Assembly: GCA_025210525.1 (NCBI GenBank)
Contig: JAOARP010000020.1
Location: 62,001-126,000 of the forward strand
Direction of reading: 5' to 3'
DNA length: 64,000 bases
Source of the DNA: Marinisporobacter sp.
GTDB lineage: Bacteria; Bacillota; Clostridia; Peptostreptococcales; Thermotaleaceae
Shown here: piece after piece, positions 1 to 64,000 of the stretch
How positions within the stretch are numbered: position 1 is the first letter of the stretch
Layout of the letters: each line of letters starts with the position of its first letter
The notes under the pieces: model-generated
The model's database searches: none
What the model was told of the DNA's origin: nothing
Seen by the model: only the letters and a program-made list of their open reading frames with translations
Translations under genes and position numbers: made by a program

Positions 1-39
1 GAATTTGAACACTATAAAGATAGGGACGAAATGAAATGA
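1..39 (+). CDS. C-terminal end of an upstream flagellar gene, probably fliO/fliZ (5' truncated)
   Basis: Frame 1 is open from the first base and encodes the last 12 residues (EFEHYKDRDEMK) before a TGA at 37-39. That stop overlaps the ATG of fliP (ATGA-type overlap), as expected for translational coupling. In Firmicute fla operons the gene before fliP is normally fliO/fliZ, a small membrane protein of the export gate. The identification rests on position only, because 12 charged residues cannot be classified. Confidence 0.5.
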   Translation, partial: EFEHYKDRDEMK

Positions 40-809
40 TGAGAAAAAATTTTAAAAAGTTTTTATGGATTACTGTGTTGATGACAATTGTTGTAGCTCT
101 TTCATTTTCTATAGCTTCTGCTCAACCTAAAATACCCATTCCTAAGATTGGATTGAGTATAGATGAAGCAAAAAATCCAAAAGAGGTGGCCAATAGCTTA
201 GAAATCTTATTTTTATTAACTATTTTGGCAGTAGCCCCATCTATATTAATAATGATGACCTGCTTTACTAGAATTATTATTGTACTATCATTTATACGTA
301 AAGCTATTGCTACTCAAACAACACCACCTAATCAAGTTCTTATTGGATTAGCTCTTTTTCTTACTTTTTTTATTATGGCGCCAATAGGTTCTGAAATCAA
401 TGAAAAGGCGCTACAGCCTTATATGAATGAAGAGATTACAGCTGAAAACGCTTTAGATAATGCTATGAAACCTGTTAGAAACTTTATGTTCAAACAAACT
501 AGGGAAAAAGATCTGGCACTTTTTATAGATATATCTGGTAGTGATCAACCAAAAAAACTTGAAGATGTTCCATCTAAAGCCTTAATACCAGCTTTTATCA
601 TTAGTGAATTAAAAACGGGATTTCAAATTGGATATGTATTGTTTATACCGTTTATAGTTATTGATATGGTAGTTGCAAGTACATTGATGTCAATGGGAAT
701 GATGATGCTACCGCCAGTAATGATTTCTATGCCCTTTAAAATATTATTATTTATATTAGTAGATGGATGGAATCTTATTATCAAATCTCTTATTATGGGA
801 TTTAAGTAG
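36..809 (+). CDS. fliP: Flagellar type III export gate protein FliP
   Basis: FliP forms, with FliQ and FliR, the inner-membrane export gate of the flagellar type III secretion system. The 257-residue product starts with a hydrophobic signal-like segment (about residues 8-29, ending near ASAQ), consistent with the cleaved signal sequence known in FliP. The mature part carries the family hallmarks: MMTCFTRIIIVLSFIRKA at the first core helix, TPPNQVLIGLALFLTFF next, and a C-terminal pair of helices (GYVLFIPFIVIDMVV and SMPFKILLFILVDGW). A GGGA-like ribosome site lies at about 21-27. fliQ follows 11 bases later. Length and order match the family. Confidence 0.97.
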   Translation: MMRKNFKKFLWITVLMTIVVALSFSIASAQPKIPIPKIGLSIDEAKNPKEVANSLEILFLLTILAVAPSILIMMTCFTRIIIVLSFIRKAIATQTTPPNQVLIGLALFLTFFIMAPIGSEINEKALQPYMNEEITAENALDNAMKPVRNFMFKQTREKDLALFIDISGSDQPKKLEDVPSKALIPAFIISELKTGFQIGYVLFIPFIVIDMVVASTLMSMGMMMLPPVMISMPFKILLFILVDGWNLIIKSLIMGFK

Positions 810-820
810 AGGTGTATTAG

Positions 821-1090
821 ATGAGTGAGGGGCAAATTATCGAACTGCTTCAACAAGCCATGCTAAATGTGATCATGTTATCAGCACCCATGCTTGGATT
901 AGGTCTTATTGTGGGTTTAGCAGTAAGTGTGTTTCAAGCCACTACACAAATACAAGAGCAAACCCTTTCGTTTGTACCTAAAATTGTATCCGTGCTTGTG
1001 GCAATTATTGTCTTTGGACCATGGATATTAAATACTATTGTAGATTATACACAAGACCTATTTATGAATCTAAATAAATTTATACAATAG
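821..1090 (+). CDS. fliQ: Flagellar type III export gate protein FliQ
   Basis: This 89-residue, two-helix membrane protein assembles with FliP and FliR in the export gate. The family pattern is visible: an N-terminal amphipathic start, a first helix around residues 16-38 (MLSAPMLGLGLIVGLAVSVF), the polar loop QATTQIQEQTLSFVPKI typical of FliQ, and a second helix (VSVLVAIIVFGPWIL). A GAGGTG ribosome site sits just upstream of the ATG. It lies between fliP and fliR with near-zero spacing, so it is clearly co-transcribed and probably translationally coupled. Confidence 0.97.
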   Translation: MSEGQIIELLQQAMLNVIMLSAPMLGLGLIVGLAVSVFQATTQIQEQTLSFVPKIVSVLVAIIVFGPWILNTIVDYTQDLFMNLNKFIQ

Positions 1091-1095
1091 ATTGG

Positions 1096-1890
1096 ATGAA
1101 AAATGTGAAAATTGTATTGGATCTGCTTGAAAATATAGACGTTCTATTGTTAGTTTTTTCAAGGGTTTTAGGTATTTTTGTTTCAGCACCAGTTTTTAAT
1201 CATAAAAATGTGCCCAATTATCTAAAAATAGGATTTTCTTTTATTATAACCCTTATTCTTTTCCCAATAATCAAGGTACCAGTAGATTTAGTGAATGATC
1301 ATTTTTATTTATTATTGGGATCAAGCATAAAGGAACTTCTAACTGGAATGATGATAGGATTTATTTGCTATTTATTTTATAGTTCTATATATTTAGCAGG
1401 GCGTATAATCGATATGCAAATTGGATTTGCAATGGTTAGCGTAATCAATCCCCAAGATGATACACAAGTTCCAATAATGGGAAGTTTACTTTATCTTATG
1501 GCTATATTAGTATTCTTATCAACAAATGGGCATCATACTTTAATTTATGCCTTAAAATATAGTTTTGATAGTATTCCTTTAGGGGCACTTACTATTAATA
1601 ATTTTATGATTGATAAATTGATAGGAATAATGATTAATACTTTTGTTGTTGCATTTAAAATGGGGGCGCCGATTTTAGTATCTATTCTTGTAGCAAATAT
1701 GTTACTAGGTATATTAGCACGAACTATGCCACAAATGAATGTTTTTGTTGTAGGAATGCCGCTAAAATTAATTGTTGGACTTAGTATTATTGTTTTAACG
1801 ATTCCTTTATATGTAGGAGTTTTTGAAAATATTTTTGAGAATATGTTTGAAAATTTATATGATTTTTTAAACCTTGTATTAAAAGGATGA
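1096..1890 (+). CDS. fliR: Flagellar type III export gate protein FliR
   Basis: FliR caps the FliP5Q4R1 export gate. The 264-residue product is strongly hydrophobic with about six helices. It shows FliR features such as FSRVLGIFVSAPVFNHKNVPNYLKIGFS near the N-terminus, the GFAMVSVINPQ loop, and a C-terminal segment ending in MPLKLIVGLSIIVL. The ATG at 1096 has only a weak ribosome site (TTGG), so translation may depend on coupling to fliQ, which ends 5 bases upstream. flhB begins 4 bases after the stop. The size is typical for a stand-alone FliR (some clostridia carry a FliR-FlhB fusion, which this is not). Confidence 0.96.
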   Translation: MKNVKIVLDLLENIDVLLLVFSRVLGIFVSAPVFNHKNVPNYLKIGFSFIITLILFPIIKVPVDLVNDHFYLLLGSSIKELLTGMMIGFICYLFYSSIYLAGRIIDMQIGFAMVSVINPQDDTQVPIMGSLLYLMAILVFLSTNGHHTLIYALKYSFDSIPLGALTINNFMIDKLIGIMINTFVVAFKMGAPILVSILVANMLLGILARTMPQMNVFVVGMPLKLIVGLSIIVLTIPLYVGVFENIFENMFENLYDFLNLVLKG

Positions 1891-1894
1891 TATT

Positions 1895-2983
1895 ATGTTG
1901 CTTTTTAAAATAGATTTACAACTTTTCAATGGGGAGAAAACAGAAGATGCTACACCCAAGAAAAGGCAACAAGCAAGGCAAGAAGGACAAGTTTTACAAA
2001 GTAGAGAAATCAATTCGGCACTGATTTTATTATGTACTTTTCTAGTATTGAGTTTGATGGGAAAATATATATATCATAATTTCACAGTATTTACAAAAAA
2101 TATTCTTCTAGAAACCAAGAATGTTGATAATATTTTCAGTGTAGGTGGTATGCATAAATTATTTATTCAATCAATCCTATTATCTGTAAAAATGGTAGTA
2201 CCAATTTTAGGTGTAGCTTTTATTATTGGTTTGATTTGTAGTTATATGCAAGTAGGTTTTTTATTTACAACAAAGCCTTTGACGCCTAAATTTAGTAAAC
2301 TAAACCCAATTAATGGATTGAAAAAATTTTTTTCTATGAAGCCATTAGTTGAATTGTTTAAGTCTTTAGTAAAAATATGTGCAGTAGGATATATAACATT
2401 TGGTTATGTGGTCAAGCAGTCAAAAAATATCCTAAATGTCATGGATATGGAGATTTTACAGATAACAGGTTATTTAGGAAAAACTATAGTAAACATTGCT
2501 TTTCGTGCTGCTATGGTTTTAATTATTCTAGCAGCTATTGATTATTTTTATCAAAAATGGGAACATGAAAAAGAATTAAAGATGTCAAAGCAAGAAATAA
2601 AAGAAGAATACAAGCAAATGGAAGGCGATCCTCAATTAAAATCCAAAATCAAAGAAAAGCAACGTCAAATGGCTATGGGAAGAATGATGCAGGATGTTCC
2701 AAGTGCAGATGTAATTATTACAAATCCAACCCATTATGCGGTTGCAATCAGATATGATAGTACTCTTGAGGATGCTCCAATAGTATTGGCAAAAGGAAAA
2801 GACCTTATTGCACAAAAAATAAAACAAATAGCTTCAGAAAGTGATATTGTGATTGTGGAAAATAAGCCATTAGCAAGAGCTATTTATGCTACTGTTGACA
2901 TAGGAGATTACATTCCTCCAGATCTTTATCAAGCAGTTGCAGAAGTTTTAGCATATGTGTATAGAATCAAAAATATTTATTAG
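1895..2983 (+). CDS. flhB: Flagellar export switch protein FlhB (autocleaving)
   Basis: FlhB is the membrane protein that switches substrate specificity of flagellar export from rod/hook to filament proteins. The 362-residue product has the Firmicute N-terminus (DLQLFNGEKTEDATPKKRQ), four membrane helices between about residues 40 and 225, and a cytoplasmic domain. The autocleavage motif NPTH is at residues 277-280, with cleavage expected between Asn277 and Pro278. The substrate-binding tail (AVAIRYD, then the KGKDLIA region) follows. Its neighbours are fliR and flhA, the usual order. Confidence 0.98.
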   Translation: MLLFKIDLQLFNGEKTEDATPKKRQQARQEGQVLQSREINSALILLCTFLVLSLMGKYIYHNFTVFTKNILLETKNVDNIFSVGGMHKLFIQSILLSVKMVVPILGVAFIIGLICSYMQVGFLFTTKPLTPKFSKLNPINGLKKFFSMKPLVELFKSLVKICAVGYITFGYVVKQSKNILNVMDMEILQITGYLGKTIVNIAFRAAMVLIILAAIDYFYQKWEHEKELKMSKQEIKEEYKQMEGDPQLKSKIKEKQRQMAMGRMMQDVPSADVIITNPTHYAVAIRYDSTLEDAPIVLAKGKDLIAQKIKQIASESDIVIVENKPLARAIYATVDIGDYIPPDLYQAVAEVLAYVYRIKNIY

Positions 2984-2994
2984 GAGGAATAAAA

Positions 2995-5022
2995 ATGAAA
3001 TTTGGTGATATAGTTGTATCACTTGCAATCATAGCAGTTATAATAATCATTATTATTCCAATTCCATTAATTGCTGTGGATATATTATTAAGTTTGAATA
3101 TTTCATTGTCAATGCTTATTTTGCTCATTGCAATATATAATAAAGAACCATTAGAGTTTGCTGTTTTTCCTTCTATGTTACTCTTAACTACATTATTTAG
3201 ATTATCTTTAAATATTTCTACTACAAGATACATTCTTTCTAAAGGGAATGCAGGAGAGGTTATAGAAGCATTTGGACAATTTGTTGTAGGAGGAAATGCT
3301 GTTGTCGGTTTTATTATATTTTTAATCATTGTAATTATACAATTCATGGTAATTACAAAGGGTGCAGAGAGGGTTTCAGAAGTAGGAGCGAGATTTACAT
3401 TAGATGCAATGCCTGGAAAGCAAATGGCTATTGATGCTGATTTAAATTCAGGCTTAATCAGTGAAGCAGAAGCACGAGAAAGAAGAATGCGTATTCAAAA
3501 TGAAGCTGATTTTTATGGTGCAATGGATGGAGCCAGTAAATTTGTAAAAGGGGATGCTGTTGCAGGGATTATCATAACTATTATCAATATTACAGCAGGT
3601 TTTGTATTAGGTATGATCGGAAAAGGATTAGGATTTATGGAAGCCCTTCAAAAATATACTTTATTAACTGTTGGAGATGGTTTAATAAGTCAGATTCCGG
3701 CACTTTTGATTTCAACGGCAAGTGGTATTGTAGTAACAAGAGCTGCTTCAGATTCAAATTTAGGAAATGATGTAATCAAACAGCTATTTAGACAACCTAA
3801 AATTATGTTTATCGTTGCTGGTGTAATGTTGTTTTTAGGATTGACACCACTTCCAGATCTCCCGTATTTCTTATTAAGCGGTATATTTGTGTATTTAGGA
3901 TTTACGCTTAGAAATTCTATTAAAGAAAGTATCTTTGAAGAAGAAGAAATTCCTCAAGATACAGAGGCTGAAGATATAAAAAAACCAGAAAATGTACTTC
4001 CTTTATTACAAGTAGATCCAATTGAATTGGAATTTGGGTATGGTATTATTCCTTTAGCAGATCCGAATCAAGGTGGAGATTTATTTGATAGATTAGTGAT
4101 GATTCGAAGACAATGTGCACTTGAACTAGGGGTTATTGTACCTATGATAAGGCTTAGAGATAATATACAATTAGAATCAAATCAATATGTGATTAAGATA
4201 AAAGGTGTAGATGTAGCAGATGGAAGTATTATATTTGATCATTATTTAGCAATGAATCCTGGCACAGCAGAGGGAAATATTAGTGGAATTGATACAGTGG
4301 AACCGGCCTTTGGATTACCTGCTAAATGGATACAAGATGAAGAAAGAGAAAAAGCTGAAATTTTTGGATATACGGTGGTGGATCCATCATCAGTAATATC
4401 AACCCATCTTACTGAAATTATCAAAAGACATTCTCATGAGTTATTAGGTAGACAAGAAGTTAAGTCTTTACTTGACAATGTAAAAGAACATCATGGGGCA
4501 TTAATTGATGAACTTGTACCTAAAATTATGTCTTTAGGAGAAATTCAAAAGGTACTTTCTAATTTGTTAAGGGAAGGTATATCTATAAGAGATATGGTAA
4601 CAATTTTGGAAACACTTGCAGATTATGGAATGGTTACAAGAGATCCAGATATGTTAACAGAATATGTAAGACAATCTCTCTCGAGGGCTATTACAAAACA
4701 GTTTATTGATGGAAGTCGCGCAAAAGTTATTACTCTTGATCAAAGCTTAGAGCAGACGATTATGGAATCTATTCAACAAACAGAACATGGCTCTTATTTA
4801 AATCTAGATCCAAATATAGCACAATCAGTTTTAAATAATTTAGCAATGCAAGTAGAAAAGTTAATGTCTGTAGGGGAACAACCAATTATATTGACATCGC
4901 CTATTGTTAGAGGATATTTCAAAAGGCTAACAGAACAATTAGCTTCTGAGTTGATCGTTTTGTCATATAATGAAATTGATTCAAAAATTGAAGTACAGTC
5001 AGTTGGGGTGGTGAGTGCATAA
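2995..5022 (+). CDS. flhA: Flagellar export apparatus protein FlhA
   Basis: FlhA is the nonameric ring component of the export gate. It binds chaperone-substrate complexes and couples proton flow to export. The 675-residue product has an N-terminal half with about eight helices. The conserved FHIPEP family block lies between the helices: FRLSLNISTTRYILSKG, and further on GARFTLDAMPGKQMAIDADL. The soluble C-terminal domain runs from about residue 330. Length matches the family. A clear AGGAGG lies upstream of the ATG at 2995. The stop overlaps the alternative GTG start of flhF, and the true flhF ATG begins 2 bases after the FlhA stop. Confidence 0.98.
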   Translation: MKFGDIVVSLAIIAVIIIIIIPIPLIAVDILLSLNISLSMLILLIAIYNKEPLEFAVFPSMLLLTTLFRLSLNISTTRYILSKGNAGEVIEAFGQFVVGGNAVVGFIIFLIIVIIQFMVITKGAERVSEVGARFTLDAMPGKQMAIDADLNSGLISEAEARERRMRIQNEADFYGAMDGASKFVKGDAVAGIIITIINITAGFVLGMIGKGLGFMEALQKYTLLTVGDGLISQIPALLISTASGIVVTRAASDSNLGNDVIKQLFRQPKIMFIVAGVMLFLGLTPLPDLPYFLLSGIFVYLGFTLRNSIKESIFEEEEIPQDTEAEDIKKPENVLPLLQVDPIELEFGYGIIPLADPNQGGDLFDRLVMIRRQCALELGVIVPMIRLRDNIQLESNQYVIKIKGVDVADGSIIFDHYLAMNPGTAEGNISGIDTVEPAFGLPAKWIQDEEREKAEIFGYTVVDPSSVISTHLTEIIKRHSHELLGRQEVKSLLDNVKEHHGALIDELVPKIMSLGEIQKVLSNLLREGISIRDMVTILETLADYGMVTRDPDMLTEYVRQSLSRAITKQFIDGSRAKVITLDQSLEQTIMESIQQTEHGSYLNLDPNIAQSVLNNLAMQVEKLMSVGEQPIILTSPIVRGYFKRLTEQLASELIVLSYNEIDSKIEVQSVGVVSA

Positions 5023-5023
5023 G

Positions 5024-6169
5024 ATGAAAGTAAAAAGATATATAGCTAATGATGCACAAGAGGCGATGTTAAAGGTGAAGGCTGAATTAGGAGCAAATGC
5101 TGTAATTCTTCATTCAAGAAAAATTAAGAGACCAGGGTTATTGAGCTTTTTAAAAAAGCCCCTTATAGAGATGGTGGCTGCTGTTGAGGAAAATGAAAAA
5201 GAGAAAAGATATAATATTAAGAATGAAAAAAGTGAAAAGAATGAAAAAAAACATGTAAATAAGCCAGAAGAATCTTATAAAATTGATGAGTTAAAGCAGC
5301 AAGTAGGAAATATAGAGAGCTTGTTAAACAGTTTTATAGATAAAATGGATGAATCTAAAGAATTAGAGGAGCCTAAAAGATCTGCATTATTTGATAGATA
5401 TTATAATCATCTTGTTGAAAGTAATATTGAAAAAAGTATTGTAGAAAAAATTATGAATATAGCGAGAAAGCAAGTTAGTTTTTCAGGTGAAAATGAAGAG
5501 GTTATTGCTAAGGCAATAAAAATAATCATACGGGAATATTTAGCAACTCCAAATATTATCAATGAAGATAGCAAAGAACAGAAGCGAATTGTTTTGGTAG
5601 GGCCTACTGGCGTTGGAAAAACTACAACCCTCGCTAAATTAGCTGCAAAATTTGCTATTGGGAAAAATAAATCCGTAGGACTTATTACTGCAGATACCTA
5701 TAGAATTGCTGCAGTAGAACAATTAAGAACTTATAGTGAGATTTTAGATGTGCCAATCAAAGTAATATACGAGCCTGAAGAAATTCAAGAAGCTATAGAA
5801 GCGTTTAAAGATAAGGATATTATTCTTATAGATACAGCAGGTCGAAATCATCGGTCAATAGAACAATTAGAAGAAGTAAAAGAATTAATTAGTTATATCA
5901 ATAATCCTGATATTTTTTTAGTAATAAGTGCAACAACTGGGTATAAAGATATTATAAGCATTATAAAATCTTATGATTTCATAAAAGATTATCACCTATT
6001 GTTTACAAAATTAGATGAAGCAAGTGGACTAGGAAATATATTAAATGCAAAAATTTTAACCAATAAAAAACTTTCCTATGTTACTACAGGGCAAAGTGTT
6101 CCAGATGATATTGAAAATGCAAATTCAGAAAAAATTGCGAATATAATTGTAGGTGAATCCCATGAATGA
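5024..6169 (+). CDS. flhF: SRP-family GTPase FlhF
   Basis: FlhF is an SRP/FtsY-type GTPase that helps place or activate flagella, working with FlhG. The ATG at 5024 (MKVKRYIANDAQEAMLKVK) is chosen over an in-frame GTG at 5015 because GGTGGTGAG directly precedes it at usable spacing. A basic N-terminal B domain is followed by a charged Glu/Lys linker, the N domain, then the GTPase domain. That domain carries G1 GPTGVGKTTT starting at Gly193, the DTYRIAAVEQLRTYSE motif and DTAGRNHR. The gene overlaps flhG by 8 bases. Confidence 0.96.
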   Translation: MKVKRYIANDAQEAMLKVKAELGANAVILHSRKIKRPGLLSFLKKPLIEMVAAVEENEKEKRYNIKNEKSEKNEKKHVNKPEESYKIDELKQQVGNIESLLNSFIDKMDESKELEEPKRSALFDRYYNHLVESNIEKSIVEKIMNIARKQVSFSGENEEVIAKAIKIIIREYLATPNIINEDSKEQKRIVLVGPTGVGKTTTLAKLAAKFAIGKNKSVGLITADTYRIAAVEQLRTYSEILDVPIKVIYEPEEIQEAIEAFKDKDIILIDTAGRNHRSIEQLEEVKELISYINNPDIFLVISATTGYKDIISIIKSYDFIKDYHLLFTKLDEASGLGNILNAKILTNKKLSYVTTGQSVPDDIENANSEKIANIIVGESHE

Positions 6170-7082
6170 TCAAGCTAAGAAGCTAAGGGAGATTATCAAT
6201 AATATTAAGAAGAAAAATGATATTCAAAGTAATGTTAAATCTTCTCAAAATATGATTGATAATGATAATGCAAGGGTGATAACTATTACTAGTGGAAAAG
6301 GTGGTGTGGGTAAATCAAATTTTACTATTAATTTAGCACTAGCACTTAGTAAATTAGGATACAAAGTTACTATTTTAGATGCAGATTTAGGTTGTGCAAA
6401 TATTGATGTAATATTAGGGATTATTCCTAAATATACACTAGTTCATGTGATGAGAAGAGAAAAAACATTAGAAGAGGTTATTGCTGAAGGACCTAAAGGG
6501 ATAAGGTTAATATCAGGAGGTTCAGGATTAAAAGAACTAACAGCTTTAACAGAAGAACAGATTAATGATTTAATGAGTAATCTTAGGAACTTGGGAAAAA
6601 ATACGGATTTTATTTTAATTGATACAGGTGCAGGTATTAATAATTCAGTGTTATCATTTATAGAAGCTGCAAGTGAGATCATTTTAGTAACTACACCTGA
6701 ACCTACATCTATTACAGATGCTTATGCAGTTCTAAAAAATACTATATTAGATGATGATGAAAAAATAGTAAGAGTTCTTGTGAATAGAGTTGAAAATAAT
6801 GAAGAAGGCCTAGAAATTTTCAATAAATTGAATATGGCATCACAAAAATTTTTAAATATGACGTTACAAAGGTTAGGCTATTTATATGATGATCATTTAG
6901 TTTCTAAATCAGTTAAGCTACAAAAACCTTTCCTTTTAAGCTACCCAAATAGCTTAGTTAGCAAAGGGATAGAAACAATAGCTTCTAGACTTGTCAATGA
7001 ATCAAGTTCAGAAGTGTTTCAAGTAAGTGGCTTAAAAAGGTTTATTCATAAGTTTGTATATAGCTATAAAAAGTCAATATAA
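6162..7082 (+). CDS. flhG: MinD-like ATPase FlhG (YlxH)
   Basis: FlhG is a ParA/MinD-family ATPase that stimulates FlhF and sets flagellar number and C-ring assembly. The ATG at 6162 is preferred to an upstream in-frame GTG (6153), because AGGTG at 6151-6155 is spaced correctly only for the ATG. The ATGA overlap with the FlhF stop is typical of coupled pairs. Deviant Walker A GKGGVGKSN lies near residues 45-53, followed by ILDADLGCANIDV and LIDTGAGI. An N-terminal extension (about residues 1-35) resembles the DQA.LR motif that activates FlhF. A C-terminal basic/amphipathic tail (KRFIHKFVYSYKKSI) could bind membrane. Confidence 0.95.
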   Translation: MNDQAKKLREIINNIKKKNDIQSNVKSSQNMIDNDNARVITITSGKGGVGKSNFTINLALALSKLGYKVTILDADLGCANIDVILGIIPKYTLVHVMRREKTLEEVIAEGPKGIRLISGGSGLKELTALTEEQINDLMSNLRNLGKNTDFILIDTGAGINNSVLSFIEAASEIILVTTPEPTSITDAYAVLKNTILDDDEKIVRVLVNRVENNEEGLEIFNKLNMASQKFLNMTLQRLGYLYDDHLVSKSVKLQKPFLLSYPNSLVSKGIETIASRLVNESSSEVFQVSGLKRFIHKFVYSYKKSI

Positions 7083-7117
7083 GGTAATTAAGCTTGAAAT
7101 GAAAGTAGGGTTTGTTT

Positions 7118-7786
7118 ATGAAGAAAAGCATGCTTCCAGAAATCGGCATGAAAATATCCATAGATTTAGAGAACTCTAAAATAATAGAAAATAAACAATT
7201 AGTTAGTCAAGTTATGGATATTATAGATAACTATTCTATGTTTATTGCAATGCCTATATATAAAAATGTAGTTACCCCCATACCTGTTGGGGAAACAATA
7301 CAAATTACCTATAGTAAAAAAAGCTTAGGAGTATATGCATTTAAAGCAAAAGTAATAGGAAGAAAAAAAACATCTGATATATCGTATATGAAAGTTGAGA
7401 GAATAGGAGATGTTTTTAAGGTACAGAGAAGAGAATTTTTTAGATTAGATGTGGTACTGAATGCAAAAATTAGAACCATTGAACTAGATGATAATGAAAA
7501 AGTAACTTTAGCTTTGACAAAAGACATAAGTGGTGGTGGCTTACGAGTTATTAGCAAGGAACCATTAAAAGTAGGTAGTATGATAGAAGTAAGTATTGAA
7601 TCTGAAAAAGAAACTTTTGTTCTCAAAGGCAAAATATTAAGATGTATGCCTTATAAAGATGAAGGATCTAGATATGACTTTGATATAGGAATAAGCTTAG
7701 ATGAAGTTCCGGAAAAAATTAGAGAAAAGATAATATCCTTTATTTTTGATTATCAAAGAAAAATGAGGAAAAAAGGACTGATCTAG
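7118..7786 (+). CDS. PilZ-domain flagellar brake protein, YcgR/YpfA-like
   Basis: This is a predicted cyclic-di-GMP receptor that slows flagellar rotation. The ATG at 7118 (MKKSMLPEIGMKISI) fits the GTAGGG ribosome site. A TTG at 7112 is too close to it. An N-terminal YcgR-like beta domain (residues about 1-95) precedes a PilZ domain. The c-di-GMP-binding signature is intact: VQRREFFRLDV supplies the RxxxR box, and TKDISGGGLRV the D/NxSxxG box. At 222 residues the length matches B. subtilis YpfA (DgrA). Its place between flhG and cheB supports a motility role. The c-di-GMP response is inferred from the motifs. Confidence 0.9.
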   Translation: MKKSMLPEIGMKISIDLENSKIIENKQLVSQVMDIIDNYSMFIAMPIYKNVVTPIPVGETIQITYSKKSLGVYAFKAKVIGRKKTSDISYMKVERIGDVFKVQRREFFRLDVVLNAKIRTIELDDNEKVTLALTKDISGGGLRVISKEPLKVGSMIEVSIESEKETFVLKGKILRCMPYKDEGSRYDFDIGISLDEVPEKIREKIISFIFDYQRKMRKKGLI

Positions 7787-8842
7787 ATGAAAAAGATAAA
7801 AGTTCTAGTAGTTGATGATTCGGCATTTATGCGTAAAGTAATCTCTGATATGATTACTTTGGACAAAGATTTGACTGTTATAGATACGGCGAGAAATGGA
7901 AAAGAAGCTATAAAAAAAATAAATGACCTTTCTCCTGATGTCGTAACGATGGATGTTGAAATGCCAATTATGGATGGAATAACAGCTTTGAAGAATATTA
8001 TGCAAAAGTCTCCTTTGCCAGTAGTTATGTTAAGTAGCATAACAAAGGAAGGTGCAGAGGCTACATTAAAAGCATTGGATTTAGGAGCTGTGGATTTTAT
8101 TACAAAACCTACAAATATATTTAAAATGAATACAGAAGATATGAGAGTCCAATTGATGGAAAAAATCAAGATGGCATCACGGGTAAATGTAAGTACTAAG
8201 TGCATCCAGCTATCTCGAAAAGTAAAAAGCATATCTAATAGAGCTGTACCCTATAAAGAAAATACACGGATTAAAAAGATTGTTGCTATAGGTACGTCTA
8301 CAGGTGGTCCAAGAGCTTTACAGGATGTGATACCGTATTTACCTAAAGATATACCAGCAAGTATTATTATTGTTCAACATATGCCTGCAGGATTTACAAA
8401 GTCTTTAGCAGATCGATTGAATAATTTATCAGAGATTCATGTTAAGGAAGCAGAAAGCAATGATAAGTTAATACCCGGATATGCATATATTGCTCCAGGT
8501 GGATATCATTTAAAAATTATAAAATCTGCAAGTGATTATAAAATAAGTCTTACAAAAGAAGCTCCTGTTTCTGGGCATAGACCTTCTGTAGATATGATGA
8601 TGAATTCTTTAGCTAATCTAGAAATAGATAACTTGATTGGTGTAATTATGACAGGAATGGGTTCAGATGGTGCTGTAGGAATGAAAAATATAAAACAAAA
8701 AAGAGGATATACAATAGCACAAGATGAAGCAACATGTGTAGTCTATGGTATGCCAAAATCTGCTGTTAACTTAGGATGTGTTGACGAAGTGGTGCCATTG
8801 CAAGATATTGCTGAAGTGATAACAAAAATTGTGGGGGTGTAG
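7787..8842 (+). CDS. cheB: Chemotaxis response regulator protein-glutamate methylesterase CheB
   Basis: CheB removes methyl groups from (and deamidates) chemoreceptors during adaptation, after phosphorylation by CheA. The 351-residue product has a receiver domain (residues 1-120) with acidic pocket D10-D11, phospho-acceptor D56 (VVTMDVEMP) and a conserved lysine in FITKPT. A linker leads to the methylesterase domain, whose catalytic triad elements are visible: Ser in GTSTGGPRAL, His in IIVQHMPAGF and Asp in MTGMGSDGAVG. It starts one base after the PilZ gene stop. The next gene, cheA, follows 4 bases after its stop. Confidence 0.98.
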   Translation: MKKIKVLVVDDSAFMRKVISDMITLDKDLTVIDTARNGKEAIKKINDLSPDVVTMDVEMPIMDGITALKNIMQKSPLPVVMLSSITKEGAEATLKALDLGAVDFITKPTNIFKMNTEDMRVQLMEKIKMASRVNVSTKCIQLSRKVKSISNRAVPYKENTRIKKIVAIGTSTGGPRALQDVIPYLPKDIPASIIIVQHMPAGFTKSLADRLNNLSEIHVKEAESNDKLIPGYAYIAPGGYHLKIIKSASDYKISLTKEAPVSGHRPSVDMMMNSLANLEIDNLIGVIMTGMGSDGAVGMKNIKQKRGYTIAQDEATCVVYGMPKSAVNLGCVDEVVPLQDIAEVITKIVGV

Positions 8843-8846
8843 GACT

Positions 8847-10868
8847 ATGGATATGAATCAATATTTGGAAATTTTTATTGAGGAATCAAAAGAGCATCTA
8901 GAAAATATGAATCAAAGTTTATTAGAACTAGAGAATAATCACGGAGAAACAAGTCTTGTTCATGAAATTTTTAGAATTGCCCATACATTAAAAGGCATGT
9001 CTGCTACTATGGGATTTAATAAAGTTGCAAACCTTACCCATGAAATGGAAAATGTACTTCAATCTTTAAGAAGTAATGAAATAGAACTTTCAGAAAATAT
9101 AGTAGATGTATTATTTGAATGTCTTGATATGCTAGAAGGATATATTAATCAAATTATAAATTCAGGAGAAGAAGGAGAGTTAGAATCTGATTATTTAGTG
9201 AAAAAATTAAATCAGATCCTTCACGGAGAACAGGAAGATAAAAATCATATAAAAGAAGAAACTCTAAACACTTTTGAAGAAGATAATAAAAATATCCATA
9301 TAGAAGTTGAAGAATTTTCAAAAAATGTAGCAATCAAAGCTGTAGAGGAAGGATACAAGTGCTATAAAATGCAGGTAGATTTGAATCCTAACTGTATGCT
9401 GAAATCTGCTAGAGCTTTTATTATTTTTAATACTTTAGAAAAAGACTGCGAAATATTAAAATCAAATCCACCTGTGGAAGATATAGAAGATGAAAAATTT
9501 GATGCAGGATTTGAACTAATCATTATTTCAAAATCAGATGGAGAAACCATAAGGAAAAAAATTCTAGGTATATCAGAAGTAGAAAATGTATTGATTGAAG
9601 AAATTAATGTTAGTGAACTTCGGATACAAACTCAAGATGAGGAGATTGTCAAAGAAGAAAAAATAGAAAATAATAAAAAAGAAGAAAATGATGAAAAAAC
9701 GGCAAGCAAGTCTAAAAAACCTAGACTAGGAAAAACAGTAAGAGTAGATATTGATCGTTTAGATAATTTGATGAACCTTGTAAGTGAATTAATTATTACC
9801 AGATCAAGATTAGAGGATATAGATGATTCAGGGAAAAAACATAATATGAATGAAGCTATTGAATATCTTGGAAGGATTACTACTAGCTTACATGATGCTG
9901 TAATGAAAGTAAGAATGGTTCCAATTGAAAGAGTTTTTAATAGATTTCCAAGGATGGTACGGGATCTTTCAAAAGAATTGGGGAAAGAAATTTCACTAGT
10001 TATGTTAGGAGAGGAAACAGAAGTAGATAGAACGGTTATTGATGAAATAGGGGATCCGTTAATTCACCTTATAAGAAATTCTATTGATCATGGTGTAGAA
10101 GATCCTGAAACTAGAAAAAAACATGGTAAACCTGAAATAGGGACAGTTAAGCTTATTGCATATCCTGATGGAAATAGTGTTGTTATAGAAGTAGAAGATG
10201 ATGGTCAAGGAATTAATATTGAAAAAGTAAAAGCAAAAGCTATCAAAAATGGATTAATAACAGAAGAACAATCAGAAATTATGGATGAAAAAGAAGCTGT
10301 AAACTTGTTATTTAAATCTGGATTTAGTACAGCGGATAAAATATCTGATGTTTCAGGTAGAGGTGTTGGATTAGATGTCGTAAAGACAAAAATAGAAGCA
10401 TTAGGAGGAATGGTTGAAGTAAAAACTTCTAAATCAGGAAGCACGTTCACTATAAGGTTACCATTGACTCTTGCAATTATTCAAGCATTATTAGTAAATG
10501 TAGGATTGGAAAAATATGCAATTCCTTTAAACTCTATTAAGGAGATTGTAACAATTGATTCAAAAACTATAAGAAAAATACAAGAACAGGAAGTTGTTCT
10601 TTATCGCAATACTACTTTACCAATATTACGAATGGATAAAATTTTACAAGTGGATGCAGATACAGAGAAAGAAGAAGATTTGATTGTAGTTGTAGTAAAA
10701 AAAGGAGACAAAACAGCAGGTTTTGTAGTAGACAATTTAATAGGACAGCAAGAAATTGTTATTAAGTCTTTAGGAAAATATTTGTTAGGGATAAAGACTA
10801 TTGCAGGAGCTACAATTTTAGGTAATGGACAGGTTGCTTTAATTGTGGATATTAATTCCCTTTTCTAA
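8847..10868 (+). CDS. cheA: Chemotaxis histidine kinase CheA
   Basis: CheA is the receptor-coupled kinase that phosphorylates CheY and CheB. The ATG at 8847 (MDMNQYLEIFIEE) is used because GGGGGTG at 8833-8839 precedes it. An upstream in-frame TTG lies before that site. Domains in order: P1 Hpt with phospho-acceptor His46 (RIAHTLKGMSATM), a P2-like CheY/CheB docking domain (about 150-250), a Glu/Lys-rich linker, P3 dimerisation (KTVRVDIDRLDNLMNLVSEL), P4 ATPase with N-box (HLIRNSIDHGVE), G1 (VEDDGQGI) and G2 (GRGVGLDVV), and a C-terminal P5 CheW-like domain. At 673 residues it is full length. Confidence 0.98.
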   Translation: MDMNQYLEIFIEESKEHLENMNQSLLELENNHGETSLVHEIFRIAHTLKGMSATMGFNKVANLTHEMENVLQSLRSNEIELSENIVDVLFECLDMLEGYINQIINSGEEGELESDYLVKKLNQILHGEQEDKNHIKEETLNTFEEDNKNIHIEVEEFSKNVAIKAVEEGYKCYKMQVDLNPNCMLKSARAFIIFNTLEKDCEILKSNPPVEDIEDEKFDAGFELIIISKSDGETIRKKILGISEVENVLIEEINVSELRIQTQDEEIVKEEKIENNKKEENDEKTASKSKKPRLGKTVRVDIDRLDNLMNLVSELIITRSRLEDIDDSGKKHNMNEAIEYLGRITTSLHDAVMKVRMVPIERVFNRFPRMVRDLSKELGKEISLVMLGEETEVDRTVIDEIGDPLIHLIRNSIDHGVEDPETRKKHGKPEIGTVKLIAYPDGNSVVIEVEDDGQGINIEKVKAKAIKNGLITEEQSEIMDEKEAVNLLFKSGFSTADKISDVSGRGVGLDVVKTKIEALGGMVEVKTSKSGSTFTIRLPLTLAIIQALLVNVGLEKYAIPLNSIKEIVTIDSKTIRKIQEQEVVLYRNTTLPILRMDKILQVDADTEKEEDLIVVVVKKGDKTAGFVVDNLIGQQEIVIKSLGKYLLGIKTIAGATILGNGQVALIVDINSLF

Positions 10869-10898
10869 TTTGACTATGTTTAAAAAGGAGAGAATATA

Positions 10899-11360
10899 AT
10901 GGCTGAAAAGATAACTACAACAGATAATCAATATGTATTATTTAAATTGGATCAGGAGTATTATGGCATAGACATTCTTCATGTTGAAACAATAGAAAAA
11001 GTCATGGATATAACAAGAGTACCCCATGCAGCGTATTATGTGGAAGGGGTTATTAATCTAAGAGGAGAAGTAGTACCTGTTATTAATTTAAGAAAAAGAT
11101 TTAATTTGCCTCAAGAGGAATTAAGTGATGAATCTAGAATTATTATTGTCTCTGTAGAAGAGATTGTTGTGGGATTACTAGTAGATGCATCTTCTGAAGT
11201 TTTACATTTTGATTTTGATGCAATTGATGAAGTTCCTAATTTTTCAGACAAATTAAAAAATGATTATGTAAAAGGGATCGGTAAAAATGATAATAGAATT
11301 ATTATTTTACTAGATTTGAAAAAAGTTTTAGGAAATACAGAGATGAATGAGGATATGTAA
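10899..11360 (+). CDS. cheW: Chemotaxis adaptor protein CheW
   Basis: CheW links methyl-accepting chemotaxis receptors to CheA. The 153-residue product is a single CheW/SH3-like domain. It contains the typical TTDNQYVLFKLDQEYYGIDI start, ITRVPHAAYYVEGVINLRGEVVPVINLR in the centre, and a C-terminal KGIGK...IILLDLKKVL strand. An AAAGGAG ribosome site lies upstream of the ATG. It follows cheA by 30 bases and precedes cheC, the Bacillus-type order. Confidence 0.97.
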   Translation: MAEKITTTDNQYVLFKLDQEYYGIDILHVETIEKVMDITRVPHAAYYVEGVINLRGEVVPVINLRKRFNLPQEELSDESRIIIVSVEEIVVGLLVDASSEVLHFDFDAIDEVPNFSDKLKNDYVKGIGKNDNRIIILLDLKKVLGNTEMNEDM

Positions 11361-11381
11361 TAAAGTTAAGGTGGGAAGAAT

Positions 11382-11999
11382 ATGGGGATTTCTATAGAAG
11401 AGATGAATAATATGCAATTAGATGTTTTGAAAGAAGTAGGCAATATTGGTGCAGGAAATGCAGCTACAGCTCTTGCAAAAATGCTTAATAGAAAGATTGA
11501 TATGAATGTTCCAAAAGTAGAAATATTAGAATTTAAAGAAGTAACGGAACTTTTAGGTGGAGCAGAAAAGGTTGTATGTGGTATATATTTTAATGTAGAT
11601 GGAGATCTTACTGGAAATATTATGTTTTTATTAACTGTTGAATCTGCTAAAATGTTAGCAAATATGTTATTGTTTAAAGATGAATGCTCTGGTATTTTAG
11701 ATGAAATAGATCAATCCGCATTGCAAGAAATAGGAAATATTCTTTCAGGTGCGTATATATCATCATTAACGACATTAACAGGATTAAATATGAAGATTTC
11801 TATACCTTCTTTAACGACGGATATGGCAGGGGCTATACTGAGTGTGCCTATTATTCAGTATGGTCAAGTTGGAGATAAAGTTTTATTGATTGAAACAGAA
11901 TTCAATGAAGGCAATGATGATATAAAAGGATACTTTTTTCTAGTTCCTGATGTAGAATCCTTTGAAGTATTATTAAAAAGTTTAGGAGTTTTAGAATAA
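11382..11999 (+). CDS. cheC: CheY-P phosphatase CheC
   Basis: CheC dephosphorylates CheY-P and controls CheD in the Bacillus/Thermotoga-type adaptation system. The 205-residue product has both pseudo-symmetric active-site motifs (D/S-xxx-E-xx-N): LDVLKEVGNIGAGNAA near residues 13-28 (E18, N21), and DQSALQEIGNILSGAY in the second half. With two sites it is CheC rather than the single-helix CheX. Its stop codon TAA overlaps the first base of the cheD ATG, so the partners CheC and CheD are translationally coupled. Confidence 0.97.
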   Translation: MGISIEEMNNMQLDVLKEVGNIGAGNAATALAKMLNRKIDMNVPKVEILEFKEVTELLGGAEKVVCGIYFNVDGDLTGNIMFLLTVESAKMLANMLLFKDECSGILDEIDQSALQEIGNILSGAYISSLTTLTGLNMKISIPSLTTDMAGAILSVPIIQYGQVGDKVLLIETEFNEGNDDIKGYFFLVPDVESFEVLLKSLGVLE

Positions 12000-12484
12000 T
12001 GGGAGAGATTATTAAAGTTGGAATGGCAGACTTAAATGTGACGAGAGGGGATGGGGTTTTAACTACATTAGGATTAGGATCATGTGTAGGAGTAACGTTA
12101 TACGATCCTATAAAAAAAGTTGCAGGTCTTGCTCATGTTATGTTGCCTTCTAGTAAAACAATAAGAAATAACACGAATCCAGCTAAATTTGCAGATACAG
12201 CGATTCTTTTATTAGTAGAAAGAGTTTTGAAATTAGGAGCTAGTAGAGGAAGATTAGTGAGCAAATTAGCTGGAGGAGCTCAAATGTTTTCTTTTTCAAA
12301 CAAAAACGATATTATGAAAATAGGCGAAAGAAATGCAATTGCTTCTAAGGAAATACTAAAAGAACTAAAAATACCAATATTGGCGGAAGATATTGGAGGA
12401 AATTTTGGTAGAACCATAGAACTTTATGCGGATACAGGAATTATTGTTGTAAAAACAATTGGCCGTGGTACGAAACAAATATGA
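11999..12484 (+). CDS. cheD: Chemoreceptor glutamine deamidase CheD
   Basis: CheD deamidates specific glutamines of chemoreceptors and binds CheC, linking CheY-P level to receptor activity. The 161-residue product carries the catalytic cysteine C29 (LGLGSCVGVTLYD) and histidine H46 (GLAHVMLPSS) of the CheD papain-like fold. The downstream KLAGGAQMF and EDIGGNFGRTI motifs are also typical. It begins one base before the end of cheC. The next gene starts within 16 bases. Confidence 0.97.
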   Translation: MGEIIKVGMADLNVTRGDGVLTTLGLGSCVGVTLYDPIKKVAGLAHVMLPSSKTIRNNTNPAKFADTAILLLVERVLKLGASRGRLVSKLAGGAQMFSFSNKNDIMKIGERNAIASKEILKELKIPILAEDIGGNFGRTIELYADTGIIVVKTIGRGTKQI

Positions 12485-12499
12485 ATGGAGTTATATTGC

Positions 12500-12817
12500 A
12501 TGAAAAGTATAAAATCCGTACCTTATATATTTCTTGTTTTTTCGATAGTTATTAGCACTATTATGGGTATGTTACAAAATATAAGTTTTAGTGCATACTT
12601 AAAAAGAACAGTTTGCTTTTATTGTGTTATATTTTTTGCCACTAAATATTGTATTGATTATATAATAAAAGTAAAAGAATCATCGAATAATAAAATTGAT
12701 ATGATAATCCCTCCAGAAGAGATTAAAATTGGGGATGATAATAATGAAGTAGAAGATGAGTTCATCCCTTTAAATTTAGAAAATAATAAAATAACTACAG
12801 ATATGAATAAATCTTAG
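12500..12817 (+). CDS. Small two-TM membrane protein of unknown function between cheD and sigma-D
   Basis: I do not recognise this family. The ATG at 12500 is chosen over 12485 because GGAG at 12487-12490 is the only ribosome site and it lies inside the longer reading. The 105-residue product has two predicted helices (SVPYIFLVFSIVISTIMGML and CVIFFATKYCIDYII, about residues 6-25 and 40-58). These form a hairpin followed by an acidic, Asn-rich cytoplasmic tail (residues about 60-105). It sits in the fla/che operon directly before sigma-D, so a role linked to motility or sigma-D control is possible but only inferred from position. Confidence 0.75.
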   Translation: MKSIKSVPYIFLVFSIVISTIMGMLQNISFSAYLKRTVCFYCVIFFATKYCIDYIIKVKESSNNKIDMIIPPEEIKIGDDNNEVEDEFIPLNLENNKITTDMNKS

Positions 12818-12828
12818 GGGGGATAAAA

Positions 12829-13563
12829 ATGTCTAATATGAATTTATGGGATGAATATAGAAAAACAAATGATAAGAAAATCAAAGATCAATTGATTGTT
12901 AAGTATATAGACCTAGTAAAAATTATTGCAGGACGATTATATGTTAATTATAGAAATAATACTGAATTTGAAGACTTAGTTAGCTATGGTATATTTGGTC
13001 TATTAGATGCGATCGATAAATTTGATCCCTCAAAAAATGTTAAGTTTGAAACCTATGCTTATATAAGAATAAGAGGAGCCATTATTGATCAATTAAGAAC
13101 ATTAGATTGGATTCCTAGGTCTGTTAGACAAAAGTATAAAAAGATTGAAGATGCTTACAAGACAATTGAAAATAAGTTAGGAAGAAGTGCAAATGATCAA
13201 GAAGTAGCCCATGAATTAAATATATCTGTGGCTGAATTAAATAGTATGCTTGGAGAAGTACATTCTTTTTCGGTTATTTCATTAGAAGAGAAAATTTCAA
13301 ACAATGCAAATTTTACAATTATGGATGAAGATATAAGTACTGAACCTCAGCAAAGTTTAGAAAAAGAGGAAGTTAAAAAGATATTATTAGATTCATTAAA
13401 TGAATTAGCAGAAAGGGAGAAAAAAATTATTGAGCTTTATTATTATTCAGAATTAACATATAAAGAAATTTCTGCAATATTATCTGTTTCTGAATCAAGA
13501 ATTTCCCAGATACATACCAAAGCAATTATGAAATTAAAAAGTAAATTAACAAGAGTTTTATAG
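12829..13563 (+). CDS. sigD: Flagellar sigma factor SigD/FliA (sigma-28)
   Basis: This sigma-70 family member directs RNA polymerase to late flagellar and chemotaxis promoters. The 244-residue product has region 2 (FEDLVSYGIFGLLDAIDKFDPSKNVKFETYAYIRIRGAIIDQLR; core-binding and -10 recognition), region 3 (the IEDAYKTIENKLGRSANDQEVA segment) and region 4 with a helix-turn-helix (LTYKEISAILSVSESRISQIHTKAI). The pattern and length are those of the FliA/WhiG group. A strong GGGGGG-containing ribosome site is present. It lies in the fla/che operon, as in B. subtilis, where distance from the operon promoter affects the motile fraction. Confidence 0.96.
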   Translation: MSNMNLWDEYRKTNDKKIKDQLIVKYIDLVKIIAGRLYVNYRNNTEFEDLVSYGIFGLLDAIDKFDPSKNVKFETYAYIRIRGAIIDQLRTLDWIPRSVRQKYKKIEDAYKTIENKLGRSANDQEVAHELNISVAELNSMLGEVHSFSVISLEEKISNNANFTIMDEDISTEPQQSLEKEEVKKILLDSLNELAEREKKIIELYYYSELTYKEISAILSVSESRISQIHTKAIMKLKSKLTRVL

Positions 13564-13586
13564 ACGGAATAGGATGGTGATGATGA

Positions 13587-15374
13587 ATGGATAAAAAATC
13601 CATTATCATGGAAGGGAAAAGTTTAGAGGAAGCAATTGAAAATGGATTAAAGCTCTTAAATATAGGAAAAGATCATGTGACTGTGGAAGTTTTAGAAGAA
13701 GGTAAATCTTTTTTTGGTATTGTTAAAAAAAAATTTAAAGTAAAATTAACTGAAAAAACGATAAAATATGAAGAAAATGAAAATGGAAAATTTGAAATTA
13801 AGGAACAAAACGGTAAGTCATGTCTGAGTATTGTCCCTTCAAAAGGAAAAGGAAAACCAGTAGGTGTAGAAGAAATTATTTTAGCATTAGAAAAAAGAGA
13901 AATAAATAATATAGATAAAGACAAGATTAAATCAATTTTAGAGGAACATAAACTATTTACAATAAATATTGAAGATATAAAAGTAACTGATCCAATAGAT
14001 GAAAAGGTAGAAATTGAAATATCAAAGGGTGATATGAAAGCTTATATGACTATTATTCCTCCAAAAGGAGGAGTGAAGCTTGAAAAGTATGATATTGAAA
14101 AGATTTTAAAAGATCATAATATTGTATATGGAATAGATGAATCTCTTATTCAAGAAATTATTTTAAAAAAAGAATACAATCAAAAACAACTGATTGCTGT
14201 AGGGAAAGAACCTATAAATGGACAAGATGGAAAAATAAAATATCATTTTAGTATAGATAACAAGATTAAACCTCAAATAGATCAAAGAGGAAAGGTTAAT
14301 TATAAAGAATTAAATATAATTGAGTGCGTAAAAAAAGGAGATTGCATAGCAGAAAAAACTTTGCCAATAGATGGTATTGACGGAAGGACTATTAAGGGAA
14401 AAGTATTAAAGGCTAAAGTAGGCAAAAGTATTGGTTTTAAAAAAGGAAAAAATATAATTGAGACGGAAGATGGATTAAAGTTAATTGCAGATGCAGATGG
14501 ACAGGTAAAACTAATTGACGATAAGGTAGAAATTTTACAGGTCTATGAAGTTACTGGAAACATTGACCATTCAACAGGTAATATTCGTTTTATTGGAACA
14601 GTTATAGTCAGAGGAAATGTAAGATCGGGATTTAAAATAGAATGTTCAGATGATGTAGAAGTTTATGGTGTAGTAGAAGGGGCAACTATTATTGCTGATG
14701 GAAATATAGTACTTCACAAGGGAATTCATGGGCAAAATGTAGGAAAATTGATTAGCAAAAAAGATATTATCTCAAAATATATGGAAAGTTGCTATGCACA
14801 AGCTGGGGGAAGTATACATTCAGAGGTTATTATGCATTGTAATTTAAAATCTAAAGAATCCATTACTGCATTAGAAAAAAAGGGAATGATTGTTGGTGGG
14901 GAAATACGAGCTAATATGGAAGTGAATGCAAAATCTATTGGTTCACCTATGGCAACTATTACTAAAATAGAGGTTGGAATTGATCCAGAGATAAAAGAAC
15001 AGTATGAAAGCTTGAAACAGGAATTGGAGATATTATATAAAAACAAGGATAGTGTTAGAAAAGCTATAGAATTGCTGACAAAGATGTCTAAAAATACTGA
15101 ATTATCAAAAGAAAAGCAAGGGATATTAATCAAATCGAAAAGTACAGAAAATTACTTAAATGAAAAAATAGAGAGTGTTAATAAATCACTTGTTGATTTA
15201 CAAAATATTCTTCAAGAATTGTCTAACGGAAGAGTGAATGTTTTATCTGTAATGCATCCAGGTGTGAGAATTGCTATTGGCAATTCGGTATATTATGTTA
15301 GAGATGATATTCCATGTGCAACAATTTTAAGGGAAAATGGAGAAATAAAGATAGGTCCTTATTTAGGAAAATAA
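13587..15374 (+). CDS. DUF342 (FapA) family protein with Jag-like N-terminal domain
   Basis: The 595-residue product has an N-terminal Jag_N-like domain (residues about 1-50: MEGKSLEEAIENGLKLLNIGKDHVTVEVLE, then FFGIVKKKFKVKL). The DUF342/FapA region follows. It includes repeated Gly-rich beta-strands around 300-440 that suggest a right-handed beta-helix (GNVRSGFKIECSDDVEVYGVVEG and similar turns), then a coiled coil (about 465-545). FapA is named from a Vibrio protein linked to flagellar assembly and polarity, but the biochemical activity is unknown. Its location directly after sigma-D in this operon is conserved in many clostridia and suggests a motility link. Confidence 0.85.
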   Translation: MDKKSIIMEGKSLEEAIENGLKLLNIGKDHVTVEVLEEGKSFFGIVKKKFKVKLTEKTIKYEENENGKFEIKEQNGKSCLSIVPSKGKGKPVGVEEIILALEKREINNIDKDKIKSILEEHKLFTINIEDIKVTDPIDEKVEIEISKGDMKAYMTIIPPKGGVKLEKYDIEKILKDHNIVYGIDESLIQEIILKKEYNQKQLIAVGKEPINGQDGKIKYHFSIDNKIKPQIDQRGKVNYKELNIIECVKKGDCIAEKTLPIDGIDGRTIKGKVLKAKVGKSIGFKKGKNIIETEDGLKLIADADGQVKLIDDKVEILQVYEVTGNIDHSTGNIRFIGTVIVRGNVRSGFKIECSDDVEVYGVVEGATIIADGNIVLHKGIHGQNVGKLISKKDIISKYMESCYAQAGGSIHSEVIMHCNLKSKESITALEKKGMIVGGEIRANMEVNAKSIGSPMATITKIEVGIDPEIKEQYESLKQELEILYKNKDSVRKAIELLTKMSKNTELSKEKQGILIKSKSTENYLNEKIESVNKSLVDLQNILQELSNGRVNVLSVMHPGVRIAIGNSVYYVRDDIPCATILRENGEIKIGPYLGK

Positions 15375-15389
15375 GGGGAGATGATAGGA

Positions 15390-15719
15390 ATGTCTATAAG
15401 ACCTATAGATTTTCAAGTGTTAATGCCTAAAACCCAGCAACAATCACAGGAAAATCAAATTGCTAATAATAGAGCAAGAATGGATCAAGAAAACCTAATG
15501 CAGCAAAATAAAATAAACACAGAGCATCAACTTAAAAAGGTGAATCAATCTGAGAGTAAGGACCATCCAAATATAAAGGATGAGCAAAGTGATAAGAAAA
15601 AAGGTAGTAAAAGACATTTAGACAAGAGAAAAAAACAGGATGAAGACGGAAAAGATAAAAAAAACAGTGAAAAAGACGCTATGAATGGAATTGGAGTAAA
15701 TCTTGATATAAAAATATAA
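15390..15719 (+). CDS. Small charged Gln/Lys-rich protein of unknown function
   Basis: I cannot assign a family. The ATG at 15390 (MSIRPIDFQVLMPKTQ) is preferred, because the GGGGAG ribosome site at 15374-15379 lies 10 bases before it and only 1 base before the ATG at 15381. After a short N-terminal block (SIRPIDFQVLMPKT) that looks like a conserved binding motif, the remaining ~90 residues are low-complexity, rich in Gln, Asn, Lys, Asp and Glu, and probably disordered. No signal peptide or TM segment is seen. It lies between the FapA-like gene and the SwrB-like gene with tight spacing, so it belongs to the motility operon. Confidence 0.7.
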   Translation: MSIRPIDFQVLMPKTQQQSQENQIANNRARMDQENLMQQNKINTEHQLKKVNQSESKDHPNIKDEQSDKKKGSKRHLDKRKKQDEDGKDKKNSEKDAMNGIGVNLDIKI

Positions 15720-15737
15720 ACGAATTGGTGAGAAAAT

Positions 15738-16238
15738 ATGGGTGATTATATATTGTTTACAATAGGTATTATTATTGTAATAATAGCTATTGTGATAGTT
15801 CAAAAAAATACGAGTACGAAAACTATGGGAGAGTTTGAAGATTCTCAAAATAAGGAAATGCTATTACTAGAAAATATAGATTTTGCAGAAAATCTCATAA
15901 GAGAATTAAAAGAAATAAGTGAAGATACTATAAAAACTTTAGATACAAAAACAAATGATATTTATAAGATGATACAAATATTAGATGAGAAGATGAAAGA
16001 ATATTCAATGAATTTGAATCAAAAAGAAAATGAGAGAAATAATGAAAGTTTTGTAGCGTTTAGCCATAAGAGAGAGAGTTATAATATAAAAGAAGAAAAT
16101 CCTACTTCACACCAGGATAATGATAAGAAAAAAATACTGCAATTATATAATCAAGGATATACACCTTCCCAAATAGCTAAAAAACTTGATAAAGGTATTG
16201 GGGAGGTTCAGCTTATATGTAGCCTAAAGAAGAGGTGA
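15738..16238 (+). CDS. Membrane-anchored protein with C-terminal HTH, DUF6115/SwrB-like
   Basis: The 166-residue product has one N-terminal TM helix (residues about 4-22), a heptad-like coiled coil (about 35-95), a polar linker, and a C-terminal helix-turn-helix (KKKILQLYNQGYTPSQIAKKLDKGIGEVQLICSLKK). This architecture is that of DUF6115 proteins. B. subtilis SwrB, also about 167 residues and located directly between sigD and rpsB, shares the size, topology and position. SwrB promotes flagellar type III export activation. Orthology is inferred from context and architecture, not from close sequence identity, so no symbol is given. Confidence 0.75.
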   Translation: MGDYILFTIGIIIVIIAIVIVQKNTSTKTMGEFEDSQNKEMLLLENIDFAENLIRELKEISEDTIKTLDTKTNDIYKMIQILDEKMKEYSMNLNQKENERNNESFVAFSHKRESYNIKEENPTSHQDNDKKKILQLYNQGYTPSQIAKKLDKGIGEVQLICSLKKR

Positions 16239-16242
16239 TTAC

Positions 16243-16689
16243 TTGAGAAAAAATGTATTCATAGGTGTGTTTTTAGGCATTGGAATAGGTTTAATATTAT
16301 CGTCAGGATTTAATATTATTTTTCATCAAAATCAAAATATAACATATGACGAGGAGTTTATTAAGTCAGAAGCAAGAAAAATAGGAATGATTGACCCGGT
16401 ACAATATTTTGATAAACAAGATATGAATAATAATATGAACGAAGTAAGTACAAGAAAAAAAGAAGAAAAAAACTTTATTATTGAAATTCAAAAGGGACAT
16501 AAAAGTGAAGATATTGCTAGACTATTAAAGGAAAACAACTTGATACAATCAGAAAGAGAATTTTTAAATAAAATAAACGAAAGAAAATTAGAAAATAAAC
16601 TTAGATGGGGGACATACGAATTTACATCGAATGATTCTCAAAAGGAGATTATAGATAAAATCGTTAAAGGAGAATATAAAAAAGAATAA
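16243..16689 (+). CDS. Short MltG/YceG-like membrane protein lacking the catalytic domain
   Basis: It starts at a TTG (16243) preceded by GAGGTG at 16232-16237. The 148-residue product has one N-terminal TM helix (VFIGVFLGIGIGLILSSGF). The C-terminal half (about 85-147: FIIEIQKGHKSEDIARLLKE, then LRWGTYEF and EIIDKIVKGEY) resembles the LysM-like N-terminal subdomain of MltG/YceG endolytic transglycosylases. The lytic transglycosylase domain with its catalytic Glu is absent, so it is probably a cell-wall-binding or anchoring protein rather than an enzyme. It is the last gene of the fla/che operon and is followed by a terminator. Confidence 0.7.
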   Translation: MRKNVFIGVFLGIGIGLILSSGFNIIFHQNQNITYDEEFIKSEARKIGMIDPVQYFDKQDMNNNMNEVSTRKKEEKNFIIEIQKGHKSEDIARLLKENNLIQSEREFLNKINERKLENKLRWGTYEFTSNDSQKEIIDKIVKGEYKKE

Positions 16690-16713
16690 AATTGTTCTAG
16701 TTGAATTAGTTTG

Positions 16714-16745
16714 AACGCCCACTTATATAAGAGGGCGTTTTATAA
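16714..16745 (+). terminator. Intrinsic terminator ending the fla/che operon
   Basis: AACGCCC (16714-16720) pairs with GGGCGTT (16733-16739). The inner sequence CTTATATAAG can extend the stem after one A-A mismatch. A short T tract follows (TTTTAT). It lies 24 bases after the last gene of the motility operon and before the rpsB promoter. Confidence 0.85.
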
Positions 16746-16826
16746 ATATATGTTAAAAAAGTTGTATATTTATAGTGGAAATGGGAATAATATTTTTGTA
16801 TACGTATAAAATTATAAAAATTTTTA

Positions 16827-16856
16827 TTGCAAAAGTTATATGGACTATGTTATACT
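16827..16856 (+). promoter_or_regulatory. Sigma-A-type promoter of rpsB
   Basis: TTGCAA at 16827-16832 and TATACT at 16851-16856 are separated by 18 bases. This places transcription initiation near 16863, just ahead of the structured leader of rpsB. Confidence 0.7.
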
Positions 16857-16869
16857 ACTTAAGGTGATT

Positions 16870-16940
16870 CATCACGCACACTCTGGAATTTTTAAGAGGG
16901 TACCTAATAGGTCTTTTAAAAAGATGAACAGAGTGGAGGA
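16870..16940 (+). ncRNA. Structured 5' leader of rpsB, candidate ribosomal-protein autoregulatory element
   Basis: A closing stem CACTCTG (16879-16885) / CAGAGTG (16929-16935) encloses TTTTTAA (16889-16895) / TTAAAAA (16916-16922) and an apical ACCT (16902-16905) / AGGT (16909-16912). The nested helices sit between the promoter and the ribosome site GGAGGTG (16951-16957). Leaders of rpsB genes are known sites of S2 feedback in other bacteria. Whether this one binds S2 is inference. Confidence 0.6.
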
Positions 16941-16963
16941 AAAAAACCAAGGAGGTGAAGGTC

Positions 16964-17662
16964 ATGGCAGTTATTTCAATGAAACAATTGCTAGAAGCAG
17001 GAGTACATTTTGGACATCAAACAAGAAGATGGAATCCTAAAATGGCAGAGTACATTTTTACAGAAAGAAATGGTATCTACATTATTGACCTACAAAAAAC
17101 AGTAAGAAAGGTTGAGGAAGCTTATAACTTTATTAAAGAAGTTGCAGAGACTAACAAACCAATCCTTTTTGTAGGAACAAAAAAGCAAGCACAAGAGTCA
17201 ATAGACCAAGAAGCAAAAAGATGTGGAATGTATTATGTAAATCAAAGATGGCTTGGAGGTATGTTAACAAACTTTAAGACAATCAGAAAGAGAATTGAGC
17301 GTCTTAATGAGTTAACAAGAATGGAAGAAGAAGGTATGTTCGATGTTCTTCCTAAGAAAGAAGTAATCAAGCTTAAGCATGAGCAAGAAAAACTTGAGAG
17401 ATTCTTAGGTGGAATTAAAGAAATGAATGAACTTCCAGCTGCAATTTTTGTAGTTGATCCAAGAAAAGAAAGAATTGCAGTTAGAGAAGCACATATATTA
17501 GGAATACCTGTAGTAGGTATTGTTGATACAAACTGTGATCCAGATGAAGTAGATTATGTTGTTCCTGCTAATGATGATGCTATAAGAGCAGTTAAATTAA
17601 TTACTGCAAAGATGGCAGATGCAATCATTGAAGCAAAACAAGGCGAACAAATGGAAGAATAA
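16964..17662 (+). CDS. rpsB: 30S ribosomal protein S2
   Basis: S2 is a late-assembling protein of the small subunit body/head. The ATG at 16964 ([27 protein letters not shown]) follows GGAGGTG at 16951-16957. The in-frame GTG at 16955 is part of that ribosome site. The 232-residue product shows the S2 signatures [14 protein letters not shown], the coiled-coil region with [16 protein letters not shown], and [20 protein letters not shown]. It is followed by a long hairpin and tsf, the near-universal rpsB-tsf pair. Confidence 0.99.
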
Positions 17663-17666
17663 TTAA

Positions 17667-17725
17667 GAGGGTAAGGGTGATGAAGGAATGAATTTCCTTC
17701 CTTCTCTTACCCCTTCTATTATATT
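17667..17725 (+). terminator. Long hairpin between rpsB and tsf (terminator or attenuator)
   Basis: GGGTAAG (17669-17675) pairs with CTTACCC (17706-17712), and inner GAAGGAA (17682-17688) with TTCCTTC (17694-17700). The sequence TTCTATTATATTTT follows. The T tract is interrupted, so partial read-through into tsf is likely. It may set the S2:EF-Ts ratio or act as a processing site. Confidence 0.6.
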
Positions 17726-17750
17726 TTAATATACATAAGGAGGAGTTCTC

Positions 17751-18668
17751 GTGGCTATTACAGCAGCAATGGTTAAAGAGTTAAGAGTAAAAACAGGTGC
17801 TGGTATGATGGATTGTAAAAAGGCATTAACGGAAGTAGATGGCGATATGGAAAAAGCCGTTGATATTTTAAGAGAAAAAGGTTTAGCGAAAGCAGCTAAA
17901 AAATCAGGAAGGGTTGCAGCTGAAGGTTTAGTAGATATTTGTATGAACGAAGATCATACAAAAGCAGTTGTAGCTGAGGTGAACTCTGAAACTGATTTTG
18001 TTGCGAAAAACGATGAGTTTAAAAACTTTGTGAAAAGTGTAGCTGTTACAGCATTAAATAGTGATAAAGAAACTACAGAAGAGTTATTGAATGAAAAATA
18101 TTTAGATACAGACGCAACTGTACAAGAGACATTAAATGATAAAATCGCTAAAATAGGCGAGAACATGAGCGTTAGAAGATTCCAAAAAATAGAAATGAAG
18201 AATGGAAAAGTTGCAGGATATATTCATGGAGCTGGAAAAATAGGTGTATTAGTTGGATTAGAAACAAGTTCTGATTCAGAAGAAATTCTTGCTCTAGGAA
18301 AAGATTTAGCAATGCAAGTAGCTGCTATGAATCCAAAATACATTTCTAGAGATGATGTAGATGCAGAGTACATAGAGCATGAAAAAGAAATATTAAAGCA
18401 ACAAGCACTAAATGAAGGAAAGCCTGCGAATATCGTAGAAAAAATGATCATTGGTAGATTAAATAAGCAATTAAAAGAAATATGCTTATTAAACCAAGCA
18501 TTTGTTAAAAATCCAGATTTATCTGTAGAGCAATTAATTAAAGAAGTGAGCAAGAAACTTGGAACTGAGATTAAAATAGCAAGTATAGCTAGATTTGAAG
18601 TAGGAGAAGGAATTGAGAAAAAAGAAGAAAACTTTGCAGAAGAAGTAGCTAAACAAATAAATAGCTAA
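17751..18668 (+). CDS. tsf: Translation elongation factor Ts
   Basis: EF-Ts is the nucleotide-exchange factor for EF-Tu. The GTG start at 17751 is preceded by AAGGAGGAG. The 305-residue product has the N-terminal UBA-like module (VKELRVKTGAGMMDCKKALTEVDGDMEKAVDILREKG), the VNSETDFVAKND core signature, and the two dimer subdomains of full-length EF-Ts. It follows rpsB after a hairpin and is closed by a strong terminator. Confidence 0.99.
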   Translation: MAITAAMVKELRVKTGAGMMDCKKALTEVDGDMEKAVDILREKGLAKAAKKSGRVAAEGLVDICMNEDHTKAVVAEVNSETDFVAKNDEFKNFVKSVAVTALNSDKETTEELLNEKYLDTDATVQETLNDKIAKIGENMSVRRFQKIEMKNGKVAGYIHGAGKIGVLVGLETSSDSEEILALGKDLAMQVAAMNPKYISRDDVDAEYIEHEKEILKQQALNEGKPANIVEKMIIGRLNKQLKEICLLNQAFVKNPDLSVEQLIKEVSKKLGTEIKIASIARFEVGEGIEKKEENFAEEVAKQINS

Positions 18669-18687
18669 TTTTAAAAAATTAAACATA

Positions 18688-18714
18688 GAGAACACATTTA
18701 GTGTTCTCTTTTTT
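18688..18714 (+). terminator. Intrinsic terminator after tsf
   Basis: GAGAACAC (18688-18695), loop ATTTA, GTGTTCTC (18701-18708), then TTTTTT. It is a perfect 8-bp stem with a strong T tract. A second, weaker hairpin (CCTTCA 18722-18727 / TGAAGG 18736-18741, then GTTTTC) follows before pyrH. Confidence 0.9.
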
Positions 18715-18768
18715 AAAATAACCTTCATATAAAATTGAAGGGTTTTCGTAAAAATTGTAGAATAATAA

Positions 18769-19497
<729 letters not shown>

Positions 19498-19500
19498 AAG

Positions 19501-20058
19501 ATGAATTTACAAGTTCATAAAGAGTTAGAAGAAAAAATGGAAAAAACGGTTAGGGTATTTAAAGAAGATTTAAATACGATTCGCGCGGGACGAGCAAATC
19601 CAGCGTTATTAGACAAAATTGTTGTAGAATATTATGGAAATCCTACACCTTTAAAGCAAATGGCAGGTATATCAGCTCCTGAACCAAGATTGCTTGTAAT
19701 ACAACCTTATGATAAAACATCTATACAATCCATCGAAAAGGCAATATCTCAATCAGACTTAGGAATCAATCCATCTAATGATGGGAATGTTATTCGATTA
19801 GGAATACCTCAATTAACAGAAGAAAGAAGAAAAGAGTTAGTAAAAGTTGTTAAGAAAACAGGAGAAAATGCAAAAGTTGCTTTAAGAAATGAAAGAAGAG
19901 AAGCAAATGATAAACTAAAGAAAATGCAAAAAGATGGTGAATTGACAGAGGATGATTTAAAGAAAGCAGAAGATGTAGTACAAAAAATGACAACTAAGTT
20001 TGGACAAATTATTGATGAACTAATAGGTAAAAAGGAAAAAGAAATGTTGGAGGTATAA
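19501..20058 (+). CDS. frr: Ribosome recycling factor
   Basis: RRF, with EF-G, splits post-termination ribosomes. The 185-residue product matches the family length and motifs: N-terminal helix with MEKTVRVFKEDLNTIRAGRANPALLD, domain II VEYYGNPTPLKQMA and LVIQPYD, then the long C-terminal helices (LTEERRKELVKVVKKTGENAKVALRNERR). It starts 3 bases after pyrH ends, with AAGGAGG within the end of pyrH. Confidence 0.99.
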   Translation: MNLQVHKELEEKMEKTVRVFKEDLNTIRAGRANPALLDKIVVEYYGNPTPLKQMAGISAPEPRLLVIQPYDKTSIQSIEKAISQSDLGINPSNDGNVIRLGIPQLTEERRKELVKVVKKTGENAKVALRNERREANDKLKKMQKDGELTEDDLKKAEDVVQKMTTKFGQIIDELIGKKEKEMLEV

Positions 20059-20061
20059 TAT

Positions 20062-20247
20062 TTGAATAAAATACCTGATGTTGTAGGGTTTGAATTAAAA
20101 AGAGCTCTTGAGATAATAGGTACGAATTGGAAAACTTCTATTAAAGAGACGAATTCCCCTAAGATCAAAGAAGTTACAGGTCAGTGTAGAGTTATCAACC
20201 AAAAAAATATGAATGAACATATTGAATTAGTCGTGAGCTATTTTTAA
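20062..20247 (+). CDS. Single-PASTA-domain small protein
   Basis: The TTG start at 20062 is preceded by GGAGGT at 20049-20054. The 61-residue product looks like one isolated PASTA domain: [17 protein letters not shown] at the start, a central strand (SIKETNSPK), CRVINQKN, and the final strand ELVVSYF. PASTA domains usually occur as repeats outside the membrane in PBPs and Ser/Thr kinases and can bind muropeptides. Here there is no signal peptide or TM segment, so a cytoplasmic location is predicted. It sits between frr and uppS and ends in a GC-rich hairpin. Function is unknown. Confidence 0.7.
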
Positions 20248-20248
20248 G

Positions 20249-20280
20249 CCCCCCCATCTTGAGGGGGTAATATTTCTTTT
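20249..20280 (+). terminator. GC-rich hairpin after the PASTA-like gene
   Basis: A C run (20249-20255) pairs with GGGGG (20263-20267) across ATCTTGA, followed by TAATATTTCTTTT. The tract is imperfect, so it is a terminator or attenuator ahead of uppS. Confidence 0.65.
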
Positions 20281-20308
20281 AGCCAAGTTGACTGGAGGAA
20301 TAACAAAT

Positions 20309-21067
20309 ATGAGAAATATATTTTCTAAAGAGAGTAAAAAAATTGATAAAAAAAGTCTAGACTTAGATAGATTACCAAGACATATTGCCATGATAATGGA
20401 TGGAAATGGAAGATGGGCTAAGAAGAGAGGATTACCAAGAACAGCCGGACATAAAGCAGGGATAGAGGCGTTAAGGGAAGTTATTCGTACTTGTTCAGAA
20501 CTGGGTATTGGGTATTTAACTTTATATGCATTTTCTACTGAAAACTGGAAAAGACCTGTTGAGGAAGTATCTGCTTTGATGCAACTACTTGTGTATTATC
20601 TAAGGAAAGAAGTGAAAGAATTACATAAGAATAATGTAAGGATCAGGACAATAGGAGATATTAGCAAATTACCACAAAATTCTCTTAATGAAATAAATTC
20701 AGCTGTAAACTTAACAAAAAATAATACAGGATTAGTAGTAAATATTGCATTAAACTACGGAGGAAGAAATGAAATTTTAAATGGGGTTAAAGAGATTTGT
20801 CAGAAAGTGAAAAATAATGAAATTGCTATTGAACAAATCGATGAGGATTATTTTGAAGGGTTTTTATATACAAAAGGGATACCAGACCCAGATTTGATTA
20901 TTAGACCAAGTGGAGAATTAAGAATTAGTAACTTCTTATTATGGCAGATTGCTTATAGTGAATTTTGGTTTTCAAATATTTTCTGGCCAGATTTTAATCG
21001 AGAAAGTTTAATCGAGGCAATTATTGATTATCAAAAAAGAGACAGAAGATTTGGAGGAATTAAATAA
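20309..21067 (+). CDS. uppS: Undecaprenyl pyrophosphate synthase (cis-prenyltransferase)
   Basis: UppS makes the C55 lipid carrier for peptidoglycan and other envelope glycans from FPP and IPP. The ATG at 20309 follows GGAGGA at 20294-20299. An upstream in-frame TTG lies before that site. The 252-residue product shows the cis-prenyltransferase motifs: [20 protein letters not shown] with the catalytic Asp, [15 protein letters not shown], and the C-terminal [23 protein letters not shown] region. cdsA follows 14 bases later. Confidence 0.98.
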
Positions 21068-21081
21068 AGGTGGTGATATAG

Positions 21082-21867
21082 ATGCGCATGAGAATTATTT
21101 CTGCATTACTTGCAATACCTTTGTTTTTGTTTGTTATGATAAAGAGAGGAATTGTGTTAGACATTTCCGTATTTTTACTAACAATGATTGCGGTAAATGA
21201 ATTTTTTAATGCTTTTAAGAATATAGATATTATACCTTCAAAGTTAGTTGGTTTTTTAAGTGTTATTTTTATGTTTGGGATCACTTTGAAAAACCTTACA
21301 ATGGAATGGGTTATGGTATGGTTTTTTATTAGTATGTTATTTATTTTGGTCAATAATCTATTCAAAAAAAAGTTTGATATGCAGGTTGTGAGTGTGACAG
21401 TTATTGGAATATACTATGTAGTGTTTTTTATGTATCACATTGTTTTTATTTCACATCACAGTAAATATAGTGAGTTAATTTGGATGATCTTTATTGTTGC
21501 GTGGGCAACAGATACCTTTGCATACTTTACTGGTTATTTTTTTGGTTCAAGAAAGTTATGTCCTAGCATTAGCCCAAAGAAAACTGTAGAAGGGGCTATT
21601 GGAGGTATATTAGGAAGTATTGGTATAAGTGCTTTATTTGCTTACTTTGTTATGCCAAAAATACTTTTTCATTGTGTAATTATTGGCTGTCTAGGAAGTA
21701 TTATAGGACAACTTGGAGATTTGACTGCATCTATATTTAAAAGATATACAGGAATTAAGGATTATGGAAAAATAATGCCAGGGCATGGAGGCATTTTAGA
21801 TAGATTTGATAGTATACTTTTTACTGCACCTATGGTATATTATTATATTACATTTTTCATAAAGTAA
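21082..21867 (+). CDS. cdsA: Phosphatidate cytidylyltransferase (CDP-diglyceride synthase)
   Basis: CdsA converts phosphatidic acid and CTP into CDP-diacylglycerol, the precursor used by PgsA (encoded at 50021). The 261-residue product has about seven TM helices. It carries the C-terminal CDP-DAG synthase signature: SPKKTVEGAIGGILG, then GDLTASIFKRYTGIKDYGKIMPGHGGILDRFDS. A GGTGGTGATA site precedes the ATG. It lies between uppS and dxr, as in other Firmicutes. Confidence 0.97.
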   Translation: MRMRIISALLAIPLFLFVMIKRGIVLDISVFLLTMIAVNEFFNAFKNIDIIPSKLVGFLSVIFMFGITLKNLTMEWVMVWFFISMLFILVNNLFKKKFDMQVVSVTVIGIYYVVFFMYHIVFISHHSKYSELIWMIFIVAWATDTFAYFTGYFFGSRKLCPSISPKKTVEGAIGGILGSIGISALFAYFVMPKILFHCVIIGCLGSIIGQLGDLTASIFKRYTGIKDYGKIMPGHGGILDRFDSILFTAPMVYYYITFFIK

Positions 21868-21918
21868 GAGATGAAGTTTTTTAATTTTAAAATTGAATAA
21901 TGGTGAAGGGATGGTCAT

Positions 21919-23067
21919 ATGAAAAACATTAGTATACTAGGATCTACTGGCTCTATTGGAACGCAGACCCTTGATGTTGTTCGAAATAATAAAGAAAAAT
22001 TTAATGTAGTAGGATTGAGTGTAAATAATAATATTGACTTATTAGAAAAGCAAATCAATGAATTTCATCCAGTAGCAGTAGCTGTAATGAATGAACAAAG
22101 AGCTTTAGAATTGAAGGAGAGAATTAAACATACGAAGACAGAAGTGTTTCAAGGGTTAGAGGGATTGACTACTATAGCAACCCTTAGTGAAGTTGATTTA
22201 GTTGTTACTTCAGTAGTAGGTATGATTGGATTAATTCCTACAATAAAGGCTATAAAATGTAAAAAAACTATCGCTTTAGCTAATAAAGAAACATTAGTAA
22301 CGGCTGGAGAAATCGTTATGAAAGAAGCACAGAAAAATGGAGTTTCAATTCTTCCGGTAGATAGTGAGCACAGTGCTATATTTCAAAGCTTAATGGGGTA
22401 TACTTTAAAAGATATCGGAAGGATTTTATTAACAGCTTCCGGGGGACCCTTTAGAGGATGGAATGAAAAAGCATTAAAAGATGTAACGGTTTCTGAGGCG
22501 CTAAAACATCCTAAATGGAATATGGGAAAGAAAATTAGTATTGATTCAGCCACACTTATGAATAAAGGATTAGAAGTTATTGAGGCAAAATGGCTTTTTG
22601 ATTTAAGTCTTGACCAGATTGATGTGGTTATTCATCCACAAAGTATTATTCATTCTATGGTAGAATATAAAGATAGTTCTGTTATTGCTCAAATGGGTTA
22701 TCCAGATATGAGAGTGCCTATTCAATTTGCATTAACATATCCAAAGAGGGTAGAGAATAATTATAAAAAGTTAGATTTATTTGAGGTTGCAACTTTAACC
22801 TTTGAAAAACCTGATCTACATACATTTCCGTGCCTAAAGCTTGCTTATGATGCACTGGAAATGGGTGGGAGTTACCCTACTGTTTTAAATGCTGCAAATG
22901 AAGTACTGGTGGATCTTTTTATTAAAGAGAAAATTAGATTTTATGATATACCAAAAGGTATTGAATTATCATTAGAAAAACATACTATGGAGAAGGATCT
23001 TGATATTGATAAAATTGTAGAAATTGACCGTTGGGCAAGAAGTTTTATAAAGAATATTTTCCTTTAA
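21919..23067 (+). CDS. dxr: 1-deoxy-D-xylulose 5-phosphate reductoisomerase
   Basis: Dxr converts DXP to MEP, the committing step of the MEP isoprenoid pathway, using NADPH and a divalent metal. The 382-residue product has the NADPH-binding start [17 protein letters not shown], the [13 protein letters not shown] motif, metal-binding [11 protein letters not shown], and the catalytic-loop segment [11 protein letters not shown]-terminal helical domain follows. It is full length. ispG, another MEP pathway enzyme, is encoded two genes downstream. Confidence 0.98.
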
Positions 23068-23079
23068 GGCGGTGTGATC

Positions 23080-24102
23080 ATGGGAACAATAATAATAGCT
23101 CTTTTAGTTTTTGGCGTTTTAGTAGTATTCCATGAATTTGGACATTTTAGTATAGCCAAACTTGTAGGAATAAAGGTTCATGAGTTTTCAATTGGTATGG
23201 GAAAACCTAGGCTTTTTAAATTCAAAGGTGGAGAAACTGAATATTCCATAAGACCATTTCCTTTAGGTGGATATGTGAAAATGGAAGGAGAAGACGAGGC
23301 GTCTACAGATGAAAGAAGCTTTAATAATAAGCCTTTATGGGCTAGAATGCTTGTAATTGTTGCAGGCCCATTTATGAATTTTGTTTTAGCTATTCTTTTA
23401 TTTACAATGATGTTTTATATGATGGGATTTCCAAATAATTCTACTACCATAGGAGAGATTATACCAGATTATCCAGCTCAACTATCAGGGATGGCGGCAG
23501 GAGATGAAATATTCTCTATTGATGGAGAGAATATGGATAGTTGGAAGCAAATTGTTGAGACAATTCATAGTAAAAAGGATCAAGAAATTCATATAAAAAT
23601 ATTAAGAGATGGAGAAGAAAAAAGTTTTTTAATTAAGCCAATGATCAATGAAGAAACAAATCAAGTAATGATTGGGATTTCTCCTACCTTTGAAAAATCC
23701 TTTAAAAAATCTATTACAACTGGATTTGATAGAATGACATTTGTTATTAAAAGTATGTTAGCCTTTTTTGTGAATCCTTCAGTAAAAGATGTAGTAGGTC
23801 CTGTAGGGATTATTCATATAGTTGGGGAAGCAGCTAAAACCAACATATATAGTGTATTATGGATTGCAGGAATAATCAGTGTGAATTTAGGAATCGTTAA
23901 TCTATTGCCTATTCCAGCTTTGGATGGTGGAAGATTAGTCTTTCTAATGATAGAAGGATTAAGAGGAAAGCCCCTTGATCCTGAAAAAGAAGGTTTTATC
24001 CATTTAACAGGGTTTGTATTATTGATGAGTTTAATGGTATTTATGATTTTTAAAGATGTAGAAAGATTTAATTTAGTTCAGCAGATTATTGATTTATTTT
24101 AA
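23080..24102 (+). CDS. rseP: Site-2 intramembrane zinc metalloprotease RseP/RasP
   Basis: RseP cleaves membrane-embedded substrates such as anti-sigma factors and signal-peptide remnants. The ATG at 23080 (MGTIIIALLVFGVLVVFHEFGH) follows AAGGCGGTG. The upstream GTG at 23074 is part of that site. The 340-residue product has the HEFGH zinc motif in the first TM helix, GGYVKMEGE, a single PDZ domain (about residues 115-195), and the C-terminal NLLPIPALDGGRLVF motif that supplies the third zinc ligand. It is positioned between dxr and ispG. Confidence 0.97.
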   Translation: MGTIIIALLVFGVLVVFHEFGHFSIAKLVGIKVHEFSIGMGKPRLFKFKGGETEYSIRPFPLGGYVKMEGEDEASTDERSFNNKPLWARMLVIVAGPFMNFVLAILLFTMMFYMMGFPNNSTTIGEIIPDYPAQLSGMAAGDEIFSIDGENMDSWKQIVETIHSKKDQEIHIKILRDGEEKSFLIKPMINEETNQVMIGISPTFEKSFKKSITTGFDRMTFVIKSMLAFFVNPSVKDVVGPVGIIHIVGEAAKTNIYSVLWIAGIISVNLGIVNLLPIPALDGGRLVFLMIEGLRGKPLDPEKEGFIHLTGFVLLMSLMVFMIFKDVERFNLVQQIIDLF

Positions 24103-24116
24103 GGTTGGTGTAAAAA

Positions 24117-25172
24117 ATGGATATTAAAAGAAGAAGGACAAAAAAAGTTTCTTGTGGGGATGTAAAGATAGGTGGAGATGCTCCTATTTCCATACAGTCT
24201 ATGACCAATACAGATACTCGAGATGTAAAAAAAACAGTTGAACAAATTAAGGCTCTTGAAAGAAATGGATGCGAGATTGTAAGAGCTGCTGTTTTAGATC
24301 TTGAAGCTGCACAAGCTATAAAGGAAATCAAAAAAAACATTAGTATTCCCATTGTAGCAGATATTCATTTTGATTATCGATTAGCTTTAGAGGCTATAAA
24401 CAGTGGTGTAGATAAATTAAGGTTAAACCCAGGAAATATTGGAGATGCTGAGCGAGTTAGAAAAGTTGTAATGATGGCAAAAGAGCGAAATATTCCTATT
24501 CGAATCGGTGTAAATGCAGGATCTATTGATAAAAAAATTATTTATAAATATGGAAAAATCACTCCAGAAGCTATGGTGGAGAGTGGGTTAGAGCATGTAA
24601 AAATTCTTGAAAATTTAAACTTTGAGGATATTATTATATCCTTAAAGGCATCAGATATAAAACTCACATTAGAATCTTACAGATTAATGGCAAAAAAGGT
24701 AGATTATCCATTACACATAGGAATAACAGAAGCAGGTACCATTAAAGGTGGAACAATAAAGTCTTGTATAGGAATAGGGGCTATGTTATTAGATGGTATA
24801 GGAGACACTTTAAGAATTTCATTAACAGGAGACCCAATAGAAGAAGTGAAATTAGGTAAAGAGATTTTAAAATCTGTTGGATTAAGAGACTTCGGGATAA
24901 ATTTGATTTCTTGTCCAACCTGTGGAAGAACCCAAATAGATTTAATTCATTTAGCAAATAGAATAGAGAATAAGTTAAGCACAGTAAATAAACCGCTGAC
25001 AGTTGCCATAATGGGTTGTGCTGTAAATGGTCCAGGAGAGGCAAAAGATGCAGATATTGGTATTGCTGGAGGAAAAGGTTCAGCATTACTCTTTAAAAAA
25101 GGAGAAATCATTAGAAAAATAAAAGAAGAAGATATAGAAGCTGTATTGTTAGAAGAAATTATGAAGATGTAA
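24117..25172 (+). CDS. ispG: 4-hydroxy-3-methylbut-2-en-1-yl diphosphate synthase IspG (GcpE)
   Basis: IspG is the [4Fe-4S] enzyme that reductively opens MEcPP to HMBPP in the MEP pathway. The 351-residue bacterial-length product has the TIM-barrel start (VKIGGDAPISIQSMTNTDT) and the cluster cysteines: ISCPTCGRTQID and the MGCAVNGPGEAKDADIG block. This gene, rather than proS, separates rseP from polC, which is the clostridial arrangement. A terminator follows. Confidence 0.98.
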   Translation: MDIKRRRTKKVSCGDVKIGGDAPISIQSMTNTDTRDVKKTVEQIKALERNGCEIVRAAVLDLEAAQAIKEIKKNISIPIVADIHFDYRLALEAINSGVDKLRLNPGNIGDAERVRKVVMMAKERNIPIRIGVNAGSIDKKIIYKYGKITPEAMVESGLEHVKILENLNFEDIIISLKASDIKLTLESYRLMAKKVDYPLHIGITEAGTIKGGTIKSCIGIGAMLLDGIGDTLRISLTGDPIEEVKLGKEILKSVGLRDFGINLISCPTCGRTQIDLIHLANRIENKLSTVNKPLTVAIMGCAVNGPGEAKDADIGIAGGKGSALLFKKGEIIRKIKEEDIEAVLLEEIMKM

Positions 25173-25198
25173 CTCTTTTGATTATGCAGAACAATATG

Positions 25199-25265
25199 AA
25201 AAAATCCTAAACCTTTAAAGTTTGTAAAGTATTAAATCTTTAAAGGTGATGAATGGATTTTTTTA
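25199..25265 (+). terminator. Large two-step hairpin terminator after ispG
   Basis: The outer arm AAAAAATCC (25199-25207) pairs with GGATTTTTT (25255-25263). The inner perfect 10-bp arm ACCTTTAAAG (25211-25220) pairs with CTTTAAAGGT (25238-25247) around a 17-base loop. The downstream T run serves as both stem and tract. It separates the rpsB-ispG region from polC. Confidence 0.8.
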
Positions 25266-25305
25266 TAATCTATAGGAAATTTTCTACGAGAAAAGGAGGA
25301 TATAA

Positions 25306-28300
25306 TTGGATTATTCATTGAATAAGATTATAAAAAATATTGCTCCGAATATAAGCATAGAGATGGATGCTGTTGTTGAAAAAATTAAATATCATAAGGA
25401 AAAGAAAAAGCTAATCTTTCTTTTGAGACTTAATCAGATCATTCAAAGATCTATTTTAGATGATTTGAGAATGAATATAAAAAAAAATATTCCTTTTGTG
25501 AAAGAGATTGATTTCAATGTTTTTTATGAAAATATTGATCTAGAGAAAAAGGATGATTTTAAAGCCTATTGGAAAAATGTTATTTATGTATTAAATCAAT
25601 CTATTCCTTCTTCATTAGCATGGTTAAATGCATCTAATCCTACTTTGGAAAATAAAGAACTATTGATTAAAGTAGAGAATGCAATAGGAATTCAAAATTT
25701 AAAAGAAAAGAAAGTAGACATTTTCATCAAGAATATGATTGAGGCTGAACTGGATAAACATATAGAAGTGATTTTTAAAGAGAAAACATTAGCAAATGAT
25801 GATCAAAAAGATGATTATATAAAAGAAAAAGAAATGGAAACGAAGGCTATTGTTGACAGAATCATAACTTATCAAGAAATAGTACCTAAAAAACAAAAGG
25901 AAGGGAAAAATACACCTTCTAATGAAGAATGTATTTTAGGGAAAAAATTTAATGATATAGTAACGCCTATTCCAAGTATTAATGAAGAATCAGGCATTGT
26001 AGCAATATCATGTGAAATATTTGATGTTGAGTGGAGAGAGCTTAAAAGCGGTAAAAGTTTATGTACTTTAAGTGTAACAGATTATAGAGGGTCTATTGCT
26101 GTGAAGATATTTGTTAAAAAGGAGCAAGTAGAAGAACTAGCAGAACAATTAAAAAACGGAAAGTATGTGAAGGTGAGGGGAGATGCTCGCTATGATACTT
26201 TTTCAAGAGAAATTGTTGTTATGGCAAAGGATATTATGAAGGGAAAGCCAAAGCTTCGAATGGATCATGGAGAAAAAAAGAGAGTAGAATTACATGTGCA
26301 TACGCAAATGAGTGCTATGGATGGGGTATCTTCTACAAAAAGTTTAGTGAAAAGAGCTAAGGATTGGGGGCATTCGGCCATTGCAATAACAGATCATGGT
26401 GTGGTACAAGCTTTTCCGGAAGCAATGGATGCAGCTAAAAAGCATGATATTAAAGTGATTTATGGTGTAGAAGGATATTTGGTTAATGATGGAGAACCCA
26501 TTGTAATTAATAGTAATGATAAAGAAATTAACCAATGTTATGTAGTATTTGATATAGAAACAACAGGACTTTCTAGTAAAAATGATAAAATCACAGAAAT
26601 TGGGGCTGTAAAAATAAGCAATAATGAGATTATAGATCGATTCAATATACTTATAAATCCAGAAATGCCTATTCCTCCTAAAATTGTAGAACTCACAGGA
26701 ATTACTGACGAAATGGTAAAAAATGAACCAACGATTACAGAGGTTTTACCTGAATTTTTAGCGTTTATTGAAGATTTTCCTGTTGTTGCTCACAATGCAA
26801 ATTTTGATACATCCTTTATAAAGTACAATTGTACCCAAATGGGGCTAAGCTTTAATAATCCAATAATAGATACCTTACGATTATCTAAGATTTTGCTTCC
26901 AAAGTTGAAAAGATATAAATTGAATGTAGTGGCTAAAGAACTGGATGTAAAATTAGAAAATCATCATAGAGCAGTAGATGATGCAGAAGCAACTGCAAAT
27001 ATTTTTATAAAGTTTCTAGAAATGCTAAAGGAAAAAGAAATTACTAAGTTAAATGAATTAAATGATCTTTATGCTAAATCCGTAGATGTTAAAAAACTAG
27101 ACACTTTTCATGTAATTATATTAGTCGAAAATTATACAGGACTTAAAAATCTATATAAGATTATTTCATCTTCTCATATGGATTATTTTCATAAAAGACC
27201 CCGTATACCTAAATCACTCCTTTCTAAAATGAGAAATGGACTAATTATAGGTACTGCTTGTGAAGCAGGAGAATTATACAGAGCAATTCTAAATAATAAA
27301 TCGCAAAGAGAAATTGAAGACATTGTAAAATATTATGATTATTTAGAAATACAACCAATAAAAAATAATCAGTTTATGATAAAAAAGGGACTCGTAAAAG
27401 GAGAAGAAGAATTAAAAGAAATCAATAAGGAAATTGTCAATTTGGGTGAAAAATTGAACAAAATGGTAGTAGGAACAGGAGATGTTCACTTTTTAGATCC
27501 AAGGGATGAAGCCTATAGGAGAATATTGATGGCTGGACAAGGATTTAGTGATGCAGATGATCAAGCTCCTTTATATTTTAAAACAACAGATGAAATGCTT
27601 GAAGAATTTAAATATTTAGGGGAAAGTATGGCAATGGATGTAGTTGTCAATAATCCTAATAGGATTGCAGATATGATTGAATCCATTATACCTATTCCTG
27701 AAGAAACATATCCGCCTGTCATTGAGGGGGCAGAGGATGATTTAAGAAATATGTGCTATGAAAAAGCTATGAGAATTTATGGAGATCCTATACCAGAGCT
27801 TGTGAAGAAGAGGTTAGATAGGGAACTTAATTCTATCATTAGTAATGGTTATGCTGTTATGTATATTATTGCTCAAAAGCTTGTGACCAAATCATTAGCA
27901 GATGGATACTTAGTAGGATCAAGAGGCTCAGTTGGATCTTCCTTTGTTGCTACAATGAGTGATATTACAGAGGTGAATCCCCTTCCACCTCATTACATCT
28001 GTAAAAACTGCAAAAACTCAGAATTTATTTTAGATGGTTCTATTGGTAGTGGGGCAGATTTACCTGATAAAAAATGTCCAAAATGCAATGAAGAATATGA
28101 AAAAAATGGACATGATATACCTTTTGAAGTATTCTTAGGATTTGAAGGAGATAAAGAACCAGATATAGATCTTAACTTTGCTGGAGAATATCAACCCAAT
28201 GCCCACAAATATACAGAAGTATTATTTGGAGAAGGATATGTATTTCGTGCCGGAACCATTGGTACAATAGCAGAAAAAACGGCTTATGGATTTGTAAAAA

Positions 28301-29580
28301 AGTATTTTGATGAAAAAGAAGTCTTAGTAAATAATCGAGAAATAGATAGACTTTCTCGTGGATGTACAGGAGTAAAAAGAACCACTGGACAGCACCCGGG
28401 GGGAGTTATGGTAGTACCAAATTATAAGGATATTTTTGATTTTTCACCTATTCAATATCCTGCAAATGATGGTTCATCAGGAGTAATAACGACTCATTTT
28501 GATTATCATTCTATAAGTGGTAGGATATTAAAACTTGATATTTTAGGACACGATGTACCTACAATTATTAGAATGCTTCAGGATATTACAGGAGTAGACC
28601 CTGAAAAAATTCAATTAGATGATTCTGAGACAGTGAAAATTTTTACAAGTTTAGAACCTTTAAAAATTGTAGATAAGGAATTTAAATGTGAAGTGGGAAG
28701 TTTAGGAATCCCTGAATTTGGAACTAAATTTGTACGACAGATGTTAGTAGATACAAAACCTACTACCTTTGCAGAATTAGTGCGTATAAGTGGATTATCT
28801 CATGGTACAGATGTTTGGTTAAATAATGCACAGGATTTAGTTAGGCAAAATATTGCCCCTTTAAAAGAAGTTATTTCTACTAGAGATGATATTATGAACT
28901 ATTTAATCTATAAAGGATTACCACCCAAAGCTTCCTTTAAAATAATGGAAAAAGTAAGAAAAGGGAAGGGTTTAACTCCAGAAGATGAAGAGATGATGCA
29001 TGAAAATAATGTGCCACAGTGGTATGTTGATTCGTGTAATAAGATTAAGTATATGTTTCCTAAGGCCCATGCTGTTGCTTATGTTATGATGTCTTTTAGA
29101 ATTGCTTACTTTAAGGTACATTATCCTTTAGCTTTTTATGCTACCTACTTTACAACAAAAGCTTCAGATTTTGATGCAGATTTAGTAGTTAAAGGAAAAG
29201 AAATGGTTAAGGATAAGATGAAAGAACTAGAAGAATTAGGCAATGGGGTGACACAAAAGGAGAAGGACCTTCTAACTGTATTAGAAGTGGTTTATGAAAT
29301 GTATTGTAGAGGATTTGGATTTTTACCAGTAGATATTTATGCGTCTGATTCAGATAAATTTATCTTATCAGGAAACAATTTATTACCTCCCCTTAGAGCT
29401 TTACAAGGAGTAGGAGAAAATGCAGCTAGGAGTATTTGTAAAAGCAGAGAGGACAGGGAGTTTATATCTATCGAAGATATAAGAGAGAGAGCTAAAGTAA
29501 CAAAGACGGTTATTGAAACCTTAAAAAGTCATGGTTGTTTGAAAGGATTACCGGATACTAACCAGCTCTCACTATTTTAG
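25306..29580 (+). CDS. polC: DNA polymerase III alpha subunit, Gram-positive PolC type
   Basis: PolC is the replicative polymerase of low-GC Gram-positives, with built-in 3'-5' proofreading. The TTG start at 25306 is preceded by AAAAGGAGGA. The 1424-residue product contains, in order: an N-terminal domain, an OB fold (about 225-315), a PHP domain split around the exonuclease (HVHTQMSAMDG near 330), the DnaQ-like exonuclease starting DIETTGL at residue 416, zinc-binding cysteines (CKNCKNSEF and CPKC, about 900-925), the catalytic palm with KEPDIDLNF, and fingers/C-terminal domains. It is full length and monocistronic, with terminators or a new promoter on both sides. Confidence 0.99.
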   Translation: MDYSLNKIIKNIAPNISIEMDAVVEKIKYHKEKKKLIFLLRLNQIIQRSILDDLRMNIKKNIPFVKEIDFNVFYENIDLEKKDDFKAYWKNVIYVLNQSIPSSLAWLNASNPTLENKELLIKVENAIGIQNLKEKKVDIFIKNMIEAELDKHIEVIFKEKTLANDDQKDDYIKEKEMETKAIVDRIITYQEIVPKKQKEGKNTPSNEECILGKKFNDIVTPIPSINEESGIVAISCEIFDVEWRELKSGKSLCTLSVTDYRGSIAVKIFVKKEQVEELAEQLKNGKYVKVRGDARYDTFSREIVVMAKDIMKGKPKLRMDHGEKKRVELHVHTQMSAMDGVSSTKSLVKRAKDWGHSAIAITDHGVVQAFPEAMDAAKKHDIKVIYGVEGYLVNDGEPIVINSNDKEINQCYVVFDIETTGLSSKNDKITEIGAVKISNNEIIDRFNILINPEMPIPPKIVELTGITDEMVKNEPTITEVLPEFLAFIEDFPVVAHNANFDTSFIKYNCTQMGLSFNNPIIDTLRLSKILLPKLKRYKLNVVAKELDVKLENHHRAVDDAEATANIFIKFLEMLKEKEITKLNELNDLYAKSVDVKKLDTFHVIILVENYTGLKNLYKIISSSHMDYFHKRPRIPKSLLSKMRNGLIIGTACEAGELYRAILNNKSQREIEDIVKYYDYLEIQPIKNNQFMIKKGLVKGEEELKEINKEIVNLGEKLNKMVVGTGDVHFLDPRDEAYRRILMAGQGFSDADDQAPLYFKTTDEMLEEFKYLGESMAMDVVVNNPNRIADMIESIIPIPEETYPPVIEGAEDDLRNMCYEKAMRIYGDPIPELVKKRLDRELNSIISNGYAVMYIIAQKLVTKSLADGYLVGSRGSVGSSFVATMSDITEVNPLPPHYICKNCKNSEFILDGSIGSGADLPDKKCPKCNEEYEKNGHDIPFEVFLGFEGDKEPDIDLNFAGEYQPNAHKYTEVLFGEGYVFRAGTIGTIAEKTAYGFVKKYFDEKEVLVNNREIDRLSRGCTGVKRTTGQHPGGVMVVPNYKDIFDFSPIQYPANDGSSGVITTHFDYHSISGRILKLDILGHDVPTIIRMLQDITGVDPEKIQLDDSETVKIFTSLEPLKIVDKEFKCEVGSLGIPEFGTKFVRQMLVDTKPTTFAELVRISGLSHGTDVWLNNAQDLVRQNIAPLKEVISTRDDIMNYLIYKGLPPKASFKIMEKVRKGKGLTPEDEEMMHENNVPQWYVDSCNKIKYMFPKAHAVAYVMMSFRIAYFKVHYPLAFYATYFTTKASDFDADLVVKGKEMVKDKMKELEELGNGVTQKEKDLLTVLEVVYEMYCRGFGFLPVDIYASDSDKFILSGNNLLPPLRALQGVGENAARSICKSREDREFISIEDIRERAKVTKTVIETLKSHGCLKGLPDTNQLSLF

Positions 29581-29582
29581 AG

Positions 29583-29611
29583 TTGCATATTTTCAAGGGT
29601 TATGCTATAAT
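29583..29611 (+). promoter_or_regulatory. Promoter of the rimP-nusA-infB operon
   Basis: TTGCAT (29583-29588) and TATAAT (29606-29611) are separated by exactly 17 bases. A TG one base before the -10 hexamer (TGcTATAAT) makes it an extended -10 promoter. It starts 3 bases after the polC stop, so transcription would begin around 29618. Confidence 0.85.
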
Positions 29612-29617
29612 CTTACC

Positions 29618-29690
29618 GATAGACATATAAGACTTTGTGAAAAAGAGTGGGATATACCCCACTCTTTGCTGTTATTTATTACTTTTATAG
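29618..29690 (+). ncRNA. Leader of the rimP-nusA operon with terminator-like hairpin
   Basis: About 24 bases after the predicted start, AAAGAGTGGG (29642-29651) pairs with CCCACTCTTT (29658-29667) as a perfect 10-bp stem. It is followed by GCTGTTATTTATTACTTTT, a broken T tract. The hairpin lies between the promoter and rimP (ATG 29806), so it cannot simply be the polC terminator. B. subtilis nusA is reported to be autoregulated by NusA-dependent termination in the leader of this operon. The same logic is inferred here. Confidence 0.65.
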
Positions 29691-29805
29691 AATATGAAAT
29701 TCCTAGTTGTTAGAATATAGTAAAAGAATAATGAATGTATATTTTCGAAAGAATATGTATATAGAATGTTACATAGCGTATGTTAAGTAAAAAGGAGGGA
29801 AAAAG

Positions 29806-30270
29806 ATGGCGAAAAAACGTGTAACGGAAGTAATAGAAGCGTTAGTGGTACCGTTTATTGAAGGTACAGAATTAGAGTTAGTAGATGTTGAATTTGTAAA
29901 GGAAGGACAAAACTGGTTTTTAAGAGTTTATATTGATAAACTTGATGGTGTGACATTAGATGATTGTCAACATGTAAGTGAGTATATAAGTGAAAAACTA
30001 GATGAATTAGACCCTATTGAGCAAAATTATTACTTAGAAGTGTCTTCTCCAGGTCTTGATAGACCCTTAAAAAAAGATAAGGATTTTGAAAGATATAAAG
30101 GTAGAGGGGTAGAGGTTTACTTATATCAATCATTAGACGGAAAGAAAAGAATAGAAGGTGAGCTAGTAGGTCTTCAGGATGAGTCTGTTGTTTTAGAAAT
30201 GGACCAAGGTGAAGAAATAAAAATACCAAGAGAAAAAGTTTCAAAAGTGAAACTTTCTGTTATTATTTAA
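29806..30270 (+). CDS. rimP: Ribosome maturation factor RimP
   Basis: RimP assists late maturation of the 30S subunit. The 154-residue product has the N-terminal alpha/beta domain (ELELVDVEFVKEGQNWFLRVYIDK and the YLEVSSPGLDRPLKK signature) and the C-terminal SH3-like barrel (VEVYLY...GELVGLQDESVVLE). AAAGGAGGG precedes the ATG. It is the first gene of the nusA-infB operon. Confidence 0.97.
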   Translation: MAKKRVTEVIEALVVPFIEGTELELVDVEFVKEGQNWFLRVYIDKLDGVTLDDCQHVSEYISEKLDELDPIEQNYYLEVSSPGLDRPLKKDKDFERYKGRGVEVYLYQSLDGKKRIEGELVGLQDESVVLEMDQGEEIKIPREKVSKVKLSVII

Positions 30271-30288
30271 AAGGGAGGTGTAGAATAA

Positions 30289-31347
30289 ATGAATGGAGAA
30301 TTTATTGAAGCGTTAGATCAGATTGAAAAGGAAAAAGGTATTGCTAAGGATATTTTGATTGATGCTATTGAAGCCGCATTAATCTCTGCGTATAAGAGAA
30401 ATTATGGAACTTCGCAAAATGTAAAGGTATATATTAACAGGGAAAATGGAGAGGTTCGAGTATTTTCAGTGAAAAATGTTGTGGAGATAGTTGAAACTGA
30501 ATTGTTAGATATTAGTGTGAAGGATGCAAAAGAAATTGATAGCAATTATGAAGTTGGGGATGTAGTGGAGAGAGAAGTTACACCTAAAAACTTTGGCAGA
30601 ATTGCTGCACAAACAGCAAAACAAGTAGTTGTACAAAGGATTCGAGAAGCTGAAAGAGGAATTATTTATGAGGAGTTTGTAAATAGGGAAAGTGAGATTG
30701 TTACGGGGATAGTTCAAAGAATTAGTAAGGGGAATGTATTTATAAACCTTGGAAGAACAGAAGCGGTATTAACTCCTACAGAACAAATACCAGGAGAAGT
30801 TTACAAACATAATGATAGAATAAAAACCTATATTATTGAAGTGAAAAAGACAACGAAGGGCCCGCAAATTCTTGTTTCAAGAACCCATCCAGGACTTGTA
30901 AAACGTCTATTTGAATTGGAAGTTCCTGAAATCCATGATGGTGTTGTAGAACTAAAAAGCATTTCAAGAGAAGCAGGTTCAAGAAGTAAAATCGCAGTAT
31001 ATTCCCATGATGAAAATGTAGATCCTGTAGGAGCATGTGTTGGGCATAAAGGTACAAGAGTACAGGCTATTGTAGATGAGTTAAAAGGTGAAAAAATCGA
31101 TATTATAAAATGGAATGATAATCCAGAAGAATTGATTGCAAGTGCTTTAAGTCCATCAAAGGTACTAAAAGTGATTGTCAAGGAAAGTGAAAAAACAGCC
31201 TTAGTTGTTGTTCCTGACTATCAGTTATCATTAGCAATTGGTAAGGAAGGACAAAATGCAAGATTAGCAGCAAAATTAACAAATTGGAAAATAGACATTA
31301 AGAGCGAATCCCAATATGAAGAGGCTATGAAAGAAATAGAAGAATAG
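30289..31347 (+). CDS. nusA: Transcription termination/antitermination factor NusA
   Basis: NusA binds RNA polymerase and modulates pausing and termination. The 352-residue product has the N-terminal polymerase-binding domain (FIEALDQIEKEKGIAKDILIDAIEAAL), an S1 domain (about 133-200, GIVQRISKGNVFINLGRTEAVL) and two KH domains (VDPVGACVGHKGTRVQAIV and YQLSLAIGKEGQNARLAAKL). It lacks the C-terminal acidic repeats of proteobacterial NusA, as is normal in Firmicutes. A strong GGGAGGTG precedes the ATG. Confidence 0.98.
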   Translation: MNGEFIEALDQIEKEKGIAKDILIDAIEAALISAYKRNYGTSQNVKVYINRENGEVRVFSVKNVVEIVETELLDISVKDAKEIDSNYEVGDVVEREVTPKNFGRIAAQTAKQVVVQRIREAERGIIYEEFVNRESEIVTGIVQRISKGNVFINLGRTEAVLTPTEQIPGEVYKHNDRIKTYIIEVKKTTKGPQILVSRTHPGLVKRLFELEVPEIHDGVVELKSISREAGSRSKIAVYSHDENVDPVGACVGHKGTRVQAIVDELKGEKIDIIKWNDNPEELIASALSPSKVLKVIVKESEKTALVVVPDYQLSLAIGKEGQNARLAAKLTNWKIDIKSESQYEEAMKEIEE

Positions 31348-31360
31348 GAGGTATTAGGAA

Positions 31361-31633
31361 ATGAAAGCTAGGAAAATACCCCTAAGGCAGTGTATTGGAT
31401 GTATGGAACAAAAAACTAAAAAGGAATTAATTCGCATTGTTAAATCAAAGGATGGAGAAATTAAGCTTGATTTAACAGGAAAAGCTAATGGTAGAGGTGC
31501 TTACATATGTAATAATGTTGAATGCTTTAAGAAAATGGAAAAAAGAAAAGCGTTAAATAGAGCATTCCAACAAGAAATAGATAAAGAAATATATGAGCAA
31601 CTACATGAGGAGTTGAAAAAAAATGAAAAATAA
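31361..31633 (+). CDS. rnpM: YlxR family protein (RnpM, DUF448)
   Basis: The 90-residue YlxR/DUF448 protein has the family signature: PLRQCIGCMEQKTKKELIRIV at the start, then GKANGRGAYICNNVECFKKM and a basic C-terminus (RKALNRAF). YlxR has been described as an RNA-binding modulator of RNase P in B. subtilis, which is the basis for the name RnpM. It overlaps ylxQ by 11 bases and lies in the invariant nusA-ylxR-ylxQ-infB order. Confidence 0.92.
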   Translation: MKARKIPLRQCIGCMEQKTKKELIRIVKSKDGEIKLDLTGKANGRGAYICNNVECFKKMEKRKALNRAFQQEIDKEIYEQLHEELKKNEK

Positions 31634-31973
31634 AATTTTTTCATTTTTAGGATTAGCACAGCGCTCAGGAAATTTAGTAACGGGTGAAGATACGTGTGCG
31701 ATTTACGTGAAAAAAAATGCTGTTAAATTAATACTTATTGCAAATGATGCATCTGATAATACGAAGAAAAAATTTAGTGATATGGCAGAATTTAGAAATG
31801 TTAAGTTTGTGATTTATGGAGATAGACAAAGTTTATCACAGGCTGTGGGGAGACCAAATAGGACGGTTTATGGAATAAAAGATATAGGGCTTGCAAAAAA
31901 GATTTTTTCCCTTATCCAAGAAGCTAAGAATGGTTCAAATAATTTAGGGGGTGAGCAAACATGTCAAAAATAA
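31623..31973 (+). CDS. ylxQ: L7Ae/L30e-family RNA-binding protein YlxQ
   Basis: The 116-residue product has the L7Ae/L30e/S12e/Gadd45 fold pattern: [40 protein letters not shown], and [16 protein letters not shown]. Relatives bind kink-turn RNA. The specific target of YlxQ is not established. The gene overlaps rnpM at its 5' end and infB by 13 bases at its 3' end, which indicates translational coupling within the operon. Confidence 0.92.
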
Positions 31974-33997
31974 GAGTATATCAACTAGCTAAAGAATTAG
32001 AAATTTCTAGTAAAGAATTGATTAATAGATTAGCTGAACTTGACATTAGTGTAACCAATCATATGAGTGCGTTAGAAGAAGAAACAGTAGATATTATAAA
32101 AGAACTTTTCGGAGAAACAACAGAAAAAGAAGTTGAAATAGAAGAAGAAAAACCTAAAAAAAGTAAAAAAACAAATAAGAAAAATAATAAAGATATAGAG
32201 AGAAAGGAAGTTTCTAAAATAGAAGAGAGAGAGAATAATCCCAACAAAAATGTAATAATGATTCCTGAAACGATTGTAGTACAAGAATTTTCGGAAAAAA
32301 TTGGAAAAGGTGTATCAGAAGTGATCACAAAGTTAATAGGAACAGGAATTTTTGCTTCAGCAAATCAAAATATTGATTTTGATGTAGCTGCTTCGATTGC
32401 GTTAGACTTTGGTGTTGATATTGAAAAAGAAGAAACCCAAGAAGAAGATGAATTTGGGATAGATAATACACCAGACCGTCCACAAGATTTAAAGGAGAGA
32501 CCACCTGTAATCACTGTAATGGGTCATGTTGACCATGGAAAAACTTCGTTACTTGATGCTATAAGAAATACAAGTGTTACTGCTAGAGAAGCTGGTGGAA
32601 TCACACAGCATATAGGTGCTTCAGAAGTAAAAGTAAATGGTAAAAAAATTGTATTTTTAGATACACCAGGTCATGCGGCATTTACTTCTATGAGAGCAAG
32701 AGGAGCAAGCATAACAGATATAGCTATTTTAGTTGTTGCAGCAGATGATGGGGTTATGCCTCAAACAATAGAAGCAATCAGTCATGCAAGGGCTGCAGAG
32801 GTTCCAATTATTGTGGCGTTAAACAAAATTGATAGACCAAATGCCAATCCAGATAGAGTAAAACAAGAATTATCAGAAAATGGTGTTTTAATTGAAGAAT
32901 GGGGTGGAGATACTATATGTGTTCCTGTTTCTGCAAAGATGGGAGAAGGTATTGAAAACCTATTAGAAATGATTTTACTTGTAGCAGAAATGCAGGAGTT
33001 AAAGGCAAATCCTAACAAGCTAGGAATGGGAACAGTAATCGAAGCAAAACTAGATAAAAGTAGAGGACCTGTAGCTACTATGCTTGTACAAAATGGAACA
33101 ATAAGAGTAGGAGATTCTGTTGTAGCAGGAGCAGCTTATGGTAGAATTCGTGCTATGATCAATGATAAAGGTAAAAATATTAAAAAAGCAGGTCCAGCAA
33201 CAGCTATTGAGATTCTAGGATTGTCTGATGTACCTGCAGCAGGAGATAGTTTTAATGCTGTAAAAGAAGATAAAGTGGCTAGACAGATTGTTGAAAAAAG
33301 ACGTGCAAAGATCAGAGAAGAAAATTTAAATGCAACAGCAAAAGTATCTCTAGAAGATTTATTTAAGCATATACAAGAAGGGGAAGTAAAAGAGTTAAAT
33401 ATAATCGTAAAAGCAGATGTTCAAGGTTCTGTTGAAGCTGTAAAGCAGTCATTTATGAAATTAAGTAATGACGAAGTAAAGGTAAAAATGATTCATGGTG
33501 GTGTAGGAACGATTACGGAATCAGATATTATGCTTGCTTCTGCTTCTAATGCAATTATTATAGGATTCAACGTAAGACCTTCATCTACAGTAACTAGTTT
33601 AGCAAAAAGAGAAAGTGTAGATTTAAGAACCTACAGAATTATATATGAAGCAATTGCTGATGTAGAAGCTGCTATGAAGGGTATGCTTGATCCTGAATAT
33701 AAGGAAGTAGTACTCGGAAAAGTTGAAATAAGAGCAACTTTCAAGGTTCCAGGAGTAGGAACTATTGGTGGAGCTTATGTTCAAGAAGGAAAAGTAACAA
33801 GAAATGCACAAGTAAGACTAGTGCGTGATGGAATTGTAGTATTTGAAGGGGCTATATCATCCCTAAAAAGATTTAAGGATGATGTAAAAGAAGTGGCTAC
33901 TGGTTACGAATGTGGAATCGGCCTTGAAAATTATAATGACATTAAAGAGGGCGATATTGTTGAACCATATATTATAGAGGAAATAAAAAGAGCATAG
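31961..33997 (+). CDS. infB: Translation initiation factor IF-2
   Basis: IF-2 is the GTPase that recruits initiator tRNA and joins the subunits. The 678-residue product has a short N-terminal IF2_N module ([21 protein letters not shown]), a Lys/Glu linker, a second IF2_N module, the G domain with [14 protein letters not shown] (about residues 187-200), DTPGHAAF and NKIDRP, then domain II, domain III and the fMet-tRNA-binding C2 domain. The compact N-terminus is typical of clostridia. It starts within ylxQ, with GGGGGTGAG as ribosome site. Confidence 0.99.
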
Positions 33998-34024
33998 TAA
34001 CTACCAAGGAAAGGTGGTTTTTAA

Positions 34025-34399
34025 ATGGGATATCAAAGAACAAATAGAATTAGTGAAGAAATAAAAAAATTAGTGAGTACAATGATTATGAATGAACTAA
34101 AAGATCCACGTATATCAACTTTAACAAGTGTAGTTGAGGTAGATGTTACAAGGGATTTAAGATATGCAAATATTTTTATTAGTGTATATGGTTCTAAAGA
34201 AGAAAGAGACAATACCCTAAAAGCTTTAAAAAGTGCTTCTGGGTTTATACGTAAAGAAATTGGAAGAAAATTAAAACTAAGATATACGCCTGAGCCTATA
34301 TTTAATATGGATACTTCTATAGAAAAAGGAATATATATGTCTAGTTTGATTAATAAAGTAAGCAAGAAGGAAACTTTAGATGAAAAAGAAGACAACTAA
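34025..34399 (+). CDS. rbfA: 30S ribosome-binding factor A
   Basis: RbfA is a cold-shock-associated KH-fold factor needed for 16S rRNA 5' end maturation. The 124-residue product has the family start ([26 protein letters not shown]), the central strand-helix ([24 protein letters not shown]) and [30 protein letters not shown]. It lies in the infB-rbfA order and overlaps nrnA by 20 bases. Confidence 0.97.
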
Positions 34400-35348
34400 T
34401 ATAAGGGAAGTTGTAGAGGTGATTGATAAGGCAGATAACATTCTTATTCTTCCCCATATTCTTCCTGATGGAGATACAATCGGTTCATCAATAGCGCTCT
34501 ATTTAGCATTAAAAAAAATAGGAAAGCATCCTTTTATTTTATTAAATGAAGAACTACCTTATAATATTCAATTTTTACCCTGTGAATATGTTTTTAATGA
34601 AGTAGATGAATCTTTAAGCTTTGATCTAGTTATATCTACAGATTGTAGTGATCTCGATAGATTAGGAGATAGAAATGAATATGTGTATAGGGCAAAAAAT
34701 AGTTTGAATATAGATCATCATATAACGAATACTTATTTTGCAGATATAAATATTGTTGATCCTAAAGCTGCTGCAACAGGGGAAATTGTGTATTTTTTAA
34801 TTAAAGCTTTAGGTGTTTCTATTACGAAAGATATGGCAACTTGCCTTTATGCAGCTTTATCAACAGATACAGGTAGTTTTAAATATGATAATACATCTGC
34901 ACAAACTCATAGGATTGTGGCTGAATTACTTGAAAAAGATGTGGATTTAAATTTTGTAACGACACAGATTTATCAAAATAAGCCATTGCATAGAGTCAAA
35001 CTGTTATCAGAAGTTTTGAATACTCTTGAATTTTATTTTAATAATAAATTAGCCGTTTTATATATTACAGAGGAAATGATGGATAAAGTTGGAGTAAAAG
35101 CAGAAGATACAGATGGGATTATTGAATTTGCGCGAGATATTAGTGGTGTAGAAGTAGGTGTATTACTAAAAGAAATGGGAAAAAATAAGATAAAAGTAGG
35201 TTTTAGAGCTAAGTATGATGTGGATGTAAGTGAAATTGCAAGTGCTTTTCATGGAGGAGGCCATAAAAAAGCTTCTGGATGTACGATTCATGATAATATG
35301 GAAAATGCAAAGAGGTTAGTTGTTGAAAGAATGGAAAATTATTTGTAG
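34380..35348 (+). CDS. nrnA: DHH-family oligoribonuclease / pAp phosphatase NrnA
   Basis: NrnA degrades short RNA oligonucleotides and dephosphorylates pAp. The 322-residue product has the DHH domain ([19 protein letters not shown] with DGD, STDCSD, and the DHH motif in [14 protein letters not shown]) and a C-terminal DHHA1 domain ([11 protein letters not shown]...[13 protein letters not shown]). It begins inside rbfA, 20 bases before its stop, an overlap that suggests coupled translation. The rbfA-nrnA-truB placement is a frequent clostridial arrangement. Confidence 0.96.
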
Positions 35349-35356
35349 GTGATAAT

Positions 35357-36250
35357 TTGAGAGGGATCATCAATATTTTAAAACCACCGAATATGACTTC
35401 ACATGATGTTGTCTATTCTATAAGAAGGATTTTAAAAACAAAAAAAGTAGGACATACAGGAACTCTTGATCCAATGGCAGCAGGGGTATTGCCCATTTGT
35501 ATTGGAAGTGCAACAAAAATAAGTGGATATCTTTTAAATGACAAGAAAAAGTATCGATGCGAAATGATCTTAGGACATAATACAGATACACAGGATCGTT
35601 GGGGAAAAATCATTAATACTCGATCAGTAAATGTAACAAAAAAAGATATCATAGGTGTATTTCATTCATTCAAGGGAGAAATAGAGCAAATTCCTCCTAT
35701 GTATTCGGCGCTAAAACATAAAGGCAAAAAATTATATGAGTTAGCTCGTGAAGGAAAAGAAATTCCTAGAGAACCTAGAAAAATAATGATATATGAACTA
35801 GATATCATTAAAATCGATCATAATGTTATTCTCTTTGATGTGCTTTGTTCAAAGGGAACTTATGTAAGAACTTTATGTGATGATATTGGAAACAAGTTGA
35901 ATTGTGGTGCATATATGTCGTTTCTATTAAGAACTAAAAGTGGTAATTTTAAATTAAGTGATACAGTCACATTAGAAACATTAGAAGCATTATCGATTGA
36001 AGAAATAAATTCTAATTATATGTTTTCTATGGATTATCCACTTACGGATATGCCTAAAGTAAATATTAAGAAACAATCAGAAAGATATTTACGAAATGGA
36101 AATAATATTTACATGAAAAATATTGCATCTTATGATTCTTTAAAGAAGGATGCGATGGTAAGACTATATGTAGAAAACCAATTTATTGCATTAGGAATGG
36201 TAAAAAAGGATCAAGAAATGTATATTGATATTCATAGAGTATTTCTTTAA
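35357..36250 (+). CDS. truB: tRNA pseudouridine-55 synthase TruB
   Basis: TruB forms pseudouridine 55 in the T-loop of tRNAs. The TTG start at 35357 follows TAGGTGAT closely. The 297-residue product begins GIINILKPPNMTSHDVV and carries the catalytic Asp motif HTGTLDPMAAGVLPICIG, YRCEMILGHNTDTQD, YELAREGKEIPREPR and CSKGTYVRTLCDDIG. A C-terminal PUA-like region is present. It is followed by ribF, the usual partner. Confidence 0.97.
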   Translation: MRGIINILKPPNMTSHDVVYSIRRILKTKKVGHTGTLDPMAAGVLPICIGSATKISGYLLNDKKKYRCEMILGHNTDTQDRWGKIINTRSVNVTKKDIIGVFHSFKGEIEQIPPMYSALKHKGKKLYELAREGKEIPREPRKIMIYELDIIKIDHNVILFDVLCSKGTYVRTLCDDIGNKLNCGAYMSFLLRTKSGNFKLSDTVTLETLEALSIEEINSNYMFSMDYPLTDMPKVNIKKQSERYLRNGNNIYMKNIASYDSLKKDAMVRLYVENQFIALGMVKKDQEMYIDIHRVFL

Positions 36251-36262
36251 AGGGGAAAGATT

Positions 36263-37186
36263 ATGGAAATTATAACCTCACTTAATCAGATTAAAATAAA
36301 TTGTAATACAGGTGTTGCATTAGGGAGTTTCGATGGGGTTCATATTGGACATCAAACGTTAATTATAACTTTAGTAGAAGCTTGCAAAAAAAGAGGTTTA
36401 AAAAGTGTTGTTTATACTTTCAAAAATCATCCTAGAACTTTAACATCTCGAAATGGGGCACCAAAGAAAATCATATCTTTTGAAAAAAAATTTGAATTAT
36501 TAGGTCGTCTTGGAGTTGATTATGTAGTTTGTGTTGATTTTGATGATTATCAAAGAAGTTTGAGTCCTGAAAAATTTGTAAAAGAAATTTTAAAGGATCA
36601 ATTGAAAATGTCTTATGGTGTAGTTGGATTTAATTATCATTTTGGATATAAAGCACAAGGGAATACAGAGCTTCTTTATAAGTTAAAAGATCGATATGAT
36701 TATGAACTGATGATCGTAAAAGCTATAAAAATACAAGATGAAGTGGTTAGTAGTACAAAAATTCGAGAACTCATAAGAAATGGAAATATTCCTAAAGTTA
36801 ATTTGTTTTTAGGAAGGAATTATTCTATTTCAGGTAAAGTAGTTCATGGAAATGGATTTGGAAAAGAATTTGGGTTTCCAACTGCAAATGTTGCAACAGG
36901 AAAGGAATTTATTTTACCTAATTCGGGAGTATATTTTACGAAATGTATTATTGATAATAAGCTATATAATAGTGTCACTAATGTAGGTTATAAACCTACT
37001 ATAGGAAGTGATGTCATTAGTATAGAACCACACATTCTAAATTTTAGTGGAAATTTATATGATAAAGAAATAAAAGTTATATTTTATCAAAAATCTAGAG
37101 ATGAAGTAAAGTTTGAAAGTACTAAAGAGTTAGTCCATCAGATTCAAAAAGATGTAGAAAAAGCAAAAAAGTTTTTTAATCTATAA
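36263..37186 (+). CDS. ribF: Bifunctional riboflavin kinase / FAD synthetase
   Basis: RibF phosphorylates riboflavin to FMN and adenylates it to FAD. The 307-residue product has the N-terminal nucleotidyltransferase domain with GSFDGVHIGHQTLI and GFNYHFG, and SSTKIRELIRNG at its end. The C-terminal flavokinase domain has GKVVHGNGFGKEFGFPTANV and YKPTIG. It is the last gene of the rimP operon. rpsO has its own promoter just downstream. Confidence 0.97.
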   Translation: MEIITSLNQIKINCNTGVALGSFDGVHIGHQTLIITLVEACKKRGLKSVVYTFKNHPRTLTSRNGAPKKIISFEKKFELLGRLGVDYVVCVDFDDYQRSLSPEKFVKEILKDQLKMSYGVVGFNYHFGYKAQGNTELLYKLKDRYDYELMIVKAIKIQDEVVSSTKIRELIRNGNIPKVNLFLGRNYSISGKVVHGNGFGKEFGFPTANVATGKEFILPNSGVYFTKCIIDNKLYNSVTNVGYKPTIGSDVISIEPHILNFSGNLYDKEIKVIFYQKSRDEVKFESTKELVHQIQKDVEKAKKFFNL

Positions 37187-37193
37187 GTTTTTA

Positions 37194-37222
37194 TTTACAA
37201 TAAAGTTCTTATATGATAAAAT
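37194..37222 (+). promoter_or_regulatory. Promoter of rpsO
   Basis: TTTACA (37194-37199) and TAAAAT (37217-37222) are 17 bases apart, with an extended -10 TG at 37214-37215. It lies 8 bases after the ribF stop. Transcription would start near 37229, at the base of the leader structure. Confidence 0.75.
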
Positions 37223-37229
37223 CTAATGT

Positions 37230-37286
37230 GTTGAAGAACCAAAGCTACGTACTGCGACTCACCGACGTATTACCTGGCTTTTGGGG
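37230..37286 (+). ncRNA. Structured leader of rpsO, candidate S15 autoregulatory RNA
   Basis: CCAAAGC (37239-37245) can pair with GCTTTTGG (37277-37284, one bulge). TACGT (37246-37250) pairs with ACGTA (37265-37269) around a GC-rich loop. The fold sits between the promoter and the AAAGGAGGTGG ribosome site. S15 represses its own synthesis through leader structures in several phyla, including Firmicutes. That this RNA does so is inferred. Confidence 0.6.
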
Positions 37287-37310
37287 ATAATAAAAAAGGA
37301 GGTGGAAGAT

Positions 37311-37580
37311 ATGGCAATGAATAAAGAAAAGAAACAAGGTATCATTGATACACACAAAGTACATGAGGGAGATACAGGTTCTCCAGAAGTTCAAATTGCT
37401 ATATTAACAACTAGAATTAATGAGTTAAATGAGCACTTGAAAATGCATAAGAAGGATCATCACTCACGTCGTGGACTTCTAAAAATGGTAGGTAAGAGAA
37501 GAAACTTATTAAACTATTTAAAAGACAAAGAAATTGAAAGATACAGAAGTATCATTCAAAAGCTAGGTCTAAGAAAGTAA
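37311..37580 (+). CDS. rpsO: 30S ribosomal protein S15
   Basis: S15 is a primary 16S-rRNA-binding protein of the platform. The ATG at 37311 ([28 protein letters not shown]) follows AAAGGAGGTGG. A longer in-frame start at 37281 would lie inside the leader. The 89-residue length is exact for the family, and the signatures [38 protein letters not shown] and LNYLK are present. It is followed by a terminator and pnp. Confidence 0.99.
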
Positions 37581-37588
37581 TACTTATT

Positions 37589-37619
37589 GAGCGGGAATTT
37601 CCCGCTCTATTATTTTATT
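37589..37619 (+). terminator. Intrinsic terminator after rpsO
   Basis: GAGCGGG (37589-37595), loop AATTT, CCCGCTC (37601-37607), then TATTATTTTATTT. It is a perfect 7-bp GC-rich stem. Some read-through into pnp is likely because the T tract is interrupted. Confidence 0.85.
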
Positions 37620-37709
37620 TAAATGATATAGGGGATTTTTCGTAATTATGTAGGAAATAATATAAAAGACGTCGAATAAGTTCAATAAGTTATAAGGAGG
37701 AGGTAAATA

Positions 37710-39809
37710 ATGGAGAGAACATTCAAAACAACTCTAGGTGGTCGTACCCTTGAAGTTGAAGTAGGAAAAGTAGCACAGCTAGCAAATGGCTCGGCACTAC
37801 TTAGATATGGTGAAACAGTTGTTTTAATTACATCTGTTGCGTCATCTGAACCTAAAACAGGTATTGACTTTTTCCCACTAAGTGTTGACTATGAAGAAAG
37901 ACTTTATTCTGTTGGAAAAATACCTGGAGGTTTTATTAAAAGAGAAGGGAAACCTACAGAAAAAGCAATTCTTACAGCAAGATTGATTGACCGACCAATA
38001 AGACCATTATTCCCAAAAGGATTCAGAAATGATGTACAAGTTGTTACTACAGTTCTTTCTGTAGACCAAGATTGTACGCCAGATGTTGTTGCTATGATTG
38101 GTTCATCTGTTGCTTTATCCATATCAGATATACCTTTTGATGGACCAACAGCTTCAGTGATTGTAGGTTTAATCGATGGGAAATTCATCGTAAACCCTAC
38201 TTTAGAAGAGAGAGAACAAAGTCAGATGCATTTAGTTGTTTCTGGTACAAAAGATGCAATCATGATGGTAGAAGCAGGATCGAATGAAATTTCTGAAAAG
38301 GTTATGCTTGATGGAATATTATTCGCTCATAAAGAAATTAAAAAAGTAGTAGCTTTTATAGAAGAAATTGTTGCAGAAGTTGGTAAACCAAAACAAGAAG
38401 TTGCTTTATATAAGGTTGACGAAGAAATTGAAAAAGAAGTAAGAGCATTTGCTACTGAAAAAATGGTTCAAGCTATTAAAACAGTAGATAAATTGGAACG
38501 AAATGAAAATATGGATCAAGTAAAGGCTGATACATTAGAATATTTTGAAGAAAAATATCCTGAAAATCTTAAAGATGTAAGTGAGACTTTATATCAGATT
38601 ACAAAAGAACAGGTTAGACGAATGATTACAGAGGAAGGAATCAGACCTGATAATCGTGTGGCAGAAGAAATAAGACCAATCTCAAGTGAGGTATCCTTAC
38701 TACCTAGAACCCATGGAACAGGTTTGTTTACTAGAGGTCAAACACAGGTACTTACTGTAGCAACACTAGGAGCTATAGGGGATGCACAGGTAATAGATGG
38801 ACTTGGTGTAGAGGAATCAAAACGTTATATGCATCATTATAATTTCCCACCTTATAGTGTTGGAGAAGCGAGATTCCTAAGAGGACCAGGAAGAAGAGAA
38901 ATAGGACATGGTGCTTTAGCTGAAAGAGCATTAGAGCCTGTAATTCCATCAGAAGAAGATTTCCCTTATACTATCCGATTAGTATCAGAAGTATTAAGTT
39001 CAAATGGTAGTACTTCTCAAGCTTCTGTATGCGGAAGTACGTTAGCACTCCTTGATGCAGGGGTACCAATAAAATCTCCAGTTGCAGGAATTGCAATGGG
39101 ACTTATAAAAGAGGAAAATAATGTAGCAGTTCTTAGTGATATTCAAGGTATGGAAGATTTCTTAGGAGATATGGACTTTAAAGTAGCAGGAACTGCTGAT
39201 GGTATCACAGCTATTCAGATGGATATAAAAATACATGGAATTAATAAAGAAGTACTAGAAAGAGCACTAGAGCAAGCAAGAAAAGGAAGATTACATATTT
39301 TAGGCAAAATGAATGAAGCTATATCAACTCCACGAGAAGAACTTTCTCCATATGCGCCAAGAATTATCAACATTATGATTGATCCTGAAAAAATTAGAAC
39401 GGTAATTGGACCGGGTGGAAAGACTATTAGTAAGATCATTGAAGAGACAAATGTAAAAATAGACATTGAAGATGATGGAAGAGTCTTTATTACAGCTGCC
39501 AATATGGAAGATGGAAATAAAGCTGTAAAAATCATAGAAGGAATTGTAAAGGAAGCAAAAGTTGGAGAGATTTATATGGGAAAAGTTGTTAAAATTTTAA
39601 ACTTTGGAGCTTTCCTTGAAATATTACCTGGTAAAGAAGGGTTATTACATATATCTCAAATTGCTAAAGAAAAAATTCCAAAAGTAGAAGATGTGTTAAA
39701 AGTAGGAGATGAAGTTTTAGTAAAAGTAATTGAAATAGATAAACAAGGAAGAATCAATTTATCTAGAAAAGTTCTTTTAGAAAGCGAACAATCGAAAAAA
39801 GAAGAATAG
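37710..39809 (+). CDS. pnp: Polyribonucleotide nucleotidyltransferase (PNPase)
   Basis: PNPase is the phosphorolytic 3'-5' exoribonuclease of RNA decay. The 699-residue product has two RNase PH-like domains (the second with [18 protein letters not shown] and [14 protein letters not shown]), an all-helical linker between them, a KH domain ([16 protein letters not shown]) and an S1 domain ([20 protein letters not shown]). It is full length. AAGGAGGAGG precedes the ATG. RNase Y, its partner in decay, is encoded at 53240-54778. Confidence 0.99.
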
Positions 39810-39813
39810 AAAG

Positions 39814-39846
39814 CATAAACCAGTAAGGTTTATGTTTTTTTTATTT
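39814..39846 (+). terminator. Intrinsic terminator after pnp
   Basis: CATAAACC (39814-39821), loop AGTAA, GGTTTATG (39827-39834), then eight T residues. It is a perfect 8-bp stem with a strong tract. Confidence 0.92.
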
Positions 39847-39911
39847 TGAGATAAATTTATCGAATAAATGTCTAAAATTTGAATATGAATTCTATGAAAG
39901 GAGGTTGAATA

Positions 39912-40637
39912 ATGAAAATATATGTTATTTCAAAAAAGGCATTTATAACAATTTTCTTGACTTTATTGATTTTAAGCATGTCTTTTATTATTCATATGAT
40001 GAATATGGAAAATAGTAATACTGCATTTTTGGAAGAAAAAGTAGAAGACCCTATTAGATGTGGAGATGTAAATAGCAATAAAATGGCTTTTACATGCAAT
40101 ATAGATTGGGGAAATGAAGAAATCCCCAAGATGTTAGATATTTTTCAAGAAGAGGATATCAAAATAACTTTTTTTATTACAGGAAGATGGGCAGCAAATA
40201 ATGAACAGCTAGTGAAACTTATCCATAGTAAGGGGCATGAGATTGGAAATCATGCCTATAGTCATAAAATGCATAGTAAAATAGGAGAAAAACAAAATTA
40301 TGAGGAAATAAAAAAAACAGAAGATGTTATAGTAAAAATAATAGGTGAAAAACCGAAATATTTTGCGCCACCGGCAGGGGATTATAGTGATATTACCTTG
40401 AAAGTAGCAAAAGACCTTGGATATGAAACTATATTATGGAGTGTAGATACGATTGACTGGAAAGAAGGATCTACTCGAGATCTTATTACGAAGAGAGTAA
40501 TGAAAAAACCTCATAAAGGAGCTATTCTATTAATGCATCCTAGACCTGCTACAGTCGAAGCGTTACCTCATGTGATTGATAAAATAAAAGAAGAAAAAAT
40601 AAAAATAGGAACAGTTTCAGATTTGCTAAAGGAGTAA
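39912..40637 (+). CDS. Membrane-anchored polysaccharide deacetylase (NodB domain), YlxY-like
   Basis: The 241-residue product has an N-terminal TM/signal anchor (about 10-29) and a NodB-homology domain facing outside. Motif 2 is intact (HEIGNHAYSHKMH, the H-xxx-H metal ligands), as are FAPPAGDYS and a C-terminal LLMHPRP His. Motif 1, usually TFDDG, reads CNIDWG, with a single Asp, so metal binding or catalysis may differ. In B. subtilis ylxY occupies the same place after pnpA. Peptidoglycan deacetylase activity is inferred, not shown. Confidence 0.85.
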   Translation: MKIYVISKKAFITIFLTLLILSMSFIIHMMNMENSNTAFLEEKVEDPIRCGDVNSNKMAFTCNIDWGNEEIPKMLDIFQEEDIKITFFITGRWAANNEQLVKLIHSKGHEIGNHAYSHKMHSKIGEKQNYEEIKKTEDVIVKIIGEKPKYFAPPAGDYSDITLKVAKDLGYETILWSVDTIDWKEGSTRDLITKRVMKKPHKGAILLMHPRPATVEALPHVIDKIKEEKIKIGTVSDLLKE

Positions 40638-40698
40638 GAAAATTGTTTTTCTTGATTATTAGGGAATACTAAATTATAATAACTATATGCTATAAACT

Positions 40699-40727
40699 TT
40701 ATAAGGAAACAAAATATTTCATATAAT
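40699..40727 (+). promoter_or_regulatory. Possible promoter of the M16 peptidase gene
   Basis: TATAAT at 40722-40727 has TTATAA 17 bases upstream (40699-40704). The same bases also read as TTATAAG-N14-CATATAAT, a loose match to mother-cell sigma-E promoters. The region is very AT-rich, so a chance match is possible and the sigma class cannot be decided. Confidence 0.35.
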
Positions 40728-40779
40728 GATGAAGCTTTGATAAAATACGAAATGATTAGATTTTAATTAGGAGGAAAAG

Positions 40780-42039
40780 ATGTATCAAAAAATTCGATTA
40801 AGTAATGGTGTAAGAGTTGTATTAGAAAAAATACCACATGTAAAATCCGTTTCACTGGGGTTTTGGGTAAAAACGGGTTCCATTAATGAAAATTTAGATA
40901 ACAATGGTATTACGCATTTTATAGAACATATGCTTTTTAAAGGAACAAAAAATAGGACAGCAAAAGAGATTGCTGAATCAATAGATGATATTGGAGGCCA
41001 ATTAAATGCATTCACAAGCAAGGAATGCACTTGCTATTATGCAAAAGTCTTAGATGACCATATTGGTATAGCTATTGATGTATTAACAGATATGATTTTT
41101 AATTCTACCTTTAATTCTGTAGAAATAGAAAAGGAAAAAAGTGTGGTATTAGAAGAGATTAGTATGTATGAAGATTCTCCTGAAGATAATGCACATGATT
41201 TATTGTCAAGAACCATATTTAAAGAACAATCCTTAGGATTACCAGTTCTAGGCAGAAGAGATACGGTAGGTAGCTTTGATAGAGAAATGCTAATAGAATA
41301 TATGAAAAACTATTATACAGTTGAAAATATGGTTGTATCTATTGCCGGAAATTTTAATGAAGAAGAAATTATTAAGAGGCTTGAGGAGAAATTCAAGAAC
41401 TTTACCAATAAAAGCAATCAACAAAAATCTTTAGATGAACCTAAGTTTATGATAGATACTGGATTTAAATATAAAGATATTGAACAGCTTCATTTATGTA
41501 TATCCTTTCAAGGTGTTCCTTTAAGAAGTGATGATTATTATCCCTTGCTTTTGATGAATACTGTTTTTGGAGGGAGTATGAGCTCTAGGTTATTCCAAAA
41601 TATTAGAGAAGATAAAGGATTAGCCTACTCAATATTTTCTTATCCGTCTGCTTATCAGCAAATAGGACTGTTTACAATTTATGCGGGTATTAATCCTTCT
41701 CAATTAGAAGAAGTAAATTTATTAATCAAGGAAGAAATAAATAAAATAAGAAAAGATGGACTTACAGAAGGGGAATTAATAAAAGCTAAAGAACAACTAA
41801 AAGGAAATTATATATTAGGACTAGAGAGTACAAGTAGTAGAATGTTATCTATTGGAAAATCAGAATTATTTTTAGAAAAAATATATTCACAAAAGGAAGT
41901 TTTAGAAAAGATAGATAATATAAAAATGGAAGACATAAGAAATGTTATTGATAAGATTTTTGTATTAGATCAAGCTACTGTAGCAGTTGTTGGGAAAGTA
42001 GATCAAGAAAGAAAAGTAAATGAACTTTTAAAAGCTTAA
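40780..42039 (+). CDS. M16-family zinc peptidase (MlpA/PqqL-like)
   Basis: The 419-residue product is a single-chain M16B peptidase. It has the inverted zinc motif HxxEH in GITHFIEHMLFKGT (about residues 45-58), the downstream glutamate in VLEEISMYEDSPED, and the C-terminal M16 half with MNTVFGGSMSSRLFQNIREDKGLAYS. The length matches processing-peptidase-like bacterial proteins. B. subtilis MlpA (YmxG), encoded between ylxY and ymxH, is the positional counterpart and has been linked to extracellular protease regulation. No signal peptide is seen, so it is probably cytoplasmic. Confidence 0.92.
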   Translation: MYQKIRLSNGVRVVLEKIPHVKSVSLGFWVKTGSINENLDNNGITHFIEHMLFKGTKNRTAKEIAESIDDIGGQLNAFTSKECTCYYAKVLDDHIGIAIDVLTDMIFNSTFNSVEIEKEKSVVLEEISMYEDSPEDNAHDLLSRTIFKEQSLGLPVLGRRDTVGSFDREMLIEYMKNYYTVENMVVSIAGNFNEEEIIKRLEEKFKNFTNKSNQQKSLDEPKFMIDTGFKYKDIEQLHLCISFQGVPLRSDDYYPLLLMNTVFGGSMSSRLFQNIREDKGLAYSIFSYPSAYQQIGLFTIYAGINPSQLEEVNLLIKEEINKIRKDGLTEGELIKAKEQLKGNYILGLESTSSRMLSIGKSELFLEKIYSQKEVLEKIDNIKMEDIRNVIDKIFVLDQATVAVVGKVDQERKVNELLKA

Positions 42040-42066
42040 GATGTTAGCGAGAGCTAATGTCTTTTT
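42040..42066 (+). terminator. Small hairpin between the M16 peptidase gene and dut
   Basis: GATGTTAGC (42040-42048), loop GAGA, GCTAATGTC (42053-42061), including two G-U pairs, then TTTTT. It is a weak terminator or attenuator immediately before the dut ribosome site. Confidence 0.6.
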
Positions 42067-42086
42067 CATTGTTGGGAGGAAAAAGG

Positions 42087-42521
42087 ATGCACAAAATAAA
42101 AATAAAAACAAAAGATAGTGAAATGTTACCTAAGTATGAAACAGCTGGATCAGCAGGAATGGATCTACGAGCAGATATAAAAGAAGAGATTGAATTAAAG
42201 CCTGGAAAGAGAGTGTTAGTTCCTACAGGGATTAGTATTGAATTACCTGAAGGATTAGAGGCGCAGGTAAGAGCAAGAAGCGGGCTTGCAGTAAAATTTG
42301 GCATTGGATTAGTAAATGGTGTAGGAACAATTGACAGTGATTATAGAGGAGAAATAAAAGTACCCCTTATTAATTGGGGAGAAGAGCCATTTATAATTTC
42401 TCCTAAGGATAGAATTGCTCAGTTAGTGATTTGTAAATATGAAAAAATTACATGGGAGAGAGTTAATGGATTAGATGAAACTAATAGAGGAGCAGGAGGG
42501 TTTGGACATACAGGTATTTAA
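42087..42521 (+). CDS. dut: Deoxyuridine 5'-triphosphate nucleotidohydrolase (trimeric dUTPase)
   Basis: dUTPase hydrolyses dUTP to dUMP, keeping uracil out of DNA and supplying thymidylate synthesis. The ATG at 42087 (MHKIKIKTKDSEMLPKYET) follows GGGAGGA at 42074-42080. A longer frame upstream lies across a hairpin. The 144-residue product has all five trimeric dUTPase motifs: AGSAGMDLRAD, RSGLAVKFG, VGTIDSDYRGEIKV, DRIAQLVI and NRGAGGFGHTG. Confidence 0.98.
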   Translation: MHKIKIKTKDSEMLPKYETAGSAGMDLRADIKEEIELKPGKRVLVPTGISIELPEGLEAQVRARSGLAVKFGIGLVNGVGTIDSDYRGEIKVPLINWGEEPFIISPKDRIAQLVICKYEKITWERVNGLDETNRGAGGFGHTGI

Positions 42522-42570
42522 GTGTAATAATGCAGATTTTTAGAAAATAGAATAGAGTAACAATATATAT

Positions 42571-42618
42571 AAATGTGTGAGGACAAATATTTAATAGGCT
42601 CACACATTTATTATTAAT
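42571..42618 (+). terminator. Intrinsic terminator after dut
   Basis: AAATGTGTGAG (42571-42581) and CTCACACATTT (42599-42609) form a perfect 11-bp stem around a 17-base loop. ATTATTAATAA follows. The tract is weak, so termination efficiency is uncertain. Confidence 0.65.
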
Positions 42619-42631
42619 AAGGGGGATAAAA

Positions 42632-42901
42632 ATGAGATTAAGCAAATTAGGAGGAAAAGAGATTGTAAACCTAAGTGATGGTGGAAGATTAGGGGTTTTA
42701 GCGGAATCAGAGTTATTGATAGATGAAAGAAATGGAAAAATAAGAGCCGTATTAGTACCATCTTTTAGAAATCAATTTTCTATTTTTCAAGATAAAAATT
42801 TTGTTGAAATTCCATGGAATTGTGTCCGAAAAATAGGAAATGATATGATTATTATAGAGTTAGAAGAAGAAGGCTTTTCAAAAGGTAGATTTTCTTTATA
42901 A
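42632..42901 (+). CDS. YlmC/YmxH-family PRC-barrel sporulation protein
   Basis: The 89-residue product is a small beta-barrel protein of the YlmC/YmxH family: MRLSKLGGKEIVNLSDGGRLG, then ELLIDERNGKIRAVLVP and VEIPWNCVRKIGNDMIIIEL. Members occur mainly in endospore formers and are annotated as sporulation proteins. The molecular role is unknown. GGGGGAT precedes the ATG. The position before dapG matches ymxH in B. subtilis. Confidence 0.88.
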   Translation: MRLSKLGGKEIVNLSDGGRLGVLAESELLIDERNGKIRAVLVPSFRNQFSIFQDKNFVEIPWNCVRKIGNDMIIIELEEEGFSKGRFSL

Positions 42902-43044
42902 GAATAAATTATAAAAATTTACATGGACTTATCCCTAAAATACCTTATTTAGCATAATATAAATAGTAGTAGTGGTAAAAATGTATAGATGTTTTTGTTA
43001 ATTTGTGCTAATATATAGGTAATGATTTGGTTAGGGGGAAAGGT

Positions 43045-44265
43045 ATGGATATCATTATTCAAAAATTTGGTGGAACTTCAGTAGCAACAAAAGAGCTTAG
43101 AGAAAAAGTAGCTCGTAAAGTAATTGCTACAAAAAAAACAGGAAAATATCCGATCGTAGTTGTTTCTGCAATTGGAAGAAGTGGAGCACCTTATGCAACG
43201 GATACATTAATAAATTTTGCAAATGATGCTTATAAAGAATATGATAGCAGAGAGCTTGATATGATCATGGCTTGTGGTGAAATTATTTCTGCTGTTATTT
43301 TGTCAAATACTATTAAATTTATGGGATACAAAGGGATTGCCTTAACAGGATACCAAGCAGGTATTATGACCGATGATTGTTATGGGGATGCCGAAGTCCT
43401 TAAAGTTGATCCTAAAAATATTTTAGATTTATTAAGACGAGGTTATATTCCTGTAGTTACAGGATTTCAGGGAGCAACAGAAAAAGGCGATATTACAACA
43501 CTAGGGCGAGGGGGAAGTGATACATCAGCAACAATACTTGGAGAAGCTCTAAAGGCTAGTATGGTTGAAATATATACAGATGTAGATGGTGTAATGACAG
43601 CAGACCCTAGGCTTGTGGCGGAAGCAAAAGTAATAGATCATATAGGCTATGATGAAATTTATCAAATGGCTGAAGATGGTGCGAAAGTAGTTCATCCTAG
43701 AGCTGTAGCTATTGCGAAAAGAGGAAATATTCCTTTGAAGATAAAAAACACCTTATCTGATGCTCCAGGAACCATTATTCATCATGAGGGAACATACAAT
43801 AATAAATATAGTAAAAATATATCAGAAGAAAAGATTTTGACAGCTATAGCACATAAAAACAATATTCATCAAGTGAGTGTATATTTTGAAGACTCTGTAG
43901 AACTGAATGAATTATTGATGAATGAATTAACGAATAAGCAAATAAGCATCGATTTGATTAATTTTTTTATTGATAAAAAAGTATTCACGATTGAGTCAAA
44001 AGATTTAGAAAAAGTAGAAAAAATGTTAAAGGAAAATGGATTCGAATATAATATCATAAAAAATTGTAGTAAAATAACAGTTATAGGAAATGCCATGAGA
44101 GGGATACCAGGAGTTATGGCGAAAATTGTAAAAAGCTTATCAAGAGAAGCGGTGAAAATTTTACAAACTTCTGATTCCCATAATACAATTTCATGTTTAG
44201 TGAGTAATAAGGATACACAAAAAGCAGTAAATATTCTCCATAAAGAATTTAATCTCTCAAAATAG
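43045..44265 (+). CDS. dapG: Aspartate kinase (DapG type)
   Basis: Aspartokinase phosphorylates aspartate at the entry to diaminopimelate/lysine, threonine and methionine synthesis. The ATG at 43045 (MDIIIQKFGGTSVAT) follows AGGGGGAAAGG. The upstream TTG at 43027 is not needed. The 406-residue product has the kinase signature QKFGGTSVAT, GRGGSDTSATILGEAL and YTDVDGVMTADPR, followed by two ACT domains (about 265-400) for feedback control. Synteny (before tepA) matches B. subtilis dapG, the DAP-sensitive isozyme. The effector here is inferred. Confidence 0.95.
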   Translation: MDIIIQKFGGTSVATKELREKVARKVIATKKTGKYPIVVVSAIGRSGAPYATDTLINFANDAYKEYDSRELDMIMACGEIISAVILSNTIKFMGYKGIALTGYQAGIMTDDCYGDAEVLKVDPKNILDLLRRGYIPVVTGFQGATEKGDITTLGRGGSDTSATILGEALKASMVEIYTDVDGVMTADPRLVAEAKVIDHIGYDEIYQMAEDGAKVVHPRAVAIAKRGNIPLKIKNTLSDAPGTIIHHEGTYNNKYSKNISEEKILTAIAHKNNIHQVSVYFEDSVELNELLMNELTNKQISIDLINFFIDKKVFTIESKDLEKVEKMLKENGFEYNIIKNCSKITVIGNAMRGIPGVMAKIVKSLSREAVKILQTSDSHNTISCLVSNKDTQKAVNILHKEFNLSK

Positions 44266-44271
44266 ATTTTA

Positions 44272-44311
44272 AAAACTACTATACTTAAACAGTATAGTAG
44301 TTTTTTTATTG
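44272..44311 (+). terminator. Intrinsic terminator after dapG
   Basis: AAAACTACTATACT (44272-44285) and AGTATAGTAGTTTT (44291-44304) form a perfect 14-bp stem with loop TAAAC. The T run continues to 44307. Confidence 0.92.
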
Positions 44312-44388
44312 GAAAAAATAAATGAAAGGAATAGGTAATAATTATGTTTTATTACTAGATTTCGAAATATATTAAACAGGAGGATCAA

Positions 44389-45156
44389 ATGATGAATAAT
44401 GATTATAAAACAATAGGGCAAATTCCTAAGAAAGAAGGAAATCCTAAAGAACCTATTATACAACCTAAATTAACACTAGACCCAAAGGTGGAGAATGTAA
44501 AGGATATGGGTAATCATGGTATTCCTGACATGATTAGCAATATACATTATCTTACAATTATTGGACATATTGAAGGGCATATGGTAGCACCTCCACAAAA
44601 TAAATCAACAAAATATGAACACATTATTCCTCAATTAATTGCAGTAGAGGAAAATCCTAAAATAGAGGGAATGCTTACAGTACTTAACACAGTAGGAGGA
44701 GATGTGGAAGCAGGACTAGCTCTTGCAGAGATGATTTCAAGCATATCAAAGCCTACAGTTTCATTAGTATTGGGAGGAGGTCATAGCATTGGTGTTCCAT
44801 TAGCTACTGCTAGTGACTACTCCTTTATTGCTAAAACGGCTACCATGACGATACATCCTATTAGAATGAATGGACTTGTTATAGGTGTTCCACAAACTTT
44901 TAAATATTTCCAGAAAATGCAAGAAAGGATTATTCAGTTTATTACAAGAACCTCTAAAGTACCTAGAGATACAATCGTAAAGTTAATGACAGAAACAGAT
45001 GAAATCGCCAATGATGTAGGGACAATATTAATAGGAGATGAGGCAGTACAAAGAGGTCTAATAGATCAAGTCGGTGGATTACATGCTGCTATGATGAAAT
45101 TAAAAGAAATGATTCATTTAAAAAATCAAAGTGAGGTACAACAGAATTTACAATAG
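44389..45156 (+). CDS. tepA: ClpP-fold protein TepA (translocation-enhancing protein)
   Basis: The 255-residue product is a ClpP/crotonase-like serine peptidase homologue. A polar N-terminus (residues 1-55) precedes LTIIGHIEGH, LNTVGGDVEAGLALAEMIS, and the putative nucleophile serine in LGGGHSIGVPLATASD. A downstream His lies in MTIHPIRMNG. B. subtilis TepA is linked to protein translocation and spore germination/outgrowth proteins. AGGAGGATC precedes the ATG. A second ATG at 44392 is equally usable. It sits between dapG and ftsK/spoIIIE, as in Bacillus. Confidence 0.93.
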   Translation: MMNNDYKTIGQIPKKEGNPKEPIIQPKLTLDPKVENVKDMGNHGIPDMISNIHYLTIIGHIEGHMVAPPQNKSTKYEHIIPQLIAVEENPKIEGMLTVLNTVGGDVEAGLALAEMISSISKPTVSLVLGGGHSIGVPLATASDYSFIAKTATMTIHPIRMNGLVIGVPQTFKYFQKMQERIIQFITRTSKVPRDTIVKLMTETDEIANDVGTILIGDEAVQRGLIDQVGGLHAAMMKLKEMIHLKNQSEVQQNLQ

Positions 45157-45176
45157 AATAATTTAAACCCTTATGT

Positions 45177-45228
45177 TATAATAACAATGTTAAAGTGTTA
45201 ATATGGATGATATTGACACTTTATTTTT
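45177..45228 (+). promoter_or_regulatory. Extended -10 promoter followed at once by a terminator hairpin, upstream of ftsK
   Basis: TGtTATAAT (TATAAT at 45177-45182) is an extended -10 element without an obvious -35. Just after the expected start, AAAGTGTTAATAT (45192-45204) pairs with ATATTGACACTTT (45210-45222), then ATTTTTG. The hairpin may be the tepA terminator, an attenuator for ftsK, or both. Confidence 0.5.
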
Positions 45229-45262
45229 GTGCATGAACCATACCTTGCATTTACTAGTTTTT

Positions 45263-45286
45263 AGCACAGTTCATCTGTGCTTTTTC
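45263..45286 (+). terminator. Second hairpin in the ftsK leader
   Basis: AGCACAG (45263-45269), loop TTCAT, CTGTGCT (45275-45281), then TTTTCT. It is a canonical intrinsic terminator shape placed only 12 bases before the ftsK ribosome site AGGAGGTGA. Confidence 0.75.
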
Positions 45287-45309
45287 TAATAAGAATAGGA
45301 GGTGACTTT

Positions 45310-47607
45310 ATGGCTGGTAGAAGGAGCGTGCGAAAAAGCAAAGAAAAGAATAAATCCATCCTGAAAAATGAAATTATTTCTTTATTTACCATATCTATGG
45401 GAATACTAATTATGATTAGTTTGCAAACAGAGTCTACTGGTGAAATAGGAAAAATTATAAAATCTAGTTTAAAGGGATTATTATCTGCACCAGCGTACTT
45501 ATTGCCTTATTTCATCATACTTTTGGGTATTTTTTCAATGATTGGAAAAACTAATATTTTTGATAAGAAGTTTAAAATTGCCATGATGCTAATGTATATA
45601 GAATATGTTATAATACATGCTATTTATTTTTCAGAGTATATTCCTAAAGAATTGAGTTTTCAAAATATAAAACTAGTATATTATCAAGGAATAGAAGGAA
45701 TAGGTGGAGGATTGCTAGGAAGTTTATTAGGCAGTATAGGGATAAGGTTTTTGGGGGTAAATGGTAGTTATGTGGTGATCGTTACATTAATGATTATTTC
45801 TTTTGTTGTAATTACAAGAATTTCGTTAGCAAGTATGTTAAAGAAATGCAAAGAAGGACTTGTGAAATTTTGTTTATTAATGGGTCGATCTGTAGGTGAG
45901 TTTATATATGTCCCAGATAGCGAAAAAAAATCGAAAAAGAAAAGAAATCAAAAGAAACAAAAGGATATAAAAATAGCCCTTAAAGAAAATAATTCTATAG
46001 ATGAAAAAATCAAAATTCTTGATTTTACGCGTGAAGAGGAGCCTAGTAAAAAAGAGAAAGAGGCTGTGTTTATAAAAGAAGATAAAGAGAGTAGCAAAAA
46101 AGAAATGGCTACAACTGCGAAGGAAGAAAATAATGTAGAAGATATAAGCATTCACATTAAAAATGCTACTAAATCTGAATTAGATTATAAATTTCCTGAT
46201 CTTGATTTATTACAGAATAATTCAGTTTCAAATGCTAAAAATGATAAAAAAGAAATACTACATAAAGCAAAAGTACTAGAAGAAACATTAGAAAACTTCG
46301 GCGTTGAGGCAAAAGTTGTACAAGTCAGTAAAGGACCTACTATAACAAGATATGAAATTCAGCCAAGTCCTGGAGTGAAAGTAAGTAAGATTGTAAACTT
46401 ATCAGATGATATAGCCTTAAACTTGGCAGCTTCAAATATAAGAATAGAAGCACCTATTCCTGGAAAGGCTGCTGTTGGAATAGAAATTCCTAATGAACAG
46501 GTATCGCCTGTTACAATAAAGGAAGTTTTAGAAAGTGATAAATTCAAAAATAGTAATTCAAAATTAACTTTTGTTTTAGGGAAAGACATTGCTGGTAATC
46601 CTATTGTAGCGGATCTTGCTAAAATGCCACACATGTTAATTGCAGGGGCTACAGGATCAGGTAAAAGTGTATGTATTAATACATTAATTATTAGTATTCT
46701 TTATAAGGCTACACCAGAAGAAGTAAAGTTACTCTTAGTAGATCCAAAGGTGGTGGAATTAAATAATTATAATGGAATTCCTCATCTTTTAATTCCTGTT
46801 GTAACAGATCCTAAGAAAGCTTCTAGTGCATTAAATTGGGCTGTAGGAGAGATGAGTAATCGATATAAATATTTTGCAGAAAATAGTGTGAGAGATATAA
46901 ATAGTTATAATGAAAAAATGAAAAATGAAGGAAAAGAAACATTACCTAAAATTGTAATTATTATTGATGAACTTGCAGACTTAATGATGGTAGCACCAGG
47001 GCAAGTGGAAGATGGAATTTGTAGACTTGCTCAAATGGCGAGAGCTGCAGGATTGCATCTTATTGTGGCTACCCAAAGACCTTCTGTGGATGTAATAACT
47101 GGTGTTATTAAAGCCAATATACCATCTCGTATTGCTTTTTCTGTTTCTTCTCAAGCAGATTCAAGAACTATATTAGATATGGGAGGAGCAGAAAAACTAT
47201 TAGGAAAAGGGGACATGCTATTTTATCCTGTGGGAGCGTCGAAGCCTGTACGTGCTCAAGGAGCGTTTATTTCAGATGGTGAAGTAGAAAGAGTTGTAAA
47301 TTTTGTAAAAGAACAATCTATAGAGCATAATTATGAAGAAGATATAATAGAAAAGGTAGAGAGCAATTTATCTCACGAAGAAGATACGGCAGATGAATTG
47401 TTAAAAGATGCTATTGAATTGGTTATAGGTACACAACAAGCTTCTATTTCCATGCTTCAAAGAAGATTTAGAATAGGGTACAATCGAGCAGCAAGGCTTA
47501 TTGATGCTATGGAGGAGAGAAATATTGTGGGAGAGCATGTAGGAAGCAAACCAAGGCAAGTATTAGTATCAAAAGAAGAATTTGAAGAAATGAAGAGTAA
47601 ATCATAA
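45310..47607 (+). CDS. ftsK: DNA translocase FtsK/SpoIIIE
   Basis: This is a septal, ATP-driven DNA pump that moves chromosomal DNA across division or sporulation septa. The ATG at 45310 (MAGRRSVRKSKEKNK) follows AGGAGGTGA. An upstream frame would enter the leader hairpin. The 765-residue product has about four N-terminal TM helices (about 25-180), a charged Lys/Glu linker (about 205-305), the alpha domain, the RecA-like motor with Walker A GATGSGKSVCIN and Walker B IVIIIDELADLMM, and the C-terminal gamma winged helix (SISMLQRRFRIGYNRAARLIDAME) that reads orientation sequences. SpoIIIE and FtsK cannot be separated by sequence alone. Confidence 0.96.
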   Translation: MAGRRSVRKSKEKNKSILKNEIISLFTISMGILIMISLQTESTGEIGKIIKSSLKGLLSAPAYLLPYFIILLGIFSMIGKTNIFDKKFKIAMMLMYIEYVIIHAIYFSEYIPKELSFQNIKLVYYQGIEGIGGGLLGSLLGSIGIRFLGVNGSYVVIVTLMIISFVVITRISLASMLKKCKEGLVKFCLLMGRSVGEFIYVPDSEKKSKKKRNQKKQKDIKIALKENNSIDEKIKILDFTREEEPSKKEKEAVFIKEDKESSKKEMATTAKEENNVEDISIHIKNATKSELDYKFPDLDLLQNNSVSNAKNDKKEILHKAKVLEETLENFGVEAKVVQVSKGPTITRYEIQPSPGVKVSKIVNLSDDIALNLAASNIRIEAPIPGKAAVGIEIPNEQVSPVTIKEVLESDKFKNSNSKLTFVLGKDIAGNPIVADLAKMPHMLIAGATGSGKSVCINTLIISILYKATPEEVKLLLVDPKVVELNNYNGIPHLLIPVVTDPKKASSALNWAVGEMSNRYKYFAENSVRDINSYNEKMKNEGKETLPKIVIIIDELADLMMVAPGQVEDGICRLAQMARAAGLHLIVATQRPSVDVITGVIKANIPSRIAFSVSSQADSRTILDMGGAEKLLGKGDMLFYPVGASKPVRAQGAFISDGEVERVVNFVKEQSIEHNYEEDIIEKVESNLSHEEDTADELLKDAIELVIGTQQASISMLQRRFRIGYNRAARLIDAMEERNIVGEHVGSKPRQVLVSKEEFEEMKSKS

Positions 47608-47627
47608 ACAGAAATAGAGGGGTCGCT

Positions 47628-48677
47628 GTGTTAAAAGTAATAGACATTGAAAAAGCATTGACATTAAAAAATACACTTTTTATTGATGTACGGTCTCCGT
47701 TAGAATTTGGAGAGGGTACTATTTTAGGAGCTAAAAATATTCCCATATTAGACGATGAGGAAAGAGCTATTGTAGGGACAATCTACAGAAAAGAAAATCC
47801 TCAGGAAGCTACAGTAAAGGGGTTAGATTTAGTATCGACAAAATTACCAAACCTTTATAAAACCATGAAAGAATATAGTATGAAATATGATCATATTGTT
47901 ATATTTTGTTGGAGAGGCGGTATGCGAAGTAAATCAGTTTGTAATTTATTAAGTATGCTGAATGTTAAAAATATATATCAGTTAAAAGATGGATACAAAA
48001 GCTATAGAAAATATGTGATGGACTTTTTAGAAAATAAAATGAATCAATATAAATTTATTATGATGCATGGATTAACAGGGGTAGGAAAGACCCATATACT
48101 TGATAAACTAGAAGCTATAGGAGAACCAGTATTAAATTTAGAAAGGATAGCAAAAAATAGTGGTTCTGTGTTTGGAAACATTGTTTTTAGTGGAAGACCT
48201 CCATCACAAAAAGACTTTGAATCTTTAATATTTCATATGCTACAAAATGCAAAGGAAAAGTATGTCTTTGTAGAATGTGAAAGTAAAAGAATTGGTAGTG
48301 TTAGGGTGCCAGAGACTGTATATGATCAGATGATAGAGGGTCATCATATTCTTATAAAAACAACCCTAAAAAATAGAATAGAAATTATTTTAAAAGATTA
48401 TGCACACCATTTAGAAGTAAATCATTTAAAAATAGTAGAGTCATTGAATCATTTGAGAAAAAGGTTAGGAAATGAGGCTATAGACCAATTGATTCATAAA
48501 ATTGAAGGAAAGGATTATATTTATGTAGTTGAATATTTAATGAAATACTATTATGATCCTTTATATGATTACTCTATTAAAAAATATGAAAATTATGATT
48601 TAGTGGTTGATTATGAAAAAATAGAGAACACTATCCCCATCTTAAATAATTTTATAAATAATATTTTGCACAATTAG
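47628..48677 (+). CDS. mnmH: tRNA 2-selenouridine synthase MnmH (SelU/YbbB)
   Basis: MnmH replaces sulfur by selenium at the wobble 2-thiouridine of certain tRNAs via geranylation, using selenophosphate. The GTG start at 47628 follows GAGGGG. The 349-residue product has an N-terminal rhodanese domain with the catalytic cysteine in [14 protein letters not shown]. The C-terminal P-loop domain carries [15 protein letters not shown]. The length is typical. It implies selenophosphate synthetase (SelD) elsewhere in the genome. It is inserted between ftsK and rimO, a place where I know no fixed partner. Confidence 0.93.
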
Positions 48678-48693
48678 AAGGGAGTTTCAATAT

Positions 48694-50037
48694 ATGAACT
48701 TAAAGGTATTCATTGAATCATTAGGATGTTCAAAAAACTTGGTAGATTCAGAAGTGATGATGGGTCTATTATCTCAATATGATTTTGAAATTACAAAGGA
48801 TCAATATGAAGCAGATATTATTATTGTAAACACTTGTGGATTTATTGAGTCAGCAAAACAAGAGTCTATTGATATGATTGTAGAATTAGGAACTTTAAAG
48901 ACAAACGGAAATTGTAAAGTATTAGTAGTGGCTGGGTGTTTAGCTGAAAGATATTCAAAAGAATTAGTAGAAGAATTGCCAGAGGTAGATGCTGTTATTG
49001 GAACTGGAAATTATCCAGAAATTATAAAAGTTATTCATGGTGCTTTAAAAGGAGAAAAGATAATAAAAAGTGGAAATGTTAATATCGAAATATCAGAAGA
49101 ACTTCCAAGAATTTTAAGTACGCCTAAGTTTATGGGATATTTAAAAATCGCAGAAGGATGTGATAACTGTTGTACTTATTGCATTATTCCAAAATTACGA
49201 GGAAACTATAGAAGTAGAAAGATAGAATATATTATTGAAGAAGCAAAGGAAATGGCTCAACGAGGTATTAAAGAAGTGATTTTGATTGCCCAAGATACAT
49301 CAAGATATGGGATTGATTTGTATAAAGAATATAAACTTCCTGAGTTATTAAAAAGATTAGGACAAATTGAAGGAATTAAGTGGATTCGAATTTTATACTG
49401 CTATCCTGATAAAATTTCGGATGAATTAATTAATACAATTGCAGAAGAAAAAAAGGTATGTAAATATATTGATGTGCCTATTCAGCATTGCAATGATGAA
49501 ATTCTAAGAAGAATGAATAGAAAAACAAATAAAGAACATATTTTACAGGTTATTCAAAAGTTACGTAATAAAATACCAAATATGCATATTCGTACATCTC
49601 TTATAGTAGGATTTCCAGGAGAGACAAAAGAACAATTTGAAGAGTTAAAAAGATTTGTTGAAGAGGTGAAATTTGATCGTCTAGGTGTATTTACTTATTC
49701 TCAAGAGGAAGATACACCAGCAGCAAAATTAGAAAATCAGGTTGATGAGGAAGTAAAAGAACAAAGAAGAGATGAAATTATGGCTATACAAAAAGACGTT
49801 TCATTTCAAAAAAATATGGAGAAAATAGGGAATGTTTATGATATACTGATAGAGGAGAAGATTGAAGAAGAGGATGTTTATGTAGGTAGAACGGCTTATG
49901 ATGCACCAGAAGTAGATGGTGTTGTGTACGTAAACTCAACTAAGCTTCTAAATATAGGAGACTTAGTAAAGGTTCAAATCACAGATACCTTAGAATATGA
50001 TTTATTAGGAGAGATATTATATGAATCTTGCGAATAA
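48694..50037 (+). CDS. rimO: Ribosomal protein S12 methylthiotransferase RimO
   Basis: RimO is a radical-SAM enzyme that methylthiolates an aspartate of ribosomal protein S12. The 447-residue product has the N-terminal UPF0004 domain with three cluster cysteines ([38 protein letters not shown]) and the radical-SAM CxxxCxxC motif ([14 protein letters not shown]). A C-terminal TRAM domain is present. The start and the [10 protein letters not shown] segment favour RimO over MiaB/MtaB. It overlaps pgsA by 17 bases, so translation is coupled. Confidence 0.97.
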
Positions 50038-50557
50038 GTTGACGGTTGCTAGAATCCTTTTAGTTCCAGTTTTTATGATTGTCCTTTTAAACAAAATACC
50101 CTATGGCATGTATATAGCTGCTGGAATTTTTATTATAGCTGCGATAACAGATACTTTAGATGGGTATATTGCAAGAAGTAGAAATCAGGTCACAAAATTT
50201 GGAAAATTTGTAGATCCTTTAGCAGATAAGCTTCTTGTTACATCAGCCCTTGTTTGTCTTGTACAAATGGGTAAATTACCTGCTTGGATTGTTGTTGTTA
50301 TTATATCAAGAGAATATACTATAAGTATCTTAAGAGCTGTTGCTGCATCAGAAGGGATTGTGATTGCAGCAAGCTGGTGGGGAAAATTAAAGACAATTAC
50401 ACAGATTATAGCAATTGTTGCAATACTTCTTAATAATTATCCCTTTAGTTTAATAGGCTTTCCATTTAGTACAATTATGCTTTGGGTTGCAGTAATTCTC
50501 ACGATTGTATCAGGTGTAGATTATTTATATCTTAATAAACAAGTATTAAAACATTAA
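50021..50557 (+). CDS. pgsA: CDP-diacylglycerol-glycerol-3-phosphate 3-phosphatidyltransferase
   Basis: PgsA makes phosphatidylglycerophosphate, the precursor of phosphatidylglycerol and cardiolipin. The 178-residue membrane protein starts [15 protein letters not shown]. It has the CDP-alcohol phosphatidyltransferase signature DG-xx-AR-x8-G-xxx-D-xxx-D in [12 protein letters not shown], then [11 protein letters not shown]. About five helices are seen. It begins within rimO and is closed by a terminator. Confidence 0.97.
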
Positions 50558-50580
50558 AAGCAGCATAGCTGCTTTTTAAT
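50556..50580 (+). terminator. Intrinsic terminator after pgsA
   Basis: AAAAGCAGC (50556-50564), loop ATA, GCTGCTTTT (50568-50576), then T and AATTTT. It overlaps the pgsA stop codon region. Confidence 0.85.
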
Positions 50581-50623
50581 TTTATACAAAAGTATATTTT
50601 TTTAAGGGAGAGGGGATTTAGGA

Positions 50624-51853
50624 ATGAATTGTTCAATTATAAGTGTAGGTACAGAGATTTTATTTGGACAGATTATAAATACAAATACAGTCTATTTGTC
50701 GCAAGAATTAAATCAATTAGGAATGAATGTATATCATCATTTCACAGTAGGAGATAATAAAGATCGATTAAAGGAAACATTAGAGTATGCATTATCTAAA
50801 TCAGATTTGATTATTACTACAGGGGGGTTAGGACCAACACAGGACGATCTTACAAAAGAGACCATTGCTCAAGTAGCAGGAAAAAAACTAGAAATGCATA
50901 AATTATCTTATGAAAAGATTTGCTCTTATTTTAAAAATCTTAATAGAAAGATGAATGAAAATAATATAAAACAGGCATACTTACCAAATGATAGTATTGT
51001 TTTAGAAAATAGATGTGGAACTGCTCCTGGGTTCATTATTGAGTTTGATGAAAAAATAGTGATTAGTTTGCCAGGACCTCCTAAAGAGATGAAAAGTATG
51101 TTTGAGTCTGTGAAGGATTATTTAAAGACTAAGTCAAAATATACTATTTATTCAAAGGTTTTAAGATTTTTTGGTATTGGGGAATCATCTTTAGAGACGG
51201 CTATTATAGACTTAATTAACCATCAAACAAATCCTACCCTTGCAACTTATGCAAAAACAGGAGAAGTGAGTCTTAGAATTACTGCTAAAGCTGAAAATGA
51301 AGAGAAGGCAAACCAAATGATCTCTCCTGTTATAAAGGAAATAAAAAGTAGATTAGAAGAATATATATATAGCTATGAAGATGAGGAATTAGTCCAAGTA
51401 GTGGCAAAAAAATTATTAGAGAAAAAGATTAGTATTTCCTTTGCAGAATCTTGCACAGGCGGATTGATTGCTGCGAAGTTAACAGATGTTTCAGGGATAT
51501 CAGAATCTTTAGATCGAAGTATTGTTACATATAGCAATAGAGCAAAAATAGAAGAATTAGGTGTAAATGCTGAAACACTTAAAAAATATGGAGCTGTTAG
51601 TGAAGAGATTGCTAGGGAAATGGCATTAGGATTAAAGACAGTAACAGGAAGCGATATATGCTTATCTATAACAGGGATAGCAGGACCTGGGGGTGGCACA
51701 GAAGAAAAACCTGTAGGTTTAGTATATATTGGTATTGCTTATGGAGAAAATATCGTATGTAAGGAGTATAAGCTTTTCGGAGATAGAAATCGAATAAGAA
51801 ATTATACGAGTATGCTTGCATTTAATATGATTAGGAAGGCATTAGAAAAATAA
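50624..51853 (+). CDS. cinA: CinA-family protein (competence/damage-inducible, NMN deamidase)
   Basis: The 409-residue product has both CinA domains. The N-terminal MoaB/MogA-like COG1058 domain (CSIISVGTEILFGQIINTNT, ITTGGLGPTQDD, SLPGPPKEM) is linked in the family to ADP-ribose pyrophosphatase activity. The C-terminal CinA/PncC domain (FAESCTGGLIAAKLTDVSG, SITGIAGPGGGTEEKPVG) is linked to NMN deamidation. It lies directly before recA, as in Bacillus and Streptococcus. Here recA has its own promoter after the cinA stop. Confidence 0.96.
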   Translation: MNCSIISVGTEILFGQIINTNTVYLSQELNQLGMNVYHHFTVGDNKDRLKETLEYALSKSDLIITTGGLGPTQDDLTKETIAQVAGKKLEMHKLSYEKICSYFKNLNRKMNENNIKQAYLPNDSIVLENRCGTAPGFIIEFDEKIVISLPGPPKEMKSMFESVKDYLKTKSKYTIYSKVLRFFGIGESSLETAIIDLINHQTNPTLATYAKTGEVSLRITAKAENEEKANQMISPVIKEIKSRLEEYIYSYEDEELVQVVAKKLLEKKISISFAESCTGGLIAAKLTDVSGISESLDRSIVTYSNRAKIEELGVNAETLKKYGAVSEEIAREMALGLKTVTGSDICLSITGIAGPGGGTEEKPVGLVYIGIAYGENIVCKEYKLFGDRNRIRNYTSMLAFNMIRKALEK

Positions 51854-51859
51854 ATAGGA

Positions 51860-51907
51860 TTGACCATAGAAGAGGAATAGTATATAATAAACTCAGAACA
51901 TTTGTTC
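51860..51907 (+). promoter_or_regulatory. recA promoter with LexA (SOS) operator
   Basis: TTGACC (51860-51865) and TATAAT (51883-51888) are 17 bases apart. The palindrome GAAC-ATTT-GTTC (51896-51907) covers the expected transcription start. It agrees with the Firmicute LexA/DinR box CGAAC-N4-GTTCG at all but the first base (AGAACATTTGTTCG). This indicates DNA-damage induction of recA. Confidence 0.9.
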
Positions 51908-51931
51908 GATATAGAGGAAGGTAGGTGACAA

Positions 51932-51948
51932 CCAGATATTGAATCTGG
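51932..51948 (+). promoter_or_regulatory. Hairpin over the recA ribosome-binding region
   Basis: CCAGAT (51932-51937), loop ATTGA, ATCTGG (51943-51948). Its 3' arm runs into TCTGGGA, the only purine-rich stretch near the ATG at 51956. The hairpin may therefore occlude a weak ribosome site. A stronger AGGTAGGTGA (51918-51928) lies further upstream, about 27 bases from the ATG. Confidence 0.45.
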
Positions 51949-51955
51949 GAAATTT

Positions 51956-52981
51956 ATGGATGGAAAAAGAAAAGCACTAGAAATTGCTATGGGGCAAATA
52001 GAGAAACAATTTGGAAAAGGTTCTATCATGAAACTAGGGGAAGATACATCAAGATTAAATATTGAATCCATATCTACGGGATCATTAGACTTAGATATTG
52101 CTGTTGGTATAGGTGGCGTTCCAAGAGGAAGAATCATTGAAATATATGGACCTGAGTCTTCAGGTAAAACAACTGTAGCACTTCACATTATTGCAGAAGC
52201 TCAAAAAACTGGAGGCGTTGCAGCTTTCATAGATGCTGAGCACGCACTAGATCCTGTATATGCTCAAAATTTAGGAGTAAATATTGATGAACTAGTAGTG
52301 TCTCAACCAGATACAGGAGAGCAAGCATTAGAAATCTGTGAAGCTTTAGTTAGAAGCGGAGCCATAGATATAATTGTAGTAGACTCTGTTGCAGCATTAG
52401 TTCCTAAAGCAGAAATACAAGGAGAAATGGGAGATAGTCATGTGGGGCTACAGGCAAGACTTATGTCTCAAGCATTAAGAAAGCTTACAGGTGTAATTAA
52501 TAAGTCAAGAACATCTACAATATTTATCAATCAATTAAGAGAAAAAGTAGGTGTTATGTTTGGAAATCCAGAAACCACTACTGGAGGGAGGGCCCTTAAA
52601 TTTTATTCATCTGTAAGATTAGATGTAAGAAGAATTGAATCTATTAAGAAAGCGGATAGTATTATAGGAAATAGGACAAGAGTGAAGGTTGTAAAAAATA
52701 AAGTAGCACCTCCATTTAAAATAGCTGAATTTGATATTATGTATGGTACAGGTATATCAAAGGAAGGTAGTATTTTAGATTGTGCTGTGAAAGAAGATAT
52801 TATAAAAAAGGCAGGTTCTTGGTATAGCTATGCTGATGAAAAACTAGGTCAAGGAAGAGAAAATGCAAAGCAATTTTTAGTGGAAAATCCCCATATAGCT
52901 CTTGAAGTAGAAAATAAAATAAGGGAGTTACATAATCTTCCTTTAATGAAAGAAACTGAACAAGCTCCTGTAGCAGAATAA
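51956..52981 (+). CDS. recA: Recombinase RecA
   Basis: RecA catalyses homologous strand exchange and triggers LexA self-cleavage. The ATG at 51956 gives [30 protein letters not shown], matching the normal RecA N-terminus, although the ribosome site is weak. The 341-residue product carries Walker [10 protein letters not shown], the [16 protein letters not shown] segment, Walker [35 protein letters not shown] and the loop L2 region [22 protein letters not shown]. It has a usual C-terminal domain and a short acidic tail. Confidence 0.99.
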
Positions 52982-52983
52982 CT

Positions 52984-53011
52984 AAAAAAATCCCTATAAG
53001 GGATTTTTTTA
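52984..53011 (+). terminator. Intrinsic terminator after recA
   Basis: AAAAAAATCCC (52984-52994), loop TATAA, GGGATTTTTTT (53000-53010). The long A/T arms make it potentially bidirectional. Confidence 0.92.
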
Positions 53012-53062
53012 GAATAAAGAAATGAATAGAATCTTATAATAGAATGGAGGAAGAATATCACC

Positions 53063-53091
53063 TTGACAGTATATAAAAAAAGATATACAAT
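53063..53091 (+). promoter_or_regulatory. Promoter of rny
   Basis: TTGACA (53063-53068, full consensus) and TACAAT (53086-53091) are 17 bases apart. Transcription would start near 53098, giving a leader of about 140 bases. Confidence 0.85.
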
Positions 53092-53178
53092 TATAACAGA
53101 TATTGGTGTATCTGTATATGAATAATGAGGCCTGGATAGTGTTTTAAATTTTGATCTATAAAAACATAGAAAGATTTA

Positions 53179-53207
53179 AAAACCGAGGTTACTCGGTTTT
53201 ATTATTT
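53179..53207 (+). terminator. Attenuator-like hairpin in the rny leader
   Basis: AAAACCGAG (53179-53187), loop GTTA, CTCGGTTTT (53192-53200), then ATTATTT. It is an intrinsic-terminator shape located between the rny promoter and the gene. Either it terminates a short RNA of about 105 bases or it attenuates rny. Confidence 0.7.
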
Positions 53208-53239
53208 GCTTATGATTAAGCAGGGGAGGTGTATGGAAT

Positions 53240-54778
53240 ATTAATTCTATTCAGATTATAGTAAGCATTGTAACAGGTGCTATAGGTGTTGGAATTGGAT
53301 ATTTTATAAGAAAGAATATTGCTGAAGGTAAAATAAATAATGCGGAAAATAAAGCGGAAGAAATTGTTTCAGAAGCTAAAAAGCAAGCTGAGACATCTAA
53401 AAAAGAAATTTTACTTGAAGCAAAAGAAGAGGTTCATAGATTAAGAAATGAACTTGATAGAGAAAACAGAGAAAGACGTAATGAATTACAAAGGTTAGAA
53501 AGAAGATTACAGCAAAAGGAAGAAACATTAGATAGAAAATCCGATAATTTAGAAAAGAAAGATGAAGTACTCAATAAGAAAATAAAAGAAGTAGCAGAGA
53601 AGAAAGAACAAATAAATGAAACTTATCAAAAACAACTTGAAGAATTAGAAAGAATATCGGGTTTAACATCTGAACAAGCAAAAGAGCAACTTTTAAGTGA
53701 TACACAAAAAGAAATAAAACATGAAACAGCTATGATGATTAAAGAAATCGAACAAAGAGCAAAAGAAGATGGAGAAAAGAAAGCAAAAGAGATTATTTCT
53801 TATGCAATACAAAAGTGTGCAGCAGATCATGTTGCTGAGACGACTGTGTCTGTAGTAGCTCTTCCAAATGATGAAATGAAGGGTAGAATTATTGGTAGAG
53901 AAGGAAGAAATATAAGAGCCTTAGAAACATTAACAGGAATAGATTTAATAATTGATGATACACCAGAAGCAGTAATTCTTTCAGGATTTGATCCTATAAG
54001 AAGAGAAGTAGCAAGAATTGCTTTAGAAAAGCTTATTGTAGATGGAAGAATTCATCCAGCTAGAATTGAAGAAATGGTAGAAAAAGCTAAAAAAGAGGTA
54101 AATAATATCATTAAAGAAGAGGGTGAACAAGCAACATTTGAAACAGGCGTTCACAGTATTCATCCTGAGTTAATAAAATTATTAGGTAGATTAAAGTATA
54201 GAACTAGCTATGGTCAAAATGTATTAAAACATTCTATCGAAGTATCTCATTTGGCAGGGTTAATGGCTGCTGAATTAGGGGCTGATGTGAAATTAGCAAA
54301 AAGAGCAGGACTGCTTCATGATATTGGAAAAGCTGTGGACCATGAAGTAGAGGGTACACATGTAGATATAGGTATGGGACTGTTAAAGAAATATAAAGAA
54401 TCTAGTGAAGTAATCCATGCTATGTCAACGCATCATGGGGATTATGAACCTCATACTATTGAAGCAGTGTTAGTTACAGCGGCTGATGCTGTATCGGCAG
54501 CTAGACCAGGTGCAAGAAGAGAAACTTTAGAAACTTATATAAAGAGACTACAAAAACTTGAAGAAATAGCAAATTCAAGTGAAGGTGTAGAAAAATCGTT
54601 TGCGATCCAAGCTGGTAGAGAAATAAGAATTATGGTAAAACCAGATGAGATGGCAGATGAAGATATTATTTATTTAGCTCGTGAAGTAACAAAGAAAATT
54701 GAAAGTGAATTAGAATATCCTGGCCAAATAAAAGTAAATGTTATTCGCGAGACAAGGGCAATAGAATATGCAAAATAA
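53240..54778 (+). CDS. rny: Ribonuclease Y (start codon non-canonical or frame-shifted)
   Basis: RNase Y is the membrane-anchored endonuclease that starts mRNA decay in Firmicutes. The frame is open from 53216. It encodes an N-terminal TM helix ([18 protein letters not shown]), a long coiled coil (about 35-185), a KH domain ([21 protein letters not shown]) and an HD domain ([13 protein letters not shown]), which is complete for the family. No ATG, GTG or TTG exists in this frame before internal Met codons at 53732. The most plausible site is ATT at 53240, 10 bases after GGGGAGG. A nearby ATG at 53233 is in another frame and stops after three codons. About 512 residues, normal length. Confidence 0.9.
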
Positions 54779-54803
54779 AAGAAGCTTCGGCTTCTTTTTA
54801 TTT
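54777..54803 (+). terminator. Intrinsic terminator after rny
   Basis: AAAAGAAGC (54777-54785), tetraloop TTCG, GCTTCTTTTT (54790-54799). The UUCG loop gives high stability. Confidence 0.92.
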
Positions 54804-54848
54804 TGCAAAAATAATTTTTCAAAAATTTCAAATTTATTATTATTAAAA

Positions 54849-54875
54849 AAAGGATTTTCAACCTAGATGTAGAAT
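54849..54875 (+). promoter_or_regulatory. Sigma-H-type promoter of spoVS
   Basis: AAAGGATTT (54849-54857), an 11-base spacer, and GTAGAAT (54869-54875) fit the sigma-H consensus RnAGGAwWW-N11/12-RnnGAAT at every defined position. It lies about 67 bases before the spoVS ATG. spoVS of B. subtilis is known as a sigma-H-dependent early sporulation gene. Confidence 0.8.
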
Positions 54876-54941
54876 ATATTAGTTGTAATACATTTGTTAA
54901 ATAAAACCAAATGACATTTAAAATTTAGGGGGGCTATAATC

Positions 54942-55202
54942 ATGGAAGTATTAAAAGTATCAGCAAAATCAAGTCCAAATTCTGTTGCAGGAGCATTAGC
55001 TGGCGTTTTAAGAGAACGCGGGGGCGCTGAAATTCAAGCTATTGGTGCAGGTGCTCTAAATCAAGCAGTAAAAGCGGTAGCCATTGCTAGAGGATTTGTT
55101 GCTCCTAGTGGTGTGGACCTAATCTGTATCCCTGCATTTACTGATATATTAATAGATGGGGAGGAAAGAACAGCAATAAAATTAATTGTTGAGCCTAGAT
55201 AG
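54942..55202 (+). CDS. spoVS: Stage V sporulation protein S (SpoVS, Alba-like)
   Basis: SpoVS is a small Alba-fold nucleic-acid-binding protein required for later sporulation stages. The 86-residue product has the almost invariant sequence of the family: MEVLKVSAKSSPNSVAGALAG at the start, GGAEIQAIGAGALNQAVKAV in the middle and LICIPAFTDILIDGEERTA near the end. The length is exact. GGGGGG precedes the ATG. It follows rny, as in many Firmicutes, but is isolated by terminators on both sides. Confidence 0.98.
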   Translation: MEVLKVSAKSSPNSVAGALAGVLRERGGAEIQAIGAGALNQAVKAVAIARGFVAPSGVDLICIPAFTDILIDGEERTAIKLIVEPR

Positions 55203-55213
55203 AAAGAATAAAT

Positions 55214-55244
55214 AAAAAACCTGCTTTTAAAGCAGGTTTTTTGT
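55214..55244 (+). terminator. Intrinsic terminator after spoVS
   Basis: AAAAAACCTGCTT (55214-55226), loop TTA, AAGCAGGTTTTTT (55230-55242). It is a perfect 13-bp stem ending in a T tract. Confidence 0.93.
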
Positions 55245-55329
55245 ATCATAAAGTATATAATAATTAGGCATAATATGTGCATAAAATATAAAAAAATTAA
55301 GACATACATAAATTAAAGGAGGTGATCTT

Positions 55330-56178
55330 ATGAATGCTATGGTAGATATGCATGTACATACGAGTGCATCAGATGGTATTTTATCTCCTATAGATGTTGT
55401 ATATTGGGCAAAAGAGAGAGGACTTAAAGGAATTGCCATAACGGATCATGATACGATTGATGGCATAGAAGAGGCTATAAAGGTTTCTAAAAAATATGAT
55501 GACTTTTTAGTAATACCTGGTATAGAATTTAGTACATTATATCATGATACGGAAATTCATATATTAGGATATTTTATAGATTGTAAGAATCAAAACCTTA
55601 TTCATATGACGAAAAGGATTAAAAATTATAGAGCCAAAAGGATAGAATTGATGGTGGATAAGCTGAGGGAGTTAGGATATGATATTCATTTTTCAGAAGT
55701 TAAAGATGACCAGAAAGAAGGGGCTATTGGCAGACCTCATGTAGCTAGAATACTCCTTCAAAAAGGATATGTATCTTCTGTTTCTGAGGCATTTGAAAAA
55801 TTACTTGGTAAAGGAAAGCCTGCTTATGTTGAGAGGTTTAAGCTGACTGTTGATGAGGCTATAGAGCTTATTGAAAATGCTAAAGGAATACCAGTACTTG
55901 CTCATCCAGCATTGATCGATAAAGGGATAGATATAGAAGAAATTATAAAAAAAGGGATAAAAGGAATAGAAGTCTATCATTCGGAACATTCAGCTTTTCA
56001 TAACAACATGTATCTAGAGTTTTCTAAAAAATATGATCTTTTCATTACAGGAGGTTCTGATTATCATGATGAGATGATAGAAAACATTCCTAATATAGGA
56101 AAGATTTTTATCCCTTATGATAAGATTAAAGAAATGAAAAAATCTTTGAAGGATTTTGGAGAAATGTGTAGAATATAA
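55330..56178 (+). CDS. PHP-domain phosphoesterase (YciV/TrpH/RNase AM family)
   Basis: The 282-residue product has the PHP metal-binding motifs: MVDMHVHTSASDG at the N-terminus, IAITDHDTIDGIEEA, VIPGIEFSTLYHDTEIHILGYF, VLAHPALI, and the C-terminal GGSDYHDE. The insertion domain (about 85-170) and overall length fit the YciV/TrpH family, whose members act as 3',5'-nucleoside-bisphosphate phosphatases or 5'-3' exoribonucleases. The exact substrate here is unknown. An AAAGGAGGTGATC ribosome site precedes the ATG. Confidence 0.92.
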   Translation: MNAMVDMHVHTSASDGILSPIDVVYWAKERGLKGIAITDHDTIDGIEEAIKVSKKYDDFLVIPGIEFSTLYHDTEIHILGYFIDCKNQNLIHMTKRIKNYRAKRIELMVDKLRELGYDIHFSEVKDDQKEGAIGRPHVARILLQKGYVSSVSEAFEKLLGKGKPAYVERFKLTVDEAIELIENAKGIPVLAHPALIDKGIDIEEIIKKGIKGIEVYHSEHSAFHNNMYLEFSKKYDLFITGGSDYHDEMIENIPNIGKIFIPYDKIKEMKKSLKDFGEMCRI

Positions 56179-56213
56179 TTAGCTTAGCGATAAAAGGGAA
56201 AGGGGTAAAAAAA

Positions 56214-57644
56214 TTGGCACAAGTTTATGAAAATCCACTAATTACAAGATATGCTAGTAGGGAAATGGCAGAAATTTTTTCTTCAGATGAAAAATTTAAA
56301 ACATGGAGAAAACTTTGGATTGCTCTTGCAGAATCTGAGAAAGAACTGGGACTCGAAATAACACAAGAGCAAATTGATGAAATGAAAAAATATTGTGATG
56401 ATATTAATTATGATGTGGCTAAGAAGAGAGAAAAAGAGACAAGACATGATGTAATGTCTCATGTGTATGCTTTTGGCGTACAATGCCCTAAAGCAAAGCC
56501 CATCATCCACCTAGGGGCAACAAGTGCTTATGTGGGAGATAATACAGATGTCATTATCATGCAAGAAGCTATGAAGATGATACAAAAAAAAATCATCAAT
56601 CTATTGAGTAGACTTTCTAAATTTTCTATAGAATACAAAGATGTACCTACTCTAGGATTTACTCATTTTCAACCTGCGCAGCTTACTACGGTTGGAAAGA
56701 GAGCTACTTTATGGCTAATGGATCTTTTAATGGATTGTGAAGATGTTGAAAATATGTTAGCTAGTATGAAAATGAGAGGGGTAAAAGGAACAACAGGTAC
56801 GCAAGCAAGCTTTTTAAAACTATTTGATGGAGATCATGAAAAAGTAAAAAAACTAGATAAGCTTGTAGCAAATAAATTAGGTTTTGAAAAAACTTTTCCA
56901 GTAACAGGACAAACTTATTCAAGGAAATTAGATTACAAGGTTTTATCTGTTTTAAGTGGTATTGCACAAAGCGTCCATAAGATGACAAATGATATAAGAC
57001 TTCTTCAGCATTTAAAAGAAGTAGAAGAACCTTTTGAATCTACTCAAATTGGTTCATCGGCTATGGCATATAAAAGAAATCCTATGAGAAGTGAGAGAGT
57101 AGCATCTCTTTCAAGACATGTGATGGCTCTTATAATGGATCCAGCCATGACAACTTCTACACAATGGTTTGAAAGAACTTTAGATGATTCTGCAAATAGA
57201 AGAATTTCAATTCCAGAAGCATTTTTAGCTGTAGATGCTATCCTTGAAATCTGTATTAATATATCTTCTGGCTTAGTTGTTTATGAAAAAGTAATTCATC
57301 AGCATGTGATGAACGAACTTCCATTTATGGCAACAGAAAATATTATTATGGAAGCTGTAAAAAGAGGTGGAGATCGACAAGAGCTTCATGAAAAAATTAG
57401 GGTTCATTCCATGGAAGCTGCAAAACAGGTGAAACAAGAAGGAAAAGAGAATGATTTATTAATTAGAATTGCAAATGATGAAACCTTTGGTCTTTCTAAT
57501 GAAGAAATTAGTAGTTTAATGGATGCAAGACTTTTTATAGGAAGAGCACCACAGCAGGTAATAGAGTTTATAGGAGAATATATTCAACCTATAATAGATG
57601 AAAATAAAGATCTATTAGGGATTGAAATTGATTTAAAGGTATAA
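56214..57644 (+). CDS. purB: Adenylosuccinate lyase
   Basis: PurB acts twice in purine synthesis, splitting SAICAR and adenylosuccinate to release fumarate. The TTG start at 56214 (LAQVYENPLITRYASREMAEIFS) is preceded by AAAGGGG. The 476-residue product has the superfamily signature with catalytic loop serines (IGSSAMAYKRNPMRSE), the TRHDVMSHVYAFG and HLGATSAYVGDNTD His/Thr regions, and GFTHFQPAQLTTVGKRA. This longer form is close to the eukaryote-like ADSL group found in many clostridia. It is not in a purine operon here. Confidence 0.95.
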   Translation: MAQVYENPLITRYASREMAEIFSSDEKFKTWRKLWIALAESEKELGLEITQEQIDEMKKYCDDINYDVAKKREKETRHDVMSHVYAFGVQCPKAKPIIHLGATSAYVGDNTDVIIMQEAMKMIQKKIINLLSRLSKFSIEYKDVPTLGFTHFQPAQLTTVGKRATLWLMDLLMDCEDVENMLASMKMRGVKGTTGTQASFLKLFDGDHEKVKKLDKLVANKLGFEKTFPVTGQTYSRKLDYKVLSVLSGIAQSVHKMTNDIRLLQHLKEVEEPFESTQIGSSAMAYKRNPMRSERVASLSRHVMALIMDPAMTTSTQWFERTLDDSANRRISIPEAFLAVDAILEICINISSGLVVYEKVIHQHVMNELPFMATENIIMEAVKRGGDRQELHEKIRVHSMEAAKQVKQEGKENDLLIRIANDETFGLSNEEISSLMDARLFIGRAPQQVIEFIGEYIQPIIDENKDLLGIEIDLKV

Positions 57645-57653
57645 AATGTAACG

Positions 57654-57682
57654 TTGACATGAAATAAAAATTTAGATATAAT
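57654..57682 (+). promoter_or_regulatory. Consensus promoter of the proAB T-box operon
   Basis: TTGACA (57654-57659) and TATAAT (57677-57682), both perfect consensus, are 17 bases apart. It starts 10 bases after the purB stop. Transcription would begin near 57689. Confidence 0.92.
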
Positions 57683-57688
57683 ATTTTT

Positions 57689-57927
57689 TAAATATGAATA
57701 GGTTGATGCTTTGAAGGAGAATAGTAAAAAAGAAATGTTTCACAGAGAATAAGACAGTGGTGAGAGTCTTATAAACTATCTTTTTGAACCCGCTCTGGAG
57801 CATATGGCAAATGAAGTCATTACGGTTATAATCACGTTACGATTATCTAAGAAGAGCTGTTTTATTTGGCTAATTAGGGTGGTACCGCGGGTAAACTCTC
57901 GTCCCTTAGGGGATGAGGGTTTTTTAT
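57689..57927 (+). ncRNA. Proline-specific T-box riboswitch controlling proA-proB
   Basis: This leader fills the gap between purB and proA. It contains the stem-I AGAGA element (about 57743), the specifier context GAA-CCC-GCTCTGGAG with CCC (Pro) at 57789-57791, and the T-box sequence AGGGTGGTACCGCGG (57876-57890), whose GGTA/TGGT core pairs with the uncharged tRNA NCCA end. The terminator ACTCTCGTCCC (57895-57905) / GGGATGAGGGT (57910-57920) with TTTTTT follows. The proline assignment agrees with the downstream genes. Uncharged tRNA-Pro(GGG or UGG) would prevent termination. Confidence 0.95.
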
Positions 57928-57949
57928 TATATAAAAAAGGAGTGGTCAT

Positions 57950-59188
57950 ATGACTTTAATTGAAAAATGTAAAGTATTAAATAAAGCATCAAGTGCCTTA
58001 GCCACTATGGATACAAAATCTAAGAATAAAGCACTACAGGAAGTGGCAATGAGCTTAAAAGAACATGAAGATTTCATCCTAGAAGAAAATAGAAAAGATG
58101 TGGAAAAAGCCAAAAGTAATCAGATGAAAGAAAGTTTGATTGATCGTCTTCGCTTAGATGAAAAAAGAATTGATGGAATGATAGAAGGAATAAAAACAAT
58201 CATAGATTTAAAAGATCCTGTATGGAAAAGTAATGAAGTATGGACTTTAGAAAATGGGCTTACAGTAAGTAGAATGACTGTGCCTATGGGAGTGATTGGA
58301 ATTATTTATGAATCAAGACCTAACGTAACAGTAGATGCTTTCTCCCTTGCATTAAAAAGTGGAAATTGCATTTTGCTTCGTGGAAGTTCAACTTCTATTC
58401 ATTCAAACAAAGCTTTAGTATATGCTATTAAGGAAGGACTTAAAAAAAGTGGTATATCTGAAGATGTGATTGCGTTAGTAGATGACACAAACCGAGCAGT
58501 TGTAAAAGAAATGTTAACTATGAATGAATATATTGATTTAGTTATTCCAAGGGGAGGAAAAGACTTAATTCAATTTGTAGTAAAGAATGCAACAGTACCG
58601 ACCATTGAAACAGGTGTAGGAAATTGTCATATATTTGTAGATGAAACAGCTGATTTAGAAAGAGCAGTAGATATTATTGAGAATGCAAAAGTACAAAGAC
58701 CTGGCGTTTGTAATGCTTGTGAAACGGTGTTGATTCATAAGAATATAGCAAATGTATTTTTACCTAAACTATATGATTGCTTAAAGGATCGAGTAGAAAT
58801 GAGAGGGTGTGATGAAACTCAAAAAATCATACCTGTAAAGGAAGCAATAGAGGAAGATTGGGCTGAAGAATATTTAGATTATATTTTAGCTATTAAAGTA
58901 GTTGAAGATATAGAAATGACAATTTCTCATATTGATACTTATGGAACAAAGCATTCAGAAGCTATTTTAACGGAAAAAGTGTCAAATGCCAATGCCTTTT
59001 TAAGAAGAGTAGATGCTGCAGCTGTATATGTAAATGCTTCTACAAGATTTACAGATGGAGGAGAATTTGGATTTGGAGCAGAGATGGGTATAAGTACACA
59101 AAAAATGCATGCGCGAGGACCAATGGGACTAAATGAACTAGTAACTGTGAAATATACAGTACAAGGAAACGGACAAATTAGAGAATAG
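57950..59188 (+). CDS. proA: Glutamate-5-semialdehyde dehydrogenase (gamma-glutamyl phosphate reductase)
   Basis: ProA reduces gamma-glutamyl phosphate to glutamate-5-semialdehyde in proline synthesis, using NADPH. The 412-residue product has the ALDH-fold motifs of ProA: VPMGVIGIIYESRPNVTVDAF, LRGSSTSIHSNKAL, the catalytic cysteine in RPGVCNACETVLIH, and TRFTDGGEFGFGAEMGIST. It follows the T-box leader by 25 bases and precedes proB by 9. Confidence 0.98.
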   Translation: MTLIEKCKVLNKASSALATMDTKSKNKALQEVAMSLKEHEDFILEENRKDVEKAKSNQMKESLIDRLRLDEKRIDGMIEGIKTIIDLKDPVWKSNEVWTLENGLTVSRMTVPMGVIGIIYESRPNVTVDAFSLALKSGNCILLRGSSTSIHSNKALVYAIKEGLKKSGISEDVIALVDDTNRAVVKEMLTMNEYIDLVIPRGGKDLIQFVVKNATVPTIETGVGNCHIFVDETADLERAVDIIENAKVQRPGVCNACETVLIHKNIANVFLPKLYDCLKDRVEMRGCDETQKIIPVKEAIEEDWAEEYLDYILAIKVVEDIEMTISHIDTYGTKHSEAILTEKVSNANAFLRRVDAAAVYVNASTRFTDGGEFGFGAEMGISTQKMHARGPMGLNELVTVKYTVQGNGQIRE

Positions 59189-59197
59189 AGGGATAAA

Positions 59198-59989
59198 ATG
59201 TTAGCAGCAATTATGAGCAAAGCCAAAAAAATTGTCATTAAGATAGGGAGTAATACTTTAGCAAATGAAGATGGAACCATTAATAAAGATTTTTTAGAAA
59301 AGTTTGGTGAACAAATAAATTTTTTAAGGGATCAGGGAAAAGAAATTGTTATTGTATCTTCTGGAGCAAGAATAGCTGGGGTAGGAACAATAGGTAAATG
59401 GATGAGAAAAGGAGATATCCATTATAAACAGGCTTTATGTGCTATTGGACAAGTGGAATTAATGGATTCTTATAGACAAGTTTTTAGTAAGTATGATATT
59501 CATATTGGACAAATGCTTTTAACTAGAGAGGATTTATCAGATGCTAATCGGACTTTAAATATCAGAAATACGTTGTTTACTTTAATTGATGAAGGGGTTA
59601 TTCCTATTATCAATGAAAATGATACAGTAAGTGTTGCTGAAATAAAAATCGGAGATAATGATACCCTAGCAGCCCTTACAGCTAACCTTTGGGATGCAGA
59701 TTTATTGATTATGTTTAGTGATATTGATGGTGTATATGATAAAAATCCGAAGGAATATAAAGATGCAAAATTTCTTGAACAAATTACAGATATTGATGGA
59801 CTCTTAGAAATCATTGAAATGGGGAAAGTCAATGAATTTGGAACAGGAGGAATTGCTACGAAGATTGAGGCGGCTCGTAAGGTGAATACTTATGGTATTC
59901 CAATGATTTTAACAAATGGAAAAAAAGAAAATATTTTATTAAACTTATTAGAGGGAACAGAAAGGGCAACTTTATTTATTTCAAAATAA
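59198..59989 (+). CDS. proB: Glutamate 5-kinase (without PUA domain)
   Basis: ProB phosphorylates glutamate, the feedback-controlled first step of proline synthesis. The 263-residue product is an amino-acid-kinase domain only: KKIVIKIGSNTLANEDG, IVSSGARIAGVG, PIINENDTVSVAEIKIGDNDTLAA, MFSDIDGVYDKNP and GTGGIATKIEAARK. The C-terminal PUA domain of E. coli and B. subtilis ProB (about 365 residues) is absent, and the stop is followed by a terminator, so this is a natural short form rather than a truncation. GAGGGAT precedes the ATG. The order proA-proB is reversed relative to Bacillus. Confidence 0.96.
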   Translation: MLAAIMSKAKKIVIKIGSNTLANEDGTINKDFLEKFGEQINFLRDQGKEIVIVSSGARIAGVGTIGKWMRKGDIHYKQALCAIGQVELMDSYRQVFSKYDIHIGQMLLTREDLSDANRTLNIRNTLFTLIDEGVIPIINENDTVSVAEIKIGDNDTLAALTANLWDADLLIMFSDIDGVYDKNPKEYKDAKFLEQITDIDGLLEIIEMGKVNEFGTGGIATKIEAARKVNTYGIPMILTNGKKENILLNLLEGTERATLFISK

Positions 59990-60030
59990 AATATCACCTA
60001 GCTATAACTATAGCTAGGTGATATTTTGTA
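59988..60030 (+). terminator. Long perfect hairpin after proB
   Basis: Bases 59988-60005 and 60010-60027 form an 18-bp perfect stem (starting AAAATATCACC, ending GGTGATATTTT) with loop AACT. The A/T-rich ends let it work in both directions. It overlaps the proB stop codon. Confidence 0.9.
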
Positions 60031-60068
60031 ATATATTGAAAAAAATTATATAATATGAAGGATGATTA

Positions 60069-60077
60069 TGATATAAT
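60069..60077 (+). promoter_or_regulatory. Extended -10 promoter of the steA-steB gene set
   Basis: TGaTATAAT (TG 60069-60070, TATAAT 60072-60077) lies 72 bases before the steA ATG, with no good -35 hexamer. The position after the proB terminator supports a separate transcription unit. Confidence 0.5.
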
Positions 60078-60149
60078 AAGCTTTGTGAAGTTTTGGTATT
60101 ATTTATGAAAAATGAGTAATACTAAAGAAAAAACAACTGGAGGAAATAT

Positions 60150-61298
60150 ATGTTAACCACAGGCATTGCAAGAATTGATAAAAAAACAAAAGAACTTGTC
60201 AAAAGGTTAAATCCAGGAGAAATTGCAGTGATCAATCATAAAGATATAGATGAAGTAGCAGCAAATTCTTTAGTTCTGTGTAAACCATGTATGGTGATTA
60301 ATGCAGCACAGTCTATTAGTGGAAGATATCCTAACTTAGGACCTGAGATATTAGAAAAAGCAGGAATTCCTATTTTAGATCATGTAGGAGATGAGGTTTT
60401 CTCTAAAATTAAAGAAGGAAATTCTTTAGAAATTAGAGAAAATAAACTATATATGGATGAAGAATGCATTGGAAATGGGAACCTATTGACAAAAGAATTA
60501 ATTAAGAAAAAATTAGAAGAAACGAGTGAAAATTTTCAATTTGAATTAGATAAATTTATTGAAAATACACTAGAGTATGCTAAAAAAGAAAAGGACATGC
60601 TTTTGGGAAATTTAAAGATTCCCCAAGTAAGTACAAGATTTAAAGGAAGACATACTTTGGTTGTTGTAAGAGGGCAAAACTATAAGGAAGATTTACATGC
60701 TATAAAATCATATATTGAGGAGTTTAATCCAATCCTTATTGGTGTTGATGGTGGTGGTGATGCTCTTATGGAGTGTGGATACATTCCTGACATGATTGTA
60801 GGGGATATGGATAGTGTTTCAGATGAATGCTTAAAGGCTTGTAAGGAAATAGTTGTACATGCTTATCGTGATGGGCGAGCACCAGGACTAAAAAGAATTG
60901 AAGAACTAGGTCTTAAAAGTATCGTATTTCCAGCCCCAGGAACGAGTGAGGATATTGCTATGCTCCTTGCTTTTGACAATGAGACAGAGCTTATTGTAGC
61001 AGTAGGAACCCATTCAAATATGGTTGATTTTCTTGAAAAAGGAAGAAAAGGAATGGCGAGTACTTTTCTTGTTAGATTAAAGGTTGGATCAAAGCTAGTT
61101 GATGCAAAAGGTGTAAATAAATTATATCGAGAAAGTGTGAAATTTAAACACTTTGCAGGACTTGCATTTGGTGCAATGATTCCTATATTTATAGTGGGAG
61201 CCTTATCCCCTACCGTTCAGCAGCTATTTAAATTATTTCTTATAAAATTAAAATTTGTCTTTCCAATGGAATTTTTAGGGAGGTATCACATTTGGTAA
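60150..61298 (+). CDS. steA: SteA-like protein (thiamin-pyrophosphokinase-like fold, membrane anchored)
   Basis: The 382-residue product belongs to the COG4825/SteA family. The N-terminal region (about 1-150) contains LNPGEIAVINHKDIDEVAANSLV and INAAQSISGRYPN. A central thiamin-pyrophosphokinase-like catalytic core (about 170-300) has LVVVRG, GVDGGGDALMECGYIPDMIVGDMDSVSDE and APGTSEDIAMLLAF. A C-terminal TM helix follows (FAGLAFGAMIPIFIVGAL). In Corynebacterium, SteA forms a divisome-associated complex with SteB that controls cell-wall hydrolases. The enzymatic activity is unknown. It overlaps the next gene by 7 bases, matching a SteA-SteB pair. Confidence 0.88.
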   Translation: MLTTGIARIDKKTKELVKRLNPGEIAVINHKDIDEVAANSLVLCKPCMVINAAQSISGRYPNLGPEILEKAGIPILDHVGDEVFSKIKEGNSLEIRENKLYMDEECIGNGNLLTKELIKKKLEETSENFQFELDKFIENTLEYAKKEKDMLLGNLKIPQVSTRFKGRHTLVVVRGQNYKEDLHAIKSYIEEFNPILIGVDGGGDALMECGYIPDMIVGDMDSVSDECLKACKEIVVHAYRDGRAPGLKRIEELGLKSIVFPAPGTSEDIAMLLAFDNETELIVAVGTHSNMVDFLEKGRKGMASTFLVRLKVGSKLVDAKGVNKLYRESVKFKHFAGLAFGAMIPIFIVGALSPTVQQLFKLFLIKLKFVFPMEFLGRYHIW

Positions 61299-62164
61299 TT
61301 AATTTAAAGTATTATGTCATAACAATCGTTGCAATATTTTTAGCAATAGGAATAGGAATATTTATAGGCATCATGTTAGATGGACAAGATTTAATTGTAG
61401 CGCAACAAAAAGAAATTGTTTCTCAACTTGAAAGTAAATTTGATGAATTTAAAATAAAGCAGGATAGTTTGCAGGAAAAAATTGACGTATTGAATCTAGA
61501 AAAGGATAAAAATGAAAAGTTTTTGAATAGTATATATCCAGAATTTGTAGAAGATCAATTAAAAGATTTAAACGTTATTGTTTTAGAAACTAGTGAACAT
61601 TATGATTATTCAGGAATTAATGATGCCTTTAAAAAAGCAGGTGTAAGTGGTGTAACAAATATGATTATGAAAGAGGGAAATAGAGAAGAAATAGTAGCAA
61701 TAGCACAAGAGTTTGGTATACCAGAGACGTCAGAAGATTTAGAAGAACAAATTGTAAAGAAGTTTTGTGATGTATTAGTTTCTGGAAATGATAAAGCTTT
61801 TATAGAAAAGTTAAAAGAAAAGAAAATTATTGATTATACAGATGATTTCTTTGTACCAGCTGATTACATTGTTATAGCAGGAGGCAGTATTGATAAGAAC
61901 CAAGGAATGTTGAATAAATTTGATAAAACGATTATCAACTATATAAAAAGTAAAAACGTTCCTATTATGGCAGTTGAAAAGTTAGAAGTTGCGTATTCTA
62001 ATATAAGTGAATACAAAAAACTTAGAATATCTACAGTAGATAATGTAGATACAGTCATAGGAAAAATCTCTATGCTAATGGTAGTTAGCGGTCAAGAGGG
62101 GCATTTTGGAGAAAAAGAAACAGCAGATAATTTAGTTCCAGAAGGATTTATAACAGTAGACTAG
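61292..62164 (+). CDS. steB: SteB-like / MctB-family (copper transporter-like) membrane protein
   Basis: The TTG start at 61292 (LVINLKYYVITIVAIFLAIGIG) follows AGGGAGGT at 61277-61284 and overlaps the steA stop. The 290-residue product has one N-terminal TM helix (about 7-28: YYVITIVAIFLAIGIGIFIG), a coiled coil (about 36-75), and an external alpha/beta domain (YIVIAGGSIDKNQ, VPIMAVEK). This is the pattern of the MctB/DUF3186 family, named for mycobacterial copper transport. In corynebacteria the SteA partner SteB is of this family and acts in cell separation. Given the steA neighbour, a division role is more likely than copper transport. Confidence 0.82.
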   Translation: MVINLKYYVITIVAIFLAIGIGIFIGIMLDGQDLIVAQQKEIVSQLESKFDEFKIKQDSLQEKIDVLNLEKDKNEKFLNSIYPEFVEDQLKDLNVIVLETSEHYDYSGINDAFKKAGVSGVTNMIMKEGNREEIVAIAQEFGIPETSEDLEEQIVKKFCDVLVSGNDKAFIEKLKEKKIIDYTDDFFVPADYIVIAGGSIDKNQGMLNKFDKTIINYIKSKNVPIMAVEKLEVAYSNISEYKKLRISTVDNVDTVIGKISMLMVVSGQEGHFGEKETADNLVPEGFITVD

Positions 62165-62175
62165 GAGTTGATTAA

Positions 62176-62862
62176 ATGTCGAAGTACGTGACGGTTTTAG
62201 TACCCGCTTATAATGAGGGGGATAGAATAAAGTCTACTATAGATGCAATGAACGCTTCAAAATATGTAGATCAAATAGTAATTATAGATGATGGTTCAAA
62301 AGATAATACATATGATGTGGCAAAAGCTACAAATGCTAAGGTCTATCGATTAGATGAAAATAAAGGAAAAGGCTTTGCATTAAGCTTTGGGATAGAAAAG
62401 GTATATAAGGAAAGTCATGTTATTGCTTTTTTAGACGGAGATATTGGGAAAACAGCATTAGAAATAGATAACCTAATTTTACCTATCCTAGAAGACCAAG
62501 CAGATGTTACTATAGCAAGATTTCCAGCAGCAAAGAAAAAGGGTGGATTTGGGCTCGTTAAAAATCTTGCAAAATATGGTGTGAAATTGTATACAGGACA
62601 AACCATATATACTTCTTTATCAGGACAAAGAGTTTTTAAGACAGAGGTACTTAAAAGATTTAAAGAAATCCCTTCAGATTATGGGGTTGAGGTAGGAATG
62701 ACTATTGATATTTTAAATATGGGATATAGAATCAAAGAAGTTGATGTAACTATGACCCATAGAGAGACAGGAAGGGACTTTAAAAGCTTTGTTCATAGGG
62801 GCAAACAGTTTTATCAAATATTATTAACATTACTTAGAAAGAGAAAAGAGGTGACAAAGTAA
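62176..62862 (+). CDS. Family 2 glycosyltransferase
   Basis: The 228-residue cytosolic GT-A enzyme starts VTVLVPAYNEGDRIKSTID, with IVIIDDGSKDNTYDVA for the nucleotide and the metal motif FLDGDIGK (DxD-like). ENKGKGFALSFGI follows the dolichyl-phosphate-mannose-synthase-like pattern. No TM helices are present. It probably transfers a sugar to a polyprenyl-linked acceptor or donor, but the sugar cannot be told. It lies between steB and a GT4 phosphosugar transferase gene, overlapping the latter by one base. Confidence 0.88.
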   Translation: MSKYVTVLVPAYNEGDRIKSTIDAMNASKYVDQIVIIDDGSKDNTYDVAKATNAKVYRLDENKGKGFALSFGIEKVYKESHVIAFLDGDIGKTALEIDNLILPILEDQADVTIARFPAAKKKGGFGLVKNLAKYGVKLYTGQTIYTSLSGQRVFKTEVLKRFKEIPSDYGVEVGMTIDILNMGYRIKEVDVTMTHRETGRDFKSFVHRGKQFYQILLTLLRKRKEVTK

Positions 62863-63674
62863 TGTTAATAAAATTTTCTTCTTTATTTTTAGGTTTTGTT
62901 TTTGCTAAATTCATGATTCCTATGTTTATGAATCTATTATATGAGACAGAGTGTGTTAAAAGTAATTACAAGGGTGAGAATATTCCTGTAGGAATGGGGC
63001 TTATATTTATTCCTGTAGTAACGGTTCTTGTTATTTTTCTATTGCTTTGTTCCGTTAAAAATAATGTTGTCTATATAGTATTATTCTTAGTAGGAACTTT
63101 AGGTATGGGATTGGCTGGATTATTAGATGATTTATTAGGTAATAGAAATGTTACAGGATTGAAAGGACATTTTAAAAAGCTATTGAAACTTGAATTGACA
63201 ACAGGCGGTTTTAAAGCTGCTTTCGGAGGCGTATTATCATTAACCATTAGTATAATTATTTCTAACAATATAATAGACATTTTTATGAATACATTAATTA
63301 TCGCTCTTTTTACTAATTTTATAAATCTATTAGATTTACGACCAGGTAGAGCGTTAAAAGGATTTTTAGTCACGGGTATTATTTTAGTCCTAAGTCCTAT
63401 TTATGAAGAATTTTGTTTCCTAATGATGGGACTAATGGGGTGTGTATTGGCTTATATTCCATATGATTTAAAAGCAAAATCTATGATGGGAGATGTAGGT
63501 TCTAATATTTTAGGTATTTCTCTAGGAATCGTGTGTAGCAGCTTAGGTTTTTCCACAAGAATGATTGCTTTAGGATTTTTAATATTACTACATCTTTATA
63601 CGGAGAAGTATTCTTTAACAAAAACTATTGAAAAAGTAAAAATATTAAAATATCTTGATGAAATAGGTAGATAA
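62862..63674 (+). CDS. GT4/MraY-WecA-like polyprenyl-phosphate phosphosugar transferase (variant)
   Basis: The 270-residue polytopic membrane protein is related to MraY/WecA/TagO, which attach a phospho-N-acetylhexosamine to undecaprenyl phosphate. Conserved elements: GLAGLLDDLLGNRNVTGLKGHFK (the DD motif), and MMGDVGSNILGISLG matching the GD-GS-LG motif. The usual N-x-DG-x-DGLA loop is replaced by NLLDLRPGRALKG, and the protein is shorter than MraY (about 320). It has about eight or nine helices. Its start codon overlaps the GT2 stop. A terminator overlaps its own stop. Confidence 0.85.
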   Translation: MLIKFSSLFLGFVFAKFMIPMFMNLLYETECVKSNYKGENIPVGMGLIFIPVVTVLVIFLLLCSVKNNVVYIVLFLVGTLGMGLAGLLDDLLGNRNVTGLKGHFKKLLKLELTTGGFKAAFGGVLSLTISIIISNNIIDIFMNTLIIALFTNFINLLDLRPGRALKGFLVTGIILVLSPIYEEFCFLMMGLMGCVLAYIPYDLKAKSMMGDVGSNILGISLGIVCSSLGFSTRMIALGFLILLHLYTEKYSLTKTIEKVKILKYLDEIGR

Positions 63675-63690
63675 AATATCTGCCTTTTTC
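63666..63690 (+). terminator. Intrinsic terminator after the GT4 gene
   Basis: GGTAGATA (63666-63673), loop AAA, TATCTGCC (63677-63684, one G-U pair), then TTTTTC. It overlaps the stop codon at 63672-63674. Confidence 0.8.
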
Positions 63691-63741
63691 TTGCATAAAT
63701 AGCTTTTTAAGAATAAATTTTAAATGAAAAGAGGAAATAAA

Positions 63742-64000
63742 TTGATAGGTATAAAAATGGGAAAAGTCATTAAGATTTTAAATAGAGATGATCATAAGAC
63801 GGAAGTTTTAGTAAAAATCAATGATGTAGATTACAAGGCAGTTAACTATAATCGATTAACTGGAGCTATAGATATGGGTGATACTTTATTACTAAATACT
63901 ACGGCAGTAGAATTAAAACTTGGAACGGGTGGATACCACTTTGTTATATCTAATTTAGACAAGGCTGAACAAAATCTATCAGAGGGCGGACATATTATGA
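63742..64000 (+). CDS. N-terminal part of a DUF3866-family protein (3' truncated by the window)
   Basis: The TTG at 63742 is preceded by GAGG at 63731-63734. The frame stays open to the window end. The 86 visible residues include KVIKILNRDDHKTEVLVKIN, KAVNYNRLTGAIDMGDTLLLNT and TAVELKLGTGGYHFVISNL, which match the opening of the DUF3866 family (function unknown, usually about 350 residues). An in-frame ATG at 63757 is an alternative start. It follows the SteA/SteB/GT genes after a terminator. Confidence 0.8.
   Translation, partial: MIGIKMGKVIKILNRDDHKTEVLVKINDVDYKAVNYNRLTGAIDMGDTLLLNTTAVELKLGTGGYHFVISNLDKAEQNLSEGGHIM

Follow-up and report, generated by a model that had tools for sequence, protein, structure and literature searches.

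Two described systems are among the closest to the locus analyzed here. In the SteAB-RipA system of Mycobacterium tuberculosis (Rv1697-Rv1698) and Corynebacterium glutamicum (cgp_1603-1604), SteA and SteB are homologous to the proteins described below and are encoded by adjacent genes, as here. The domain layouts of SteA (a core and a membrane helix) and of SteB are shared as well. C. glutamicum SteA is stabilized by UDP/GDP but not by ADP or triphosphates (PMC12977500). The second system is the Clostridioides difficile cluster CDR20291_1053-1057, which is essential and whose knockdown results in chains of short, swollen cells, a picture similar to that seen when the wall polymer PS-II is depleted (PMC12548448). 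These CRISPRi phenotypes are polar over the operon and resemble those of several envelope depletions. The cluster was reported there as a set of essential genes only; neither its kinship with SteAB nor its conservation as a module was noted. Literature searches with the C. difficile 630 tags CD1215-1217 yielded nothing relevant, and those with Streptomyces locus tags nothing.

Organization of the locus

The window, a 64,000-nucleotide stretch of Marinisporobacter sp. DNA, carries five genes on the + strand. The first, steA (60150..61298; 382 amino acids), encodes a cytoplasmic core resembling thiamin pyrophosphokinase (TPK) followed by a C-terminal membrane helix. It is followed by steB of the MctB family (61292..62164; TTG start, 290 amino acids), a soluble GT2 glycosyltransferase gene (62176..62862; 228 amino acids), and a gene for a membrane protein with the MraY fold (62862..63674; 270 amino acids), which forms a distinct subfamily of the PNPT superfamily. 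The 5' part of a DUF3866 gene (PF12982; 63724..64000) runs past the end of the window; the full gene in the genome encodes 371 amino acids. We measured overlaps of 7 bp between steA and steB and 1 bp between the GT2 and PNPT-like genes, with an 11-bp gap between steB and the GT2 gene. Both the gene set and the overlaps agree with the initial annotation, whose 'GT4' label refers to Pfam Glycos_transf_4 (PNPT/MraY/WecA superfamily) and not to CAZy GT4. The C. difficile cluster matches this set in gene order, annotations, and protein sizes (373, 291, 230, 274, and 355 amino acids), and on these grounds its genes are the apparent orthologues.

A perfect 18-bp inverted repeat (AAAATATCACCTAGCTAT/ATAGCTAGGTGATATTTT, 4-nt loop; 59988..60027), read from the sequence, is located between proB and steA. 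It is probably a terminator, so that steA would open a new transcription unit. The repeat was not flagged in a consensus scan, and a promoter scan 5' of steA returned 25 sites, no more than the 23 +/- 4.6 of the shuffled background.

Co-occurrence of the genes

SteA, the PNPT-like protein, and DUF3866 are present in an identical set of 38 of the 196 genomes sampled from the class (38/38 versus 0/158). In the search for the PNPT-like protein, carriers had E <= 1e-80, and the next match was at 2e-11. DUF3866 lies away from the cluster in five carrier genomes (G018, G048, G072, G095, and G117), so the shared profile does not merely reflect operon conservation. Scanning outward from the PNPT-like gene, we found steA upstream in all 69 named loci with enough DNA, and all four of steA, steB, and the GT2 and PNPT-like genes in 64 of the 69. 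Thermoanaerobacterium saccharolyticum (L097) is among the carriers of the complete five-gene set. By this co-occurrence, the five-gene arrangement is far beyond chance. The proposal in the initial annotation that SteA-SteB and the glycosyltransferase pair belong together is thus borne out by co-conservation across clostridia (38/38 versus 0/158 genomes).

One could suppose instead that steAB acts on a wall hydrolase as in mycobacteria, with the GT2, PNPT-like, and DUF3866 genes being unrelated neighbors retained through an old gene order (tlyA-nadK-recN ... xerD-scpAB). The neighboring gene order is indeed conserved in both phyla, but the presence or absence of the set coincides over 196 genomes with the unlinked DUF3866 genes included, and the four genes remain clustered in loci that have lost their spo0A/recN surroundings (L098, L102, L114, and others, as well as the window itself). 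The GT2 and PNPT-like genes also persist after loss of SteB, which is missing from family f21, Defluviitalea, and Formimonas while SteA, GT2, and the PNPT-like protein are retained. (The SteA membrane domain is also gone in f21 and Defluviitalea, and f21 SteA retains its pocket.) Further against this reading, the window genome encodes a single NlpC/P60 protein, with SH3 repeats but, by a crude heptad score, no coiled coil, and NlpC/P60 proteins are missing altogether from two SteB-positive genomes. We regard such a bystander arrangement as very unlikely. Operon hitch-hiking was rejected on the unlinked DUF3866 genes and the rearranged loci.

A role in asymmetric division, engulfment, or the spore envelope would fit the position of spo0A, which in 49 of 59 named loci sits no more than about 12 kb upstream, and a sporulation role has been suggested (PMC12977500). 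However, Spo0A is missing from four of the 38 carriers (one of which matches Peptostreptococcus canis), and 128 genomes with Spo0A do not carry the set. The set is also found in Actinomycetota, and the C. difficile orthologues are essential in vegetative growth (PMC12548448). A sporulation function was rejected on the distribution of Spo0A relative to the set, and we consider a dedicated sporulation module extremely improbable. The initial annotation had suggested an envelope-glycan system tied to division or sporulation. Its glycan, envelope, and division elements are supported, the latter two in line with the essentiality of the C. difficile orthologues and the chaining and swelling upon their knockdown (PMC12548448); its sporulation element does not, as the set occurs without spo0A and most genomes that have spo0A do not carry it.

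Among 246 Actinomycetota genomes, SteA was found in 109, the PNPT-like protein in 100, and both in 95. Where the two genes lie on one contig, they are on the same strand in 88 of 88 cases, 0.9–14 kb apart and mostly by just a few kb. DUF3866 occurs in 100 of the 109 SteA-bearing genomes. Many of the steAB loci of this phylum have additional MurJ-family, GT4, and PMT_2 genes; a 740-amino acid actinobacterial neighbor had no Pfam, NCBIfam, or structure match. In the Mycobacteriales, the source of the characterized SteAB, the glycan partners have been lost and SteA has a degenerate pocket. The reverse loss is seen in some clostridia, where SteB is gone but SteA, GT2, and the MraY-like gene remain.

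SteA has an intact TPK-like pocket

SteA matches the NCBIfam equivalog division_SteA (NF040608; 529 bits, cut-off 150) and has the C-terminal membrane domain PF12555 (48.2 bits, cut-off 26.4), with a hydropathy peak of 2.06 at residue 335. In a phmmer search it matches M. tuberculosis SteA (9hmy) with E 4.6e-75. Together with a partial match to the Pfam family TPK_catalytic, these results agree with its earlier description as a thiamin-pyrophosphokinase-like membrane protein. SteA is not a true thiamin pyrophosphokinase, scoring 44.3 bits against TIGR01378 (cut-off 76.4). The resemblance is local, being confined to the acidic ATP/metal-binding segment, whereas the N-terminal domain of SteA differs; this comparison draws on background knowledge and the Pfam alignment, since a literature search turned up nothing of use on where the catalytic aspartates of thiamin pyrophosphokinase lie.

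The acidic motif of TPK type, GVDGGGD...GDMDS (residues 198–222; 60741..60815, + strand), is intact in the window protein and invariant in all 38 clostridial SteA proteins, while it is degenerate in the M. tuberculosis and C. glutamicum proteins. More widely, DGG.D/GDxDS is kept with few substitutions in SteA of all partner-bearing genomes and is degenerate in seven of the eight genomes having neither partner, a correlation that stems mainly from one clade, the Mycobacteriales.

The GT2 and MraY-fold proteins

The GT2 protein (PF00535; 77.8 bits, E 1.2e-21) has an invariant DxD motif (D87 and D89). Its predicted structure (pLDDT 95) is closest, among the matches listed, to GpgS/MpgS (Z~24), followed by dolichyl-phosphate mannose synthase (Z 22) and ArnC (Z 20), placing the modeled fold near NDP-sugar enzymes. 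The nearest folds among the matches listed thus include soluble phosphoglycerate glycosyltransferases besides polyprenyl-phosphate enzymes.

The 270-amino acid protein itself has no Pfam or NCBIfam match, but 19 of 34 orthologues match PF00953 (Glycos_transf_4; best E 6.7e-10). Its model (pLDDT 95.9) matches MraY with Z 25.5 over 239 residues and DPAGT1 with Z 23.9; the next unrelated fold among the matches listed has Z 6.9. With MraY, WecA, TagO, and DPAGT1 it shares the PNPT-superfamily fold (as predicted here, Z 23–25) and the DD and GD aspartates. Both motifs, D89-D90 (63126..63131, + strand) and G210-D211 (63489..63494, + strand), are invariant in 72 sequences, and we take D89-D90 and D211 to be equivalent to the catalytic aspartates of MraY, from established knowledge and not from superposition. 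Unlike those enzymes, it is shorter and has DLRPGR (D158–R163; 63333..63350, + strand) in place of the MraY/WecA DGxDG loop, with D158, R160, P161, G162, and R163 invariant in the 72 sequences. Neither the DGxDG loop nor the C-terminal His motif was found in the alignments. For this reason, the protein may not transfer sugar phosphate.

The lack of the DGxDG loop is also consistent with SteA being a non-catalytic sensor of UDP/GDP-type nucleotides, as proposed for M. tuberculosis, with GT2 and the PNPT-like protein only making or turning over the signal and no polymer being formed. The ligand preference of C. glutamicum SteA (PMC12977500) fits such a sensor. However, the MurJ, GT4, and PMT_2 genes beside actinomycetotal steAB resemble a polymer pathway, and essentiality in C. 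difficile is better accounted for by a pathway. We therefore judge a sensor without a polymer to be rather unlikely.

SteB and wall hydrolases

SteB matches PF11382 (MctB) over residues 3–283 (121.7 bits, cut-off 25.6; E 6.7e-35). An N-terminal membrane helix is followed by a coiled coil, with a heptad pattern at about residue 39 by a crude score, and by an extracytoplasmic domain. The window genome (a 98.5% complete draft) encodes one NlpC/P60 protein, of SH3x3-NlpC/P60 architecture; no RipA-type partner combining a coiled coil with NlpC/P60 was found in it, the coiled coil again being judged by a crude heptad score. A coiled-coil M23 protein of PcsB type (L258) is present.

A proposed envelope-glycan module

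We favor, with moderate confidence, the reading that the locus is a conserved five-component module for a lipid-linked envelope glycan, in which SteA handles a nucleotide or nucleotide-sugar and SteB is an optional link to wall hydrolysis. Co-conservation in clostridia and in Actinomycetota, where a MurJ-type flippase and GT4 are added, makes such a role much likelier than an accident. The genes, their co-occurrence, the predicted folds, the pocket conservation, and the complementary losses are observed; from these we infer a pathway with its ligand and sequence of steps, as well as the clostridial hydrolysis link. At the inner membrane face, the PNPT-like protein and GT2 would work on a saccharide in polyprenyl- or phospho-linked form. 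SteA, which its own helix and SteB would keep at the membrane, could bind in its acidic pocket a pathway intermediate of nucleotide, nucleotide-sugar, or pyrophosphate type and then process or sense it. SteB may relay the state of SteA to the outside, where a cell-wall hydrolase could then be recruited or licensed. The core would thus be the glycan-linked SteA, GT2, PNPT-like, and DUF3866 proteins, with SteB as a separable output arm. DUF3866 had no significant match to solved structures.

In a narrower form of this module, GT2 would resemble glucosyl-3-phosphoglycerate synthase and supply glycosyl-glycerate for a glyceric-acid polymer or lipoteichoic acid. GpgS/MpgS are its top structural matches, and glyceric acid occurs on C. 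difficile lipoteichoic acid (PMC10642750). Nevertheless, dolichyl-phosphate mannose synthase lies just 2 Z units below, the set also occurs in Actinomycetota, whose envelopes differ greatly, and a gene link to lipoteichoic acid was not found; we hold this form to be improbable.

The five-component module would unite two recent lines of work into one question, that of the SteA ligand raised by the 2026 mycobacterial structural study and that of the C. difficile cluster raised by the 2025 essential-gene study. This envelope system, essential for growth in at least one clostridium and missing from 158 of the 196 class genomes sampled, is a possible narrow target.

Comparison with the SteAB-RipA system

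The window genome differs from the SteAB-RipA system in that no coiled-coil NlpC/P60 protein of RipA type was found. In addition, the acidic TPK-like pocket of SteA is intact here, and GT2, the PNPT-like protein, and DUF3866 are constant partners that Mycobacteriales-like loci do not have. The usual partners of SteA in both phyla are glycan enzymes, and the best-studied SteA proteins come from a lineage without them. Mycobacteriales would have retained the SteA-SteB-hydrolase arm and dropped the glycan arm, and some clostridia the opposite. We suggest only tentatively that SteA was ancestrally a TPK-like pyrophosphotransferase, acting with GT2, the divergent MraY-fold transferase, and DUF3866 in an essential lipid-linked wall or membrane glycan pathway present in clostridia and in most Actinomycetota with SteA, and that mycobacterial SteAB is a derived pseudoenzyme regulator representing the hydrolase-control arm alone. 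The comparison points to a five-gene set older than the mycobacterial SteAB pair and to an undescribed wall-building pathway.

The steAB gene unit

The window closes with a compact unit on the + strand, consisting of steA (60150–61298), steB (61292–62164), a GT2 glycosyltransferase gene (62176–62862), a gene for a 270-amino acid MraY-like membrane protein (62862–63674), and a DUF3866 gene that starts at 63724 and runs past the window end (371 amino acids when complete). The steA and steB genes overlap by 7 bp, steB and GT2 are separated by 11 bp, and GT2 overlaps the MraY-like gene by 1 bp. Against the NCBIfam SteA equivalog, SteA reaches 529 bits (cut-off 150); SteB is covered along its full length by MctB (PF11382), and GT2 matches PF00535. 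The gene set named in the initial annotation is real, with the five genes as placed. Upstream of steA are proA-proB and then, between proB and steA, a perfect 18-bp inverted repeat (59988–60027), which is probably a bidirectional terminator. The genes downstream of the module in this genome encode NUDIX, SpoIIM, XerD, DacF, ScpA, and ScpB. The spo0A gene is on a different contig (G000:C29:304288-304599) from the module (G000:C55); the common spo0A-steA linkage appears to be broken here, with proA-proB upstream instead.

Fold and motifs of the putative glycan enzymes

The 270-amino acid protein has no family match by itself; Glycos_transf_4 is matched by 19 of 34 orthologues. Its structural model (pLDDT 95.9) has the MraY/DPAGT1 fold (MraY, Z 25.5; DPAGT1, Z 23.9; the next fold, an unrelated one, reaches 6.9). 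The protein keeps the aspartates of the DD and GD motifs but has DLRPGR in place of DGxDG and lacks the His motif, so it probably uses a different substrate from MraY and WecA. The nearest structures to GT2 are glucosyl- and mannosyl-3-phosphoglycerate synthases (Z ~24), dolichyl-phosphate mannose synthase (22), and ArnC (20). These folds span phosphoglycerate and polyprenyl-type enzymes, and the acceptor of GT2 may be of either kind. In Tumebacillus flagellatus (L129), no GT2 open frame was recovered upstream of the MraY-like gene; the frame at this place is long and fused, which points to a frameshift or an error in the assembly.

Co-occurrence in two phyla

Within Clostridia, co-conservation of SteA-SteB and the glycosyltransferases was borne out. 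SteA exceeds the cut-off in 38 of 196 genomes of the class, and exactly these 38 have strong matches (E ≤ 1e-80) to the MraY-like profile; the next match (2e-11) presumably reflects ordinary PNPT enzymes. GT2 adjoins steA in 37 of the 38 loci, the remaining one (L068) reaching a contig end inside steB. DUF3866 occurs in the same 38 genomes, and in five from one family (f22; G018, G048, G072, G095, and G117) it lies away from the locus, so operon conservation does not account for the shared profile. Fisher values for co-occurrence are ~1e-41, uncorrected for phylogeny. When named genomes were searched reciprocally, starting from the MraY-like alignment, 80 loci were recovered. Of these, 69 extend far enough to judge; every one of the 69 has SteA upstream, and 64 carry the full set of four genes. 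Carriers include Geosporobacter, Romboutsia, Terrisporobacter, Clostridioides mangenotii, Peptostreptococcus, Alkaliphilus, Tissierella, Thermoanaerobacterium, Desulfotomaculum relatives, Syntrophomonas, Halonatronum, and Tumebacillus.

We also sampled 246 genomes of Actinomycetota, the phylum of an actinobacterial match (genome G196, locus L144). SteA is found in 109, the MraY-like protein in 100, and both in 95; where the two share a contig (88 cases), all pairs are co-oriented, at distances of 0.9–14 kb. Of the 109 genomes with SteA, 100 also have DUF3866, in many cases unlinked. One typical order is tlyA-nadK-recN-steA-steB-GT2-MraY-like-pyrG ... DUF3866-NUDIX-xerD, and another is steA-steB-MurJ-GT4-(740-amino acid protein)-MraY-like-pyrG; some loci also have a PMT_2 gene. 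A lipid-linked glycan pathway would be expected to employ MurJ-type flippases, GT4 enzymes, and PMT_2, and judged by family the genes at these loci would fit such a pathway. The ~740-amino acid membrane protein is found repeatedly with GT4/MurJ on one side and the MraY-like gene on the other (L227, 5092–7332; L221, 12128–14422; L144, 3–2120; and others) and has no match in Pfam, NCBIfam, or PDB sequences. Three actinobacterial genomes of 7.8–9.7 Mb (G305, G326, and G444; loci L209, L210, and L211) are without SteA and have a degenerate MraY-like gene and GT4 directly after recN.

Complementary losses

SteA has a conserved pocket (DGG.D and GDMDS) in the segment matching TPK_catalytic. Its residues are invariant in all 38 clostridial SteA proteins and in essentially all named ones, and show few substitutions in those actinobacterial SteA proteins that have partners. 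Eight actinobacterial SteA genomes lack both the MraY-like protein and DUF3866. The pocket is degenerate in seven, six of which have SteA 60–94% identical to that of Mycobacterium tuberculosis (Mtb), and is intact in the eighth (G371). It is likewise degenerate in SteA of Mtb and Corynebacterium glutamicum. At four Mycobacteriales-like loci (L194, L196, L197, and L200), a CTP-synthase-sized gene (pyrG by Pfam in L194) directly follows steB, and both GT2 and the MraY-like gene are missing from the interval. Six SteA genomes with DUF3866 and no detected MraY-like gene, mostly on short contigs, all have intact pockets.

Conversely, in clostridial family f21 (L061–L065), SteB is absent and SteA lacks the PF12555 membrane domain; the pocket is intact, and GT2, the MraY-like protein, and DUF3866 are all present. 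Defluviitalea phaphyphila (L132) has lost both SteB and the SteA helix. The helix is retained without SteB in Formimonas (L143), L116, and L126. Read most simply, the pocket tracks the glycan genes, whereas the membrane helix mainly tracks SteB. One clade supplies most of the pocket evidence, so the independent events may number only one or two.

Sporulation and proposed role

A previous study had noted that steAB follows spo0A in certain Clostridia and had suggested a sporulation role; its results and discussion do not mention the neighboring glycosyltransferases (PMC12977500). Spo0A is present in 162 of 196 class genomes and in only 34 of 38 carriers. The other four (G107, G129, G147, and G164) belong to one genus that keeps the set, with steA directly after recN. 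The idea of SteAB and glycan enzymes as an envelope system is strengthened, now across two phyla, and its sporulation part is dropped.

We infer a biochemical role in which GT2 and the MraY-fold protein would act on a lipid-linked saccharide, SteA would bind or process a nucleotide-type intermediate, and SteB would pass the state to the outside. In Mtb, SteB holds the RipA coiled coil (PMC12977500). The sole NlpC/P60 protein of the window genome has SH3 repeats, with no coiled coil found in it, and no NlpC/P60 protein was found in two SteB-positive genomes. The window genome also encodes a PcsB/EnvC-like coiled-coil M23 peptidase (L258, G000:C66), a candidate alternative partner of SteB, but such proteins usually serve FtsEX.

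Comparison with known systems

In Clostridioides difficile R20291, genes 1053–1057 encode a pyrophosphokinase (373 amino acids), an exported protein (291), a family 2 glycosyltransferase (230), a glycosyltransferase family protein (274), and a DUF3866 protein (355), and are essential by Tn-seq (PMC12548448). We take these as apparent module orthologues on gene order and protein size, as C. mangenotii (L079) has the same order and near-identical sizes. CRISPRi on the cluster (1057 not among the targets) caused strong viability loss, chaining, and short, swollen, phase-bright cells, similar to those after depletion of the wall polymer PS-II or of PBP2/RodA; the authors assigned no pathway (PMC12548448). 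As CRISPRi is polar across an operon, these phenotypes cannot be assigned to single genes. Both SteAB and the C. difficile essential cluster were known beforehand. As far as the literature searched shows, the five-part module, the complementary losses, and the link between the SteAB and C. difficile cluster literatures are new.
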